DNA of 64,000 nucleotides from the NCBI RefSeq assembly GCF_016834455.1, contig NZ_CP069213.1, forward strand, positions 2,976,501-3,040,500, written 5' to 3'. The position numbers were made by a program, and so were the translations under genes. The DNA is from Shewanella litorisediminis. GTDB taxonomy: Bacteria; Pseudomonadota; Gammaproteobacteria; Enterobacterales; Shewanellaceae. Within the stretch, counting starts at the first letter, position 1. The number at the start of each line of letters is the position of its first letter. Under the pieces are notes generated by a model, which was not told the origin of the DNA, made no database searches, and worked only from the letters and a program-made list of their open reading frames with translations. Below are positions 1 to 64,000 of the stretch, one piece after another.

Positions 1-727
1 CTGGTGGTGCACCGAATTCGCCCGCTTCACCTTCACCGGCCAGACGGATACGGTCACCGGTATCGACACCGGCCGGAATTTTCACCGACAGTGTCTTGGT
101 CTTCTCGACACGGCCATTGCCATGACACTTGCTGCAAGGATCTTTAATAATCTTGCCGCGGCCATGACAGGTTGGACAGGTCTGCTGCACGGCGAAGAAG
201 CCCTGACGCATCTGCACCTGACCCATACCATGACAGGTACCACAGGTCGTGGCAGACGAGCCTTTCTTGGCACCTGAACCATCACAGCTGTCGCAGCCAA
301 CCAGGGTTGGCACTTTCAGCTCTTTGGTCAGGCCACGTACGGCCTCTTCCAGCGACAGCTCCAGGTTGTAACGCAGGTCGGAGCCACGGGCTGCCTGACG
401 CTGACCGCCACGACGGCCGCCGCCAAAAATATCGCCGAACACGTCGCCGAAGATGTCGCCGAAGTCACCGCCGCCACCGAAACCACCGCCACCGCGGTTG
501 GGATCAACACCGGCATGGCCAAACTGATCGTAAGCGGCCTTCTTGTCGGTGTCGGTGAGGATTTCGTAGGCTTCCTTCACCTCTTTAAAGCTGGCTTCGG
601 CCTCTTTGTCACCGGGGTTACGATCGGGGTGATACTTCATAGCCAGGCGCTTATAGGCCTTCTTGATTTCCCGCTCGCTGGCATCACGGCCAACGCCGAG
701 CACCTCGTAATAATCTCGCTTTGACAT
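1..727 (-). CDS. dnaJ: Chaperone DnaJ (Hsp40), C-terminal part outside the window
   Basis: Co-chaperone that delivers unfolded clients to DnaK and stimulates its ATPase. Starting at the ATG at 727, the first 242 codons are present; the family is about 375 residues, so the C-terminal substrate-binding part lies beyond base 1. The J domain is at residues 1-70 with the HPD motif in [11 protein letters not shown] Gly/Phe-rich linker follows, then all four CxxCxGxG zinc-binding repeats ([33 protein letters not shown]). It lies 88 bp downstream of dnaK on the same strand and is almost certainly cotranscribed from the sigma-32 promoter. The truncation is only the window edge. Confidence 0.98.
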
Positions 728-815
728 AGGTTCACGCTATCTGGGATTCGTTAGGACAAACGGGCGTTAGGGTTTCCCCTTAACGCCCGCCACTTAAGTT
801 AATAGGCCGGGCCTA

Positions 816-2729
816 TTACTTCTTGTCGTCTTTCACTTCTTCAAACTCGGCGTCAACCACATCGTCTGCGGTCTTCTCGGCAGAGCTACCCTGAGCGCTG
901 CCCTGGGCGCCCTGCGCCTTGGCCTGAGCGATTTCTACCAGCTTGGCAGAAGCTTCAATCAGTGACTGGGTGGCAGTGTCGATGGCTTCTTTGTCGTTGC
1001 CCTTCACTGCTTTTTCAACTTCAGCAATGGCCGCTTCAATCTTGGCCTTGTCGTCGCTGCCCAGCGCTTCACCGGCTTCTTCTACCTGCTTCTTGGTCGC
1101 GTGCACCAGACCATCGGCCTGGTTACGGGCCTGAGCCAGCTCTTCGAACTTCTTGTCTTCGTCGGCGTGGGCTTCAGCGTCGCGTACCATTTGTGCGACT
1201 TCTTCATCAGACAGACCAGAAGAAGCCTTGATGGTAATCTTCTGCTCTTTGCCGGTCTTCTTGTCTTTGGCAGACACGTGCAGAATACCGTCGGCGTCGA
1301 TGTCGAAGGTCACTTCAATCTGAGGCATGCCGCGTGGAGCAGGCTCGATACCTTCCAGGTTGAACTGACCCAGAGACTTGTTGGCGCTGGCCTGCTTACG
1401 CTCACCCTGCAGCACGTGGATGGTCACGGCGCTCTGGTTATCGTCGGCAGTAGAGAACACCTGGCTTGCCTTGGTAGGAATAGTGGTGTTCTTTTCAATC
1501 AGCTTGGTCATTACCTGACCCATGGTCTCGATACCCAGAGACAGTGGGGTTACGTCCAGCAGCAGTACGTCTTTTACGTCACCGGCCAGCACGCCCGCCT
1601 GCACGGCAGCACCGACTGCCACGGCTTCGTCAGGGTTTACGTCCTTACGAGGCTCTTTGCCGAAGAAGTTGGTTACCGCTTCCTGCACTTTTGGCATGCG
1701 GGTTTGACCGCCCACCAGAATCACTTCGTTGATGTCAGACACAGACAGGTCCGCATCGGCCAGAGCCACTTTCAAAGGCTCCAGAGAGCGCTGGATGAGG
1801 TCTTCAACCAGAGATTCCAACTTGGCACGGGTCACTTTCACCACCAGGTGTTTTGGACCTGTGGCATCGGCAGTGATGTACGGCAGGTTCACTTCGGTCT
1901 GGTTGGTGCTGGACAGCTCAATCTTGGCTTTTTCAGCGGCTTCTTTCAGACGCTGCATGGCCAGAGGATCGTTACGCAGATCCAGACCCTGCTCCTTCTT
2001 GAACTCGTCAGCCAGGTAGTTGATCAGACGGTTGTCGAAGTCTTCACCACCCAGGTGAGTGTCACCGTTGGTAGCCAGTACTTCGAAGGTCTGGTCGCCG
2101 TCGTTGTTGTCGATTTCAATGATGGAGATATCGAAAGTACCACCACCGAGGTCATACACGGCCACAATGTTGTCGCCCTGCTTCTTGTCGATACCATAGG
2201 CCAGCGCCGCAGCAGTTGGCTCGTTGATGATACGTTTTACTTCCAGACCCGCGATACGGCCGGCATCTTTGGTAGCCTGGCGCTGCGCATCGTTGAAGTA
2301 AGCAGGTACAGTGATAACCGCTTCAGTGACTTCTTCACCGAGGAAGTCTTCAGCCGTTTTCTTCATCTTTTTCAGCACTTCGGCAGACACCTGAGGAGGT
2401 GCCATCTTCTTGCCGCGGCTTTCTACCCAGGCATCACCGTTGTCAGCCTGAATGATTTTGAATGGCATGATGTTCACATCACGCTGTACTTCGTCATCTT
2501 TGAAACGGCGACCAATCAAACGCTTGATAGCGAAGAAGGTGTTGGTTGGGTTGGTCACGGCCTGGCGTTTTGCAGGCTGGCCCACCAGCGTTTCGTCTTC
2601 AGTAAAAGCAATGATGGAGGGCGTAGTGCGATCGCCTTCAGCGTTTTCAATCACTCGCGCCTTGCCGCCATCGAGCACAGCTACACAAGAGTTGGTTGTG
2701 CCGAGGTCGATACCGATAATCTTACCCAT
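816..2729 (-). CDS. dnaK: Molecular chaperone DnaK (Hsp70)
   Basis: ATP-dependent cytosolic Hsp70 of 637 residues, the usual length. The ATPase domain opens with [14 protein letters not shown] and contains the phosphate loop [12 protein letters not shown] and [10 protein letters not shown]. The substrate-binding domain begins near residue 390 after [14 protein letters not shown], and the C-terminus is the acidic tail typical of DnaK. I chose the ATG at 2729, preceded by GGAGGACTCC; an upstream in-frame ATG four codons earlier would bury this ribosome site. First gene of dnaK-dnaJ, under a sigma-32 promoter at 2779-2807. grpE is not in the window. Confidence 0.99.
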
Positions 2730-2778
2730 GGAGTCCTCCAAAAAATTCTGTCACGCAATAATTCGTTACCTGATGTCG

Positions 2779-2807
2779 ATATGGGGACGGGATTTTGGGT
2801 TTTCAAG
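2779..2807 (-). promoter_or_regulatory. Sigma-32 (RpoH) heat-shock promoter of dnaK-dnaJ
   Basis: On the minus strand the sequence reads CTTGAAA, 14 bases, then CCCCATAT. This matches the RpoH consensus (CTTGAA, 13-17 bp, CCCCATnT) essentially perfectly. It lies about 50 bp upstream of the dnaK start codon, leaving a short leader. Confidence 0.93.
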
Positions 2808-2996
2808 CCCCGGTTCCATCGCTCGCCATATCATCCTTAACGCCTATATTGGGTCAGTCATTTCGATTACAAGGGCTGAGCAAAAATTTTTGATCCTTTT
2901 TACAGAATCAGGGCCGCAAACACGTATAATGCATGCAATCGAAGCGTTGACCCGTTCGGGTTGACCGGTTTGTCTCGAGTCACAGGAATCTGTTAG

Positions 2997-3908
2997 TTGA
3001 AAACCTCAAATCTGGCCTATCTGTACGGTATGGCCGCGGTGCTTTTGTGGTCTACCGTTGCGACCGCCTTTAAACTGGCGTTGGCCGAGTATTCACCTCT
3101 GCAATTGCTGTTTATTGCTGTCATCACTTCCATTCTGGCCTTGGGGGCCATTCTGGGGTTTCAGGGAAAACTCAGGCATGTCGTCCGTCAGTGGCAGGAA
3201 AGACCCCTGTTTTATCTGCAAACCGGGCTCCTCAATCCATTCCTCTATTATCTGGTGCTCTTTAAGGCGTACGATCTCCTGCCGGCGCAGCAGGCGTTAT
3301 CACTCAACTACACCTGGGCCATTTTATTACCGCTGCTGGCCGTGCCTTTGCTCGGTCAACAGCTTCGCAAGACCGACCTGATAGCGGCCTTGGTCGCCTA
3401 CGGCGGTGTATTTGTGATTGCCACCGGAGGCAGTTTGGCCGGGTTTTCCCTCTCGGAGCCAACCGGTATTGTGATGGCGCTGACCAGCACCCTGCTCTGG
3501 TGTCTCTACTGGATAGTGAATACCAAGGATAAGGGCGATCCTGTGGTGAGTCTGCTGCTCAGCTTTTTGATAGGCTTGCCCTTTGTGACCGTGGCTATGC
3601 TAATGACGCAGGGATTGCCTACTTTTTCCGGCAAAGGCCTTGCCGCCGCCGTGTATGTGGGATTGTTTGAGATGGGCGTAACCTTCGTGCTCTGGCTGAT
3701 GGCACTCAAAAGCAGTGAACGCACCGCCAGCATCAGCACCCTGGTATTTCTCTCACCTGTGCTGTCGATTGGCTTTATCGCACTGGTGCTTGGTGAAGAT
3801 ATCAGGCTTTCCACCTTTATCGGCCTTGGCCTTATTCTCAGTGCATTGGCCCTGCAGCAATGGCTGCCGCGCTGGCTGGGCAGTCACACCGAAACCGTCA
3901 AATCATGA
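2997..3908 (+). CDS. DMT-superfamily (EamA) inner-membrane transporter
   Basis: A 303-residue protein with about ten hydrophobic segments, organised as two EamA halves (roughly residues 8-140 and 155-290). This is the layout of drug/metabolite exporters of the RhaT/YdcZ type. The start is a TTG at 2997, preceded by AGGA in CACAGGAAT; the reading frame begins KTSNLAYLYGMAAVLLWST, the normal EamA opening. Substrate cannot be told from sequence. Monocistronic: it is divergent from dnaK and followed by a strong terminator at 3911-3936. Confidence 0.85.
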   Translation: MKTSNLAYLYGMAAVLLWSTVATAFKLALAEYSPLQLLFIAVITSILALGAILGFQGKLRHVVRQWQERPLFYLQTGLLNPFLYYLVLFKAYDLLPAQQALSLNYTWAILLPLLAVPLLGQQLRKTDLIAALVAYGGVFVIATGGSLAGFSLSEPTGIVMALTSTLLWCLYWIVNTKDKGDPVVSLLLSFLIGLPFVTVAMLMTQGLPTFSGKGLAAAVYVGLFEMGVTFVLWLMALKSSERTASISTLVFLSPVLSIGFIALVLGEDIRLSTFIGLGLILSALALQQWLPRWLGSHTETVKS

Positions 3909-3910
3909 AA

Positions 3911-3936
3911 AAAGGCCCTGCACAGGGCCTTTTTTC
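3911..3936 (+). terminator. Intrinsic terminator, probably bidirectional
   Basis: Perfect stem AAAGGCCCTG / CAGGGCCTTT followed by a T run, directly after the DMT transporter. It also ends the convergent minus-strand gene at 3960. Confidence 0.9.
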
Positions 3937-3959
3937 ACTAAGTCACTCTACAGCATCGG

Positions 3960-4586
3960 TTAAAGCTGCTGAATGCCTACTTCGCCAACGCCGACGTCAA
4001 CCTTCAGCTTGCCTGTTCCGCTGCTTTGGGATTGAAAACTCTGGCTCACCAGCGCCTGGCTGATCGGCTGCTGCTGACCATTGCGGAGGAAGTTGACCTC
4101 ACCGACTCCTGAGTGCAGCGAAATACTGCCATAGTCATGGCTGTGGTTTACCTGCACCTCGCCTACACCCAAATCGATTTCCAGGCTGTTATCCAAACCG
4201 GATGTGGCGATTCGCCCAACGCCCATATCAACGGATACGGCCGCATCGGCAGGCAAGGTTATGCGCCAGTGTTCCTTGAGGTCGTCATTGTCATTGAGTG
4301 ACAATACCAGGCGTTTACCCTCTGTTATCTTGGTGTTAAGTTCAACTTCGCTGATATCCGTTTTACCGCCAAAGAGCCATCCAGAGCCTTTGGCCGGGGT
4401 CAGCACCACTTCCACACTAACTTCATCGCCGTCACCGGCCTCTATCTCTACTTCGCCCACTCCCACGTCCAGATAGAGGGTCTCTCCCTGATACGCAAAG
4501 GTTTGTGAAAGCGTTCTCTCCCCGGCAAGCACAGGCGCAGCTATCAGTATGGTCGCGAGGGTCACAGCGGTCAGGACAGGTTTCAT
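3960..4586 (-). CDS. Secreted DUF4097-like beta-repeat protein of unknown function
   Basis: A 208-residue protein whose signal peptide (MKPVLTAVTLATILIAAPVLA) puts it in the periplasm or outside. The start at 4586 has GGAG eight bases upstream; an upstream extension of 21 codons lacks a signal-like start. The mature part is built from repeated short beta strands carrying GVGEV or GVGRI motifs (at least five copies), suggestive of a beta-helix or stacked-strand fold like that of DUF4097 'putative adhesin' proteins. The role is unknown. It sits alone between two bidirectional terminators. Confidence 0.7.
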   Translation of the reverse strand: MKPVLTAVTLATILIAAPVLAGERTLSQTFAYQGETLYLDVGVGEVEIEAGDGDEVSVEVVLTPAKGSGWLFGGKTDISEVELNTKITEGKRLVLSLNDNDDLKEHWRITLPADAAVSVDMGVGRIATSGLDNSLEIDLGVGEVQVNHSHDYGSISLHSGVGEVNFLRNGQQQPISQALVSQSFQSQSSGTGKLKVDVGVGEVGIQQL

Positions 4587-4826
4587 GTTTATTCTCCATT
4601 CAGTAAACAGGCGCAGATTGATTCCTGTACTCAGCAAAGAGAATGCCAAAATTTATATTCATATTTATCAATGACTTGATGAATTAAGGTTTTCAGCATT
4701 AAGCCAACTCCCCAATCTGTTGGTCAATTTCACCACTCATGCAGCAAATTCGGCACAACAAGGTTGAAAACACCAGTTAACAGGTTTATAACTTTAAACC
4801 TCAAGTGCAAAGGAGAGCGCAAGAGC

Positions 4827-5249
4827 ATGAGCCTGGTTATCAACGGCACCCCAATACTCAACCTGTCATCCATGGCTGAAAAACGCCTTCGTTTCAGTGC
4901 CTTGTCTGTGTGTATTGTCATGATTGTTGTCGACCATTACTACGGCAATATCTTCACTACCACCGCATTATTGCTGTACGCCATGTTTTTGTTTCCGGCG
5001 ATTTATTTAAACCGCAATGTGCAACTTAAGTACTTTTCCCACGCTCAGGATCCAATAATCGCTTTTCGAATTATGAGTCTGCTGATTTGCGCCGCCTTGG
5101 TATTGGTATGGACTGTGGCGATTGTGGACCATATCGTTAATCCGCCGGTTTTCCCCAAAGAAGAGCGGTTCAAAGAGTTAATGGGTGAACATTATGAGCG
5201 GCCACAAACCATGACTCAGGCAAGGCCACTCACAGATGCAACCAAGTGA
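4827..5249 (+). CDS. Small integral membrane protein of unknown function
   Basis: About 140 residues if translation starts at the ATG at 4827, with AAGGAG about 11 bases upstream. Another in-frame ATG at 4764 would add 21 residues but has no clear ribosome site. Three hydrophobic segments are visible: VCIVMIVVDHYYG, TTTALLLYAMFLFPAIYL and RIMSLLICAALVLVWTVAIV. A short polar tail follows. I recognise no family. It is followed by a terminator and has no obvious partner. Confidence 0.6.
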   Translation: MSLVINGTPILNLSSMAEKRLRFSALSVCIVMIVVDHYYGNIFTTTALLLYAMFLFPAIYLNRNVQLKYFSHAQDPIIAFRIMSLLICAALVLVWTVAIVDHIVNPPVFPKEERFKELMGEHYERPQTMTQARPLTDATK

Positions 5250-5298
5250 TGCAACATAGCCACGCCCCAAGCGGCGGTTGAGCCGGAATTTGCCCATT

Positions 5299-5326
5299 AA
5301 AAAAGCCGCAGCATGCGGCTTTTTTA
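5299..5326. terminator. Bidirectional intrinsic terminator
   Basis: AAAAAGCCGCA-GCA-TGCGGCTTTTTT. A-tract and T-tract flank an 8-bp GC-rich stem, between the plus-strand membrane gene and the convergent proBA operon. Confidence 0.9.
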
Positions 5327-5354
5327 ATGCAACTGACCAACACTGCGTTGGCGC

Positions 5355-6617
5355 TTATCGGCAAGTGTAATCGCCAATTCCCAACCATTTATAGGTGGTC
5401 AGGGCCTCAAGCCCCATGGGACCTCTGGCGTGCAGTTTCTGGGTGCTGACTGCAACCTCGGCGCCAAGCCCGAACTGGCCACCATCGGTAAAGCGGGTGG
5501 ACGCGTTCAGATACACAGCGGCCGAGTTAACCTCATTCATAAAGTGGGTCGCAGCGGCAAGATTATCGGTGAGAATCGCCTCTGAGTGCCCGGATGAGTA
5601 GTGGCGGATATGGGCGATGGCCTCATCGATATCCGAAACCACCTTCACCCCCAGGGTCAGGGACAACCATTCTGTCCCGAAACTCTCATCAGAAGCAGCT
5701 TCAGAGGCAATACCTGCGCCATCAAGCTGTTTACGGCTTTGCTCGCAGGCTACCAGCTTCACGCCTTTCTCCTGCAAAGACTGTGCAAGCTTTGGCAACC
5801 AGCCAAGTTTGTCCTGATGGATAAGCAGGGTGTCCAGCGCATTACACACGGTGGGGCGCTGCACCTTGGCATTGATAATCACGTCTGCTGCACGATTTGT
5901 GTCGGCGTCCTTGTCCAGGTAAAGATGGCAGATGCCTATGCCACCCAAAATGACCGGGATGGTGGCCTGCTCGGCACACAGACGCTGCAATCCCTGCCCG
6001 CCTCTTGGCACTATCATGTCGACGAATTTATCCAGCTTCAAAAGGCCACTGACCAGGGCACGGTCCGGGTTATCAATCAGCTGCACGCAATCTTCCGGCA
6101 AGCCTTCGCTGGCCAATGCACGGCGAATGGCAGCGGCCAGTGCGATATTCGACTCGCGGGTTTCTTTTCCGCCGCGAAGAATGACCGCATTACCGGTTTT
6201 CAGGGCCAGCACGGCAATCTCTACGGTGACATTGGGGCGGGCCTCATAAATCACCCCAATTACCCCCAAGGGGACCCGGCGACGGCACAGGCGCATGCCG
6301 TTATCCAGTAGCCGACTGTCAAACTCTTCGCCTATGGGGTCGGCAAGGGAAATCACGTTATCGATATCGGCAATGATGCCCTTGAGCCGGTCTTCATTGA
6401 GGAGCAGCCTGTCAATCATGGCTTCACCCAAACCCGACGCGCGCGCCGCAGCCACGTCTTTGCCGTTGGCGGCCAAAATATCGTCAAATGCCAGCTGAAG
6501 TTCAGTGCCAATACGGCCAAGCAAGCGGTTCTTGGCAATCACGCCAAGGTTTGCCAGTGCAAAGCCCGAACGCTTGGCGGCCTGCCCCAATTGCAGCAAA
6601 TAAGCCTGTGTGTCCAT
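5355..6617 (-). CDS. proA: Gamma-glutamyl phosphate reductase
   Basis: NADPH-dependent reduction of gamma-glutamyl phosphate to glutamate semialdehyde, the second step of proline synthesis. The 420 residues match the family. The aldehyde-dehydrogenase fold is recognisable, with the catalytic cysteine in [14 protein letters not shown] and the conserved PRGGQGLQR segment. The ATG at 6617 overlaps the proB stop codon by one base (TAATG), so the two genes are translationally coupled. Ends before the terminator at 5299. Confidence 0.98.
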
Positions 6618-7756
6618 TACCTGGCCTCCCCAATCATTTCCAACACCACCATGTCGTTGCGGTGCACCACGGCATCGCCATAGTCATAGCCCAGCAGGGG
6701 TTCAATCTCGTCAGAGTGCTTACCGGCAATCAGATTCAATGCCTGCGACTGATAGCGGGCAATACCTCTGGCCACCACACGGCCATCGGGACTCACCAGT
6801 TCAAGGGTATCGCCACGTTCAAACAGGCCTTCAACCCCTGTGATGCCTTTCGATAACAGGCTGCGGCCCCGGCAGGTCACTGCGGCCACGGCACCTAGAT
6901 CCAGCAGCAGGCGCCCCTTCGCCTTGGGGCCGGCCAAAATCCACTGCTTACGACTCTCCAGTGGGCTCTCAATGGCCAGAAAACGGGTACCCACAGCCTC
7001 GCGGCGGGCCGCCTTGAAAATCACTTCCGGATGATGACCCGAGGCAATAATCACTTCCACTCCGGCGCGGCGGGCAATGTCGGCGGCCTGTAACTTGGTG
7101 GCCATCCCACCTGTGCCAAGGCCTGACACAGAGCCACCTGCCAGCAGTCGCAGGCTGTCGTCGATATGCTCAACCTCAGGGATCAGGCGCGCATTGGGCT
7201 CTTTGCGGGGATCGGCATCAAACAACCCTTTCTGATCGGTGAGCAGCATCAGGAGGTCGGCATCACACAGGAGCGCCGCCCGGGCCGACAGATTATCGTT
7301 ATCCCCCACCTTGATTTCGGTGGTCGCCACCGCATCGTTTTCGTTGATGATGGGGACAATCCCCTGTGCGAGCAGCGCATTGAGGGTGTCGCGGGCATTG
7401 AGATAACGCTCACGGTCATGAAGATCAGCCCGGGTCAGCAGCAGCTGGCCCACGTGCAATCCGTAGATACTGAACAGTTGTGACCAGGCGAGAATGAGCT
7501 GGCTTTGCCCGACAGCGGCCAGGAGTTGCTTGTTGGCCATGGTGTCGGGCAAAACCGGGTAGCCCAGGTGTTCACGACCGGCTGCAATGGCACCCGAGGT
7601 CACCAACACCACTTCCACACCTGACTTCATCAGCCCTGCCATTTGTCTGGCAAGCTCCACCATGTGTGCCTTATCCAGCGACTTGCTGCCGGATGTCAGT
7701 ACACTGGTCCCCAGTTTCACCACTACCCGTCGGTAGCCCTGCACACTCGAGTTCAT
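6617..7756 (-). CDS. proB: Glutamate 5-kinase with C-terminal PUA domain
   Basis: ATP-dependent phosphorylation of glutamate, the first and feedback-controlled step of proline synthesis. The 379 residues comprise an amino-acid-kinase domain (about 1-260: [43 protein letters not shown]) and a PUA domain (about 280-365). The start is ATG at 7756. First gene of proBA. A possible promoter with TATAAG as -10 lies about 40 bp upstream, but it is not convincing enough to list separately. Confidence 0.98.
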
Positions 7757-7864
7757 CTTGATCCATGTAAAAAAGCCGAACTCACCTTATACCCAAAGCA
7801 ACCGCCCTTGCACAACGGCGCCGATGGATATTTGCCACAAAAAGCGCTCAAGTTAAAAAAATAC

Positions 7865-7896
7865 ATAAAAAAAGGGCCATACATTGTATGACCCTT
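7865..7896 (-). terminator. Terminator of the purine permease gene
   Basis: On the minus strand AAGGGTCATAC-AAT-GTATGGCCCTT is followed by a long T run. It lies just after the permease stop codon and insulates proBA. Confidence 0.88.
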
Positions 7897-7921
7897 AATC
7901 TATCAGACTGTGAGGGGACTA

Positions 7922-9211
7922 TCAGGCAAAGGCAAACTTGGCCACAAACAGCAGTGCCAGCACCACAACGCCCACATTCAGGTCGCGGAAACGGCCACTC
8001 AGGGCCTTGATAGCCGCGTAGGAGATAAAGCCAAAGGCGATACCGGAAGCAATAGAGAACGTCAGCGGCATCAGGAGACACACCACCACAACGGGGGCCG
8101 CCTCGGTGATGTCCTCCCACTCTACATGTACCAGGCCCGACATCATCAGAATGGCCACGTAGAACAGGGTACCTGCGGTGGCATAAGCCGGTACCATACC
8201 CGCCAGCGGCGAGATAAACAGCGCGGCCAAAAACAACAGCCCCACGACCACGGCAGTTAAACCGGTACGGCCACCGGCACTCACACCGGCAGTACTCTCG
8301 ATATAGCTGGTTGTGGTGGAGGTACCCAGACCCGCACCGGCGATGGTTGCCACACTGTCGGCGGTCAGGGCACGGTTCAGACGAGGCAGGCGGCCCTTGT
8401 CATCGAGGAAACCACCGCGCTGCGCTACAGCAACCAGGGTGCCTGAGGTGTCAAAGAGATCCACAAACAGGAAGGCAAACACCACCGACAGCATGCTCAC
8501 TTCGAGCACGGCTGAGAGATCCATCTTCATAAAAGTGGGGGCGATTGACGGTGGCGCCGAAACCAGACCATTGTACTGGATGTCACCAAACAGCAGGCCC
8601 AGACCGGTAATGGCCAGAATGCTCAGGATAACGGCGGATTTCATACCGCGGTTTACCATGGCGATGATGAGGAAAAAGCCCAGAACCGCCATCACAGCTG
8701 GAAAGGCCTTGATGTCGCCCATGGTCACCAGGGTGGCAGGGCTGGCTACCACAATACCCGCGCTCTTGAGGCCAATCAGCGCCAGGAACAGACCGATACC
8801 GGCAGCGATACCAAGACGCAGCGACATGGGAATGGAATTCACAATCCATTCGCGAATGCGCACCAGCGACAAAATCAGGAAGCAGACACCGGACATGAAC
8901 ACGGCACCGAGCGCCGTTTCCCAGCTGTAGCCCATTTCACCGACCACTGTGTAGGTAAAGAAGGCGTTAAGGCCCATACCGGGCGCAAGTGCGATGGGAT
9001 AGTTGGCCATCAGCCCCATGATCAAACAGCCTACGGCCGCCGCAAGACAGGTCGCCACAAACACGGCGCCATGGTCCATACCGGCATCGGCCAACATCAT
9101 GGGATTGACGAAAATAATGTACGCCATGGTCAGGAAGGTTGTTAAACCCGCAACCACTTCCTGCTTTAAGGTCGTTTGGTTTTCTTTGAGTTTAAAGAGT
9201 TTTTCTAACAT
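7922..9211 (-). CDS. NCS2/AzgA-family purine (adenine/guanine/hypoxanthine) permease
   Basis: A 429-residue inner-membrane purine:proton symporter with about 13 transmembrane segments. Typical AzgA-branch motifs are the N-terminal TTFLTMAYIIFVNPMML, the PGMGLNAFFTY loop and GTSTTTSYIESTAGV, all diagnostic of the GhxP/AdeP subgroup rather than the xanthine/uracil UraA type. Exact substrate preference (adenine versus guanine/hypoxanthine) cannot be decided. Single gene with its own terminator. I saw no PurR operator or purine riboswitch upstream. Confidence 0.92.
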   Translation of the reverse strand: MLEKLFKLKENQTTLKQEVVAGLTTFLTMAYIIFVNPMMLADAGMDHGAVFVATCLAAAVGCLIMGLMANYPIALAPGMGLNAFFTYTVVGEMGYSWETALGAVFMSGVCFLILSLVRIREWIVNSIPMSLRLGIAAGIGLFLALIGLKSAGIVVASPATLVTMGDIKAFPAVMAVLGFFLIIAMVNRGMKSAVILSILAITGLGLLFGDIQYNGLVSAPPSIAPTFMKMDLSAVLEVSMLSVVFAFLFVDLFDTSGTLVAVAQRGGFLDDKGRLPRLNRALTADSVATIAGAGLGTSTTTSYIESTAGVSAGGRTGLTAVVVGLLFLAALFISPLAGMVPAYATAGTLFYVAILMMSGLVHVEWEDITEAAPVVVVCLLMPLTFSIASGIAFGFISYAAIKALSGRFRDLNVGVVVLALLFVAKFAFA

Positions 9212-9399
9212 GGAACTGGGTTCCTTGATCTTGTTTTAGTATTGGGTACGAGAGGGTGAATGTAAAAATGCCTTAACATTCTCGATTCGGCGCAGATTAT
9301 AGGGGCTTTCCCCTGGTCAGGCCAGAACAAATGCCCAAGGCGGGCGCTGGCGCAGAATGCAATCGATTGCGATGGTTAGAAAGGAAGCTTTCGATGGAT

Positions 9400-9426
9400 A
9401 AAAAAAAGCCTGCTCAATGAGCAGGC
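9400..9426 (-). terminator. Intrinsic terminator of the small transcript
   Basis: On the minus strand GCCTGCTC-ATT-GAGCAGGC followed by seven Ts. There is no conventional gene between it and the promoter at 9894-9921, so it must end the small transcript described here. Confidence 0.9.
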
Positions 9427-9487
9427 AAAGACATGTTTCAAGCGTCCCGGATGGGAAAAGAATTACCGCGCTAGCGGAAACACCTTG

Positions 9488-9515
9488 GTATGTTGAATGA
9501 TGCGAATCAACATAC
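9488..9515 (-). ncRNA. Stable hairpin in the 3' part of the small transcript
   Basis: A perfect 9-bp stem, GTATGTTGA / TCAACATAC, around a 10-base loop. It overlaps a 16-codon ATG-initiated frame (9463-9513) that I take to be chance. A second, weaker stem (TACCC/GGGTA) lies just upstream in the transcript. Pairing of this quality suggests a structured RNA rather than plain trailer. Confidence 0.55.
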
Positions 9516-9621
9516 TACTTGAGTCCAAAAGTACCCAAAGGGGTAACACAAAGGTTGATGGATGATGGAAACTACTTCAAGAAGGGGTAGTTAAGCCCTT
9601 GAATCGCCATAGAGGGGACGA

Positions 9622-9720
9622 TTAGCCCTTAAAAGTCATACTGTACAGACCACCGCGCAACAGAGTCGCGTTAAACCAGGTGTTCTGCCAAACGAAAGCG
9701 TTTTTACCAGTGTAAGACAT
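9622..9720 (-). CDS. Candidate 32-residue small protein, unknown function
   Basis: An ATG at 9720, nine bases after GGAG, opens 32 codons (MSYTGKNAFVWQNTW... to ...SMTFKG) and stops with TAA. Another ATG at 9726 is possible but only three bases from the GGAG. The peptide is rich in aromatic residues and Asn/Thr, has a few Lys/Arg, and has neither a clear signal peptide nor a membrane segment. A promoter upstream and terminator downstream enclose it. I recognise no family. Support is the ribosome site and the dedicated transcription unit; conservation was not checked. Confidence 0.55.
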   Translation of the reverse strand: MSYTGKNAFVWQNTWFNATLLRGGLYSMTFKG

Positions 9721-9770
9721 AGTCATAAGCTCCAAATTAACAAGTCAGTAAGTACTCTAGCAAAGCTTGG

Positions 9771-9849
9771 CTCGGTTCCCTGGAGCTAGAGATTCTCATT
9801 TCCGTGGAGACAACTTGTCACTCGGTTCCCTGGAGAGGTATCCATCCTG
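9771..9849 (-). repeat. Leader with three 15-bp repeats and GGA motifs (possible CsrA sites)
   Basis: On the minus strand the leader reads CTCCAGGGAACCGAG (9821-9835), CTCCACGGAAATGAG (9795-9809) and CTCCAGGGAACCGAG (9771-9785), spaced 26 and 24 bp. Each has CUC...GAG ends able to pair around a GGA-containing loop. CAGGATG (9843-9849), the classic CsrB-type repeat, precedes them. With the GGAG ribosome site this makes five GGA motifs. CsrA binding is inference; the repeats are directly visible. Confidence 0.6.
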
Positions 9850-9862
9850 GATTGACTAGAGG

Positions 9863-9884
9863 TGACAGGCATCTTGCCCTGTCA
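9863..9884 (-). ncRNA. 5' hairpin of the small transcript
   Basis: A 7-bp stem, TGACAGG / CCTGTCA, with an 8-base loop. It lies at the predicted 5' end, a few bases after the expected start site, where such hairpins often stabilise an RNA. Confidence 0.55.
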
Positions 9885-9893
9885 ACGAGAGCC

Positions 9894-9921
9894 AGTATAC
9901 CCAACTGTAGTTTTATTACAA
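9894..9921 (-). promoter_or_regulatory. Sigma-70-type promoter of the small transcript
   Basis: Minus strand TTGTAA, 16 bp, TATACT. The -10 matches the consensus at five of six positions. The start site is predicted near 9887, giving a transcript of about 490 nt that ends at the terminator at 9400. Confidence 0.6.
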
Positions 9922-10007
9922 GCATTATTTGAATATTTTTTGTTTTAGGTGATTTTCTGTAATTTTATTACACATTAAAACTGGGGTTATTTGTGATGGA
10001 TGTCGGA

Positions 10008-10044
10008 TAAAAATACGGAACACCTAAGGCATTCCGCTTTTTTT
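10008..10044 (-). terminator. Terminator after pepA
   Basis: CGGAA...TTCCG imperfect stem-loop flanked by an A run and a T run, so it can act in both directions. It lies shortly after the pepA stop codon and upstream of the small-transcript promoter. Confidence 0.65.
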
Positions 10045-10066
10045 CAACAAGTTATAAATTGTGTAA

Positions 10067-11596
10067 TTATTTTGTAATGTAATGACACATTACCGCCAAA
10101 GGCGATGCGGTTGGTTTACCATACAAAGGGTCCCCTTCTGTGGCACTGCCGGCAATGTCCAGATGCACATAGGGCAAGGGTTTATCACTGCCAAGACCGT
10201 GGGCTTCCAGGCCCGAGGCGCGGATAAGAAACGCCGCCGGGAACTGATGACCACGGGCCGTAACAGACGAAGGCGCATTATTGGAAGACAAAATATCCGA
10301 CGCACCGGACACGTCCTTAATCTTGTCAAAGTCTTCCCGGCGCAGTCTGGAAACCTCGAAGGGCTCGCCAACGCTGTCACCGAGTGCAGCAATCACACCG
10401 GTCACGCCGCCGCTATGGGCCACCGAGTTGGCCACTGCCGCCGGATAACCTCCGTAGGCGCGAACCACGTGGCCAGTCAGGGTTGCCACCGAAAATATCT
10501 CCGGGTTGACGGCGCCCACGGCCTTTTGACGCAGGTGACTTAAGATGTCAGCCAGCACCAGTCGGCCTTCGGCATCGGTATTGCCAATGCGCACCCGCAC
10601 ACCGGCATGGCTTGGGATGATTTCATCGGTGACAAAAGCCTCAGAGCCAATGCTGTTACGCACCAGTCCGAGTTCAGCAATTACACGGATCCCTTTGGGT
10701 TTCAATAAAGACAGGGTTTTCATCAGGCCTGCCACGGCGGCTGCGCCGCCCTTGTCACGGCTCATGCCTGCCATGGCGCCGCCAATTTTCAAATCGGCGC
10801 CGCCTGTGTCGTACACCACGCCTTTACCGGCAAACAGGAAGGTACGCTCAATCTCGCCCTCGCCCAGGTATTCGAGTTTCACGACTCTTGGCTGGTGACG
10901 ACCCACCGCAAAAGAGGCGCGGCCAACGGCGCTTAGCAGCGGATAGTCGCGCTCCAGTTCATCGCGGCCTTCAATCACCCGGGTGTGGATGTTGCTGCCC
11001 TCAAAAGCTTTAACGCAGTAATCAGCAAAAGCGGGCGCCGACATACGTTCAGGCTCGGTGCCGCACAGGTCCCGGGCAAGATTGCGGCCGGTTTCAAGGG
11101 CACAGGCAAGTGTGGCGAGCGACTCATCGGCGCCATAAAGGCCGATGGCTTCGATACTGCAAGGGGCAGCGCCCTGCTCCCGGGCCTCAAGGCTGGTCCA
11201 TAATTCCTGTCCACAGCCCAGAGCGGCAGCCAGCATGGCTTCAGCCTTATCGTCACGGCCAAACACCGCCAGCAGTGGCCGGGAAGCACCTGCGTCTCTT
11301 GCCATGGCAATGGCGCTGCGGGCAGCTTGGGTCACTGAGCGCACGTCTTCGTAATCGCCATAGCTACTGCCGATGGGGGCGTAAATCAAGCGGCCACCGG
11401 CGAGGCCCGGTGCCAGCAGTAAGGTGGTGGTCTTTCCCACCCGGTTGTCGATACTGGCGGCGTGACCTGCCAACAGACGTACTTCATCGAAGGAAACTGC
11501 ATCCAGTGAGGGGCTCAGCACCAAGAGCGCATCAAAGCCCTCGCCGGCGAAGATGCCATTTTCATCCTGTTCAACAACAAATTGTGCCTGAAACAT
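10067..11596 (-). CDS. M17 leucyl aminopeptidase family protein
   Basis: Cytosolic dizinc aminopeptidase of 509 residues. All family metal and catalytic residues are visible: the Lys and Asp in GKGVVYDTGG, the catalytic Lys in ADLK, the Asp in SRDKGGAA, and NTDAEGRLVLAD supplying Asp, Glu and the catalytic Arg. DKGGA replaces the more common DMGGA. I chose the ATG at 11596 (MFQAQFVV) with GGAC upstream; a longer frame reaching 11785 has no M17-like sequence and overlaps the promoter region shared with pepD. It is divergent from pepD, another peptidase. Confidence 0.9.
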   Translation of the reverse strand: MFQAQFVVEQDENGIFAGEGFDALLVLSPSLDAVSFDEVRLLAGHAASIDNRVGKTTTLLLAPGLAGGRLIYAPIGSSYGDYEDVRSVTQAARSAIAMARDAGASRPLLAVFGRDDKAEAMLAAALGCGQELWTSLEAREQGAAPCSIEAIGLYGADESLATLACALETGRNLARDLCGTEPERMSAPAFADYCVKAFEGSNIHTRVIEGRDELERDYPLLSAVGRASFAVGRHQPRVVKLEYLGEGEIERTFLFAGKGVVYDTGGADLKIGGAMAGMSRDKGGAAAVAGLMKTLSLLKPKGIRVIAELGLVRNSIGSEAFVTDEIIPSHAGVRVRIGNTDAEGRLVLADILSHLRQKAVGAVNPEIFSVATLTGHVVRAYGGYPAAVANSVAHSGGVTGVIAALGDSVGEPFEVSRLRREDFDKIKDVSGASDILSSNNAPSSVTARGHQFPAAFLIRASGLEAHGLGSDKPLPYVHLDIAGSATEGDPLYGKPTASPLAVMCHYITK

Positions 11597-11808
11597 GACC
11601 CGTCCTTTTGTTTTGATTGTGTATTGCAAGGCTCGGCTGATTATTCCTGCAATCAGTTTCATTTGCCACCCGGGATAAGACGTTTCACTGGAAACTTTGG
11701 CTTCCACGGCATGGATGTTTGCCCATCCACCCGGGCAACACACTGTGGTAAACTCGGCGCAATCAAGGGCGCACCGCCCAGTCATGACAAAAAAGCCGGG
11801 AGTATTCC

Positions 11809-13269
11809 GTGACTGCTATTAATCAGCTCTACCCTCAGCCCCTGTGGCAGTGGTTCGAACAAATCTGTGCCATTCCCCATCCGTCCAAACACGAAGCCGC
11901 CCTGAGTCAGCATATTCAGACCTGGGCCAAGGACAAGGGCCTGGCCGTAACAGTAGACAAGGTCGGCAACCTTATCATCCGCAAGGGTGCCACCGCCGGC
12001 ATGGAAAACCGCAAGACTGTGGTGATCCAGGCGCACATCGACATGGTGCCGCAAAAGAACAACGACAAGGTACACGACTTCACCAAAGATCCCATTGAAG
12101 CCTATGTGGACGGCGAGTGGGTAAAGGCCCGTGGCACTACCCTTGGCGCCGACAATGGCATCGGTATGGCATCTGCCCTGGCCATCCTTGGTAGCGATGA
12201 CATTCCCCACGGCCCACTGGAAGTGCTGCTGACCATAGACGAAGAAGCCGGTATGACCGGCGCCTTCGGTCTGGAAGCGGGTTACCTGGATGCCGAAATC
12301 CTGATTAACACCGACTCCGAACAGGAAGGCGAAATTTACATGGGCTGCGCCGGTGGTGTGGATGCCGAAATCACCCTGCCCATGGTGTGGGAAGCCCCTG
12401 CCGAGGGTTACAAGAGCTTTGCCCTGACCCTGTCTGGTCTCAAGGGTGGTCACTCCGGAGTGAACATTCACCTTGGCCGTGGTAACGCCAACAAGCTGCT
12501 GGCCCGTTTCCTGTTTGAAAACGTCGAGGCTCTGCAGCTGGAGCTGGCCGATTTCAACGGCGGCTCACTGCGTAACGCCATTCCCCGCGAAGCTGGCCTG
12601 ACCCTGATGGTACCGGCCGAGCACGAGCAAGGCTTGAAAGACGCCGTCAGTGCCTTTGAAGCCCTGGTGCGTGAAGAGTTGGCGATTGCCGATCCCGGCG
12701 CCGTTCTGACCCTGACCGAAGTCGCCGAGCCCAAGCGGGTGATGAGCGAGCACAGCCAGAACACCTTTATCGACCTGCTGAACGCCTGCCCCAACGGCGT
12801 AATGCGCATGAGCGATGAAGTGGCCGGTGTCACCGAGACCTCGCTGAACGTGGGCGTTATTACCACAAGCGAGCAGGACGTAAAAATTCTCTGCCTTATC
12901 CGCTCACTGATTGACTCTGGCCGCACCCAGGTTGAAGGCATGCTGATTGCGCTGTCTAACCTCGCCGGCGGTGAAATCGAGCTTTCTGGAGCCTACCCTG
13001 GCTGGAAGCCGGACAACAGCTCACCTGTGATGGCCATCGTCCGCGAAACCTATCAGGACATCTACAACAAAGAGCCTGTGATCATGGTTATTCACGCCGG
13101 TCTCGAGTGTGGCCTCTTTAAGAAGCCCTACCCCGAGATGGACATGGTCTCCATTGGCCCCACCATTCGCTTCCCCCACAGCCCGGATGAGATGGTCAAC
13201 ATCGAAACCGTGGGCCAGTACTGGCAGCTGCTGCTGGCGGTGCTGGAGCGTATTCCAGAAAAGGCCTGA
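11809..13269 (+). CDS. pepD: Aminoacyl-histidine dipeptidase (peptidase D, M20C)
   Basis: Cytosolic zinc dipeptidase that cleaves Xaa-His and other dipeptides; 486 residues, the usual length. The M20 metal-binding segments are clear: QAHIDMVPQ, GTTLGADNGIG and TIDEEAGMTGAFG, with HAGLECG near the C-terminus supplying a late ligand. The start is GTG at 11809, seven bases after GGGAG. Monocistronic, followed by a strong terminator. Confidence 0.97.
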   Translation: MTAINQLYPQPLWQWFEQICAIPHPSKHEAALSQHIQTWAKDKGLAVTVDKVGNLIIRKGATAGMENRKTVVIQAHIDMVPQKNNDKVHDFTKDPIEAYVDGEWVKARGTTLGADNGIGMASALAILGSDDIPHGPLEVLLTIDEEAGMTGAFGLEAGYLDAEILINTDSEQEGEIYMGCAGGVDAEITLPMVWEAPAEGYKSFALTLSGLKGGHSGVNIHLGRGNANKLLARFLFENVEALQLELADFNGGSLRNAIPREAGLTLMVPAEHEQGLKDAVSAFEALVREELAIADPGAVLTLTEVAEPKRVMSEHSQNTFIDLLNACPNGVMRMSDEVAGVTETSLNVGVITTSEQDVKILCLIRSLIDSGRTQVEGMLIALSNLAGGEIELSGAYPGWKPDNSSPVMAIVRETYQDIYNKEPVIMVIHAGLECGLFKKPYPEMDMVSIGPTIRFPHSPDEMVNIETVGQYWQLLLAVLERIPEKA

Positions 13270-13281
13270 GCCTAATCCCAT

Positions 13282-13312
13282 AAAAAAGGGCGACTCTTCA
13301 GTCGCCCTTTTT
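13282..13312. terminator. Bidirectional intrinsic terminator
   Basis: AAAAAAGGGCGAC-TCTTCA-GTCGCCCTTTTT, between convergent pepD and the LysR regulator gene. Confidence 0.92.
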
Positions 13313-13336
13313 ATTTATCTGTTGAAAATAGAAAAT

Positions 13337-14245
13337 CTAGCCGCTCACCAACGTCTTCATCAGGCTGCGAAGCCAAATCAGCGCCGGATGAGCACCAAGC
13401 GCCGGGTGCCAAACGCAGTTCAGGTGATAGCCAGGCACATCCTCGGGCAGCTGCAACCGCTTCATCGGCCAGTGTTCAGCCAGCAAATCTGCCACCTTTT
13501 TGGGCAGCACCAATAGATAGTCGCTACGGCACACAATCGCCGCCGCCGACATATAGCTTTGGCTGTTCACCGAAATACGCCGCGACAAACCCTGACTTTC
13601 AAGCCAGTTATCGAGCCTTGCTTCTGAGGTGCCAAGGGGGGAGTGAAACACATGGGCCATGCCGATAAGTTCGCTAAGCGCAATCTGCTCGCCAACACCG
13701 GGTAGGTCTTTGCGCACCAAACCTGCCAATGGCTCGGTCAGCCAGGTCTCCTTGCCAAGATACGCCGGCACCTGCATGTATTCATCAAAGCCCAGCACCA
13801 AGTCTATCTCACCGGATGCCAGCTCCGCCTCCGGCAAACGATCCCGCAGGATACGGATTTCGATACTGACGCCGGGGGCGAGCTCATTTAGCCGCTGCAT
13901 CAAAGGCGGCATCAGCACACACTCCACATAGTCGGTGGTGCACAGCACAAAGCGGCGCCGTGAGCTTTGGGGATCGAACGCTTCTTCTTCGCTGAGCTGC
14001 TGCTCCAAAAGCCTAAGCGCCTGACGCACGCCGCTGTGCAGATGCTGGGCGCGGGGTGTTGGCACCATACCCTGCGGGGTGCGCACCAAAAGTTGATCGC
14101 CAAAGGCGGTGCGCAGCCTGCCAAGGGCATGACTCATGGCCGGCTGACTGATAAAGAGGGACTCGGCCGCGCGGGTCACGCTGCCCTGGGTCATCAGGGC
14201 GTCAAAGGCAAGCAGCAGGTTAAGGTCGAGTTGATGGAGTTTCAT
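13337..14245 (-). CDS. LysR-family transcriptional regulator
   Basis: A 302-residue DNA-binding regulator. The N-terminal winged helix-turn-helix (about residues 1-60) reads LDLNLLLAFDALMTQGSVTRAAESLFISQPAMSHALGRLR in the usual LysR pattern. The remainder is the two-lobed effector-binding domain. ATG at 14245. It is divergent from the agmatine deiminase-amidase pair across a 385-bp intergenic region holding three 13-bp repeats, so it is a candidate regulator of that pair. The effector is unknown. Confidence 0.9.
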   Translation of the reverse strand: MKLHQLDLNLLLAFDALMTQGSVTRAAESLFISQPAMSHALGRLRTAFGDQLLVRTPQGMVPTPRAQHLHSGVRQALRLLEQQLSEEEAFDPQSSRRRFVLCTTDYVECVLMPPLMQRLNELAPGVSIEIRILRDRLPEAELASGEIDLVLGFDEYMQVPAYLGKETWLTEPLAGLVRKDLPGVGEQIALSELIGMAHVFHSPLGTSEARLDNWLESQGLSRRISVNSQSYMSAAAIVCRSDYLLVLPKKVADLLAEHWPMKRLQLPEDVPGYHLNCVWHPALGAHPALIWLRSLMKTLVSG

Positions 14246-14375
14246 GACCAATATTCATATCAATTATGGGCATATACATCTTATTCATTTGTTGTATGGC
14301 AGTGCAACTTCTTACACTGTGAAGGCTTCGACTTTGTCCCTGTGATGCAAGGCTTTTTCGATAAGGCTTCACTGC

Positions 14376-14414
14376 GTTTGAGTGGCGGGTTTGATTGGCG
14401 GGTTTAAGTGGCAG
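14376..14414 (+). repeat. Three tandem 13-bp repeats in the LysR-aguA intergenic region
   Basis: GTTTGAGTGGCGG, GTTTGATTGGCGG and GTTTAAGTGGCAG in perfect 13-bp register. The rest of 14246-14630 shows no gene and no strong promoter. The repeats may be a binding array for the adjacent regulator, or a neutral slippage product. Confidence 0.75.
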
Positions 14415-14630
14415 ACTTGATCGATTGCCTTGAGCCATTGCTTCGAAAAAGTCTCCAGGCTTGCCCGTGCCACAATACCCACGCTGGGATTCTGGACGTT
14501 CGAAGCTAAGATTAATTTCACCGCGCTGCCATGCTGCCAGACGGCGGCGCAAGACATAACGGCATGAGCCATTTTCCCATTACCGCCCCTGCGTGGCTTA
14601 ATGCCGATACAGGGTCGCAAGGACACAGCG

Positions 14631-15728
14631 ATGAGCATCAAGACCATTAACTCTACTCCCGCCAGTGATGGCTTCACCATGCCAGCCGAATGGGCACACC
14701 AGCAGGCCGTTTGGATGATCTGGCCCTATCGCCCAGATAACTGGCGCGAAGCCGGTCGCTTCGCACAGGCGACCTTTGCCAAGGTAGCCGATGCCATTGG
14801 CGGCGCCACGCCAGTGTTTATGGGGGTTCCAGCCGAGTTTATGGATAAGGCCCGCGCCATCATGCCCGCCCACGTGACCCTGGTTGAGATGAACAGCGAT
14901 GACTGCTGGGCCCGTGACACAGGCCCCACTGTGGTCACCAACGCCGCCGGCGAGTGCCGTGGCATCGATTGGGGCTTCAACGCCTGGGGCGGCCACAAGA
15001 GCGGCCTGTATTATCCATGGGATCAGGATGAAAAAGTGGCAGCCCAGATGCTCGCCCAGCACGGCATGGACAGATACCAGGCGCCGCTTATCCTCGAAGG
15101 TGGCTCCATCCATGTGGACGGCGAAGGCACCTGCCTCACTACCGCCGAGTGCCTTCTGAACGAAAACCGCAACCCACACCTCACCAAAGAGCAAATCGAA
15201 GCTCACCTGCGCGACTATCTTGGCGTGACAAGCTTTATCTGGCTGGGTGACGGCGTTTACATGGACGAGACCGATGGCCACATCGACAACATCTGCTGTT
15301 TTGTACGCCCAGGGGAAGTGGCCCTGCACTGGACCGACGATGTGAACGACCCGCAGTATGAGCGCTCTGTTGCCGCGCTGAAAGTGCTTGAAGCCGCGGT
15401 CGATGCCAAGGGCCGTAAACTTAAAGTATGGAAGCTGCCTCAGCCTGGCCCGCTGTACTGCACCGAGGAAGAGTCTGCCGGCGTTGAGAGCGGCACCGGC
15501 GTGCCACGTGAGGCCGAAGGCCGTCTGGCCGGTTCCTACGTGAACTTCCTTATCACCAACGACCGTATCGTCTACCCGCTTTTGGACGAAGCGACCGACG
15601 GTGAAGCTCAGCGCATTCTGGAAGAAATCTTCCCTGAGCATAAGGTTATCGGCGTGCCTGCCCGTGAGATCCTGCTCGGCGGTGGTAACATCCACTGCAT
15701 TACCCAGCAGATCCCATCCGGCAAGTAA
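14631..15728 (+). CDS. aguA: Agmatine deiminase
   Basis: Hydrolyses agmatine to N-carbamoylputrescine and ammonia in putrescine synthesis or agmatine catabolism. The 365 residues match the family. Recognisable segments are [55 protein letters not shown], the GHIDN histidine motif, and the catalytic cysteine (about Cys356) in [17 protein letters not shown] at 14631 after AAGGACA. The amidase gene follows after 126 bp containing a CGAGGC/GCCTCG stem without a T run, so the two may be cotranscribed. Confidence 0.96.
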
Positions 15729-15854
15729 TCAGCCTGACTATTTCTGCCATCGAGGCCCGGCTGTATGCCTGGAGCCTCGGTGAAAAGCATTCTGAGCGAT
15801 GTTGCTGTCCACGATGGCTGCCATCGCCACACGTTACTTTTGGGAGTCACCAGC

Positions 15855-17558
15855 ATGTTCGAAGTAACCGAGGTTTCCATTGCCGAGCTGCGCGGCGCGC
15901 TCGCATCCGGCCGCACCACAGCGGTCGAACTGGTTAAAGCGTATCTCGCCCGTATTGAAGCCTATGATGGCCCGGATACCGCCACCAAACTCAATGCGGT
16001 GGTGGTACATAACCCCGATGCGCTCAAAGAAGCCGAAGCGTCCGATGCGCGCCGCGCCCGTGGCGAGACCCTGGGGCCACTCGATGGCATCCCCTACACC
16101 GCCAAAGACAGCTATCTGGTGAAGGGCCTGACCGCCGCTTCCGGCAGCCCGGCCTTTAAAGATTTGGTTGCCCAGCGCGATGCCTTCACCGTGGAGCGTC
16201 TTCGCGCTGCCGGTGCCATCTGCCTTGGCAAAACCAACATGCCCCCCATGGCCAACGGCGGCATGCAGCGCGGCGTTTACGGCCGCGCCGAAAGCCCCTA
16301 CAACGCCGACTACCTGACTGCGCCCTTCGCCTCTGGCTCCTCCAATGGCGCCGGTACCGCCACCGCCGCCAGCTTCTGCGCCTTTGGCCTGGCCGAAGAA
16401 ACCTGGTCCAGCGGCCGTGGCCCGGCTTCCAACAACGGTCTGTGCGCTTACACCCCGTCCCGCGGCGTGATTTCAGTGCGCGGCAACTGGCCACTGACCC
16501 CCACCATGGATGTGGTGGTGCCCTACGCCCGCACCATGGCTGATTTGCTTGAAGTGCTGGATGTGGTGGTTGCCGATGATGCCGAGACCCGTGGCGATCT
16601 GTGGCGCATGCAGCCCTGGGTAAGCATCCCCAAGGCCTCGGAAGTGCGACCCGAGTCTTATCTCGCCCTCGCCTCCGGCACAGAAAGCCTTAAGGGCAAG
16701 CGCTTTGGTGTGCCCAAGATGTTTATCAACAAGGATGAACTGGCCGGCACCAGTGAAAACCCCGGTATTGGCGGCCCCACCGGTCAGCGCATTCATACCC
16801 GCGACTCTGTGATTGCTCTGTGGGAGCAGGCCCGCGAGGCGCTGGAAGCCGCCGGCGCTGAAGTGATTGAAGTGGAATTCCCGCTGGTTTCCAACTGCGA
16901 AGGCGACCGTCCCGGCGCACCAACCGTGTTCAACCGCGGCATAGTCACCCCTGAGTTCCTCCACGACGAGCTGTGGGAACTCTCGGGCTGGGCCTTCGAT
17001 GACTTCCTGCGTGCCAACGGCGATCCCAAGCTCAATAAGCTTGAAGACGTGGATGGGCCGAAGATCTTCCCCCACGACCCGGGCACCCTGCCAAACCGCG
17101 AGGGCGACCTTGCCGCCGGAATGGATGAGTACGTCAACATGGCCAAGCGCGGCATCAAGCCATGGAATGAAATTGCCACAGTGCCCGACGGTCTGCGTGG
17201 CCTTGAGAAGACCCGCAAGCTTGACCTCGAAGATTGGATGGATGCGCTTAAGCTAGATGCCGTGCTCTTCCCCACCGTGGCCGACGTGGGCCCTGCCGAT
17301 GCCGATGTGAATCCGGCTTCTGCCGATATCGCCTGGAGCAACGGCATTTGGGTAGCCAATGGCAACCTCGCCATCCGTCATCTTGGTGTACCGACCGTGA
17401 CCGTGCCCATGGGCGTGATGGCCGATATCGGTATGCCAGTGGGTCTGACCTTTGCAGGCCGTGCCTACGATGACAACGCGCTGCTAAGCCTTGCTTCGGC
17501 CTTTGAATCCACCGGCAATAAACGCAAGGTGCCGCCGCGTACGCCGCCGCTGGCATAA
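15855..17558 (+). CDS. Amidase-signature-family hydrolase, possible partner of aguA
   Basis: A 567-residue protein with the Ser-cisSer-Lys triad of amidase-signature enzymes: Lys84 in PYTAKDSY, the cis-Ser in SGSSNGAG, and the nucleophile about Ser186 in TWSSGRGPA. The last segment departs from the common GTDTGGSIRxPA but keeps SxRxPA. I start it at the ATG at 15855 after GGGAG; an in-frame upstream start at 15765 has no amidase similarity. It follows aguA, and no nitrilase-type AguB is in the window, so action on N-carbamoylputrescine is a hypothesis only. GatA is unlikely because gatB/C are absent. Confidence 0.85.
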   Translation: MFEVTEVSIAELRGALASGRTTAVELVKAYLARIEAYDGPDTATKLNAVVVHNPDALKEAEASDARRARGETLGPLDGIPYTAKDSYLVKGLTAASGSPAFKDLVAQRDAFTVERLRAAGAICLGKTNMPPMANGGMQRGVYGRAESPYNADYLTAPFASGSSNGAGTATAASFCAFGLAEETWSSGRGPASNNGLCAYTPSRGVISVRGNWPLTPTMDVVVPYARTMADLLEVLDVVVADDAETRGDLWRMQPWVSIPKASEVRPESYLALASGTESLKGKRFGVPKMFINKDELAGTSENPGIGGPTGQRIHTRDSVIALWEQAREALEAAGAEVIEVEFPLVSNCEGDRPGAPTVFNRGIVTPEFLHDELWELSGWAFDDFLRANGDPKLNKLEDVDGPKIFPHDPGTLPNREGDLAAGMDEYVNMAKRGIKPWNEIATVPDGLRGLEKTRKLDLEDWMDALKLDAVLFPTVADVGPADADVNPASADIAWSNGIWVANGNLAIRHLGVPTVTVPMGVMADIGMPVGLTFAGRAYDDNALLSLASAFESTGNKRKVPPRTPPLA

Positions 17559-17581
17559 GCCAATAGCTGAGACAGCCAGTT

Positions 17582-17606
17582 AAAAGCCACCCTCAGGGTG
17601 GCTTTT
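17582..17606 (+). terminator. Intrinsic terminator after the amidase gene
   Basis: AAAAGCCACC-CTCA-GGGTGGCTTTT, then more Ts, 23 bp after the stop codon. Confidence 0.88.
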
Positions 17607-17608
17607 CG

Positions 17609-17636
17609 TTTTTCACTTTTTGCTTTTCACTTTTTG
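17609..17636 (+). repeat. Two 14-bp direct repeats next to the terminator
   Basis: TTTTTCACTTTTTG then CTTTTCACTTTTTG in tandem. The CTTTTCACTT core recurs in the repeat after prs at 63724-63777. Confidence 0.6.
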
Positions 17637-17738
17637 ATAGGGGCGACAAGACCTGTCTTCACTTCTTTGCTATAACCATGGAACCATAAGTGACTGGCTC
17701 AGTCATAAACACATCGACTCAGCGTTCAAGGAAGACCC

Positions 17739-17990
17739 ATGCGCTTACTCCCTGTGACACTTGCCACAGCTCTTACCCTGCTGCTGACCGCCTGCAGTGC
17801 CAATCAGGTAAACCAATCTGGCTGCGCCTTTGTGACTGGCATTTATGAAAACGACAACCAAAATCGCAGCAACCCGGATCACAGAGAAACGACGGCCAAA
17901 GAAAATGCCGGGGTCGGCGTGATAAATGCCCTTTTTGCCGGAATAGCTGGCCTTTTCAAAGATGAGCATAAAGAGGAAAACTGCCTCTAG
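17739..17990 (+). CDS. Small lipoprotein of unknown function
   Basis: An 83-residue protein whose signal peptide ends in a lipobox (LLLTAC), so Cys20 or thereabouts is probably lipidated. The mature part is short and polar, with a region of many Asn, Asp and Glu, then a small hydrophobic stretch (VGVINALFAGIAGLF) near the end. I recognise no family. ATG at 17739 preceded by AAGGAAG. It lies 31 bp before the HerA-like ATPase gene and could share its transcript. Confidence 0.65.
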   Translation: MRLLPVTLATALTLLLTACSANQVNQSGCAFVTGIYENDNQNRSNPDHRETTAKENAGVGVINALFAGIAGLFKDEHKEENCL

Positions 17991-18021
17991 CTCACGGCAT
18001 CACTGACATGGAGAGCAACAG

Positions 18022-19458
18022 ATGAATTCCATTCTTCTTGGCGGCGATGGCAATACCCAGGTTGCTCTCAATGCGGCCATGGCCAACCGCCATGGATTAA
18101 TTACCGGGGCGACGGGAACCGGCAAAACCATCAGCCTGCAGTTGCTGGCGGAATCCTTTTCAGAGCTTGGCGTGCCCTGCTTTGTGGCCGATGTAAAAGG
18201 CGACCTCAGCGGCCTTGCTGCAGCAGGTAAAGACAATCCCAAAATTTCAGAACGCAGCAATCACATTGGCATGGCGGTACCCAACTTTTCTGCCAAGCCA
18301 ACGCTTTTTTGGGACATCTATGGCCAGCGCGGGCTTCAGGCCCGTACCACCATCAGTGAGATGGGACCGCTACTGCTATCGAGCCTGCTTGAGCTGAACG
18401 ATACCCAAACCGGGGTGTTATACAGCTGCTTTGCCTTTGCAGACGATGAAGGCATGTTACTGCTCGACCTTAAAGACTTGCGCGCGCTGCTGTCGTTTAT
18501 GGCCGATAAAGGTAATAGCCTGTCGGGCAATTACGGCAATATCAGCAGTGCCAGCATAGGCGCCATCCAAAGAAAACTACTGGTGCTGGAAGAACAGGGA
18601 GCCGATGCCTTTTTTACCGAGCCGGCACTGGAGCTAGGCGACTTGATGCAAAACGATTTTTCCGGCAAGGGGGTCATCAGCCTGCTGGATGTGACACGGC
18701 TTCTCCATCAGGCCCCCAAACTCTATGCCACCTTCCTGTTTTGGCTGCTTTCTGAGCTGTTTGAAAACCTGCCCGAGGTTGGCGATGCCGACAAACCCAA
18801 ACTGGTGCTCTTTTTCGATGAGGCGCATCTGCTGTTTAATGATGCGCCCAAAGTTCTGGTCGATAAAATAGAGCAGGTGGTCCGGCTTATCCGCTCCAAG
18901 GGTGTGGGGGTGTTTTTTATCAGCCAAAGCCCCATGGATATTCCCGAGGCGATCCTTGGCCAATTGGGTTGCCGTATCCAGCATGCCCTCAGGGCCTTTA
19001 CCCCCAAAGATCAAAAAACCATTCGTGCCGTTGCCGAGAATTTCAGACCCAACCCCAATTTTTCCACCGCCGAAGTGATAACGACACTGGGTGTTGGCGA
19101 GGCGCTGGTGTCGGTGCTGGACGCTAAAGGCTCGCCAACGCAGGTAGAGCGGGTACTTATCTGCCCTCCCGCCTCCCGCATCGGCCCCTTATCCGATGAA
19201 GAGCGTCAGACTCTGCTTGCGCGCTCGCCGCTGAAAAGCAAATACCAGGAAGCCGTGGACAGGGAATCCGCCTTCGAAATCCTGTCTCAGCGCATTAATG
19301 CAACCCAAACGTCATCCAAACCGGACACGGCGAAAAAGCCATCCTCACGGCAAAGCGACAACGCCGCCGAAGCCTTTTTCAAGAGTCTCGCCCGGGCCGT
19401 GGGCTCCAAGCTTGGGCAAAGTTTGGTACGGGGAATATTGGGCTCACTCAAACGCTGA
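18022..19458 (+). CDS. HerA-like ATPase, DUF853/YjgR family
   Basis: A 478-residue P-loop ATPase. Walker A is GATGTGKT at residues 29-36 and Walker B is LVLFFDEAHLLF at about 257-268. A later conserved segment is FFISQSPMDIPEAILGQLGCRIQHALRAF with an arginine-finger-like region. The family resembles HerA/FtsK hexameric translocases and its cellular role is not established. The C-terminal about 60 residues are Ser/Lys-rich linker followed by a helix. No nuclease partner such as NurA lies nearby. Confidence 0.9.
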   Translation: MNSILLGGDGNTQVALNAAMANRHGLITGATGTGKTISLQLLAESFSELGVPCFVADVKGDLSGLAAAGKDNPKISERSNHIGMAVPNFSAKPTLFWDIYGQRGLQARTTISEMGPLLLSSLLELNDTQTGVLYSCFAFADDEGMLLLDLKDLRALLSFMADKGNSLSGNYGNISSASIGAIQRKLLVLEEQGADAFFTEPALELGDLMQNDFSGKGVISLLDVTRLLHQAPKLYATFLFWLLSELFENLPEVGDADKPKLVLFFDEAHLLFNDAPKVLVDKIEQVVRLIRSKGVGVFFISQSPMDIPEAILGQLGCRIQHALRAFTPKDQKTIRAVAENFRPNPNFSTAEVITTLGVGEALVSVLDAKGSPTQVERVLICPPASRIGPLSDEERQTLLARSPLKSKYQEAVDRESAFEILSQRINATQTSSKPDTAKKPSSRQSDNAAEAFFKSLARAVGSKLGQSLVRGILGSLKR

Positions 19459-19533
19459 GACTTCAGCCGTTTTTAAGCAAGGTGCCCTAAGCTGCTGCGC
19501 TCGATATTTGGCTTTGAGTCTTGAGTGCATTCG

Positions 19534-19950
19534 ATGTTTATAGGCTATTTGGTGGTGGCGGCCATCATTGTGAAAACCTCTCTGATGGGGCTTGGGGGAA
19601 TGTCACTGGCCATCGCGTCAGTGGCGTATCTGCTAAACCGTCTGTGGATGCGCTCCCGCGCCCGGCCTTTTAGAGGCAAACAGGTAAGCAATCAGGCACA
19701 GACAAGCGTTCTTGGCAGTAAATTCGCCCAACTGTGTTTAACCGCGGCGCTGCTGCACCTGGCTGTGTACCTGGGATTGGTGGTAAAGCTGCTGATGATG
19801 GATGGCCTTGAGGACATACCGGCATTTCTCTTAAGCCACCTGGTACTGCATCATGTGCTTTGTGCCCTGATAGGCGGCATAGTTACCCTCATGGCCATCA
19901 GGCTCTATCTCGCCCGGCGCGAACCGCCATCCTTGCCCCGAATAGGTTGA
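19534..19950 (+). CDS. Small inner-membrane protein of unknown function
   Basis: About 138 residues from the ATG at 19534; a GTG three codons earlier is possible. Four hydrophobic segments: an N-terminal IGYLVVAAIIV, GGMSLAIASVAYLLNRLW, LCLTAALLHLAVYLGLVVKLLM and HHVLCALIGGIVTLMAIRLYL. A basic loop joins the second and third. No family recognised. It is 75 bp after the ATPase gene and ends at a bidirectional terminator. Confidence 0.6.
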   Translation: MFIGYLVVAAIIVKTSLMGLGGMSLAIASVAYLLNRLWMRSRARPFRGKQVSNQAQTSVLGSKFAQLCLTAALLHLAVYLGLVVKLLMMDGLEDIPAFLLSHLVLHHVLCALIGGIVTLMAIRLYLARREPPSLPRIG

Positions 19951-19958
19951 GATAAAAC

Positions 19959-19986
19959 GATAAAAGCGCCCGAGGGCGCTTTTATC
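19959..19986. terminator. Bidirectional intrinsic terminator
   Basis: GATAAAAGCGCCC-GA-GGGCGCTTTTATC, between the plus-strand membrane gene and the convergent SpoU methyltransferase gene. Confidence 0.9.
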
Positions 19987-20026
19987 TTAAGACAGCTCTG
20001 AATGAACGAGAGTGTGATGCAGGCCC

Positions 20027-21163
20027 TCAGCGCTGCTGGCGATACCATTCACCCAAAATCAGGCTGGCCGCCACACTCACGTTCAATGACTCCACAAGTC
20101 CGGTTCCCGGAATTTGCACGCCGATATCGGCGCGGCTCGCCACCGCCTTGGAGACACCATCCATTTCCTCACCAAATACCACCACCACCTTGGCTGGCAG
20201 ACTGCTGCGATAGAGAGACTCACCACCGTGGCTGGAGGTGGTGATGATGCTGTAACCCGCCTGACGGCATTCCTGCAGTGCGTCTGTCAGTCTGTCACAG
20301 CGAATGCCCTCAACATGCTCCATGCCGCCTTCTGCGGTGCGGGCTGCCGCGCCGGATTGCAGTAATCCAGCTTCTGTCATGACGATGCCGGCCACCCCGA
20401 AATGGGCACAGCTGCGCATAATGGCACCGAGATTATGGGGATTGCCCACGCCATCAAGGGCGAGCAAACAATCTGTGGCTTTACCGGCATTGGCAGCCAG
20501 GTAGCTTGCCATGTCCCGCAAAGGCTTGCGACGCACCACCATCACCACACCGCCGTGATGCTGACTACCGGCAATTTTTTCCAGTTCATCGGCGTCCACC
20601 ACATGGTATGCCTTGCGATTTCTGGCAAGGTATTTCATCACATCGGCGAATTTGGGCGCGGTCTCTTCATCCAGATACAGCTTAATCACCTCATCGCTGC
20701 GCAGCTTGAAGGTTTCGCGGCAGGCATTAATACCATAAAGGCGGGTCTCGTTCAGACGTTGATCCTTACCATCGAAACCAGCCTGGGCGGCAGGCGCTCT
20801 GTGCGCTGGCTCTCTGCGCGGATCTTCTCTATGCGGAGTATCTCTGCGCTGAAAGGAGTCCCGTCGCTCGGCACGCCCTGAGCCCGTGTTACGGTCAAAA
20901 CGTCCCTTATTCGAGCTCCGGTCAGCGCCTTTTTTCTCGCGGCGCTCACCGCCTTTCAAAAACTCCCCGGCGTTACCCTTATCAGTCTGATGGCTGCGGC
21001 CTTGATGGCGTTCGGCTCTTGTTGGACTTGCATCGTCCTGCTCTGCCTTGTGCTGGCGCGGGGATGACTGCTTGCCATGGGATTGCTTCTGCCACGGAGA
21101 GGAGGTGTTAGCTGAAGGGGGTTGGCGCCTTGAAACGCGTTGCTGGGGTTTGGGATTGTTCAC
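20027..21163 (-). CDS. SpoU/TrmH-family RNA 2'-O-methyltransferase, YfiF type
   Basis: A 378-residue protein. The first 130 or so residues are strongly charged and low-complexity (Arg, Gln, Lys, Ser), with several RRE/HRE-like stretches. Then come a SpoU substrate-binding domain (about 135-210, LYGINACRETFKLR) and a SPOUT knot domain with LLALDGVGNPHNLGAIMRSCAHFG, VVVFGEEMDGVSK and IPGTGLVESLNVSVAASLILGEW. The basic extension and length fit E. coli YfiF rather than RlmB or TrmH. The RNA target is unknown. The start is GTG at 21163. Confidence 0.85.
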   Translation of the reverse strand: MNNPKPQQRVSRRQPPSANTSSPWQKQSHGKQSSPRQHKAEQDDASPTRAERHQGRSHQTDKGNAGEFLKGGERREKKGADRSSNKGRFDRNTGSGRAERRDSFQRRDTPHREDPRREPAHRAPAAQAGFDGKDQRLNETRLYGINACRETFKLRSDEVIKLYLDEETAPKFADVMKYLARNRKAYHVVDADELEKIAGSQHHGGVVMVVRRKPLRDMASYLAANAGKATDCLLALDGVGNPHNLGAIMRSCAHFGVAGIVMTEAGLLQSGAAARTAEGGMEHVEGIRCDRLTDALQECRQAGYSIITTSSHGGESLYRSSLPAKVVVVFGEEMDGVSKAVASRADIGVQIPGTGLVESLNVSVAASLILGEWYRQQR

Positions 21164-21272
21164 GCTGTGCTCACTGTTAAACTCGCGGCCCGCTGGCCAC
21201 GAAACAAGGCTATTTTAGATGTCCCGGCGCCGGCTCACAACCAAAGGCGTATCAAGATAGGTTTATTCGTCG

Positions 21273-22340
21273 CTAAAGGCTCAGCGCCAACTGGGCGCTG
21301 CCCTCATTTTCTGCCTCGCTCTGACAAGCCAGACCCGCGGCAATCCCCACCAGGCGAACTCCCCGGCCCTCGGCACGCACAAAGGCCTGGCTGAGCAGCG
21401 ATTCGAATAATCTCACCGAGGGTTCTTCGGCGCGACTTTCTATGGTGGTCTGACGAAAATCATCAAACTTAAGCTTTACCACCAGCTTGTGAATGCGCCT
21501 GCCCGACGCGCTGCGGCCAAGACGACGATTAAGCTCGGGAATGAGTGATGAGAGCACATCCAGACAGGCCTCACGGGTATGCAAGTCTTTGGGCACTGTG
21601 GTCTCTACCCCCACGGACTTGCGCTCCCGATGGGAGACGATGGCCCGTTCATCCCGGCCATGTGCCCTTTCATACAAAACGGCACCGAATTTACCAAAGT
21701 GCTCTGTCAGCAGCTTCAGCGGCACCTGCTGTACATCGGCGCAGGTTTTAAGTCCCAGCGCATTGAGCTTTTCTTCGGTGACCTTGCCGACACCGGGGAT
21801 CTTACCCAGGGGTAAGGCTCTGACGAAGTGCATCAGGGTATCGGGCGACACCACATACTGACCATTGGGCTTATTGAGATCCGAAGCAACCTTGGCAACA
21901 AACTTGATAGGACTCACGCCCGCCGAGGCCGTCAGACCGGTTTCTTTGAATATGTCACTGCGAATCGCCTCGGCAATACGGGTGGCCGAGCCCTGATACA
22001 AGGTGCAGTCACTCACATCCAGATAAGCTTCATCCAGCGACAGAGGTTCAATCAGGGAGGTATAACGGCTGAAGATTTCGCGTATTTGTTGCGAAACGGC
22101 CTTGTACACCTCCATCCGCCCGGGAACCAGGATCAGGTTGGGGCACAGTTTCAGGGCGTAGGCCGAAGCCATGGCTGAACGCACGCCAAAGGCGCGGGCC
22201 TCATAGTTGCAGGTGCTGATGACGCCTCGCCTGTCGCTGCTGCCCCCTACCGCCAACGGCTTGCCGCGGTACTGTGGAAAATCGCGCATTTCAACGGCTG
22301 CAAAGTAGCAGTCCATATCGATATGAATGATTTTTCGCAT
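21273..22340 (-). CDS. dinB: DNA polymerase IV (Y-family, translesion)
   Basis: Error-prone translesion polymerase of 355 residues. The catalytic acidic residues sit in [14 protein letters not shown] and [26 protein letters not shown] is the helix-hairpin-helix thumb and the little-finger domain follows. I chose the ATG at 22340 (MRKIIHID). A LexA box lies 19 bp upstream, so the gene is under SOS control. The C-terminus lacks an obvious beta-clamp QLVLGL motif, but ends in a similar QLALSL. Confidence 0.97.
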
Positions 22341-22358
22341 AGGGAACACCTGAAATTA

Positions 22359-22374
22359 CTGTATATAAAAACAG
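22359..22374 (-). promoter_or_regulatory. LexA (SOS) box of dinB
   Basis: CTGTATATAAAAACAG, an exact CTGT-N8-ACAG match with an AT-rich centre, immediately upstream of dinB. Confidence 0.92.
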
Positions 22375-22394
22375 TATCAAAATTACAGGCAATA

Positions 22395-22418
22395 AAAAAG
22401 CGCCCTGAGGCGCTTTTT
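22395..22418 (-). terminator. Terminator of the chemoreceptor gene
   Basis: AAAAAGCGCC-CTGA-GGCGCTTTTT, symmetric A and T tracts, just after the chemoreceptor stop on the minus strand. Confidence 0.88.
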
Positions 22419-22425
22419 ACCCGGT

Positions 22426-24423
22426 TTACACCCGGAACTGCGAGATGTTGCCGGACAGTGCGTGGGTAAGCTGCTCAAATGCCTTGAGACTGCCCACCAG
22501 CTCCTGGCTGGCCGAATGAGAGTCATCGGACAGTCCGCGTACATTTTCCACATTTTGCGCCACTTCGTCAGCCACCACCGCCTGCTGACCGATCGCCACA
22601 GTAATTTCAGTGGTTTGCTGCAGTATGGCGCCAATGGCATCGGTAATCTTGCCAAGTGAGTCTTCTACCTGACCGGTAAGCATCTGCCCGCGCTTGGCGT
22701 CGTTCACCCCCGCCTCCATCACAGATTCGGCGGCCATGGCACTCTGTTGTAAACGCTGGATGATGCCCTGAATGTTGGCGGTAGAATCCTGGGTGCGGGA
22801 TGCCAGGGTACGCACCTCATCGGCCACCACGGCGAATCCGCGCCCCTGTTCTCCGGCCCTGGCCGCTTCAATGGCGGCGTTCAGCGCAAGCAGGTTGGTT
22901 TGCTCGGCGATGTTACGAATGACGCTGAGCACTTCGCCAATCTTTTCTGAGCTGCCCCTGAGTTCTTTGATAACAGCGGCGGCTTCTATCACCCTGGATG
23001 AGAGGGTTTCTATCCCGGCGGAGGCCTCGGCGACTATCTGCTTGCCGTCATCGGCCTGAGACTGAGCTGTTTCGGCAAAATTGGCCGTCCGCTGAGCGCT
23101 GGCAGCCATTTCCTGGCTGGTATGAGCCATCTCAATGGCAGCGGCGGCAACCGAATCGATTTGGGCCTTTTGCCTGGATACGGCGCCAACAGCCACATCA
23201 CAAATTTTGCGGGCCTCGATAATACCGTCGTCCACATCGCGGGTCAGGTCGCGGGTCTGACGCAGCATTTGCTGCACCTTGGTCGCAAACCGATTAAAGG
23301 CATCGGCCATGAGTCCAAGCTCATCCTCACGCTGGATATCGATACGGCGGGACAAATCACCTTCACCGCTGGCCATATTGTTCATGGCACCCAGCAGAGA
23401 GTTGAGCTGCCTGCGAAGCGGGAGCAACAGCAGCCAAACCGTCACACCCACCAGGAAAATAATACCCAGCGACATCAGACAGGCATTCCAGAAGGCATCG
23501 CGCACCGGCGCTTCTATTACCTCGTGGGGCAACATAAAGGCCAAATGCCATTTTTGTTTGGGGTAGTCACCGGCTACTTCAACAAACGCCACACGCTGAG
23601 ACTCCCCCTGATAGACCACATCGGCAAAGCCGTGTGATTGGCGCTGCATCAGCTGACCGAGGGCACTGAAACCTTCGCTGCCATTATTGTCGACCTTTTG
23701 AATGGATGAGCCGGGTGGGAAACTGTCGTTAAAACCGGGGAAATACACCAGCTTGCCATCGCCCGTCATCAGAAACGCCTGGCCGGAACCCTGATATTTA
23801 ATGGGTGCCAGCAACGTCTTGCCTATGGTATCGATAAGAATATCCATGCCTCCAATCCCCAACAGTTGGCCGTTGGCACCAAAAACAGGCGTTTTTACGG
23901 TTGCCGAAATCGAGCCATCATTGGCATCAACCGCCGGGTCGCCCACAAACAGACCACCCTTGTCCAGCGCTTCCTGCCACCAGGGGCGCTTGTTGGTGTA
24001 GTAATTGGAGTCGCCATCGTAACGGCCATTGAGGTCGAAATATTCAAAGGTGTTGGCGGAGCCAAAGAAAACTGACTTGATGTCGGCGTCTTTGTCGGAA
24101 AAATATTTGAAGTACTGCACTATGCGCTGATATTGGTCGTCGCTGGCGAGATTGCTGCCTCTGGCCTTGTAATGGGTGAACCAGTCAACCAGACCGGGCT
24201 CGGCAAACACCGCATGGATAATCTGGCCTTTAGCCACAAAATAGCCCCGAATATCCCGGCTTTTTTGTTCCATCAGGGCATTAATGTCACCATCAATGGT
24301 GGCACGGGTGGACTGGCTGGCATCACGCACCAAAAAGGTTGCGATCAGCGCCAGCAATATTGCCAGCGCACCAACCAGCGTCAGTACAAGTTGTAGGCTC
24401 AAAGAACGTTTGATATGTCCCAT
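22426..24423 (-). CDS. Methyl-accepting chemotaxis protein with periplasmic Cache domain
   Basis: A 665-residue chemoreceptor. Transmembrane segment 1 is at about 10-32, a double-Cache ligand domain at about 40-325 ([27 protein letters not shown] is characteristic) and transmembrane segment 2 at about 335-357. HAMP spans about 358-410 and the coiled-coil signalling domain the rest. The invariant hairpin tip [32 protein letters not shown] is intact. No C-terminal CheR/CheB pentapeptide is visible (ends SQFRV). Ligand unknown. Monocistronic. Confidence 0.96.
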
Positions 24424-24554
24424 CGGGTTACCCTTTCGCAGTTATTGTTGTTGGGCGAAATAGCTCATCAATCTAGCAACAATGGGCGCAGGATAACAGT
24501 AAAATTCGAGTAAATTTAGGCAAATAGCCCGGTACAAAAGAGCGTCATTGGCAT

Positions 24555-24584
24555 AAAAATGCCGGCGTAATTGCCGGCATTTTT
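24555..24584 (-). terminator. Terminator of the bacterioferritin pair
   Basis: AAAAATGCCGGC-GTAATT-GCCGGCATTTTT. It lies about 34 bp after the distal bfr stop codon. Confidence 0.9.
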
Positions 24585-24617
24585 CTGTTGAAGCTATGCA
24601 GAAAGTAAAAATGGCCT

Positions 24618-25088
24618 TCAGGACATTTTGGACTGCAGATAATTGGGTAAACCAATGCGGTCTATCAGACCCAGTTGTTTTTCCAGCCAGTAGAGGTGGT
24701 CGTCTTCGGTCTCTTCCAGCAACTGTTGCAGCAGCTCACGGGTGACATAATCCCCTTTGGCTTCACACAGGGCAATAACCCGGCGCAGGTTATCGGCCAC
24801 CTTGTATTCGTAAGCCAGATCGCTTTTAAGCATGGCTTCCACGTCTTTGCCTATATTGAGCTTTTCCCGGCTGGCTACATCCGGTGTGCCCTCGAGAAAC
24901 AGAATACGTGACACCAATTTGGCCGCATGCTCACGCTCGTCATCTGACTCATGGGCAATGCGCTCGTAAAGCTCATTCAGCCCCCAATCCTCATACATTC
25001 TGGCATGCACAAAATACTGATCCATAGCCGATAATTCGCCGGTAAGCAGACCATTCAGCGCATCTATGACTTCTTGATGACCTTTCAT
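24618..25088 (-). CDS. bfr: Bacterioferritin subunit with intact ferroxidase site, lacking the haem Met
   Basis: Iron-storage ferritin of 156 residues from the ATG at 25088 (RBS AGGAG). By numbering against E. coli Bfr, all dinuclear-iron ligands are present: Glu18, Glu51, His54, Glu94, Glu127 and His130, plus Tyr25. The haem-ligating Met52 is replaced by Arg (DERE-H instead of DEMKH). Its upstream neighbour has the opposite pattern, so the two probably form a mixed 24-mer. Second gene of the pair, with 11 bp between the genes. Confidence 0.95.
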   Translation of the reverse strand: MKGHQEVIDALNGLLTGELSAMDQYFVHARMYEDWGLNELYERIAHESDDEREHAAKLVSRILFLEGTPDVASREKLNIGKDVEAMLKSDLAYEYKVADNLRRVIALCEAKGDYVTRELLQQLLEETEDDHLYWLEKQLGLIDRIGLPNYLQSKMS

Positions 25089-25099
25089 CTTGCTCTCCT

Positions 25100-25570
25100 T
25101 CAATCGTCCATTTGTGACTGCAAGTAATTTTGAATGCCGGTGAGGCGAATAAGCTCAAACTGGGACTCGAGCCAGTCGAGATGTTCTTCCTCGTCTTCCA
25201 GGATGTCCTCGAGGATGTCGCGGCTCACGTAGTCCTGCAATTTTTCACATTCGGCAATCGCGGCACGCAGCAATGGCAACTGCTCTTCCAGCATGCTTTT
25301 ATCGCAGCCAAGCATTTCTTCTGAATGTTCGCCTATGCGCAGTTTTCCCAGCGCCTGGAGATTCGGCAAGCCTTCGAGGAACAGCACCCGTTCAATCAGC
25401 TTGTCGGCATGCTTCATATCTTCGATGGATTTTTTGTAATCCTTGCTGTTGAGTTTTTCCAGGCCCCAGTTTTTAAACATCCGGGCATGGAGAAAATACT
25501 GATTGATTGCAGTAAGCTCGGCAGTCAATACCTTGTTGAGGTGGCTTACCACACTGGCATGGCCTTTCAT
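25100..25570 (-). CDS. bfr: Bacterioferritin subunit with haem Met52 but altered ferroxidase site
   Basis: A 156-residue bacterioferritin from the ATG at 25570. Met52 (IEDMKHA) is retained for inter-subunit haem. The ferroxidase site is degraded: position 51 is Asp instead of Glu and position 94 is Leu instead of Glu by alignment to E. coli Bfr; Glu18, Tyr25, His54, Glu127 and His130 remain. A frame reaching 25669 adds residues unlike Bfr. First gene of the pair. Upstream are an FNR-type box and a Fur-like box. Confidence 0.95.
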
Positions 25571-25597
25571 AAGCAAACGTCCTTGGTTGGATAAAAA

Positions 25598-25611
25598 TTG
25601 ATCTACATCAA
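25598..25611 (-). promoter_or_regulatory. FNR/EtrA-type box upstream of the bacterioferritin pair
   Basis: TTGATCTACATCAA, a perfect TTGAT-N4-ATCAA palindrome centred about 34 bp before the first bfr start codon. In Shewanella such sites bind EtrA (FNR); CRP is a less likely reader. Being so close to the gene, it could overlap the core promoter and repress. Confidence 0.75.
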
Positions 25612-25675
25612 ATTCAACCCTAGTACAGCCAGACCAAATAATCAACTTTTCCTTTAATATCAATGACATCTAAAG

Positions 25676-25691
25676 GTTAATTATTCTCATT
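25676..25691 (-). promoter_or_regulatory. Fur-like box
   Basis: Minus strand AATGAGAATAATTAAC matches AATGATAATCATTATC at 13 of 16 positions. It is about 105 bp upstream of the first bfr start. Iron control of bacterioferritin is common, which supports the assignment. Confidence 0.5.
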
Positions 25692-25715
25692 GCGTTTATG
25701 CTTATCAAGGGGGAG

Positions 25716-26675
25716 TTAAAAGAGCTCTATGTCGTCATCGATTTGCGTTGGCAGCAAATCGCCGTGATTGAAGAGGTCATGGTAAAAGGCCCATCTGTTA
25801 CGGCCATTATCTTTGGAAAAGTAGAGGGCTTTGTCAGCTTTCATCATCACAGACATGGGGTTATCTTCAAGGGTCAGTGATGTTATCCCGATGGAAAGGG
25901 TAACAGGGCCGGTTTTTTCATGCTGGATTTTACCGACGTCCGCCATCAATTTACGACAGATGCATTCCACATCATGCTGGGACTTGTTGTCCAGCAGCAC
26001 CACAAACTCATCACCTCCGAAGCGAAATAAGGCATCGTCGTCGCTGAAGCACGCATTCATGGCCCGGCTAATCCGAAGCAGGACTTCATCCCCGTAAAGA
26101 TGACCAAGGGTGTCGTTAATCTTCTTGAAGAAGTCGATATCAAAGGTCAGCATCCAAAAATACGGAGCGCGCCGGGTCTCTGCACGAATGTGGCTGAAGA
26201 GATGAAACAGACGTGCGTCATAGGCCTTTCGGTTGAGCAGGCCTGTTAAGCCGTCAGTCTGACTGTCGAGCACCACCCGGGCAAAGTTCTCATAAATACG
26301 GGCGAATGCCTGCAACATCATCAGACTCGCATTATCCAACTCGAGGTCGTAAACCAGGAGCACCTTGACCACGGTGTCGTTCATTTTCACCGGCAATGCC
26401 ACCTTGCAACGTTCATCCAGCTCACAGATTGCATTTTTACCGGTATCTATGCACTGCTGCACACAGGGTGGCGGGTTATCCAGTGCCTGCACGAAATCCG
26501 TTGAAGTGAGGTATTTGGGAAAATGCGGCAAGTCACCCACATTAATCACTGCCACCTGTTTTACGCCCATGGTTTGCTCAATGGTTTCAATCAAACAGGT
26601 GGCAAGGGACTGCAATTGCCGCTGCTCGGTAATCGAGGCGACAGAATTCAGTATATGTTCGGGTGCAGAACTCAT
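25716..26675 (-). CDS. Diguanylate cyclase (GGDEF), GAF-like sensor half
   Basis: A 319-residue soluble protein that makes cyclic di-GMP. The C-terminal half holds DGLTGLLNRKAYD, the substrate-binding FDIDFFKKINDTLGH and an intact GGDEF at 220-224. No RxxD inhibitory site precedes it (position 211 is Ser), so product inhibition through the I-site is unlikely. Residues 1-130 look like a GAF-type sensory domain and contain several cysteines (Cys71, Cys75, Cys84, Cys90) that might bind metal or sense redox. No transmembrane segment. It lies just upstream of bfr but is probably transcribed separately. Confidence 0.93.
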   Translation of the reverse strand: MSSAPEHILNSVASITEQRQLQSLATCLIETIEQTMGVKQVAVINVGDLPHFPKYLTSTDFVQALDNPPPCVQQCIDTGKNAICELDERCKVALPVKMNDTVVKVLLVYDLELDNASLMMLQAFARIYENFARVVLDSQTDGLTGLLNRKAYDARLFHLFSHIRAETRRAPYFWMLTFDIDFFKKINDTLGHLYGDEVLLRISRAMNACFSDDDALFRFGGDEFVVLLDNKSQHDVECICRKLMADVGKIQHEKTGPVTLSIGITSLTLEDNPMSVMMKADKALYFSKDNGRNRWAFYHDLFNHGDLLPTQIDDDIELF

Positions 26676-26769
26676 GACACAATCCCCCGCTTGGTGCTGA
26701 ATGACCGACCCATGCCAGTATAGCCAGCATAGGTGTTTATTCGGGGAAATAAAACCGACATGGAAAAAC

Positions 26770-26797
26770 GATAAAGGCTCCCAAGGGAGCCTTTATC
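26770..26797 (-). terminator. Terminator of the nqr operon
   Basis: GATAAAGGCTCCC-AA-GGGAGCCTTTATC. On the minus strand it is followed by CGTTTTTCC, shortly after the nqrM stop. Confidence 0.8.
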
Positions 26798-26812
26798 CAA
26801 TACTGTCCTGCG

Positions 26813-27037
26813 TTAAATTATTCTGTCCTTGGACAGCTTTTCCTTGCGAGCCTCTTCGGCAGCCATTTTGGCTTTGCGCTTGTCGCAGGGGTCATCACAG
26901 TCACAGGCTTTATCGATACCCAAGGCACCGAGGCCCCCGCAACTACCGGCTACGGCCTTTCTCTTGATGATATAGCCAATTGACATCAAAAGGAAAAACA
27001 CCATAAGAACCGCAAAAGCTGCGATAAAGGTACTCAT
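26813..27037 (-). CDS. nqrM: Na+-NQR maturation protein NqrM
   Basis: A 74-residue protein with one N-terminal transmembrane segment (AFAVLMVFFLLMSIGYII) and the family's cysteine cluster (GSCGGLGALGIDKACDCDDPCDKR). It delivers iron to the Cys4 iron site between NqrD and NqrE during assembly of the Na+-pumping complex. Last gene of nqrABCDEF-apbE-nqrM, three bp after apbE, a position shared with Vibrio. Confidence 0.95.
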   Translation of the reverse strand: MSTFIAAFAVLMVFFLLMSIGYIIKRKAVAGSCGGLGALGIDKACDCDDPCDKRKAKMAAEEARKEKLSKDRII

Positions 27038-27040
27038 ACA

Positions 27041-28066
27041 TCACTCCTGAGTGGACTTAACGAAGGGCAAAAATGCGTCGCTATAGTGTACCACAAACTC
27101 TTCGCCCTGTTTTTCAATCAGCATTATCGCCAGTCCCTGCTGTTTGGCAAGTTCCAGTGACGCTTCTGTGCCCAGCACCATCATGGCCGTCGCCAGACCA
27201 TCCGCAGTCATACAGCTTGGATGCAGCACAGTAACCGACGCCAGGGTGTGTTCGATGGGATAACCTGTACGGGGGTCGATGAGGTGGGAAAAGCGTTTGC
27301 CATCTTCTTCGAAGTAATTGCGATAGTCGCCGGAAGTAGCCATGCCCATATTTCCGGGTTCAATCACCTGGGACACAGCGCGGCCTTCGGCCTGTGGCTT
27401 TTCAACGGCCACGCGCCAGCTGCTGCCGTCGCCCTTGGTGCCTTTGATACGCAGCTCACCGCCAATTTCCACCAGATAACCGCTGGTGTGGTACTTATCG
27501 AGCAAACCGGCTATCACATCTACGCCATAGCCCTTGGCAATGGAAGACAAGTCCACATAGAGATGAGCATTGTGTTTGTAGAGGCGCGTACCCTCGATAC
27601 TGATGTTTTGGATACCTGTGCGGGCCTTGGCGGCCGCTATCTCTTCTTCTGTAGGTGACTTGGTGGGACGCTTGTCCGGTCCAAATCCCCAGATGTTGAC
27701 CAGTGGCCCCAGAGTGATATCCAGCGCGCCGCCAGTGAGCTCATTGAGACGAATTCCCTCACGGACAACCTTGATGGTGTCCTGTGACACTTCAACACCC
27801 TGCTCCAGAGGCAGTTGATTGAAGCGGCTGAGTTCAGAGGTGGGGCGATAGGTCGACATCTGGTCGTTCACCCGTTCCAATGCCAGGTCAATTTCGGCCT
27901 GCAGCAGTTGGCTTTGGGGCAAGGTGTCGCTGGGTACAACCTTGATGTGATACGTGGTACCCATGGTGCTGCCGGAAAGGCTGACCACCTCGGGCGCTTT
28001 AGAACAAGCTGAAATAAAAAAGGCCAGTCCGACGAGGACCAGCCAGTTTGATAAGGTCTTTTTCAT
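27041..28066 (-). CDS. apbE: FAD:protein FMN transferase (ApbE), lipoprotein
   Basis: Covalently attaches FMN to the Ser/Thr-Gly-Ala-Thr threonines of NqrB and NqrC, using FAD. 341 residues from the ATG at 28066. The signal peptide ends in the lipobox FFISAC, so it is anchored on the periplasmic face. ApbE motifs are visible: SGSTMGTTYHIKV, TGGALDITLGPLVNIWGFG, DLSSIAKGYGVD, GGELRIKG and HLIDPRTGYPI. It is separated from nqrF by a strong hairpin. Confidence 0.97.
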   Translation of the reverse strand: MKKTLSNWLVLVGLAFFISACSKAPEVVSLSGSTMGTTYHIKVVPSDTLPQSQLLQAEIDLALERVNDQMSTYRPTSELSRFNQLPLEQGVEVSQDTIKVVREGIRLNELTGGALDITLGPLVNIWGFGPDKRPTKSPTEEEIAAAKARTGIQNISIEGTRLYKHNAHLYVDLSSIAKGYGVDVIAGLLDKYHTSGYLVEIGGELRIKGTKGDGSSWRVAVEKPQAEGRAVSQVIEPGNMGMATSGDYRNYFEEDGKRFSHLIDPRTGYPIEHTLASVTVLHPSCMTADGLATAMMVLGTEASLELAKQQGLAIMLIEKQGEEFVVHYSDAFLPFVKSTQE

Positions 28067-28110
28067 TGGGACCTGCAATTCTCGATTCTTTACAGACACT
28101 GTTAAGAAAC

Positions 28111-28136
28111 TTGGCCCCCGGAGCACCGGGGGCCAA
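28111..28136 (-). terminator. 11-bp GC-rich hairpin between nqrF and apbE (attenuator or stabiliser)
   Basis: TTGGCCCCCGG-AGCA-CCGGGGGCCAA, a perfect 11-bp stem with a 4-base loop. On the minus strand it is followed only by GTTTCTTAAC, not a full T run. It therefore probably reduces, rather than blocks, read-through into apbE-nqrM, or protects the nqrA-F message. Confidence 0.6.
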
Positions 28137-28141
28137 CACCA

Positions 28142-29398
28142 TTATCCGCCGAAGTCATCCAACAGGATGTTTTCGTCTTCAACACCGAGGTCTTTGAGCA
28201 TGGCAATTACTGCCGCGTTCATCATTGGAGGTCCACACATGTAGAACTCACAATCCTCTGGAGCTTCATGGTCTTTCAGATAGTTTTCGTACAGTACGTT
28301 GTGAATGAAACCGGTGTAGCCGTTCCAGTTGTCCTCTGGCTGAGGATCAGACAGGGCAACATGCCACACGAAGTTATCGTTTTCAGCTGCAAGACCGTCG
28401 AAATCTTCCACGTAGAACATTTCACGCTTGGAGCGGGCACCGTACCAGAAGCTCATCTTACGCTTGCTCTTCAAACGCTTGAGCTGGTCGAAGATGTGCG
28501 AGCGCATTGGGGCCATACCGGCACCACCACCAATGAATACCATCTCAGCATCTGTGTCTTTGGCGAAGAACTCACCGAATGGACCAGAGATGGTCACCTT
28601 GTCACCGGCCTTCAGGCTCCAGATGTAAGAAGACATCTTACCGCATGGCAGGCTCAGGTTACGTGGAGGAGGCGTAGCGATACGCACGTTCAGCATGATA
28701 ATGCCAAACTCTTCCGGATAGTTGGCCATGGAGTAAGCACGGATAGTTGGCTCATCCACTTTGGATTCCAGCTTGAAGAAGCCGAAATGCTCCCAGTCAC
28801 CACGGTATTTTTCAGGAATGTCGTAATCGGCATATCTGACGTGGTGAGCAGGGGCTTCAATCTGGATGTAACCACCGGCACGGAAAGGTACAGACTCGCC
28901 ATCAGGGATGGCCAGCTTGAGTTCCTTGATGAAGGTTGCCTTGTTATCGTTGGAGATAACGGTGCAGTCCCACTTCTTGATACCGAAGATTTCTTCTTCC
29001 AGTTCAATTTCCATGTCGGTTTTTACGTTAACCTGACACGCCAGACGACAGCCTTTCTTGGCTTCGCCCTTGGAGATGTGGTCCAGTTCAGTTGGCAGAA
29101 TGTCGCCACCACCAGACTTCACATGCACACGGCACTGACCACAAGAGCCACCGCCACCACAGGCTGATGATACGAAGATACCGCTGTTTGCCAATGCACC
29201 GAGCAGCTTGCCGCCTGCGGCAGTTGTGATGGCTTTTTCGGGATCGTGGTTGATACCAATAGTGATGTCACCGCTGGAAACCAGTTTGGATTTGGCGAAC
29301 AGGATCACCAGCACCAACACAAGTACGATGGCGGTAAACATACTCACACCGAGGTAAACCTCGAGTGGAGTAGATTTAAAAATACCAAGAATATCCAT
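28142..29398 (-). CDS. nqrF: Na+-translocating NADH:quinone reductase subunit F
   Basis: Entry subunit that oxidises NADH. 418 residues: one N-terminal transmembrane helix ([16 protein letters not shown]) and a 2Fe-2S ferredoxin domain with cysteines in [13 protein letters not shown] and CRLACQ. An FAD/NADH reductase domain follows, with RAYSMANYP (FAD), [12 protein letters not shown] (NADH) and the C-terminal CGPPMMN. The N-terminus is about ten residues longer than Vibrio NqrF; a start at the internal ATG before FTAIV is possible. Confidence 0.97.
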
Positions 29399-29447
29399 TA
29401 ATTTATCCTTAGAAGACCTTTACTTAACAGCCTTCTTGAGGTGCCCC

Positions 29448-30056
29448 TTACAGGGACACACCAGAGAACGACATGAATCCCAGCGCCATCAGGCCAGCGG
29501 TGATAAAGGTGATACCAAGACCACGCAAACCGTCAGGTACATCGGCGTACTTCATCTTCTCACGGATACCCGCCAGCAGCACGATGGCCAGAGCCCAACC
29601 AATACCTGAGCCGATACCATAAACCAGCGATTCAGGTAGGTTGTAGTCACGCTCAACCATAAAGGCCACGGCACCGAAGATTGCACAGTTCACCGTGATC
29701 AGTGGCAGGAAGATACCCAGCGCGTTGTACAACGGAGGGAAGTACTTATCCAACGCCATCTCGAGGATCTGAACCAGAGCAGCAATAACACCGATAAAGG
29801 TGATGAACTTCAGGAAGCTGAGATCTGCCTCTGGAACACCGGCCCATGCCAGTGCGCCAGGCGCCAGAATGCCCTGATAGATGATTTGGTTAGCGGGTAC
29901 AGAAATCGCCAGTACCACGATAACAGCAACGCCCAGGCCCATGGCAGTTTTCACCTTCTTGGATACGGCCAGGAAGGTACACATGCCGAGGAAGAAGGAC
30001 AGGGCCATGTTTTCAATGAAAACAGAGCGGATTAACAGACTGATATAATGTTCCAT
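29448..30056 (-). CDS. nqrE: Na+-NQR subunit E
   Basis: A 202-residue polytopic membrane subunit with six hydrophobic segments. It begins [26 protein letters not shown], where the Cys is one of the ligands of the iron shared with NqrD. Homologous to NqrD and to RnfA. Located between nqrF and nqrD; five bp separate it from nqrD. Confidence 0.97.
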
Positions 30057-30061
30057 TGACC

Positions 30062-30688
30062 TTATCCTTTTGCTTCAACTTGCTCAGGCTTATAGGTGCG
30101 GATGATCCAAATCAGGATACCGATCAGGAAGAACGCACTCGGTGGCAGCAGGAGCATACCGTTGGGCGCGTACCAGCCGCCGTCAGAGATCTTGGACAGG
30201 ATCTCTACGCCGAACAGAGAACCGTTACCGAACAGTTCACGTACGAAGCCAACAGAAAGCAGGATAGCGCCGTAACCCAGACCGTTACCGATACCGTCCA
30301 TGAAGCTCATCATTGGAGGCGTCTTCATGGCGTAGGCTTCGGCGCGGCCCATCACGATACAGTTGGTGATGATAAGGCCCACGAATACCGACAGCTGCTT
30401 AGCCACGTCGTAGGCATAAGCCTGCAACACCTGGTCAACCACGATTACCAGCGAGGCGATAATCGCCATTTGTACGATAATACGTACGCTGCTTGGAATG
30501 TGGTTACGGATCATGGAGATGAACAGGTTCGAGAACGCGGTTACCGCGGTCAGCGCCAGGGTCATCACAATGGCAGTTTCCAGTTTGCTGGTAACTGCCA
30601 GCGCACTACAAACACCGAGGATCTGCAGCGCAATCGGGTTGTTATTGATAATAGGTCCGGTCAGAACCTTTTTCAGTTCGTTGGCCAT
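30062..30688 (-). CDS. nqrD: Na+-NQR subunit D
   Basis: A 208-residue polytopic membrane subunit. [17 protein letters not shown] carries the iron-ligating Cys and the second conserved Cys is in [15 protein letters not shown]. Related to RnfE. The start codon overlaps the nqrC stop region, so the genes are translationally coupled. Confidence 0.97.
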
Positions 30689-31485
30689 TAGCTCAGCCCT
30701 CCGTTGCGTGCTTTTTCAATGAAACTCGCAAAACCTTCTTTACCCAGCCAGAACGTCAGCGAGTGCTGAACACCGTTACTGGTCAGAGTCGCACCGGACA
30801 GGGCATCAACGCCGTGTACAGAAGCAGCCACTGCTGGGTTTTTGGTTACGCTGATAGCCAGCTTACCCTGCTCGTCGTACAGCTTTTTGCCGTGCCACAG
30901 CGCTTTCCATTTTGGATTCTGAACTTCGCCACCCAGGCCAGGCGTTTCACCTGAACCTGTGAAGTCGTAGTAAACCAGACCCTGAATGGTGTTCAGATCC
31001 GGCTCCAATGCCAGGAAGGCAAACATGGTAGACCACAGGCCATAACCTTTTACAGGCAGGATCACAGTCTTGAGGGCACCGGCATCATCACGTACCAGAT
31101 ACACCACAGCCTGATCAGGTACACGCTTGATAGAAGCGATATCGTTCTCTGGCTTGGAAGAGGTTTTTGGATCGCGGGCAGCTTTTTCCTGATCAAAGGT
31201 ATTGCCATCCACGCCATCAACAAACTCGCCACTCTTGAGGTTTACCACACGGGCTTCTACATACTTGTCGTAGGTCGCCAGGATGTCAGCCTTGGTCACG
31301 TTACCGCCCTTGGTGTCTACCAGGTTAGCGGCTTCGAGAATGTACTTTTGCTTATCCAGCAGCTTGTTTTCCTGCTGGGTTGGGCGCAGTAATACGGCTG
31401 CGGTCGATACGAAAATCGAGCACACCAGGCACAGGCCAACAACGATAAACAGCGTTCTTCCGAACGAATCTTTATTCTTAGCCAC
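30688..31485 (-). CDS. nqrC: Na+-NQR subunit C (covalent FMN)
   Basis: A 265-residue subunit with one N-terminal transmembrane helix ([23 protein letters not shown]) and a periplasmic FMN-binding domain. SGATLTS near residue 230 contains the threonine that ApbE flavinylates. I start it at the GTG at 31485, with GGAGGATTGCCC directly upstream; the frame open further upstream lies inside nqrB and does not look like NqrC. It overlaps the end of nqrB by eight bases. Confidence 0.96.
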
Positions 31486-32677
31486 GGGCAATCCTCCGCT
31501 TGATATTTGCCTGTACCACGAAATGGTCGAACAGTGGCGCAAACAGGTTGGCAAACAGAATGGCCAACATCATACCTTCAGGGAACGCTGGGTTGATCAC
31601 ACGAATGAACACCGCCATGGCACCGATCAGGATACCGTAGGCCCACTTGGCCTGGTTGGTGAAAGAGGCAGACACAGGGTCGGTTGCCATAAACATCATA
31701 CCGAAGGCAAAACCACCCAGTACCAGATGCCAGTACCAAGGCATGGCGAACATGGGGTTGGTGTCAGAACCGATAAGGTTCAGCAGCATGGAAACGGCAA
31801 TCATACCGACCATCACACCACCCACGATGCGCCAGGAAGCGATACGGGTATAGATGATAACCAAACCGCCCAGCAGAATAGCCAGAGTCGAAACTTCACC
31901 CACAGAACCTGGGATAAAGCCGAAGAAGGCATTCCACCAATCCTGATTCAGACCGTACTCCAGAGTACCGGTAGCAGCCTGGCTCAGGTGGGTTGCACCG
32001 GAGAAACCATCAGCCACAACCCAGCTGGTGTCACCGGACATGTTCAGCGGATAGGCAAAGAACAGGAAGGCACGACCGGCCAGCGCAGGGTTTAAGAAGT
32101 TACGTCCGGTACCACCGAACACTTCCTTGGCAACCACCACACCGAAGGTGATACCCAGCGCAACCATCCACAGCGGGATAGTGGCAGGCAGGGTCAGGGC
32201 GAACAGAATCGAAGTTACGAAGAAACCTTCGTTCACTTCGTGGCCGCGCACCATGGCGAACAATACTTCCCAGATACCGCCGACGGCGAAGGTCACGGCA
32301 TAAATAGGCAGGAAGAAACAGGCGCCGTACCACATCAGGGTGGCCCAACCGGAATCGGCAGTCAGCTCAGTGCCGAGGATACCGAACAGGCTAACCTGCC
32401 ATACATCAGGGGTACCGAAGCCAGCAGCCAGCGCCAGCTGAGCCTGCAGACCTACGTTGTACATACCAACAAACATCGCCGGGAAGGCACAGGCCCACAC
32501 GGTGATCATCATACGCTTGAGGTCGAGGTTATCGCGAACGTGGGTCTTGCCCTTGTTCACCAGACCTGGCGTATAGAAAATAGTGGCGGCCGCTTCATAC
32601 AGGGCATACCACTTCTCGTATTTACCGCCTTTTTCAAATTGCGGTTCAATACGCTCAAGAAAATCTTTCAAGCTCAT
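31478..32677 (-). CDS. nqrB: Na+-NQR subunit B (covalent FMN, Na+ channel subunit)
   Basis: A 399-residue polytopic membrane subunit of the Na+ pathway. The FMN-attachment threonine is about Thr229 in [29 protein letters not shown] and [21 protein letters not shown] are typical of NqrB/RnfD. The start ATG overlaps the nqrA stop codon (TGATG). Confidence 0.98.
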
Positions 32678-34011
32678 CAGCCTTCCCTCTCAACCGTATC
32701 CAGGCAACCGCGCAGATAGGAACCGTAGTCATACTTGCCTGGGCATACAAAGGTACACAGTGCCAAATCTTCTTCATCCAGCTCCAGTGCACCCAGGGCA
32801 ACAGCGCCGTCCACATCACCGGATACCAGGTCACGCAGCAGCATGGTTGGCAGAATATCCAGAGGCATGACACGCTCGTAGCTACCGATTGGCACCATGG
32901 CGCGGTCTGAACCGCCAGTACTGGTGGTCATATTGAACAGACGACTTGGGGACAGGTGACCCAGGAAGGCACGGGTGATGGAGAATTTGTTCGAGCCTGG
33001 CAAAATCCAGCCAATGAACTCTTTCTCTGTATCTTCTTCCAACAGGCTAACCTGCAGGTGGTAACGACCCAGATAGGCGTGAGGACCAGTGGCAGTGCGG
33101 CCATTCAGCACAGAACCAGACACCTTGCGCACCTTGCCTTCACCCACTTCACCGGCTGTCAGGGTCTCAATGCTGGCACCCAGCAGAGTACGCACCAGAC
33201 GAGGCTTAACGGCTTTCGGACCGGCAACAGAGATAACGCGGTTGTTGTTCAGTTCACCTGTGGTAAACAGCTGGCCAATGGCAATCACATCCTGATAGCC
33301 AACATGCCACACGGTACGCTTTGCAGAAGCAGGCAGAATAAAGTGGATATGGGTACCTGGCAGACCAGCAGGGTGCACACCACCAAACTCATGCACTTCG
33401 GCATTTGCGGCAGGGATATCGGCACCAGAGGCCTTACACAGATAAACCTTGCCCTCAGTCAGCTTTGCCAGCACCTTGAGGCCATTGGCAAAGTCTTCTT
33501 TATGCTCGGCGATCACCAGAGCGGGATCGGCTGCATGAGGGTTGGTATCAATAGCAGTAACAAAGATACCGGCAGGAGACGCGTCCACTGCAGGCACCTT
33601 GCTGAAAGGACGGGTACGCAGGGCGGTCCACATACCTGATTCGATCAGGTTGTTTCTTACTTGCTCGGCACTCAAGCTGTCCAGCTGGGCGGCATCGAAT
33701 TTGTCAAATGCAACGGCGTCGTTGCCTTCGATTTCGATCACCACAGACTGAAGCACACGCTTGGCACCCCGGTTAATTTCAGTAACAGTACCACTGGCCA
33801 AAGCCGTATATTTTACGCCAGGATTCTTTTTGTCTTCAAAAATCACCTGACCCTTGGCTACCTTGTCGCCTACCTTGATTCTCATGGTAGGACGCATGCC
33901 AATATACTCTTCACCCAATGTAGCTACGTGTTTAATGGCTGGGCCATCATGGATAACTTGCTCTGGACCACCCGCAATGGGCAAATCCAATCCTTTCTTA
34001 ATTGTAATCAT
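32677..34011 (-). CDS. nqrA: Na+-NQR subunit A
   Basis: A 444-residue peripheral cytoplasmic subunit of the Na+ pump. [20 protein letters not shown] is the family's N-terminus, and I use the ATG at 34011; a longer open frame to 34083 is unrelated. The C-terminal [12 protein letters not shown] segment is typical. First gene of the nqr operon, so its promoter must lie in 34012-34396. Confidence 0.97.
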
Positions 34012-34396
34012 ATCCACATGCACTACGTTTGAAGGAAAGACAAAGCGCCGCGTTCCTGCGGGGCACCCGGTTTTAAACAACACCGTTAGCGTTGAGCTGG
34101 CGCAGATTAATCACAGAAATGCGATCGCAATCACGCTGGTCGCGCGCATTTTACCCCAAACGCCCTGCCATCGCCACGAAAATTATAAGTGATTTCAAAC
34201 TTCCCGAGCGCCTGTTTGCGGTGAATTTGAAGGTTTTCCTGCCAGCTTTTGTGTCGCCGTGACAGATTTAAAAAAATGTCGCAACAAAAAACTTATTTCA
34301 TTGATAAACAAAAACTTTAAACCATAAAAACGAAATGAAACCGCTTAGTATCCTAAGAGGGGCATAAACAAATTGAGGGACAATAAGGTCGGTGAT
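34012..34396 (-). promoter_or_regulatory. Upstream region of the nqr operon (385 bp, no gene)
   Basis: No coding frame is convincing here. The half nearer the outer-membrane gene (34260-34380) is very AT-rich. A minus-strand TATAAT at 34182-34187 is the best -10 match, but no good -35 lies 16-18 bp before it. No clear CRP or FNR palindrome was found, although GTGATT half-sites are present. The promoter is inferred from position. Confidence 0.35.
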
Positions 34397-36199
34397 TCAA
34401 CCGTGCCAGCGATACCCCAGACTGACTAAAACCTCACCCGACATTGGACCAAAGTCGGTAGGCATTGACACAGGCTCGGCAGACACATTATCACCTCTGA
34501 GATACACCTGATGGGCGCCCCGTTGCCAGTTGATACTGACATCAATTCGGCGCTGGTTCTCATCGGCAAATTCACTGTCACGGCCGGTCACCGAGAGTGA
34601 CCACTCACCTGCCTCCATCCCCATGGCAAGTGTGACCTGCCGCTCCGGTTGCCAGGGCACCCTGTCACCTTCCTGCCAGCAAAAGTCAACCTGTTCGAGA
34701 CAAGCGCCCGAGGCAAAGCGAGTACGATTCTCTTCCAGTTGGATAGACAGGGGCATCTTCACCATGCCAAGTTGCCCTGACCACTGAAGCCCAAGACTCA
34801 GCCCCTCGGCATCCACCTCGCCGGCATTGAACTGAGATACACCGCGAACCGTCTCGCAGTCAGAATATTCCGTACAATCAAAATGTAAGTTATCAAAGGT
34901 CTGATACCAAAGCTCCCCGTGCAACTGCAAGTCGCCCAGGGGCCAACGGGCCGTTAATCGCAGGTGATCAGCGCTTTGGGATAAGGCCTCGAGATTACCG
35001 GGTGATGGCGGGGCAAATCGATGCTCTCCCCTCAAGGCAATGCGCTCGTCGGCAAACCACAGGCCGACACCGTAGTGCCAGCCCTCAGCCCTGAAGTCAG
35101 TGCCCGCTTCGCCGCTGTCACGGGCCAAATCGGCGCGGCGCCACAGAGCATCCATATCAATGTCTAACCAATCAAAGCCAAAACGAGCCCGGACACCGAG
35201 GTCAAGCACGCTGGCACTGTCGCTGATGATCTCATCTGCAAGCAAATAATCGGCTCCATCCCTTTGATAAGCAAGGCGGTAGCCGATGGCGTGGGAGCCA
35301 AATCTGTCAAGGCTTTCACTGACAATCCCATAGGTATGAAACTGGCTGTCACCAAGTTTGCCGCTGAAGTCCCCCGGATACTTATCCTGAGAAGCAGGCA
35401 TCGCCGTCATATCCGCCAGGAAGGTGCGAAACCCGGTTTCCTGATAAAACAGCCGGGTGTCGGTACGGCGACTATCGCCGGTTTGTGCGCTGTGACTGAG
35501 CTGCAGCCGCTGCCTGTCACTTTTCTGCACAAACTCACTGCCGGGCATCGCCGATGTGTTGTCCTTATATAACCATGAGAGCTCGGTGCGCTGCTTTTTT
35601 CTGGCCCCCGGCAAGCTCGAGGCCCCAAGTCCAACGAAGACTTCGGTATCTTTGGTGGGTACCAGCCAGTCGCTGCCCTCTTCACGTCGCAGGTGACTGC
35701 CGGCAAAGCTCATATCCAGAGCATCGTTACGGGAGGCAAACCCAGCGATGAGGCCACCGGATTTATCATCCCGCGCCTCAAGCCCAATGGAATTAGCATT
35801 AGTGCCTATGGCGGGAACCAGGTAATTGCCAGCGCCTTGAGTGCCACAAGCAAGCTCGGCCCCGCTGATTGACGCACAATTTTCCATTGCCTCAACACCG
35901 AAACGACCTGCATCGAGCCAAACACCGGGGGCAATATAGGGCGCGGCAGCGAGGGATATGCCCATAAAGTTGGGGACGGTGGCGTGGCTGTCGCCATGAA
36001 GAAAGCGACTTTCGCCAAACACATGCCCCCGCCCGACCATCAGGCCGGAAGGGTAAAGTGGCAGTGCTGACGGGGTATTCAACCCGAGTCGCTCTAAAAA
36101 GAAAGGAGTGGTATCGGGCGCTGTAACTTCACTCGCCCAACCTGAAGTACTTGCAACGCCCATCAATAGGCAGCCAGCAAGCGCAGGGGTTTGTTTCAT
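34397..36199 (-). CDS. Predicted outer-membrane beta-barrel protein, family not recognised
   Basis: A 600-residue protein with a signal peptide (MKQTPALAGCLLMGVASTSGWASE). The body is dominated by alternating amphipathic strands (for example FGFDWLDIDMDALWRRADLA, LQLHGELWYQTFDNLHF) and it ends in the aromatic-terminated strand EVLVSLGYRWHG, typical of outer-membrane barrels. It resembles the barrel half of TonB-dependent receptors, but I see no TonB box and no standard plug. Several Cys pairs fall in predicted loops (for example CTEYSDC). Its terminator and promoter were not found. Function unknown. Confidence 0.55.
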   Translation of the reverse strand: MKQTPALAGCLLMGVASTSGWASEVTAPDTTPFFLERLGLNTPSALPLYPSGLMVGRGHVFGESRFLHGDSHATVPNFMGISLAAAPYIAPGVWLDAGRFGVEAMENCASISGAELACGTQGAGNYLVPAIGTNANSIGLEARDDKSGGLIAGFASRNDALDMSFAGSHLRREEGSDWLVPTKDTEVFVGLGASSLPGARKKQRTELSWLYKDNTSAMPGSEFVQKSDRQRLQLSHSAQTGDSRRTDTRLFYQETGFRTFLADMTAMPASQDKYPGDFSGKLGDSQFHTYGIVSESLDRFGSHAIGYRLAYQRDGADYLLADEIISDSASVLDLGVRARFGFDWLDIDMDALWRRADLARDSGEAGTDFRAEGWHYGVGLWFADERIALRGEHRFAPPSPGNLEALSQSADHLRLTARWPLGDLQLHGELWYQTFDNLHFDCTEYSDCETVRGVSQFNAGEVDAEGLSLGLQWSGQLGMVKMPLSIQLEENRTRFASGACLEQVDFCWQEGDRVPWQPERQVTLAMGMEAGEWSLSVTGRDSEFADENQRRIDVSINWQRGAHQVYLRGDNVSAEPVSMPTDFGPMSGEVLVSLGYRWHG

Positions 36200-36270
36200 C
36201 CATTCATCCCGGAATTGCCACCTTGGGTGGCTTATTGTAATTTTTTTGTGACATGGATGATTTTAGACGA

Positions 36271-36297
36271 AAAAAAAGCGGCTGGCGCCGCTTTTTT
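36271..36297 (-). terminator. Terminator of luxS
   Basis: AAAAAAAGCGGC-TGGC-GCCGCTTTTTT, about 20 bp after the luxS stop on the minus strand. Confidence 0.9.
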
Positions 36298-36315
36298 GAC
36301 GTTCTGTCAGAGAAA

Positions 36316-36825
36316 TCAGAGTTTGTGCAAAATTTCGTCAGACAATGTGAGTTCGTCGTTGCGGTTCACACTGATCCCGGCACCAATCACTGCTTTGGCA
36401 ATGTCCTGCGCCTGTGACAATGAGTGCATCTCAAAGGTCCCGCACTGGTATTCATTCAGCTCAGGAATCGCCTTTTGATCGGCCACATTCAACACGTCTT
36501 CCATGGCCGCAAGCCAGGCATCTGCAACGCGTTTTTCAGCCGGTTCGCCAATCAGGCTCATGTAAAAACCGGTGCGACAGCCCATGGGAGAGATATCAAT
36601 AATTTCGACGTCGTCACCATTGAGATGATCACGCATAAAACCGGCAAACAGGTGTTCCAGAGTATGGATACCACGCTCGCTGAGAATATCTTTGTTGGGG
36701 GCACAAAAACGCAGGTCAAACACTGTGATGGTGTCACCTTTTGGGGTGCTCATGGTCTTGGCCACGCGCACGGCCGGGGCGTTCATGCGGGTATGATCAA
36801 CGGTAAAACTGTCCAATAATGGCAT
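36316..36825 (-). CDS. luxS: S-ribosylhomocysteine lyase (autoinducer-2 synthase)
   Basis: Cleaves S-ribosylhomocysteine to homocysteine and DPD, the AI-2 precursor, in the activated methyl cycle. 169 residues from the ATG at 36825, as usual. The metal ligands are His54 and His58 in HTLEH and a Cys near residue 128 in [10 protein letters not shown]; the catalytic Cys is in LRFCAPN. Monocistronic with its own terminator. No Pfs gene in the window. Confidence 0.98.
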
Positions 36826-36912
36826 GGTGCTCTCCAGCCCCTTCTGTTTCGGGGCACAAATTGGGTGGTGCAAAGTGACGCAAGCATAGCATCAAAGCCG
36901 GGCCACCAAAAC

Positions 36913-38004
36913 TCATTCGCGTAATCGGCGGTACGCGTCCTCAGAAATCAGATGGTACTTTCTCACCCCTGCTTCGTATTTACGGTAGGCATCATTCACT
37001 TTTTTCATCAAGGGATCCTGGCTCGATTGCTCGGTAATCACCTCGGCTGACACCTTTCTGAGCTGAGTCATGACTTCTTCGGGAAACTGCTTTAGCACAA
37101 CACCATGCTCATTCACCAGAGAATCCAGCGCACCTACGTTACGTGCCGTGTATTCATCCAGCATATCCTGATTGGTCGCCTTGGCTGCTATCTTCACTAT
37201 CGCCTGCAGATCCCTGGGAAGCTTTTCAAAGGCTTCTTTGTTAATCATAAACTCAAGGGTGGTACCCGGCTCATGCCAGCCCGGATAATAGTAGTACCTG
37301 GCCACCTTGTGCAGACCAAAGGCCAAATCGTTGTAAGGTCCTACCCATTCGGTGGCGTCGATGGCACCGGTTTGCATAGCGGTATAGAGCTCTCGCCCCG
37401 GCAGGGTTACGGGCACCCCTTCCAGGCGCTTGAGCACTTCACCCCCGAGGCCCGGCAAACGCATCTTAAGCCCTTTGAGGTCTTCAATACTGTTGATTTC
37501 CTTGTTAAACCACCCGCCCATCTGCACGCCGCTGTTACCGCCCGGCATAGGGAGAATACCGAAAGGGGCATACACTTCTTCCCAAAGCTCCTGACCACCC
37601 CCATAGGTGAGCCAGCCATTCATTTCCTGGGCATTGAGCCCGAAGGGAATGGAAGTGAAAAACTGCGCCGCAGGCGCCTTGCCTTTCCAATAATAGGAGG
37701 CGCTGTGGGCCATCTGCACCGAGCCCTGGCTGACCGCATCAAACACTTCCAGTGCCGGCATCAACTCCCCTGCCCCATACACCTTGATTTTGAGACGCCC
37801 TGCGGACATTTCATCCACCATCACGGCAAAGTGCTCCGGCGCTGTACCAAGCCCGGGAAAGTTCTTGGGCCAGGAGGTTGCCAGCTTCCACTCTATGGTC
37901 TTGGCGGTGGATGGCTGCGCCGCTTCAACAGCCTGTTTATCGCCATTGCAGCCGGGCAGCATACTCGCTGCCATCAAGAGGCAAAGTCCTATTTTTATTT
38001 GCAT
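36913..38004 (-). CDS. dctP: TRAP transporter substrate-binding lipoprotein, TakP/DctP-like
   Basis: Extracytoplasmic solute receptor of 363 residues. The signal peptide ends in a lipobox (MLPGC), so it is probably a lipoprotein. Characteristic segments are MRLPGLGGEVLKRL, VTLPGRELYTAMQTGAIDATEWVGPYND and YYYPGWHEPG, which resemble the alpha-keto-acid binder TakP more than C4-dicarboxylate DctP. The substrate is therefore inferred to be a 2-oxo acid or similar carboxylate. Third gene of dctQ-dctM-dctP, with 33 bp after dctM. Confidence 0.9.
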   Translation of the reverse strand: MQIKIGLCLLMAASMLPGCNGDKQAVEAAQPSTAKTIEWKLATSWPKNFPGLGTAPEHFAVMVDEMSAGRLKIKVYGAGELMPALEVFDAVSQGSVQMAHSASYYWKGKAPAAQFFTSIPFGLNAQEMNGWLTYGGGQELWEEVYAPFGILPMPGGNSGVQMGGWFNKEINSIEDLKGLKMRLPGLGGEVLKRLEGVPVTLPGRELYTAMQTGAIDATEWVGPYNDLAFGLHKVARYYYYPGWHEPGTTLEFMINKEAFEKLPRDLQAIVKIAAKATNQDMLDEYTARNVGALDSLVNEHGVVLKQFPEEVMTQLRKVSAEVITEQSSQDPLMKKVNDAYRKYEAGVRKYHLISEDAYRRLRE

Positions 38005-38037
38005 TTCCTTAACTCCATTATTCAGGCCGGAACATGA

Positions 38038-39399
38038 TTAGCCATACAAAACCGACGGCAGCCAGGTGGCAAGTGCCGGCCAAATGCCAAGCAATATCAA
38101 CATCAGTAATTGCAGGATGACAAACGGGATCACCCCACGATAAATCTGTCCGCTCGAGACAGTGTCGCCACTGACACCCCTTAAATAGAAGAGGGCAAAA
38201 CCAAAGGGCGGTGTCAAAAACGAGGTTTGCAGATTGAGGGCTATCATAATCCCAAGCCACACAGGGTCGAGCCCCATGGCAAGCAAGATTGGCGCAACCA
38301 GAGGCACCACCACAAAGGTGATCTCGATAAAATCCAGGATAAAACCGAGCACAAAGATAACCGTCATCACCAGCAACATGGCACCCACCACACCACCGGG
38401 CATGTTGGCAAACAGATGATGAATAAGCTCTTCCCCGCCAAGTCCCCTGAAAACCAGCGAAAACACAGAGGCACCAATCAGGATCAAAAACACCATGGAG
38501 GTGATTTTAACCGTGCTTTGCATCACTTCCTTCAGAGCCAAGACGCTCAGCTGCCGCTTGAGGAGCGCAATCACCAGCGCACCTGCCGCCCCCACTGACG
38601 CCGCCTCTGTTGGGGTCGCGATACCGGCAAGAATGGAACCCAGTACCAGAAAAATAAGCAGTAGCGGCGGCAGCAAAGCTGAAATCACCTTGGCCAGTGA
38701 CGCAGGCTCCACCTCCTGCTCGGTGACACTGCCAAAATCTGCCGGTGAGCGCCATAAGCGAAACAGGGTGTAGAGCATATACAGGCTCACCAGCAGCAAA
38801 CCGGGAATGAGGGCACCGGCAAAGAGATCCCCCACAGACACAGACTTGGGATTAAAAATGCCCATCTTTAACTGCGCCTGCTGGTAAGCGTTTGACAACA
38901 CATCCCCCAGCAGCACCAGCGCGATGGACGGAGGAATAATTTGCCCCAGAGTGCCGGTGGCGCAGATGGCTCCGGCGCTGAACGCCGGACTGTAACCGCG
39001 TTTAAGCAGGGTTGGCAGCGACATCAACCCCATGGTAACCACGGTGGCGCCGACAATGCCGGTACTCGCCGCGAGCAAGACCCCAACAAAAAACACACTG
39101 AAAATCAGGCCGCCACGAAAGCGCCCCAAGAGTTCCCCCATGGTGGTGAGTAACTGCTCGGCAATCCGCGACTTTTCGAGCACGACGCCCATAAACACAA
39201 ACAGCGGCACCGCCATCAGAATTTGATTATTCATAATGCCGAAAATGCGATTGGGCAGCAGGCCAAACAGCCCCATATCGAAGGCGCCGAAAAAGCTGGC
39301 GACCAAGGCAAACAAGAAAGACACGCCACCGAGTGTCAGTGCCACCGGGTAGCCCAACATCAAGACCAGACAAATGATCAGAAACAGCAGCAGCGCCAT
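38038..39399 (-). CDS. dctM: TRAP transporter large membrane subunit (DctM)
   Basis: A 453-residue Na+-coupled permease with about 12 hydrophobic segments. It begins MALLLFLIICLVLMLGYPVALTLG and includes GATVVTMGLMSLPTLLKRGYS and the GTLGQIIPPSIALVLLGD loop typical of the family. The start ATG at 39399 overlaps the dctQ stop (ATGA), so the two are coupled. A longer frame upstream would run through dctQ and was rejected. Confidence 0.95.
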   Translation of the reverse strand: MALLLFLIICLVLMLGYPVALTLGGVSFLFALVASFFGAFDMGLFGLLPNRIFGIMNNQILMAVPLFVFMGVVLEKSRIAEQLLTTMGELLGRFRGGLIFSVFFVGVLLAASTGIVGATVVTMGLMSLPTLLKRGYSPAFSAGAICATGTLGQIIPPSIALVLLGDVLSNAYQQAQLKMGIFNPKSVSVGDLFAGALIPGLLLVSLYMLYTLFRLWRSPADFGSVTEQEVEPASLAKVISALLPPLLLIFLVLGSILAGIATPTEAASVGAAGALVIALLKRQLSVLALKEVMQSTVKITSMVFLILIGASVFSLVFRGLGGEELIHHLFANMPGGVVGAMLLVMTVIFVLGFILDFIEITFVVVPLVAPILLAMGLDPVWLGIMIALNLQTSFLTPPFGFALFYLRGVSGDTVSSGQIYRGVIPFVILQLLMLILLGIWPALATWLPSVLYG

Positions 39400-39905
39400 C
39401 AGCAAGCCTCCCTGCCAAAGAGCGCCTTGCCATGACGGTAAAGGTCGCACAGCCCCTGCAATATCAAGCTGGCGCACAGCCCCAGCAGCAGGGACTTTTG
39501 CAGGTATACCCAGGGCAGGCCACCGGCCTCGGCCGAGCTTTCACCGATCCGCCAGGCATTGATCACATAGTCAAAGCAGTAGATACCGATAGCGAGAGAT
39601 AAGGGGAATAAAAACAATAGAGTACCGACAAAATCAATCCAATGGCGGGTGCGCTCGCTGCACTGACGATAAAACACGTCAACCCGCACATGGGCATCCC
39701 GTTTGAGGGTAAAACCCGCGGCCAGAGTAAACACGGCACCATGGAGATAAAGCGCGGTTTCCTGTAGCGCAGTGGCACCGGTTGCAAAGGCATAACGGAG
39801 CACCACCACCGCAAGGGTCATCAGCACCATGCCAAGGGTAAACCAACCCACCAGCCTGCCGACGGCCTCGGTTATCCCATCCAAAAATCCAATCAGTTTT
39901 CCCAT
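39399..39905 (-). CDS. dctQ: TRAP transporter small membrane subunit (DctQ)
   Basis: A 168-residue protein with four transmembrane segments, the usual DctQ topology. TALQETALYLHGAVFTLAAGFTLKRDAHVRVDVFY is the conserved middle. It pairs with DctM to form the membrane unit. First gene of the operon, with an inverted repeat 26-52 bp upstream. Confidence 0.92.
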   Translation of the reverse strand: MGKLIGFLDGITEAVGRLVGWFTLGMVLMTLAVVVLRYAFATGATALQETALYLHGAVFTLAAGFTLKRDAHVRVDVFYRQCSERTRHWIDFVGTLLFLFPLSLAIGIYCFDYVINAWRIGESSAEAGGLPWVYLQKSLLLGLCASLILQGLCDLYRHGKALFGREAC

Positions 39906-39930
39906 AATTACGCTGTAGTTATATCGTTAT

Positions 39931-39957
39931 TGTTATCAGTGCAACCTATTGATAACA
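39931..39957 (-). promoter_or_regulatory. Inverted repeat, candidate operator of the TRAP operon
   Basis: TGTTATCA and TGATAACA, perfect 8-bp arms separated by 11 bp (centres about 19 bp apart, close to two helical turns). It lies between the dctQ start and the bolA terminator. The binding protein is unknown and no regulator gene is adjacent. Confidence 0.6.
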
Positions 39958-40010
39958 GAAATCCTACAACGAGGAAACCGGCAACGCCCATGGCAGGGAG
40001 TGAAAAATAA

Positions 40011-40033
40011 AACACCCGCCAAAGGCGGGTGTT
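40011..40033 (-). terminator. Terminator of bolA
   Basis: AACACCCGCC-AAA-GGCGGGTGTT on the minus strand, 23 bp after the bolA stop, followed by TTATTTTTC. Confidence 0.8.
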
Positions 40034-40055
40034 GTAACAGCGAACACCAAAGACG

Positions 40056-40355
40056 TCAGCCCCGACATTTGGGCGACGCTGGTACAGCATCCATGTCCTG
40101 CCACTCTGTGGGCGTATAAGTGAACATCGACAGGGCGTGAACCCCGTTGGCAAGCTCTTCGGAAAGTGCCGCATTCACGGCACGGTGACGGCCAATCAGA
40201 CGCTGTCCCTCGAAGCTATCACTGGCGATGACCACCTTGAAATGGGTTTCTGAACCCTTGGGCACATTGTGCATATAGCTTTCGTTTATCACTTCAAGAT
40301 GCGTGGGCGCAAAGGCATCATTCAGCTTTGCAGAAATAATATCGGCAACAGACAT
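40056..40355 (-). CDS. bolA: BolA family protein
   Basis: A 99-residue BolA-fold protein. NESYMHNVPKGSETHFKVVIASDSFEGQRLIGRHRAVNAAL is the core, with the His of SETHFKV and the RHR segment conserved in BolA. BolA proteins bind monothiol glutaredoxin Grx4 and [2Fe-2S] clusters and influence envelope genes. The ending (MDAVPASPKCRG) is a short tail. No Grx4 gene nearby. Confidence 0.93.
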   Translation of the reverse strand: MSVADIISAKLNDAFAPTHLEVINESYMHNVPKGSETHFKVVIASDSFEGQRLIGRHRAVNAALSEELANGVHALSMFTYTPTEWQDMDAVPASPKCRG

Positions 40356-40410
40356 AGCAGTGTTCCGGTAATGGCAATTGGCGGCAGATTAGCGCCGCCC
40401 GGGTTAAAGA

Positions 40411-40938
40411 TCAAACCCTGTGTGCCGCCAAGGCCGATTCCCGATAATGGACCCTGGCGTTAGGCTCCACCGCTTCCAGCGCCGAGGTCAGTGTCGCAAT
40501 GTCCATCTCAGGCGGTAGGGCAACAGATAAGCTGGCGTTAAACAGAGTGCGCCCAAGGCTCGTGACCTGCACCCGATGGCTTTCCATACGCGACACACAG
40601 ACGCCAAGATTGGCCAGAACGTCATTCACATCCCGGGTCAATCCGGGTCTGTCGTTACAGTCAAGTTCCAACTCAATCTGCTGCACGGGCCCTTCCACCG
40701 CGGCAACCGGCGCATACACAAACCCAAGGGTGGGAAATTCACGGGCCAGACAATCCCTCAGGGCGGCCTCTTTATCGTCTTCGATGCTGACTTTCATCAT
40801 GGCCGCAAATTGGCCGTCCAGCATAATGAGTTTGCTTGAAAGCCACTCAGCGCCCTGCTCGCGGCTGACCGCTGCCAGGGATTTGAGCACGTCCGGACCG
40901 AGTGGCCCCACGACGGTGGCAATAAACTGAATTTTCAT
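40411..40938 (-). CDS. Tandem ACT-domain protein, GcvR-like
   Basis: A 175-residue protein with two ACT domains (about 5-75, then 85-165; ELDCNDRPGLTRDVNDVLANLGV marks the second). This is the architecture of GcvR, the glycine-cleavage-system repressor accessory protein. It begins MKIQFIATVVGPLGPDVLKSL. Whether it controls glycine cleavage or another amino-acid pathway cannot be decided; gcvTHP are not in the window. Confidence 0.8.
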   Translation of the reverse strand: MKIQFIATVVGPLGPDVLKSLAAVSREQGAEWLSSKLIMLDGQFAAMMKVSIEDDKEAALRDCLAREFPTLGFVYAPVAAVEGPVQQIELELDCNDRPGLTRDVNDVLANLGVCVSRMESHRVQVTSLGRTLFNASLSVALPPEMDIATLTSALEAVEPNARVHYRESALAAHRV

Positions 40939-41049
40939 GGACACGCCTCCTTGAAACACCTCAGGGTGATGTACTCACTCTACTTGGGGCAGGTGTCCGG
41001 GTCTGTGGTTGAGTGCACAGTTCAGGTTGTCAGGTTGAGCCCGCGGCAA

Positions 41050-41670
41050 TCAGCGGCCGTGAAAATAAGGCTTAAGGTTTCTGAAGGTGAAGCTTATCCG
41101 TGGAGGCAGTTTTTTTTGGCTGCGGGGAATGGCGTGCTCCCAGGTAGACTGCATGGGGGGATGCATCAGCAACAGGTCGCCACTTTGTAAGAGCACCCGG
41201 CAACGCAGACCATCCAGACGACGGCGCATCAGCAAGGGGCGGGTAGCGCCCAGGCAGACGATGGCAATGAGGGCGTCTTCCACAAGCTCTGGCTCATCGT
41301 CGGCATGAAATCCCATGGCATCTTCTCCGCCGCGATAATGATTAACGAGGCAACCGTTAAAGCCAGTGCCACAATGCCCCTCAAGCGCCTGCTTGAGCCG
41401 CATCAAGTAATGGGGCCAGGGTTTGGGAGAAATAAGTAAAGAAGAGTAGCGGTAGGCGCAGCCTTCATCGGCAAACCACACCTGCTGCCGGGGTATGGGG
41501 TGCCACTTGCCATAGACTTTAATCTCTGGCGACTCGAAGGGATAATCGGCGGCCTCTGCCATCAGCAGCGCCTGTTGACGGGGGCTCAGAAAGGCCGGTA
41601 CATGGCTGACAGGCGGCTCTGACTTTGCCCCCTTTGCACCCGCCAATGTGAGTTCAAGCTGATTGGTCAC
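41050..41670 (-). CDS. alkB: 2-oxoglutarate/Fe(II) dioxygenase, AlkB-like DNA repair
   Basis: Oxidative demethylase of alkylated DNA bases, 206 residues from a GTG at 41670 with GGAG seven bases upstream. A longer open frame to 42069 would overlap the start of rlmG and looks non-coding. Iron ligands are His122 and Asp124 in FHADDEPEL and His179 in WEHAIPR; Arg191 and Arg197 in RISFTFR bind 2-oxoglutarate. The sequence is closer to the ALKBH2/3-like bacterial branch than to E. coli AlkB. Divergent from rlmG. Confidence 0.9.
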   Translation of the reverse strand: MTNQLELTLAGAKGAKSEPPVSHVPAFLSPRQQALLMAEAADYPFESPEIKVYGKWHPIPRQQVWFADEGCAYRYSSLLISPKPWPHYLMRLKQALEGHCGTGFNGCLVNHYRGGEDAMGFHADDEPELVEDALIAIVCLGATRPLLMRRRLDGLRCRVLLQSGDLLLMHPPMQSTWEHAIPRSQKKLPPRISFTFRNLKPYFHGR

Positions 41671-41761
41671 ATCTGCTCCTATGCTTGAGGTAACAGGAAG
41701 AGTCGCAAGCGGCGCGACAATTTGCGATAATCGCGCCCCCACTGAAGAGATACTCTGACAT

Positions 41762-42913
41762 ATGACGACCCGATTTTCAGCATTCCTTTCCGGTAACCCG
41801 TGTGAGCTGGACCTGCACAGGTTTCCAACCACCAGCGATCCCAACCTGCAAGCATGGGATGCCGCCGACGAACACCTGCTGAAATACCTGGAAGAGTCCA
41901 ACGCCGATTTGGCAAACAAAATTCTGGTGATTAATGACAGCTTTGGTGCCCTTACCTGCGCCCTTGCCGCCGTTAAACCCGATGCGGACATCGTCTTTGC
42001 TGCCGATGGCCGCACCGCGCATTTGGGCTGTAAGGCAAACCTGGCTGCCAATGGGCTCGCAAACACCAACGTCGATTATCAGGACTGCACCGACATTGGC
42101 CGCAACGCCCAAGGAAGGCAAATCCTGATGAAGCTGCCCAAGAATCTAAACTTCCTGGCCGATACCTTAAGCCAGCTGAGCCAGACCCTGAAGGCTGGGG
42201 ATGTGATTCTGTTGGGAGCAAAAGCCAAGCACATCAATCAGTCGCTGCTGGCCCTGATTGCCAAAGCTGTGGGCCCGGCAACCGCCAGCCTCACCTGGAA
42301 GAAGACCCGCGTCATCACCATAGTTGCCGATGGCAGCCCACGTCCCGCCCCAAAACCCAGTATGTGGGATGTGCCTGAGCACGGATTACAAGTAACCAAT
42401 TTGAGTAACGTGTTCGCGGCCAGCAAACTGGACATTGGCGCCCGCTTGATGATGGAACACCTGCCGCAGGGGCAGTTTACCTCGGTTATCGACCTTGGCT
42501 GCGGCAATGGCGCGCTGGGGCTGAAGGCGGCCCAGAGCTACCCGGATGCCAGGCTCTATCTGGCGGATGAGTCGGCCATGGCGGTGGAAAGCGCACGCCG
42601 GAACTGGGCACTCAATGGCCTGGATACAAGCCGCGCCGAATTTATCTGGGATGATTGTTTAAGCCACCTGCTCAGTGAGGTTCAAGCGGATTTGGTGCTC
42701 TGCAATCCACCGTTTCATCAGGGTGAGGCCATTACCGACCATATCGCCTGGCAGATGTTCAACGATGCCAGGCGAGTGCTGAAGCCCGGCGGCTTACTGC
42801 ATATCGTGGGCAACCGCCACCTTGGCTATCACATCAAACTCAAGCGCTTGTTTGGCAATTGCAAAACCATCGCCAGCAACGGCAAATTTGTGATTTTGCA
42901 AGCCGTTAAATAG
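41762..42913 (+). CDS. rlmG: 23S rRNA (guanine-N2-)-methyltransferase RlmG
   Basis: Methylates G1835 of 23S rRNA using S-adenosylmethionine. 383 residues with a duplicated methyltransferase fold, of which the C-terminal copy is active: VIDLGCGNGALGLKAA binds SAM and NPPF (in LVLCNPPFHQG) is the catalytic loop. The N-terminal copy lacks those motifs, as in RlmG/RsmC. Starts 91 bp from the divergent alkB. Confidence 0.95.
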   Translation: MTTRFSAFLSGNPCELDLHRFPTTSDPNLQAWDAADEHLLKYLEESNADLANKILVINDSFGALTCALAAVKPDADIVFAADGRTAHLGCKANLAANGLANTNVDYQDCTDIGRNAQGRQILMKLPKNLNFLADTLSQLSQTLKAGDVILLGAKAKHINQSLLALIAKAVGPATASLTWKKTRVITIVADGSPRPAPKPSMWDVPEHGLQVTNLSNVFAASKLDIGARLMMEHLPQGQFTSVIDLGCGNGALGLKAAQSYPDARLYLADESAMAVESARRNWALNGLDTSRAEFIWDDCLSHLLSEVQADLVLCNPPFHQGEAITDHIAWQMFNDARRVLKPGGLLHIVGNRHLGYHIKLKRLFGNCKTIASNGKFVILQAVK

Positions 42914-42950
42914 CGCCAGCCTTTGCTGACAAAACAAAGTATAAAATCGA

Positions 42951-42978
42951 AAAAAACGCCCCTGAATGGGGCGTTTTT
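42951..42978. terminator. Bidirectional intrinsic terminator
   Basis: AAAAAACGCCCC-TGAAT-GGGGCGTTTTT, between convergent rlmG and grxB. Confidence 0.9.
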
Positions 42979-43011
42979 ATTATCGAATGACGTTGCAGAA
43001 GCCCGCAGCCG

Positions 43012-43662
43012 CTATATCGCTATACCGTCAAACAGAGCGACGCCAGTGAGCTCTGCCACTTCATCTACATAGCGACGGATGTGCTCACCATAGTTAAGCC
43101 CTTTCACTGCGGTGAGGTTTCTCAGCACGGGGAAAAGCAGGATATCGTCGTATCCCAACTGGTTATTACGCTCGCTTGGCAGCAGCATAAAATCCAGTTC
43201 GCCAAACAATGGCTCCAGTGCAGCCATGTACTCTGCCGACGCGGCAAAGGCCTCGTCGAAGCTCATGCCTATCAGGGCACTTTTCTTTTCGGTGTACCAG
43301 CGGACGGCGGCTTCAGAGCCATATTCGGGTAAACCGAGCCGCACATTGCGTGGATGCAGCAATCGACTGCTGTAGTAAGCGGCCTTATCCAACCAGGCGG
43401 CGATATGCTGCTCATGCTCCGCAGGTTTCAGCAAAGCTTCACCACCCACCGCATCGAGATAGGCAACAATATCCAGACTCTCTGCCATATAACTGCCGTC
43501 ATCTTTTTGCAGAATGGGCACCATATTGGCACCGACCATACGAATGCGGCTGTCCACATCATCGTTTTGCAGTATGACTTTTTCCAGCGCAATGCCCTTA
43601 TAGCCCGCTGCCATCATGGCGCGAACACAATAGGGACAATGTTCAAACACAAACAGCTTCAT
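43012..43662 (-). CDS. grxB: Glutaredoxin 2
   Basis: A 216-residue GST-fold glutaredoxin. It begins MKLFVFEHCPYCVRAMMAAGYKG, with the redox CPYC at residues 9-12 in the thioredoxin-like N-terminal domain, followed by the all-helical C-terminal domain (about 85-215). It reduces disulfides with glutathione. Single gene. Confidence 0.96.
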   Translation of the reverse strand: MKLFVFEHCPYCVRAMMAAGYKGIALEKVILQNDDVDSRIRMVGANMVPILQKDDGSYMAESLDIVAYLDAVGGEALLKPAEHEQHIAAWLDKAAYYSSRLLHPRNVRLGLPEYGSEAAVRWYTEKKSALIGMSFDEAFAASAEYMAALEPLFGELDFMLLPSERNNQLGYDDILLFPVLRNLTAVKGLNYGEHIRRYVDEVAELTGVALFDGIAI

Positions 43663-43792
43663 TGAGTTTCCTCGGCACGCTTTGGTCGAATGGCCAGAAG
43701 CTTACCTGATTTTCAAGCCAGGGGTATAGGGGGCGAGATCCGGCTCAATCAACTATCTTTAACTGTGCACGTTTCTTCTAACAGGATGAACC

Positions 43793-44227
43793 ATGGTCGC
43801 AGCTTCACTTCCGGTCATCGGCTGGCGTGAATGGGGCGTACTTCCGGAGATTGGCTATGAAAGAGTCAAAATCAAGATAGATACCGGCGCAAAAACCTCT
43901 TGTCTGCACGCCTTTAAAATCAAGCCTTTTTACCGTAACAAGGTTAAGTGGGTTGAAATCTGGCTACATCCGGATCAGAAGTCCTCCCGCACGGTACGTT
44001 GTGAGTTTCCGGTCCATGACAGACGTCTGGTCACTGACTCAGGTGGCCATACACAATTGAGATACGTGATCAAAACTTGCCTGGTATTGGGTCCACATCG
44101 GTTTGAACTGGAGTTGACGCTGAGCCGCCGCGACAACATGCGTTTTCGAATGTTACTCGGGAGAAGAGCCCTCGATGGACATTTTCTGGTTGATCCGTCG
44201 GCTTCCTATTTAACAGGAGTAGACTGA
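43793..44227 (+). CDS. RimK-associated retropepsin-like protease (PF05618 type)
   Basis: A 144-residue protein of the family often labelled ATP-dependent zinc protease, whose fold is that of an aspartic protease. [12 protein letters not shown] carries the DTGA active-site motif and [18 protein letters not shown] is the conserved C-terminal part. The stop overlaps the rimK start (TGATG), so the two are coupled. In Pseudomonas the equivalent RimB acts with RimK on S6 glutamate tails; the same role here is inferred from context. Confidence 0.85.
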
Positions 44228-45132
44228 TGCGAATTGCCATTCTATCCCGTAACAAAAATCTTTATTCCACCACCCGCTTGGTGGAAGCGAGCCAACAAAG
44301 AGGCCATGAGGTCATGGTCATCGATCCGTTGACCTGCTACATGAACATCAATATGAAATCACCCAGCATACACGCAAAGGGACAAGTACTGCCGCGATTC
44401 GATGCTGTGATCCCACGCATTGGCGCTTCAATTACCTTCTACGGCACCGCAGTACTGCGTCAATTTGAAATGATGGGAGTACAGCCCCTGAACGAGTCGG
44501 TAGCCATCACCCGTTCCCGAGACAAACTGCGTTCGCTGCAACTCCTGTCACGCAAAAACATCGGTTTGCCGGTAACAGGCTTTGCAAGCAAGCCGGCGGA
44601 TGTCCCGGATTTACTGCAGATGGTAGGTGGAGCCCCCTGCGTCATTAAATTACTGGAGGGCACTCAGGGCATAGGCGTGGTGCTGGCCGAAACCCGCAAG
44701 GCAGCGGAAAGCGTGATCGAAGCCTTTATGGGGCTAAAGGCCAACATCATGGTGCAGGAATATATAGCCGAAGCCGGTGGAGCAGACATAAGGTGCTTCG
44801 TGATTGGGGATAAGGTTATCGCTGCCATGAAACGCCAGGCCATTGCCGGAGAATTTCGCTCAAATCTGCATCGGGGTGGCACAGCCACCCTGGTCAAGTT
44901 GACGCCGGAGGAACGTTCCACCGCAGTGCGTGCGGCAAAAACCACAGGGCTGAATGTGGCCGGGGTCGACATACTGCGCTCACTGCATGGCCCTCTGGTG
45001 ATGGAGGTGAATTCTTCACCCGGCCTCAAGGGCATTGAGGAAGCGACCGGCATAGACGTAGCCAGCAAAATAATCGGCTTTATCGAAGCTCATCAAACCC
45101 ACCACAATACCAAAACCCGAGGCACGGGCTGA
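44227..45132 (+). CDS. rimK: Ribosomal protein S6-L-glutamate ligase (ATP-grasp)
   Basis: Adds glutamate residues to the C-terminus of ribosomal protein S6. 301 residues. ATP-grasp signatures are [50 protein letters not shown], and the Mg2+ ligands in [25 protein letters not shown]. Closely related alpha-L-glutamate ligases act on other substrates, so S6 is the family assignment. Coupled to the protease gene before it. Confidence 0.93.
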
Positions 45133-45137
45133 GTCGG

Positions 45138-46037
45138 TCAAACCCCGTCAGCCCTTGGCTTAACCTCGTCAATGTCACAGGGGTCGGTGGCACCGGAAGG
45201 TGGCGCAAAAAGCTGACGCCAACGTTCACTCAGGCTGAGCCCGGGCGCCATCGCATCCCTGAACATATCATGCCATTCGCTGAAGGTGACAGTAAGCGGG
45301 TTCATGCTGTTAACTGGTTTGGTGATACCGTAGCGCACGGTTTCCTCTTCTTTTACGAAGGTGCCAAACAGCCTGTCCCAAATGATGAGCACACCGGCGT
45401 AGTTTTTATCTATGTATTGGGGGTTTGAGCCGTGATGTACCCGGTGGTGACTCGGGGTATTGAATACCCACTCCAGTGGCCCGAGCTTGTCCACCAGCTG
45501 GGTGTGCACAAAAAACTGAAATCCAAGGCTCGCCAGCACCGCAAACACCACCCAGGCGGGGTCGAAACCTATCACGACCAGGGGGATCCAGAATATCCAC
45601 ATTCCCGCCAGCGGATACATCAGGCTTTGTCTGAATGCGGTGGAAAAGTTCATGTTTTCTGAGCTGTGATGGGCCACATGTGCAGCCCACATCCAGCGGC
45701 AGCGGTGGCTGCAACGGTGGAACCAGTAATAGCAAAAATCCTGTGCCAGCAGCAGCAACACAAAATTCAGCCCATTCATTTCAATATCAAAGAGCCGCCA
45801 GCCGAAGAAATACAGGTAAAGTTTGGCAATCAGAAATCCGCAGAGCAGATCGGCAGCCTGGTGCATTCCCGCCAGGCTGAGGTTGCACAAGAGCTCTGCC
45901 TTGCTGTACCTGGCATTTTCCGGCAGGCGTTTACGCACGTTGGCGACCACAAACTCCAATGCCATACACAGAAAAAAAATCGGCGCCAACACTATCAGCA
46001 GCAGCTCCGGGTGGGCGATTAGCTTGTCGAGGTTCAT
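45138..46037 (-). CDS. Fatty-acid hydroxylase / sterol desaturase superfamily membrane protein
   Basis: A 299-residue polytopic membrane di-iron protein. The histidine clusters of the superfamily are visible: WFHRCSHRCRWMWAAHVAHHSSENM and FNTPSHHRVHHGSNPQYIDKNYAG, between four hydrophobic segments. It probably hydroxylates or desaturates an acyl chain or lipid headgroup; the substrate cannot be told. It ends five bp from the convergent rimK stop and follows the DUF2804 gene on the same strand. Confidence 0.88.
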   Translation of the reverse strand: MNLDKLIAHPELLLIVLAPIFFLCMALEFVVANVRKRLPENARYSKAELLCNLSLAGMHQAADLLCGFLIAKLYLYFFGWRLFDIEMNGLNFVLLLLAQDFCYYWFHRCSHRCRWMWAAHVAHHSSENMNFSTAFRQSLMYPLAGMWIFWIPLVVIGFDPAWVVFAVLASLGFQFFVHTQLVDKLGPLEWVFNTPSHHRVHHGSNPQYIDKNYAGVLIIWDRLFGTFVKEEETVRYGITKPVNSMNPLTVTFSEWHDMFRDAMAPGLSLSERWRQLFAPPSGATDPCDIDEVKPRADGV

Positions 46038-46124
46038 TGTCTTCCCTGTTGTCTGTGTCCAAAAGCGCTTCCGCCTCAGGACAACTTATTATTCTTATGC
46101 TTTTAATCTTGATGCAGTGGCCAC

Positions 46125-47183
46125 TTACCACTTGGCAAAATGATCTTCGGTGAGACCGAGCACGCCATCCAGGCTGACTTTACGGCCGTCCACGTCCCTC
46201 ACCCATCCAGAAAATTGCCCCTGATACTGGCGGAAGTTACTTTTCAGCAGCATCAGGTTAAGCCGCTCAGAGCGGCTGGCCAATGGTCTGAAATCGAGTT
46301 CAAGCTCGTCCCGCTCAGACCACAAATGCCAGCGACCACGCTCTGCCTGACTGCGGTCAAACTCGAAATGCACAGACCCCAAGTGTTTACGCACCCCATC
46401 GAGCCAAAGCACGTTTTCGCTGCTGCCGGTTTCATTTACCCCGGCGGCAATATTTAGCCCCAGAATGCTGCCCCCGACATGGGCGTTGATGGAGGTCCAG
46501 CGCCAGCTGGTTTCCCGTCGCATGTAGCCTGCGGAGAAATCGTACCCCGCCAAAGCCCGCCCAAGAGGTTGAGGCTCATGGTTGATGTAAAGGCTGCCTT
46601 TCACATTCAAGGCATTGTGCTTTTGGGTGTAAGTCCAGCCGCTGTAGCCAGTGGGGCTGCAAAGTGCCATTGGCAGCGAAAGCGGCAATGCCTCAAGCTG
46701 CAACTCGGCCTTGAGTGGCAGGCCGTCCAGCACCAAATCCAGCGCCACCGACCAGAGTCCATCCCGACGGTTTATGCTGACCCCAGCCATGGAGCTGGAA
46801 GCCGACACCGGCGAAGGGCCAAGGGTAAAGCTGCCCGGTGGCCTTATCCAGTGCTTCTCATACACACGGTTTTTGCTTTTATCGTAGACGTAGCAAAAGC
46901 CGCTGCCGAGATAGCGGATATCAGCCAGGGCGATGCCTATCAGGTAATTGGGGGTGTTGACGGCGATAAACTCGAACTGTTTATAACCAAAATGACGTTG
47001 TAAGCGGGAGGCAGGCTTATCCATCTCGTTGGTCAGGATAAAGCTATCCAGCCCCAAAGACGCCACCGGGCCATCGAAGTGACCAAAGCGCGGGCGCCCT
47101 GCGGCCATCAGGCAATCCTGGATCCCCAAGGTTTTGAATGTGGCTGAATTGGTCATCCCCGGTGTGCTTGTTGAATGTTCCAT
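46125..47183 (-). CDS. DUF2804 domain protein
   Basis: A 352-residue soluble protein with no signal peptide. It is a beta-rich protein spanning the whole length, with FILTNEMDKPASRLQRHFGYKQFEF, RDGLWSVALDLVLDG and RETSWRWTSINAHVGGSILGLNIAAGVNETGSSENVLWLDG, which I recognise as the DUF2804 layout. Function unknown; the family is often linked with lipids. An adjacent fatty-acid hydroxylase on the same strand is consistent with that. Confidence 0.75.
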   Translation of the reverse strand: MEHSTSTPGMTNSATFKTLGIQDCLMAAGRPRFGHFDGPVASLGLDSFILTNEMDKPASRLQRHFGYKQFEFIAVNTPNYLIGIALADIRYLGSGFCYVYDKSKNRVYEKHWIRPPGSFTLGPSPVSASSSMAGVSINRRDGLWSVALDLVLDGLPLKAELQLEALPLSLPMALCSPTGYSGWTYTQKHNALNVKGSLYINHEPQPLGRALAGYDFSAGYMRRETSWRWTSINAHVGGSILGLNIAAGVNETGSSENVLWLDGVRKHLGSVHFEFDRSQAERGRWHLWSERDELELDFRPLASRSERLNLMLLKSNFRQYQGQFSGWVRDVDGRKVSLDGVLGLTEDHFAKW

Positions 47184-47338
47184 CGTGCGATTTATTCTTT
47201 TTTTGGTTTTTTACTCTAACGCCGATTGTCGGCAGATTAAAGCCCGGCGTTACTGATTTGTAAAAACACCCTTGTGTGCGCCTCGCTGGCGGCCAAGGGC
47301 ATCACCTGACCCAATAAGCAGCCGCACCGGTCACAGAC

Positions 47339-47362
47339 AAAAACGCCCTCAAAGGAGGGCGC
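47339..47362 (-). terminator. Terminator of the small porin-like gene
   Basis: Minus strand GCGCCCTC-CTTT-GAGGGCGTTTTTG, 37 bp after the stop codon. Confidence 0.85.
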
Positions 47363-47398
47363 TATCAACGTCGAAACAGCCAGGTCTGCCAACAATCA

Positions 47399-47959
47399 TC
47401 AAAACTGCCAGGAAAAGGCGATATTAACGCTCTGCACTTCGAGCTGTTTCAAATCTGTGTACTGGTACTCAACCCCCAGTCCAAAACCAGAGTGGAATCT
47501 GTGCTGCCAGCCGACCGCGCCAAAAAAGCCTTCGGCGTCTTCTTTGATGCGGGAGTCATCCAGATCGTATGTGATATTGGAAAAGGCCATCCCCGCTTTG
47601 GCATAGACGCTGTTGCCACGGGAGAAATTGTATTGGCCATACACTGCGGCCCGGTAGTTGGAGTACTCAAGCTCTCTCACATCCGACATTACATCGAACA
47701 TGGCGCTGTAGGCACCGCCAGTCCCCTGGCCATAGCTGAGTTCCATGCCCCAATGACTGCTCAGCATATATCTGTACCAGATATCGTACTTGAATCCGTC
47801 ACCGGCATCCCAGTGCTCACCATCACGGCTTTCATATTCCTGAGTACCGTAGCCCAGATTAACCCCTGCGATGTGAGGGCTGACTTCAGCCCGTACTTCA
47901 GCACTGGCAATACCCATCGCTATCAGTGTACTCATTACACTTAAACTGAATAGTTTCAT
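47399..47959 (-). CDS. Small outer-membrane beta-barrel protein (OmpW/OmpX/YadA-barrel-like)
   Basis: A 186-residue protein with an N-terminal signal peptide (MKLFSLSVMSTLIAMGIASAEVRAE). The rest alternates strands (YDIWYRYMLSSHWGMELSYG, YRAAVYGQYNFSRGNSVYAKAGMAFS, GLGVEYQYTDLKQL), ends in Phe (SFSWQF) and fits an eight-stranded barrel. The glycine- and aromatic-rich strands match the 'outer membrane protein beta-barrel domain' family. Cargo or function unknown. Monocistronic. Confidence 0.78.
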   Translation of the reverse strand: MKLFSLSVMSTLIAMGIASAEVRAEVSPHIAGVNLGYGTQEYESRDGEHWDAGDGFKYDIWYRYMLSSHWGMELSYGQGTGGAYSAMFDVMSDVRELEYSNYRAAVYGQYNFSRGNSVYAKAGMAFSNITYDLDDSRIKEDAEGFFGAVGWQHRFHSGFGLGVEYQYTDLKQLEVQSVNIAFSWQF

Positions 47960-48101
47960 TGATTTCCCTATGATTGGATGCGATTAGCAAAACGAGCATG
48001 CCAGAGACAAACTGAATGGTTCCTGAACTGGATTTCATTGACTGGCGATGGCGAACAAATCTGGTATTCTGATGCCACTTTTGTCTCGTATTGGATCCAA
48101 G

Positions 48102-48662
48102 ATGAAGAAATCCTTAGCCGTATTGACTGCCATTCTGACCCTCAGCGGCTGCGCGGGCAGCCCTTCCAATTACCTGGCACTGAGCCCCGATGCTCCCGCC
48201 ATTGCCAGCAGCGCCAGTGGGCGCATTGCCTTGAGCACTCAGGATGCCAGAAGCACCAACAACGCCGTGCGTATCACCAAAGGGGATGAGCCTGCCAAAC
48301 TGCTGGGCACGGGTGAGTCGCCCGTGATTCAGCTGGGCAATCTCTTCCGCCAGTCTTTCAGTAATAAAGGCTTTCAGCTAGACCCGGCCGCCACCAACGT
48401 GCTTGAGCTGAAATTGGAACGTTTACAGTCAGATATCAATGAAACCTTGCTGGGTTACGAGGCCGCCAACGAAATTATCATCAGTGCCTATGCCCGTAAC
48501 GAACAGCAGCTGTTCAGCAAGCGCTACACCGCTAAAGGCACCATGAAGGGACCGCTCAGCCTGGATCTGGCCACCCTGGAGCTGGAAATGAATAAGCTCA
48601 TCACCCAGCTTGCCGGCGACATAGTCAACGACCCCGAACTGACCCAATTTCTGACGCAATAA
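48102..48662 (+). CDS. yajG: YajG-family lipoprotein
   Basis: A 186-residue lipoprotein. The signal peptide ends at LSGC, lipidating the Cys of GCAGSPSNYLALSPD. The body fits the YajG family, whose E. coli member lies next to ampG, as here with two genes between. The family's role is unknown. ATG at 48102, after which MKKSLAVL reads as a signal sequence; a longer frame upstream is rejected for that reason. Followed after 21 bp by the cyclophilin gene. Confidence 0.85.
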   Translation: MKKSLAVLTAILTLSGCAGSPSNYLALSPDAPAIASSASGRIALSTQDARSTNNAVRITKGDEPAKLLGTGESPVIQLGNLFRQSFSNKGFQLDPAATNVLELKLERLQSDINETLLGYEAANEIIISAYARNEQQLFSKRYTAKGTMKGPLSLDLATLELEMNKLITQLAGDIVNDPELTQFLTQ

Positions 48663-48683
48663 CAACGAAAAAGGAAACCATCA

Positions 48684-49271
48684 ATGAAATGGATCATCGC
48701 AGCCCTGATGCTGGGTATGTCAAACATGACTCTGGCGGCCAAAGTGGACATTCAGCCAGACAACCTCTATCCCCAGGTTGAAATGCACACCACCATGGGC
48801 AAAATCGTGGTGGAACTCGACCGCACCCGCGCGCCAATAACCGTGGATAACTTCCTGACTTACGTTGTGAAAGGCGATTACGACAACACCATATTTCACC
48901 GCATTATTCCGGAGTTTGTGGTGCAGGGCGGTGGCCTTAACCCCAAACTGGAGGAGCTGCCCGAGTCGGCGCCTATCGTAAACGAGTCTGGCAATGGCCT
49001 GTCCAACGCCTTTGGCACCATCGCCATGGCAAGGGAGAATAATCCCCATTCAGCCACCCGCCAGTTCTACTTCAACGTGGCGGACAACACCAAGCTAGAC
49101 CCTTCCAAGCGCCGCTGGGGCTATGCCGTATTTGGAGAAGTGGTTGAAGGACGCGAAATTTTGGAAGCCATGGCGGTGGTGCCCACAGAGCACAACAGCA
49201 AACTCAACTGGCCCGATGTACCTGTAACCCAAATCGTGCTCAAGTCAGCCAAATTGTTGCCAAGAAAATAA
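48684..49271 (+). CDS. ppiA: Periplasmic peptidyl-prolyl cis-trans isomerase (cyclophilin type)
   Basis: Proline isomerase of 195 residues. The signal peptide MKWIIAALMLGMSNMTLAA indicates a periplasmic enzyme. The cyclophilin core includes FHRIIPEFVVQGGG and the NPHSATRQFYFNVADNTKLDPSKRRWGYAVFGEVVEG stretch. RBS AAAGGAAA precedes the ATG. Cotranscribed with yajG and probably with the small gene after it. Confidence 0.93.
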   Translation: MKWIIAALMLGMSNMTLAAKVDIQPDNLYPQVEMHTTMGKIVVELDRTRAPITVDNFLTYVVKGDYDNTIFHRIIPEFVVQGGGLNPKLEELPESAPIVNESGNGLSNAFGTIAMARENNPHSATRQFYFNVADNTKLDPSKRRWGYAVFGEVVEGREILEAMAVVPTEHNSKLNWPDVPVTQIVLKSAKLLPRK

Positions 49272-49336
49272 ACTGTGTTTTGAGTCAGCACTCTAAAGCT
49301 GGCTATACTCAGATGGCAAAACAAGGAGGCGATACG

Positions 49337-49663
49337 ATGACACCAACGGATTTCATCGATAGCAAAGCGCCCCAATTGGCTCAGTATGGAAGAGCGTTCT
49401 TGAGTGATCAGCTCGATTATCGCGAAATCCAGCTGTATTTATGGGATACCCTCGAGGAGTGGCAACAGTTGTCACCCCAGGGTGAAGCGCAGTCTGACAC
49501 TGAAAGGGTGTTTTGGCATCTGATGCACTGCTTTGACCGCTGGCCCGTTTGGGTGCTTCGCGGCAATCTTTTTCTGCGAAAGCAGCTACAGGACTGCTGT
49601 GATTACCTGAGCATTGGCGGTCAGATCCCGGGCGGCTGCATCGGTGTACGACCAGCATCCTGA
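49337..49663 (+). CDS. Small hypothetical protein
   Basis: A 108-residue protein from the ATG at 49337, with the excellent ribosome site AAGGAGGCG about seven bases away. It is acidic and hydrophilic in the N-terminal part (DFIDSKAPQLAQYGRAFLSDQLDYREIQLYLWDTLEEWQQL), then reads HLMHCFDRWPVWVLRGNLFLRKQLQDCCDYLS. No signal peptide or membrane segment. I recognise no family. Followed by a terminator. Confidence 0.7.
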   Translation: MTPTDFIDSKAPQLAQYGRAFLSDQLDYREIQLYLWDTLEEWQQLSPQGEAQSDTERVFWHLMHCFDRWPVWVLRGNLFLRKQLQDCCDYLSIGGQIPGGCIGVRPAS

Positions 49664-49673
49664 CTCTGTCCCC

Positions 49674-49700
49674 AAGACCCGCCAATGGCGGGTCTTTTTT
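49674..49700 (+). terminator. Intrinsic terminator
   Basis: AAGACCCGCC-AAT-GGCGGGTCTTTTTT, after the small hypothetical gene and before ampG. Confidence 0.92.
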
Positions 49701-49792
49701 ATGCGGTCAGCGGATTAACTTTTGCCAATCCGCTTGACCCGGGCTTGGCAAAGTAAGTTATTCTAGAGCCCCTTTTCGCCAGTCCGACCATA

Positions 49793-51193
49793 ATGTATTT
49801 ACCTACCGCTGCCTTAATCAGACTCTGGGATCTTCTGGAGGTATACCGCCATCGTCGGGTGCTGGTGATGCTGTTTCTGGGGTTCTCCGCCGGTTTACCC
49901 CTGATGCTGGTGTTTTCTACCCTGTCATTCTGGCTGCGTGAAGCCGGTGTCGATCGCACGGCCATCGGCTATTTCAGCTGGATTGCCATTCTGTACGCCT
50001 TCAAGTGGCTCTGGTCCCCACTGGTGGACCGCATGCCGCTGCCGGTGTTCTCTAAACTCTTTGGGCGGCGCAGGGGCTGGATGTTGTTCGCCCAATTGAT
50101 GCTGATTGCCGCGATAGCAGGCATGGCCAGCAGCGACCCCAAGGACAGCCTCACCTACATGGCGGTGTGCGCCCTGATGGTGGCTTTTGCCTCGGCAACG
50201 CAGGACATAGTGATAGATGCCTTTCGCATTGAATCTGCCCCCCAGGAGATGCAGGCGGCCTTGGCGGCTGCTTATCAAATTGGCTATCGCTCGGCCATGA
50301 TTATTGCCACCGCAGGAGCCCTGACCATTGCTGCCTGGGTCGCGCCGGAAGCCGATGGATACCGGCTCGCATCCTGGCAAACCGCCTACATGGTGATGGC
50401 GGCCCTGATGCTGATTGGAGTGATAACCACCCTGTACGCCAAAGAGCCCGCCGTCGACCAGGGACGCGCCGACGCCATGGAAGCCGAGATGCGTGAGCGC
50501 CTCAGCGAGAAATACTCTCCCCGCACGGCCGCGGCCTTATCCTGGGTTTATAACGCAGTCGCCGCGCCCTTTATCGATTTTTTCAAACGCTACGGCAAGA
50601 GTGCCATCCTGATATTGGCGCTGATTTCCTGCTACCGGATTTCAGACATAGTCATGGGGATTATGGCAAATGTGTTTTATGTGGACATGGGCTTTTCCAA
50701 AGAGGAAATTGCCTTTTTGAGCAAGGTGTATGGCCTTATCATGACCCTGGTGGGCGCCGCCTTCGGGGGCGTTTTGCTGGCGAAATACGGCACCATGCGT
50801 ATCCTGTTTCTGGGCTCGCTCCTGGTAGCCACCACCAATCTGCTCTTTGCTTGGCAGGCGGTGGTCGGTTACAACATGGAGCTGCTGACGCTGGCAATAT
50901 CCATCGATAATTTCAGTGGCGGTATCGCCACAGCGGCCTTTATCGCCTATTTATCGAGCCTGACCAGCAGCGGCTACAGCGCCACCCAATATGCGCTGCT
51001 GTCGTCTATCATGTTGCTGTTTCCGAAGTTTATTGCCGGTTTCTCCGGTGCCTGGGTCGATGCCTTTGGCTATGTGAACTTTTTCATCACCGCCAGCCTG
51101 ATTGGTCTGCCGGTATTGCTGCTGGTGTGGCTGGTAGAAAAGGTGTCCCCCCCTGCCCGCGCAGATGTAAAGGGCAGGCAGGTGTCAGACTGA
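49793..51193 (+). CDS. ampG: AmpG-family muropeptide permease (MFS)
   Basis: A 466-residue major-facilitator permease with 12-14 transmembrane segments. It imports 1,6-anhydro-muropeptides from cell-wall turnover into the cytoplasm. FLGFSAGLPLMLVFSTLSFWLREAGVDRTAIGYFSW is the diagnostic AmpG N-terminus, and SATQDIVIDAFRIE and YKWLWSPLVDRMPLP-like segments (here FKWLWSP) also fit. In species with inducible AmpC this feeds beta-lactamase signalling; no ampC is in the window. Convergent with yajQ. Confidence 0.93.
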   Translation: MYLPTAALIRLWDLLEVYRHRRVLVMLFLGFSAGLPLMLVFSTLSFWLREAGVDRTAIGYFSWIAILYAFKWLWSPLVDRMPLPVFSKLFGRRRGWMLFAQLMLIAAIAGMASSDPKDSLTYMAVCALMVAFASATQDIVIDAFRIESAPQEMQAALAAAYQIGYRSAMIIATAGALTIAAWVAPEADGYRLASWQTAYMVMAALMLIGVITTLYAKEPAVDQGRADAMEAEMRERLSEKYSPRTAAALSWVYNAVAAPFIDFFKRYGKSAILILALISCYRISDIVMGIMANVFYVDMGFSKEEIAFLSKVYGLIMTLVGAAFGGVLLAKYGTMRILFLGSLLVATTNLLFAWQAVVGYNMELLTLAISIDNFSGGIATAAFIAYLSSLTSSGYSATQYALLSSIMLLFPKFIAGFSGAWVDAFGYVNFFITASLIGLPVLLLVWLVEKVSPPARADVKGRQVSD

Positions 51194-51206
51194 ACCGGGA
51201 CTTGAA

Positions 51207-51692
51207 TCAATCGCGGAAATTATTGAACTGAAACGGCTGGCCCAACTCGGATGTGCGGGCCAGTTGCATAATGGCCTGCAAGTCGTCGCGCTTCTTGCCG
51301 GTGACCCGAATCGAATCCCCCTGAATTTGCGCCTGTACCTTTACCTTGCTGTCCTTGATGAGCTTGATAAGCTTTTTCGCTACGTCCTGCTCAATGCCCT
51401 GCTTGAATTTCACATTCTGCGCAAAGGTTTTGCCTGTGTGCACTATCTTGTCGTCCACTTCCATGGCCTTGGCATCCACGTTGCGTTTGGCAAGCTGACC
51501 CCGAAGGATATCCACCATCTGACGACACTGGAAATCAGACTCGGAACGCAGGATAACCACCATATCCTTGAAGTCCACGCTGTACTCAACTCCGCGAAAA
51601 TCGAAACGGCCATCCATCTCCCGGCGGGTGTTTTCCACGGCGTTTTTCAGCTCTACGGCATCCACTTCCGAAACAATATCAAATGACGGCAT
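51207..51692 (-). CDS. yajQ: YajQ-family nucleotide-binding protein
   Basis: A 161-residue protein of two ferredoxin-like domains. [34 protein letters not shown] is the family signature start. YajQ proteins bind RNA or nucleotides; some bind cyclic di-GMP and act on a LysR regulator. Which applies here is unknown. Convergent with ampG by 13 bp, divergent from the VanZ-like gene. Confidence 0.95.
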
Positions 51693-51830
51693 TTTTTAAC
51701 CCCTTGAAAAGCAAAACAGGCCTCTGACGGAACGGGCCTCAATCCGAATAGAGCATAGTGTAACGATCCGGCCAGCACAGGTGAAGCCCCAAGTCCATCG
51801 GTGAAGACACAGAGTTTTACAGGCCGGTGA

Positions 51831-52253
51831 GTGACTTTGGCTGTACATTTCCCTATCATGGGCGCCTATGTCTACCAACGAAAGTTCCGCGTGAAGAATC
51901 GGCAGTTTCTGTTCAAAGTCATTTTGGTGATAGCCCTGTGTATCACCAGCTATCTGGTCTTTTCCAAACCCAGCTATACCCAGTCTATTCCTCACCTGGA
52001 CAAGGTGGGGCATTTCGGCACTTTCTTTGGTTTGGCCTGGCTCACCCAACTGGCGTTCAAACCACGCTGGTACATCATGTTGCTGGCTCTGGCCGCGTAC
52101 GCCGGTTTGATTGAAGTCATCCAGTCGCGCCTGCCCTACCGCTCCGCCTCCTGGGGCGATATCGCCGCCGATCTTGCCGGTGTGGCCGCCTTCTTCCTCA
52201 CTGCCTGGCTGTACCGCAAGTATCTTCGCGCCTCGAGGCTTGAGGGCGTATGA
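51831..52253 (+). CDS. VanZ-like membrane protein
   Basis: A small inner-membrane protein of up to 140 residues. The core is VanZ-like: LDKVGHFGTFFGLAWLTQLAF, IEVIQSRLPYRSASWGDIAADLAG, with four hydrophobic segments. The start is uncertain: GTG at 51831, ATG at 51858, or GTG at 51891 just before the first membrane segment; the last gives a typical length of about 120. Teicoplanin resistance should not be read into this family. The last bases overlap the next gene (ATGA). Confidence 0.75.
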   Translation: MTLAVHFPIMGAYVYQRKFRVKNRQFLFKVILVIALCITSYLVFSKPSYTQSIPHLDKVGHFGTFFGLAWLTQLAFKPRWYIMLLALAAYAGLIEVIQSRLPYRSASWGDIAADLAGVAAFFLTAWLYRKYLRASRLEGV

Positions 52254-53152
52254 GCCAAATAGGCATCCTGGGTGCTGGCGCCGTTGGCCAGTTGATAGGG
52301 CATCAGTTGGCGGCATCGGGCACCTTGCCCATGCTGATTGACCGGCAGTTGCATGCCATCAGCGAACTGCTCACCCTTATGGACTTAAACGGTAACCCAA
52401 GCACGCTGCGCTTCACCAAGCCCGAGTACAATTCCCCCCCACTTGGCAAACTTGACCTCCTTATCGTTACCGTAAAGGCCTATCAGGTAGTTGAAGCCGT
52501 GACCCGGGTGCTCCCCGAATTATCACCGCACTGCCACCTGTTATTGCTGCATAATGGCCTCGGCCCCCACGAGCAGGTCGCTGCCATGTTAAATGGCCGG
52601 GGCTTGACCCTTGGCACCACCAGCCAGGGAGCGCTGCGCCTAAGCAAATACGACCTAAAACAAACCGGCAGTGGTCTCACGCAATTTGGTCATTGCATGG
52701 GGCCCGCCATGGCGCCAGAGCTTAAAGCCTCGCTGCTCAGTGCCATTCCCGGCAGCGAGTGGGTCGAGGCCATACTGCCAGCCCTGTGGCAAAAGCTCGC
52801 CGTCAATGCCTGTATCAATCCCCTCACCGCCATTCACGGCGTCTGTAATGGGGAGCTGGCAGATGATGCCTACCAAGCGACTATTGCCGCGGTGCTGAGG
52901 GAACTGGTTGAGGTCGCCAGGACTCAGGGCATGGCGTTACAGGAAGAGAGCTTGTCTGCCCGTGTGTATGAGGTCATTCGCCTTACCGCATCCAATCGCT
53001 CCTCAATGAGGCAGGATGTGGACCATAGGCGCAAAACCGAGATTGATGCCATCAATGGCTATCTGGTGAGCCTTGGCAATCGCCACGGCGTTGCCACGCC
53101 AACCAATAAAGCGCTGGTCGATGCCATTCACGCCCTGGAGCGACGCTTTTAA
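52250..53152 (+). CDS. panE: Ketopantoate reductase family protein (PanE/ApbA)
   Basis: NADPH-dependent reductase of 300 residues. The N-terminal Rossmann motif is GILGAGAVGQLIG; the catalytic region includes KLAVNACINPLTAIHGVCNGEL with the conserved Lys and Asn, and SMRQDVDHRRKTEIDAINGYLV is the signature near the C-terminus. It should convert 2-dehydropantoate to pantoate for CoA synthesis. The start overlaps the VanZ-like gene. Confidence 0.9.
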   Translation: MSQIGILGAGAVGQLIGHQLAASGTLPMLIDRQLHAISELLTLMDLNGNPSTLRFTKPEYNSPPLGKLDLLIVTVKAYQVVEAVTRVLPELSPHCHLLLLHNGLGPHEQVAAMLNGRGLTLGTTSQGALRLSKYDLKQTGSGLTQFGHCMGPAMAPELKASLLSAIPGSEWVEAILPALWQKLAVNACINPLTAIHGVCNGELADDAYQATIAAVLRELVEVARTQGMALQEESLSARVYEVIRLTASNRSSMRQDVDHRRKTEIDAINGYLVSLGNRHGVATPTNKALVDAIHALERRF

Positions 53153-53179
53153 GCCACGCCTCCAGTTATTGCGGCCACA

Positions 53180-54055
53180 TCATTGAGGCCACATCACCAT
53201 GATGGCGGCAAGCGCAATCAGCACCAGCGCGGCCATGTCCCTCACCTGCACTTTTTGCTTCAGATACCAGCTTGACACAAGCATCATAAAGAAGATTTCC
53301 ACCTGCCCCAGGGTTTTCACATAGGGGACGGCGGTAAGCGACATGGCCGAGAACCAGCCAATGGACCCCAGGCAACTGCTGACACTGATAGCCAACGTCA
53401 GCCGGTTTCTTACCATCATGGCCTTAAGCTCATCAGGCTTTCTTATCAGCAGCCACAGCAGCAAAATCACCGTTTGGATCAGAATAACCAGCAAGAGCAC
53501 CCAGGCGGCTCTATGGGGGAAAGGCACATCGAGGCAGAGGCTTGCTTCACGTACCCAGAGGGACGTCAGCGCAAAGGCACTGCCGCTGGCAAGCCCCAGC
53601 AGCAAGGTTTTGGGCGACAGGGTACTGAGCCCGCCCTTGCTTGAGAGCATAAACACCGCCACAGTGCCCACAATCACCCCAAGCCAGCCAAAGAGCGACA
53701 GGCTGGTACCAAAGAAGGCCACCCCAAGTATGGCCGCTACCAGCGCCTCGCTCTTGGCAAGCCCGGCGCCAATGGCAAAGTTTTTAAGCTGAAACAGCTT
53801 CACCATTAAGGCAGTAGCGAGAATTTGCATCAGCGCCGCCCCGAGAATAAACCCCAGCGCATCCGCGCCGAAGGTGGGAATGGCCGCATCCTGCCACAGG
53901 TATAACCCGGCCAGATACAGTGCAGCCAACGGACCTGCATAGAGAAAGCGCGCCAGGGTCACCCCAAGCACGCCCACATCGCGGCTGAGCTCACTTTGAA
54001 AGGCGTTGCGCCAGGCCTGCATAAAGGCCGCCATCAGGGTGAACAGCACCCACAT
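53180..54055 (-). CDS. DMT-superfamily (EamA) transporter
   Basis: A 291-residue membrane protein with about ten transmembrane segments and two EamA repeats, from the ATG at 54055 (RBS GGGAG). It begins MWVLFTLMAAFMQAWRNAFQSELSRDVGV, a branch unlike the first DMT gene in this window. The substrate is unknown. The final codons (VMWPQ) are followed by a near-copy of the preceding bases (GGCCACATCA twice, 53171-53180 and 53187-53196), perhaps a short duplication at the stop. Confidence 0.82.
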   Translation of the reverse strand: MWVLFTLMAAFMQAWRNAFQSELSRDVGVLGVTLARFLYAGPLAALYLAGLYLWQDAAIPTFGADALGFILGAALMQILATALMVKLFQLKNFAIGAGLAKSEALVAAILGVAFFGTSLSLFGWLGVIVGTVAVFMLSSKGGLSTLSPKTLLLGLASGSAFALTSLWVREASLCLDVPFPHRAAWVLLLVILIQTVILLLWLLIRKPDELKAMMVRNRLTLAISVSSCLGSIGWFSAMSLTAVPYVKTLGQVEIFFMMLVSSWYLKQKVQVRDMAALVLIALAAIMVMWPQ

Positions 54056-54090
54056 ACAAACTCTCCCTGATCTCAATTCCCCAGAACAAA

Positions 54091-54115
54091 AAACGCCCGG
54101 CAGAGCCGGGCGTTT
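54091..54115 (-). terminator. Terminator of kdsA
   Basis: Minus strand AAACGCCCGG-CTCTG-CCGGGCGTTTTTTG, 31 bp after the kdsA stop. Confidence 0.88.
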
Positions 54116-54145
54116 GAGCATATCACAGCCAATTGGCGCTGTGAT

Positions 54146-54994
<849 letters not shown>

Positions 54995-55039
54995 CTAAGC
55001 CTCTCAAAGAATAAACCGGCGCAGGCGCCGGTGGAAAAA

Positions 55040-56278
55040 TCAGCCCACTAGCTGCAACAGTTGGCCACAGAGCCAGGCCATATAAGTGCCCAAAGCATAA
55101 CCGAACACGGCCAAAAGCACACCTACCGGAGCCAAAGACGGGTGGAAGGCCGCGGCCACAACCGGGGCGGATGCGGCGCCGCCCACGTTAGCCTGGCTGC
55201 CGACCGCCATATAAAACAGCGGCGCCTTGATAAGCTTGGCCACCAGCAGCATAAAGCCCGCGTGCACCAGCATCCAGGTAATGCCAAGCAGGAAGTAAAT
55301 CGGCGTCTTGAGGATTTCACTCACGTCCATGTGCAGGCCAATGGTAGCCACCAGCACATACAGGAAGGATGACGCCACCTTGGAGGCACCTGCCGCTTCC
55401 AGATGACGCAGCGGGGTAAAGGACAGCGCCAGACCGGCAGTCGTCACCAACACCACCAGCCAGAAGAAGCCGGAAGTCAGGCTGTACTGTTTGGTCCAGG
55501 GGAAGTGCTCGGAAAAGAAGGGAGCCAGGAAATCCGCTGCGATATGGGCAAAACCTGTGACACCAAAGCCCACCGCCAGAATAAGCATCAAATCGGTCAG
55601 GCTGGGGTTACGCTCATTTTCCGCCTTGTACTTTTCAACCTTCTCTTTAAGCGCCTCGATGGCACTGGTATCGGCGCCGGTTTTGGCATCGATTTCTTTG
55701 GCGCGGGAGGCCATAAATAGCAGTACCGCCATCCACACGTTGGCCACAATCACGTCGACGGTGATCATCACCGAAAACACACTGCCGCCCACCTCATAGA
55801 TTTCTTTCATGGCCGCCTGGTTGGCACCGCCGCCAATCCAGCTGCCGGCTAGCGTAGTCATGCCACGCCATACAGAATCCGGCCCCATATCGTTGGTCAG
55901 GGAGGGGTCAATGGCCGACACCAGAAGCAGCGCCACCGGACCACCAATCACAATCCCCAGGGTGCCGCAGAGGAACATCACCACCGCTTTTGGCCCAAGC
56001 CCCATAATGGCCTTGAGATCCACCGACAAAATCAGCAATACCAAACAGGCAGGCAGCAGATAACGGGTGGCAACAAAATACAGCTGCGAGCTGTGGCCAT
56101 CGACTATGCCGAAGGTGTTGAGCAGCGAGGGCAGGAAGTAGCACAGCAGCAACGCCGGGACAAATTTATAGAATTTTTGCCAGCTGGGGTGGCTGTGGGT
56201 GTAAAACACAAATCCCAAAATAATGGCCAAAAAACCCAGTACAGTTGCGTCGTTGGTAACCAATGGCGCCGTTGTCAT
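55040..56278 (-). CDS. DUF819-family membrane protein
   Basis: A 412-residue polytopic inner-membrane protein with about ten hydrophobic segments. MTTLAGSWIGGGANQAAMKEIYEVGG and LFYMAVGSQANVGGAASAPVVAAAFHPSLAPVG are the paired family signatures, suggesting internal duplication as in cation/carboxylate transporters. No substrate is known. It lies between sirB1 and kdsA. An ACCGGCG/CGCCGGT stem with weak T run (55015-55032) follows it, so read-through into kdsA is plausible. Confidence 0.85.
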   Translation of the reverse strand: MTTAPLVTNDATVLGFLAIILGFVFYTHSHPSWQKFYKFVPALLLCYFLPSLLNTFGIVDGHSSQLYFVATRYLLPACLVLLILSVDLKAIMGLGPKAVVMFLCGTLGIVIGGPVALLLVSAIDPSLTNDMGPDSVWRGMTTLAGSWIGGGANQAAMKEIYEVGGSVFSVMITVDVIVANVWMAVLLFMASRAKEIDAKTGADTSAIEALKEKVEKYKAENERNPSLTDLMLILAVGFGVTGFAHIAADFLAPFFSEHFPWTKQYSLTSGFFWLVVLVTTAGLALSFTPLRHLEAAGASKVASSFLYVLVATIGLHMDVSEILKTPIYFLLGITWMLVHAGFMLLVAKLIKAPLFYMAVGSQANVGGAASAPVVAAAFHPSLAPVGVLLAVFGYALGTYMAWLCGQLLQLVG

Positions 56279-56326
56279 CCTTTCTTCCCCCTGAAAGTGT
56301 TTATTATTTTGTAAGGTATGCGGTTG

Positions 56327-57115
56327 TTAATGCAGGATTTCGTGATGCTCACCCAGCTCGCGCAGCTGCATCTTCACCAGCTCCACGACAGGATCGTGGG
56401 GGCTTAAGTCGATAAACTGCCTGAGGTCGGCTTCTGCCGCCCGAATGGCACCCAGCTGCTGGGCAATAAAGGCCCGTTCACGAATGAGCATGGTGTCGTC
56501 GGGATGCCAGTCGAGCAGCATATTGCTGCAGGCCAGTGCCACATCAAAGCGCTGCTGCACTATGGCACCCGCCTTAAGCTCACCCAACATACGGCCAATG
56601 AGCGCCTTTACTCCGGAAGGCTTCACATAGGCCGGCTTCATTGGCGCCCAGTTACCCAGCTCGCCACGCACCAGCGCATGTACCCGTTTGCGGTCGATAA
56701 TCTCGCCACTGAGCGGGTCGATTAACAGTTTTTTCTTCCCGTCCCTCATGCAAAGGAGGGTATGGCCGGGCAATAAAATGGGTTCAAGTGGCAAATCCAG
56801 TTGCTTGGCGAGCAGCATCAACACTGTGGCCAGCGTGGTACTGTTTCCCTGACGAAACATCAGGGTGTGTGCCAGACTCGCCGCCTCAAGGCTGAAGTAG
56901 TCATCCTTGGCTCGAAAGCCCAGATCCCGGTAAAACCAGCTAAGCAATGCCTTGAGTCTGGCATCCCGGTCCACCAAATAATGGCTGAGCACACCACCGG
57001 CGATTTCAAGCCAGGCCCACTCGGCTTTTTGCCGGTCCGCGAGCCCCAAATGCGCAAGTACATCCAGCGGCGTCTCCGGCAGGGAAACACCGTCTGCTAA
57101 GGAAAATTCACTCAT
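56327..57115 (-). CDS. sirB1: SirB1 family protein (transglutaminase-like with TPR tail)
   Basis: A 262-residue protein. Residues about 50-150 form the transglutaminase-like domain of SirB1 (RQGNSTTLATVLMLLAKQLDLPLEPILLPGHTLLCM). The usual transglutaminase cysteine position after GN is Ser92, so catalysis by that route is unlikely; other SirB1 proteins also lack it. The C-terminal 80 residues look like TPR helices. Overlaps sirB2 (ATGA). Confidence 0.9.
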   Translation of the reverse strand: MSEFSLADGVSLPETPLDVLAHLGLADRQKAEWAWLEIAGGVLSHYLVDRDARLKALLSWFYRDLGFRAKDDYFSLEAASLAHTLMFRQGNSTTLATVLMLLAKQLDLPLEPILLPGHTLLCMRDGKKKLLIDPLSGEIIDRKRVHALVRGELGNWAPMKPAYVKPSGVKALIGRMLGELKAGAIVQQRFDVALACSNMLLDWHPDDTMLIRERAFIAQQLGAIRAAEADLRQFIDLSPHDPVVELVKMQLRELGEHHEILH

Positions 57116-57510
57116 GATGCCAGCATTATGGCCTGTTTAAAGACGGCGATTTTGGCCGCATACACGACCCAGGCGATGGCGCCAAGGAAGGCAAAAAAGC
57201 GGAAAAACTTATTGCGGTTGGACTTCATCGCCATGATGGCGAGCAGAATATAGGCAACCACAGCCAGGATTTTCTCGGTCAACCAAGGGTCAACGAAGGG
57301 ATACTGTTTGATAAGGAAACACATCAGCAGACCCGAGAGCAAAAGACAGGTATCTATGATGTGAGGCGCAATGCGCATGACCTTTTTCTGCAGCAGGGCA
57401 GATTCTCTTAATTTGAGCACGAAACGCACCACAAAAAAGATCACACTGATTGCCACCAGCGTAAGGTGCAGATGCTTGAAAACGGGATAGAGGTTGTTGA
57501 TGGATTCCAT
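57112..57510 (-). CDS. sirB2: SirB2 family membrane protein
   Basis: A 132-residue inner-membrane protein with four transmembrane segments. YPVFKHLHLTLVAISVIFFVVRFVLKL and APHIIDTCLLLSGLLMCF are characteristic. Its biochemical role is unknown. Member of the hemA-prfA-prmC-sirB2-sirB1 cluster, 152 bp after prmC and overlapping sirB1. Confidence 0.93.
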   Translation of the reverse strand: MESINNLYPVFKHLHLTLVAISVIFFVVRFVLKLRESALLQKKVMRIAPHIIDTCLLLSGLLMCFLIKQYPFVDPWLTEKILAVVAYILLAIMAMKSNRNKFFRFFAFLGAIAWVVYAAKIAVFKQAIMLAS

Positions 57511-57662
57511 AGCCTGGCTGCCTTTTGTAAAAGAGTCCTGAAACTAAATGCCCGAAAAACAAAGGCGCTAGTGTACCCGAATCCTTAAGCCCTTACCAAT
57601 GCTGCCCTCACCTGGGCAGGCCTTGGCTAATGTTGCTCTCAATAAGGGGGCCCAAAGTGGCC

Positions 57663-58520
57663 TCAGGCATCCTCACCATGCCACAACCCAAGGGTGCAGC
57701 GATCGTTGGAGCCAAAGTCCCGCACGGTGGCGACCTTGTCATACCCGAGAGATATCAGGGTTTCCCTCAGTTTCAGCGCCTGGGCAAAGCCGTGTTCAAG
57801 CAGCAGATACCCGCCCACATTCAGGTGTTCCCGGGCATGCTTGGCGATATGGTTCAGGTCTGCGTAGCCTTCGTCGGCGGCGGTGAGCGCGCTCAAAGGC
57901 TCAAAACGCACATCCCCCATCGCCAAATGCTCATCGTGCTCATCGATATAAGGCGGATTGGAAACAATCAGGTCAAAATCGTCATCCTTCACCGCGCTGA
58001 ACCAATCGCTCTGGAGGATTTCCACCTGGGTTAAACCCAGTTGCTCACGATTGGCCTTGGCAAGGGCGACTGCATCATCCACCTTATCCAGCGCCGTAAT
58101 GCGCCAGTTGGGGCGCTCACTTGCCAGCGCCAGAGCAATGGCGCCTGTGCCCGTGCCCATATCCAGCACCCTGGCGTTATCCGGCAGCGGCAGATTGAGC
58201 GCCGTCTCCACCAACATCTCGGTGTCAGGCCGTGGAATAAGGGTGGTTTCATTCACCAAAAATTTCAGTGACCAAAACTCCCGCTCGCCGAGAATGTGCG
58301 CCACAGGCACACCTTTGGCGCGGCGGCTCACCAGCTGCTCGAAGTGTTTCCACTGCTCGATGGTCAGCGGCCGTTCGGGCCAGGTGTACAGGAAGGTGCG
58401 ATTTTTACCCAGGCAATGCTGAAGCAACACCTCGGCATCCAGGTTGGCAGACTCGCTGCTGGAGGCCAGAGTGCTGAAACCCCATTGTAAGGCTTCGCCT
58501 ATGGTGGATTGGGCTGCCAA
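57663..58520 (-). CDS. prmC: Peptide chain release factor N5-glutamine methyltransferase
   Basis: Methylates the Gln of the GGQ motif in release factors RF1 and RF2. 285 residues. SAM is bound by VLDMGTGTGAIALALA and the catalytic motif NPPY is at 188-191 (LIVSNPPYIDEHDEHL). An N-terminal helical domain (about 1-85) binds the release factor. Three bp after prfA, its substrate gene. Confidence 0.97.
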   Translation of the reverse strand: MAAQSTIGEALQWGFSTLASSSESANLDAEVLLQHCLGKNRTFLYTWPERPLTIEQWKHFEQLVSRRAKGVPVAHILGEREFWSLKFLVNETTLIPRPDTEMLVETALNLPLPDNARVLDMGTGTGAIALALASERPNWRITALDKVDDAVALAKANREQLGLTQVEILQSDWFSAVKDDDFDLIVSNPPYIDEHDEHLAMGDVRFEPLSALTAADEGYADLNHIAKHAREHLNVGGYLLLEHGFAQALKLRETLISLGYDKVATVRDFGSNDRCTLGLWHGEDA

Positions 58521-58523
58521 GGT

Positions 58524-59615
58524 TTACCCCTGCTCATCCGCCAGAGCCGCCAACAGATCGGCCTGGTGTTCCTGTACTATGGGTTCGATAAGGGCGTTCA
58601 AATCCCCTTCCATCACCTCATTCAGGCGGTACAGAGTCAGGTTGATACGGTGGTCGCTCACCCGTCCCTGAGGGAAGTTGTAAGTGCGGATACGTTCAGA
58701 GCGATCGCCGCTGCCCACCAGATTGCGGCGGGTGGTGGCTTCGGCGCTGCGGCGTTTCTCATCTTCGGCCGCCTGCAAACGGGCTACCAGCACAGACATG
58801 GCTCGGGCCTTGTTTTTGTGCTGCGAGCGCTCGTCCTGACACTCCACCACAGTGCCCGTGGGCAAGTGAGTGATACGGATGGCCGAGTCGGTTTTGTTCA
58901 CGTGCTGACCACCGGCGCCCGAGGCGCGGAAGGTGTCGATACGCAGCTCAGATGGATTAATTTCGATAGCTTCTGCTTCGGGCACTTCGTGCAACACCGC
59001 CACGGTACAGGCCGAGGTATGTACCCGGCCCTGGGATTCGGTTTCGGGCACCCTTTGCACCCGGTGGCCACCGGACTCGAATTTGAGTTTGCCGTATACG
59101 CCATCGCCGCTGAAACGGGCGATCACTTCTTTGTAGCCACCATGTTCGCCTTCGTTGGCGCTCATGATTTCCACCTGCCAGCGCTGGGTTTCCGCATAAC
59201 GGCTGTACATGCGGAACAAGTCGCCGGCAAAAATGGCGGCTTCGTCACCGCCGGCGCCGGCACGGATTTCAACAAAGGCGTTGGCTTCGTCGTTGGGGTC
59301 TTTGGGCAGCAGCAGGATTTGCAGCTCGGCTTCGAGCAGTTCCAGGCTGGCTTTGGCAGATTTGATTTCTTCCTGGGCCATTTCTTTGAGCTCAGGGTCG
59401 TCCTCTTCCAGCATTTCTTTGGCGGTTTCCAGGTCGGCTACCGCCTGCTGATAAGCCTTGAAGCCTTTTACCACGTCTTCAAGCTGGGCATATTCTTTGG
59501 ACAGGGCGCGAAAACGGTCCTGATCGGAAATGATGCTGGCGTCGCTGAGCAGCGCCAATACTTCTTCGTTGCGCTCGAGCAAGCCTTCCAGCTTGCGGAT
59601 GACGGATTCCTTCAT
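58524..59615 (-). CDS. prfA: Peptide chain release factor 1
   Basis: Terminates translation at UAA and UAG. 363 residues. The GGQ motif lies in [19 protein letters not shown]; methylated by PrmC. The tripeptide anticodon position reads PET ([10 protein letters not shown]) where E. coli has PAT. The [18 protein letters not shown] segment is typical. Coupled to prmC, 16 bp after hemA. Confidence 0.98.
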
Positions 59616-59631
59616 TTAACTCTCAAAAGTC

Positions 59632-60882
59632 TCAGTGTTTATCCAGGCCGAGCGCGGTCCGAAGTTGCCCCAGAGTATTGAGGTCCCCCTGACGACTGGC
59701 AGTCGTCAGGGCCTGAGTCGGCGCATGGATCAATCGATTGGTCAGCTTATTGGCAAGCTCCAGAATAACCTGCTCGCCATCGGCGCCCTGCGCCAGCTTA
59801 TTGAGGGCCCGTTCTACCAATTCATCTTTGATTGCCATACTGGCAGTGCGATATTCGCGAATACTGTCTACCGACTCCAGTGAGCGGATCCAATCCATAA
59901 ACAGGAAAGATTGCTCCTGGGCTATCACTTCGGCTTGCTCGGCCGCCTCCTTACGGGAGGCCATATTCTGTTCGATGATGCTCTGCAGATCGTCGACCGT
60001 GTACAGGAAGGCATCGTCGAGTTCACCGACTTCTGCCTCAATATCACGGGGAACTGCTATATCAACCAATAACATAGGTTGATGTCGACGCTGCTTGAGT
60101 GCCTTTTCTACCATGCCCTTGCCAAGAATGGGCAGCGGGCTGGCGGTAGAGGATATCACGATATCAGCCTTTGGGAGAAAATCCGGTATTTGTGAGAGCG
60201 TAATAGCGGTGGCGCCAAACTCTTCGCACATGGCCTGGGCTCGCTCCACGGTGCGGTTGGCCACCACCATGGAAGACACGCCGTTTTCTTTCAGGTGCCT
60301 TGCCACCAGCTCTATGGTTTCACCGGCACCAATCAGCAACACCTGGGTGGATGCCAGTGAAGAAAAGATGTGTTTGGCCATGCTGACGGCAGCAAAAGCC
60401 ACAGACACGGCAGCAGTACCGATTTCGGTTTCGGTTCGGACTTTCTTGGCCACCGAGAAGGTACTTTGGAAGAGGCGATCGAGGGTGACTGCCACAGTGC
60501 CGGCTTCTTTAGCCTTGGCAAAAGACTGCTTCACCTGACCAAGAATTTGCGGCTCGCCCAATACCAGCGAGTCCAGCCCCGAGGCTACCCGCATCAAGTG
60601 CCGCACCGCTTCCTGCCCTTCATGGTGATACACACAGGGCATCAGCTCGTCATGGCTCAGGTTGTGATAACTCTCCAGCCAATGGATGACTTCCTCGGCA
60701 CGGGCGTTATTGCAGTATAGTTCGGTGCGGTTACAGGTAGAGACAATCACCGCCTCATTGGATGAGGTGGTACAGGCGAGGCTTCGCATCGCATCATGGA
60801 TTTTGTCCGGGGAGAAGGCGACCTTTTCGCGAAGATCGACGGTGGCCGTTTTATGGTTTATCCCGATTGCTACAAGGCTCAT
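59632..60882 (-). CDS. hemA: Glutamyl-tRNA reductase
   Basis: Reduces glutamyl-tRNA to glutamate-1-semialdehyde with NADPH, the first committed step of tetrapyrrole synthesis. 416 residues. The catalytic Cys50 is in [10 protein letters not shown], and the NADPH site is [34 protein letters not shown] is also conserved. First gene of the cluster. Divergent from lolB across 229 bp that show no decisive promoter. Confidence 0.98.
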
Positions 60883-61111
60883 CTGACTCTTTCTGGATCC
60901 TGTGCGGCGCTTGTTTGAATTACGCCATTCTACTGAATTGGGGCCATTAAAAACAGAATAGGCTTAACAAAACCGAATAAAGATCTCTGTTGTTATCCAC
61001 TTTTTCCATCAATGCGGGGGCGAAAACCGTCCGCAGCCAAAAAGCGGGTAAGGCCATTGGTATAATTTTTAAAGCCCTCGTATCATAAGGACTTATTTAA
61101 TTCAGTCATAG

Positions 61112-61735
61112 ATGATTAACTTGCGCCGATTCACAAAATTCACTCTTGCCGGTCTCACAAGCCTTCTTCTGCTCAGTGGTTGCAGCCTGACGCCAACGGT
61201 GGCGCTGCAGCCTGTCAGCGTCCAAAGTGCCAGCGATGCCAAGGCCTGGGAGCTTAAAGGCAAGCTGCTCATTCGCACCAATGGCGACAAGGTTTCGGCC
61301 AACCTCTTCTGGCTGAATACCCCTGACAATGCCGAACTCAGACTCACCAGCATGCTGGGCACCACTGTGCTGCTGCTGACCCAAAACCGGGATGGTGCCA
61401 CCCTTGAAGTGGATGGCAAGAGTTATTCAGACCCGAGCCCGCAGCGGCTGCTCGATGGCTTGAGTGGCTTTACTCTGCCCATCGATGCCCTGCCCTACTG
61501 GATAACCGGCCAGCCCATGGCGGGTGACGAAGTCGAGTACGATGCTCTCAATCGCCCCAAGACCATCATCAGCGCCGATGGCCTGTGGAGCATCAGCATT
61601 AGCAGCTGGCAGACTCAAAGCGGTGCATCTGTGCCACGCACGCTGGATCTCAAACACGCCAGCGCGTCTATCAAGCTACAAACCAATGAATGGCAGGCAC
61701 TGGCCAGTGCCCATGGTTCGAAAGGAGCCCAATAA
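61112..61735 (+). CDS. lolB: Outer-membrane lipoprotein receptor LolB
   Basis: Receives lipoproteins from LolA and inserts them into the outer membrane; itself a lipoprotein. 207 residues with a lipobox (LLLLSGC). The family's W-E-L-K-G-K-L-L core is present ([25 protein letters not shown]). The stop overlaps the ispE start (TAATG). Usual lolB-ispE-prs order. Confidence 0.95.
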
Positions 61736-62583
61736 TGCCTGTATCCCTCGCCTGGCCTGCACCGGCAAAACTCAATCTGTTTTTGCACATCAATGGCCGT
61801 TTACCCAATGGCTACCATGAGCTGCAAACCCTGTTTCAGTTTATCGACCATGGCGACTGGCTGGATTTTAAAGTGCTGAACACCCCTGAGCTGAAGCTGC
61901 ACTCCAATCTCGGTCATGTTGTCGCCGACAGCGATAACTTAATTCTGAAAGCCGCAAAATCTTTGCAGAACGTCACAGGTTGCACCCGGGGCGCCGAGAT
62001 CTGGCTCGACAAACGCCTGCCCATGGGAGGCGGACTTGGCGGGGGTTCATCGGATGCCGCCACCACACTGGTGGCACTCAATGCCCTGTGGCAGCTGAAT
62101 TTGGATAAAAAAGCCCTGATGGATATCGGCTTAACCCTTGGCGCTGATGTACCTGTTTTTATTAACGGAATCGCGGCTTTTGCCGAAGGTGTTGGTGAAA
62201 AGCTGCAACCAGTGGACGTCGCCGAGCCCTGGTATCTGGTGCTGGTACCAGACGCCCATGTTTCTACTGCCGAGGTATTTCAGCACCCTGATTTACCAAG
62301 GAATACGCCCAAGCTGGACATGGCCTCACTCAGCCCTGAACAGTGGGCGAATGATTGTGAGGCTCTGGTGTGTGCCAAATACCCCCAAGTTGCCAATGCC
62401 TTAAGCTGGCTGGTAGAATATGCGCCGTCCAGAATGACCGGAACCGGTGCATGCGTGTTCGGGGAATTCGGCTCGCAGCAGGCCGCGCTGGAGGCGTTGG
62501 CTCAAAAGCCATCTGATATGCAGGGCTTTGTTGCGAAAGGACTGAATCGTTCGCCGTTGGAGTTGAGACTCGCTCAGCTTTAA
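61735..62583 (+). CDS. ispE: 4-diphosphocytidyl-2-C-methyl-D-erythritol kinase
   Basis: Fourth step of the MEP isoprenoid pathway (GHMP kinase). 282 residues from the ATG at 61735 with [33 protein letters not shown] is the start and [17 protein letters not shown] the ATP-binding loop. [12 protein letters not shown] near the C-terminus is the third GHMP motif. Coupled to lolB. Confidence 0.98.
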
Positions 62584-62662
62584 ACTACTTCTGCGCTGCA
62601 CGCCAGGGAACGCGCGGCAGCAGCTACACTAAAATATCAAGCAAACGCCTGAGGTTCATACA

Positions 62663-63610
62663 GTGCCCGACATCAAGCTCTTTGCTGGGAATGCTACCCC
62701 CAGTCTCGCGAAAAAGATTGCCGACCGTTTATTTTGCAAACTTGGAGAGGCTGAGGTAGGCCGTTTCAGTGACGGTGAAATCAGTGTCCAGATCAACGAA
62801 AATGTACGTGGTGCTGATGTTTTCATCATTCAATCCACTTGCGCCCCCACCAATGACAACCTGATGGAACTCATTGTGATGGTCGATGCCCTGCGCCGCG
62901 CCTCAGCCGGTCGTATCACCGCCGTCATCCCTTACTTCGGTTATGCCCGTCAGGACCGCCGTGTGCGCTCTGCCCGTGTGCCTATCACCGCCAAAGTGGT
63001 TGCCGACTTCCTGTCCAGCGTAGGTGTTGACCGGGTACTGACCTGTGACCTGCACGCCGAGCAGATCCAGGGCTTCTTCGACGTACCAGTAGACAACGTG
63101 TTCGGTAGCCCAGTGCTGCTGGAAGACATGGTTGCCAAGAAGCTGGACAATCCAGTGGTTGTGTCTCCGGACATCGGTGGCGTTGTACGTGCTCGCGCCG
63201 TGGCCAAGCTGCTGAATGATTCTGATCTCGCCATCATCGACAAGCGTCGCCCGCAGGCCAACGTGGCCCAGGTAATGCACATTATCGGTGACGTTGAAGG
63301 CCGTGACTGCATCATCGTTGACGACATGATCGATACCGGTGGCACCCTGTGTAAAGCCGCCGAAGCCCTGAAAGAACATGGTGCCAACCGCGTATTCGCC
63401 TACGCCACTCACCCCGTGTTCTCCGGCAAGGCCGCTGAAAACATCAAGAACTCTGTGATTGATGAAGTGATTGTGACCGACACAGTGCCACTGAGCGAAG
63501 AGATGATGAAAGTTGGTAAAGTCAGCCAGCTGACCATGTCTGCCCTGCTTGCCGAGGCCATCCGCCGCGTGAGCAACGAAGAGTCTATCTCTGCCATGTT
63601 CCAGCACTGA
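62663..63610 (+). CDS. prs: Ribose-phosphate pyrophosphokinase (PRPP synthetase)
   Basis: Makes PRPP from ribose-5-phosphate and ATP for purine, pyrimidine, histidine, tryptophan and NAD synthesis. 315 residues, starting at a GTG at 62663 ([15 protein letters not shown]). The PRPP signatures are [17 protein letters not shown] and the ribose-5-phosphate loop [19 protein letters not shown]. Ends at a terminator at 63659. Confidence 0.99.
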
Positions 63611-63658
63611 TAGCCCGGGTGCCGGTTAACAAGCCGGTACCAGCTGTCTGCCCATGGC

Positions 63659-63690
63659 AAAAAACGCATCCTCAGGGGTGCGTTTTTTTA
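63659..63690 (+). terminator. Terminator of prs
   Basis: AAAAAACGCA-(CCT...GG)-TGCGTTTTTTT, an imperfect GC stem with A and T tracts. Confidence 0.82.
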
Positions 63691-63723
63691 TGCCTGTACC
63701 ATTTCTCGCCCTGATCCGTGTTT

Positions 63724-63777
63724 GCTTTTCCCTTGAACCCTACTTTTCACTTGAACCCTGCTTTTCACTTGAAATAG
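63724..63777 (+). repeat. Three tandem 18-bp repeats after prs
   Basis: GCTTTTCCCTTGAACCCT, ACTTTTCACTTGAACCCT and GCTTTTCACTTGAAATAG in exact 18-bp register. The rest of 63691-64000 holds no gene I can support. A possible gene start, ATGACAAAACAAA, occupies the last bases (63988-64000) but is too short to assess. Confidence 0.75.
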
Positions 63778-64000
63778 GACGTGCCTGTGTCTTTTACAGC
63801 TCCTGCACCTTCTTAATGAAAAGGCACTTGTCCAGCCTCTGCACGCGCCATGAGAGCATCTCCTTAAGACAGCCATATACAAGGCACCACAGAGACCGAA
63901 AACGGCCGACGCACAGCATTGGCATACTGCCGGGTATCTTCAGGGCAGCGGACCAGACTACACGGGAGAATCGACGCAGAATCAAAAATGACAAAACAAA

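Follow-up and report, generated by a model that had tools for sequence, protein, structure and literature searches.

The 855-nt intergenic region at 9212-10066 of the Shewanella litorisediminis window (the 64,000-nt stretch of contig NZ_CP069213.1 that was analyzed) contains a small-protein gene, and its sequence and relatives make it probable that the transcript is an mRNA under the control of HexR and CsrA, encoding a new family of small proteins that take part in central carbon regulation. Shewanella, used as a model of extracellular electron transfer, has HexR and the Csr system as two of its main carbon regulators. If this reading is true, their network would gain an output so far missing from it: a near-universal gene that apparently receives both signals and whose product is new to Pfam and NCBIfam.

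A conserved transcription unit and its small protein

The features of the region are listed below, from the pepA-like gene towards the purine permease gene (coordinates are those of the window).

10015..10037, minus strand: hairpin resembling a terminator, located between the unit and the pepA-like gene (from sequence)
9958..9972, no strand assigned: box 2, upstream HexR-type operator TGTAATTTTATTACA, a perfect 12/12 palindrome
9906..9920, no strand assigned: box 1, HexR-type operator that overlaps the -35, minus-strand sequence TGTAATAAAACTACA (10 or more of the 12 consensus positions in 101/101 promoters)
9894..9921, minus strand: sigma-70-type promoter TTGTAA-16-TATACT (from sequence; conserved as TTGTAA...TATAAT)
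9863..9884, minus strand: 5' hairpin of the transcript (covariation)
9840..9852, minus strand: leader hairpin 1, AUCC-AGGAU-GGAU, with GGA in the loop (near-invariant in Shewanella)
9821..9835, minus strand: leader hairpin 2, CUC-CAGGGAACC-GAG (leader comparison)
9794..9810, minus strand: leader hairpin 3, UCUC-CACGGAAAU-GAGA (a module in part of the genus)
9770..9786, minus strand: leader hairpin 4, GCUC-CAGGGAACC-GAGC, repeat copy 2 (leader comparison)
9730..9733, minus strand: Shine-Dalgarno GGAG, doubling as a GGA motif (conserved)
9622..9720, minus strand: ORF of 32 codons plus stop, protein MSYTGKNAFVWQNTWFNATLLRGGLYSMTFKG (relatives in nearly all genus members; dN/dS 0.31)
9548..9571, minus strand: conserved 3' UTR stretch TTTCCATCATCCATCAACCTTTGT, candidate base-pairing segment (UCCAUCAACCUU conservation)
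9488..9515, minus strand: 9-bp 3' UTR hairpin GTATGTTGA/TCAACATAC (from sequence)
9400..9426, minus strand: intrinsic terminator, GCCTGCTCATTGAGCAGGC then eight T, stem 9426-9408 (from sequence; stem pairs covary)

Transcription is predicted to start near 9887, and the leader in the window sequence is ~167 nt long, with the repeat CTCCAGGGAACCGAG occurring twice (9835-9821 and 9785-9771). Judging by its sequence, the hairpin at 10015..10037 separates the pepA-like and small-protein transcripts. Folding of the single sequence was weak (MFE z -1.25 vs. shuffles), and the promoter and terminator counts were just modestly above those of shuffles. Since such single-sequence statistics alone are weak, the unit was judged real by cross-genome comparison, for which 102 copies were extracted, nearly all from Shewanella (tandem copies are included and some species are represented twice). 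The promoter, 5' hairpin, leader, ORF, 9-bp hairpin, and terminator of the original prediction were all found at their claimed positions and are conserved as one unit. The region had also been called a gene desert; it is simply an intergenic region. The HexR-type operators, the GGA-loop hairpins, the tandem copies, and the constant gene neighborhood described below go beyond the original prediction. The assertion that nothing in it belongs to either neighbor is true of the sequence, though the place beside the pepA-like and purine-permease genes is fixed.

Searches with the peptide (tblastn) found relatives in nearly all same-genus genomes and no convincing match outside the genus in the genomes sampled, while a scan of named species genomes returned 58 loci, all in Shewanella plus Parashewanella curva. 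A covariance model of the leader core matched 109 of 126 genomes of the family, in 3 of its 5 genera. The peptide profile matched 2 of the 87 genera sampled in the order, both within the family, and found no copy in the ~85 others; a promoter-plus-leader pattern matched 2 of 115 genera, this pattern being so strict that it misses the window copy itself. Conservation in related genomes, proposed earlier as a check, was thereby borne out by both tBLASTn and the leader model, with frame, promoter, and 5' hairpin kept under selection. Five same-genus genomes (G005, G458, G466, G470, and G484) had no leader match, which could reflect loss or strong divergence of the sequence. Genomes carry one copy or, often, two or three in tandem, ~650-770 nt apart. 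A pepA-like M17 peptidase gene on the same strand precedes the unit; on its downstream side, most loci whose flank is long enough have the purine permease and proBA. Other genes can intervene (e.g., a TonB-receptor-like gene in strain ANA-3). In g295, a sister genus of the same family (probably Ferrimonas, a guess from family membership), the unit is present and seven copies were read (L155-L161). All seven have the promoter box and most have the second upstream box, together with GGA hairpins, GGAG, and an ORF of 29-32 residues, and the neighbors are the same as in Shewanella where checked (L155 and L158). The register NTWF...G.LF.M/L is common to the peptides of g295 and Shewanella, and the similarity is weak.

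By the evidence of its sequence the ORF encodes a protein, since it is under purifying selection (median pairwise dN/dS ~0.31, an approximate value as synonymous sites are partly saturated) and its start, frame, and length are kept. Among 96 ORFs, a set limited to 28-34 codons, the start is ATG in 93 and GTG in 3, at the inner codon ~9 nt from GGAG; an upstream in-frame ATG (9726) is just 3 nt from GGAG. The inner ATG is the conserved start, and the 32-codon length proposed earlier was correct. Heterozygosity at codon positions 1, 2, and 3 was 0.23, 0.22, and 0.38, a third-position excess, and Leu, Arg, and Gly residues are preserved with up to 7 codons in use; for example, alignment Leu27 is kept in 94/96 ORFs and Arg28 in 91/96, with 6 and 7 codons, respectively, in those columns. 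The consensus is MSYTGxxxxYWQNTWFxTxVLRGGLYAMxFKG. A bias of synonymous over nonsynonymous change had been named in advance as a mark of a protein, and the dN/dS value favors one; along with the conserved start, frame, and length and the third-position excess, it upholds the reading of the transcript as a small-protein mRNA. The peptide, which had not been recognized from the sequence, has no family in Pfam or NCBIfam even at E 10. It thus represents an apparently undescribed family of 28-34-residue proteins, encoded by a stand-alone gene in Shewanellaceae. Where copies stand in tandem, two types of paralogue (YWQNTW and IYSQSFW) are often retained, and these recur in several species (copies L007, L044, L045, L046, L087, L088, and L095); their sequences suggest that the two are kept paralogues with different roles.

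An AlphaFold prediction for the peptide was uninformative (pLDDT 62, pTM 0.21), so that any protein target is a guess. We consider it highly improbable that the unit is a selfish or stress module encoding a type I-like toxin. While small size, a long structured leader, and tandem duplication would suit a toxin, the unit has a single fixed chromosomal place and a metabolic-type promoter, no antisense unit was noted, and a hydrophobic transmembrane segment is not obvious by eye.

HexR-type operators in the promoter

In Shewanella, HexR regulates carbon metabolism globally (PMC3223726, PMC5343134), and its published motif is TGTAATTAAATTACA (PMC11906056). The -35 of the small-protein promoter lies within the palindrome TGTAAT-N3-AYTACA; in each of the 101 promoters scored, box 1 agrees with this palindrome at 10-12 of its 12 positions. 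In the same 101 promoters, box 2 lies upstream of box 1 by 51-53 bp in 84, 62-63 bp in 7, and 74 bp in 6 (start-to-start spacing is 52 in the window), i.e., at five, six, or seven helical turns, and it scores at least 10 in 70 of the 101 vs. 1.6% of shuffled upstream regions. The genome has 4 exact matches to TGTARTNNNAYTACA, 2 of them in this promoter, and sites with one mismatch adjoin genes reading as gapB, ppsA, phosphoketolase, nqrA, and deoA (names from reading translations, not from a family search). One more HexR-like palindrome, TGTAATGTAATGACA with a single mismatch, is found at 10073-10087, in the 3' end of the pepA-like gene and ~100 bp upstream of box 2. The genome also encodes a single RpiR-family regulator between zwf and pykA-like genes, the expected place of hexR, so that two features of a HexR regulon member, an operator in the promoter and HexR encoded in the genome, are present.

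The operator match and the helical phasing of the two boxes were directly observed, and from them we infer HexR binding, its sign, and a response to KDPG. As judged by these sites, the promoter looks to be controlled by HexR, and the placement of box 1 across the -35 points to repression. A regulator other than HexR could also recognize the palindrome. Two other assignments, the UvrY box TGTAAG-N6-CTTACA and a TyrR-type box, were ruled out by their different spacing.

GGA hairpins of the leader and the 3' UTR

The 5' hairpin covaries, with 6 of its 7 pairs changed on both sides, which are the compensatory changes that the original prediction had put forward as support for an RNA structure. The tested structure as a whole scored 0.230 vs. 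0.143 when shuffled, and slid registers lose pairing. In a mutual-information scan of the full transcript, just the pairs of the terminator and the 5' hairpin exceeded phylogenetic noise. A further candidate, CAAGUUG/CAACUUG pairing upstream of the ribosome site, was rejected as it is broken in several species (e.g., L002 and L009).

Downstream of the 5' hairpin, a core of AUCC-AGGAW-GGAU followed by CUC-CARGGAnnn-GAG was near-invariant in 68 leaders. CARGGA occurs 1.25 times per leader vs. 0.12 in shuffles, and GGA lies in a possible hairpin loop 3.04 times per leader vs. 1.05 in shuffles. Leaders carry 3-7 GGA motifs, with three or four alone in some, and the loop of hairpin 2 is 9 nt, longer than the preferred six. 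In g295 the stem of hairpin 1 is UGUC/GACA or GGCU/AGCC in place of the AUCC/GGAU of Shewanella, and the AGGA loop is unchanged; this conservation of GGA in loops across stem replacement was directly observed. Hairpin 1 has been lost in two diverged Shewanella copies (L162 and L163), in which the promoter box, the ORF, and the remaining GGA hairpins persist. The middle domain of the leader varies freely among copies. Since stems swap while loops stay and the middle varies, recognition of the GGA loops by a protein is favored over a ligand pocket. It is quite improbable that the leader is a metabolite riboswitch or another cis element that masks GGAG independently of CsrA: the near-invariant core block and a leader CUCC complementary to GGAG would agree with such an element, but there is no single fixed fold, stems being swapped wholesale while the AGGA loops stay, and the free variation of the middle domain also speaks against it.

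Known CsrA targets combine small stems that hold GGA in their loops with a GGA at the ribosome site, as in the glgC-type architecture (PMC7652899). The leader has two features of a CsrA-regulated mRNA, i.e., loop GGAs enriched over chance and a conserved GGAG at the ribosome site, and the genome encodes csrA and a CsrB-like tandem pair. By its sequence the leader therefore looks to be a CsrA ligand, with both the binding and its sign drawn from these features. The leaders with few GGA motifs, the long loop of hairpin 2, and the two copies that lack hairpin 1 speak against it. The CsrB-like pair, which lies elsewhere in the genome (L053 and L054, G000:C1:1253994-1255044), scored 61.7 and 52.1 vs. 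the 71-bit Rfam cut-off and has 21 and 23 GGA motifs. Because the CsrB-like RNAs have such numbers, the leader resembles a regulated message more than a sponge. That CsrA titration is the main task of the RNA and the ORF secondary, which would give HexR a route into the Csr system, is accordingly an unlikely reading. The series of GGA loops, the tandem arrangement of the whole unit in several species, and a leader conservation that nearly equals that of the ORF are in its favor, but a leader has only 3-7 GGA motifs to set against those of the same-genome CsrB-like RNAs, the ORF is clearly selected as a protein, and the CsrB/CsrC covariance model (RF00018) did not match anywhere in the window. 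Searches against Rfam, at gathering as well as at permissive thresholds, gave chance-level matches only, mostly on the terminator.

The 3' UTR is roughly 150-260 nt in most copies, and its mean consensus (0.76) is close to that of the leader (0.77). UCCAUCAACCUU is found in 59% of 69 units, and a hairpin comparable to the 9-bp one occurs in most relatives; arm-shuffle support for the 9-bp hairpin was modest (0.675 vs. a mean of 0.595 and a maximum of 0.653). A regulatory role of the 3' UTR is possible from these sequences. The transcript could conceivably be a dual-function RNA, a tentative reading in which the ~200-nt 3' UTR also pairs with other mRNAs via the conserved AUCCAUCAACCUU, like the cytosine stretch of VcdRP. 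The feature of a dual-function RNA that was found is a selected small protein, with its start and length kept at a dN/dS of 0.31; in addition, the whole 3' UTR is about as conserved as the leader, short conserved words lie outside the hairpins, the terminator is strong, and some of the g295 copies retain a word resembling CATCAACC. Against this, the stretch could pair within the transcript or be an RNase or Hfq element. A dual function is compatible with the explanation by HexR and CsrA and does not exclude it.

Proposed function and comparison with known systems

In the HexR- and CsrA-controlled scheme, HexR dimers on the two phased operators, one of them over the -35, would repress the promoter. 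On sugars or amino sugars the Entner-Doudoroff intermediate KDPG would rise, HexR would release the DNA, and the RNA would be made. CsrA bound to the GGA loops of the leader would reach GGAG, so that translation would wait until CsrA is in short supply or titrated away. Like VcdP or SgrT, the small protein would then partner an enzyme or transporter of carbon metabolism and adjust it, and the gene probably helps tune carbon metabolism. A stronger form, which we regard as rather doubtful, is an AND gate in which HexR, as a KDPG sensor, and CsrA act on one RNA to release a new regulatory protein, and the RNA feeds back on CsrA or other mRNAs. If true, the transcript would have three functions (HexR output, CsrA ligand, and small-protein messenger) and would connect the Csr system of Shewanella with the Entner-Doudoroff pathway. 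Papers searched for HexR together with CsrA, for small proteins of Shewanella, and for candidate MR-1 locus tags of the region gave no description of the gene (most subscription papers were outside the search), and the papers searched contained no comparable small-protein regulator in Shewanella.

Several characterized systems share parts of this design. In SgrS/SgrT of enterobacteria, an RNA that responds to sugar comes with a small protein that adjusts sugar uptake, and the Shewanella transcript is proposed to be likewise a sugar-responsive RNA with a small protein. However, SgrS is controlled by SgrR, responds to phosphosugar stress, and has a well-known base-pairing part, and we know of no sequence relation between SgrT and the Shewanella peptide. 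Leaders of the glgC type that are repressed by CsrA similarly have loop GGAs upstream and a GGA over the Shine-Dalgarno sequence (PMC7652899), whereas the Shewanella message codes for ~32 residues only, is under HexR-type operators, and is predicted to bind CsrA. Repeated GGA hairpins and tandem copies are also features of Shewanella CsrB1/CsrB2 (PMC3171408), although the CsrB-like RNAs of this genome have 21-23 GGA motifs and the leader fewer; CsrB1/CsrB2 are controlled by UvrY via TGTAAG-N6-CTTACA boxes (PMC3171408).

By analogy, the nearest working counterpart is VcdRP of Vibrio cholerae, whose >300-nt transcript combines a conserved ORF of 29 aa with a regulatory part at its 3' side; the small protein VcdP acts on the central enzyme citrate synthase, and vcdRP transcription is set by the carbon regulator CRP (PMC8672173). 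Both transcripts have a small conserved ORF with a 3' part, and both would be under a carbon regulator. They differ in that HexR-type operators are found here and CRP control there, and in that a GGA-loop leader is present here and none has been reported for VcdRP. No relative of the Shewanella protein was found in the other genera of the order sampled. As a small-protein regulator the Shewanella gene product would be comparable to VcdP and SgrT, and this role is directly testable.
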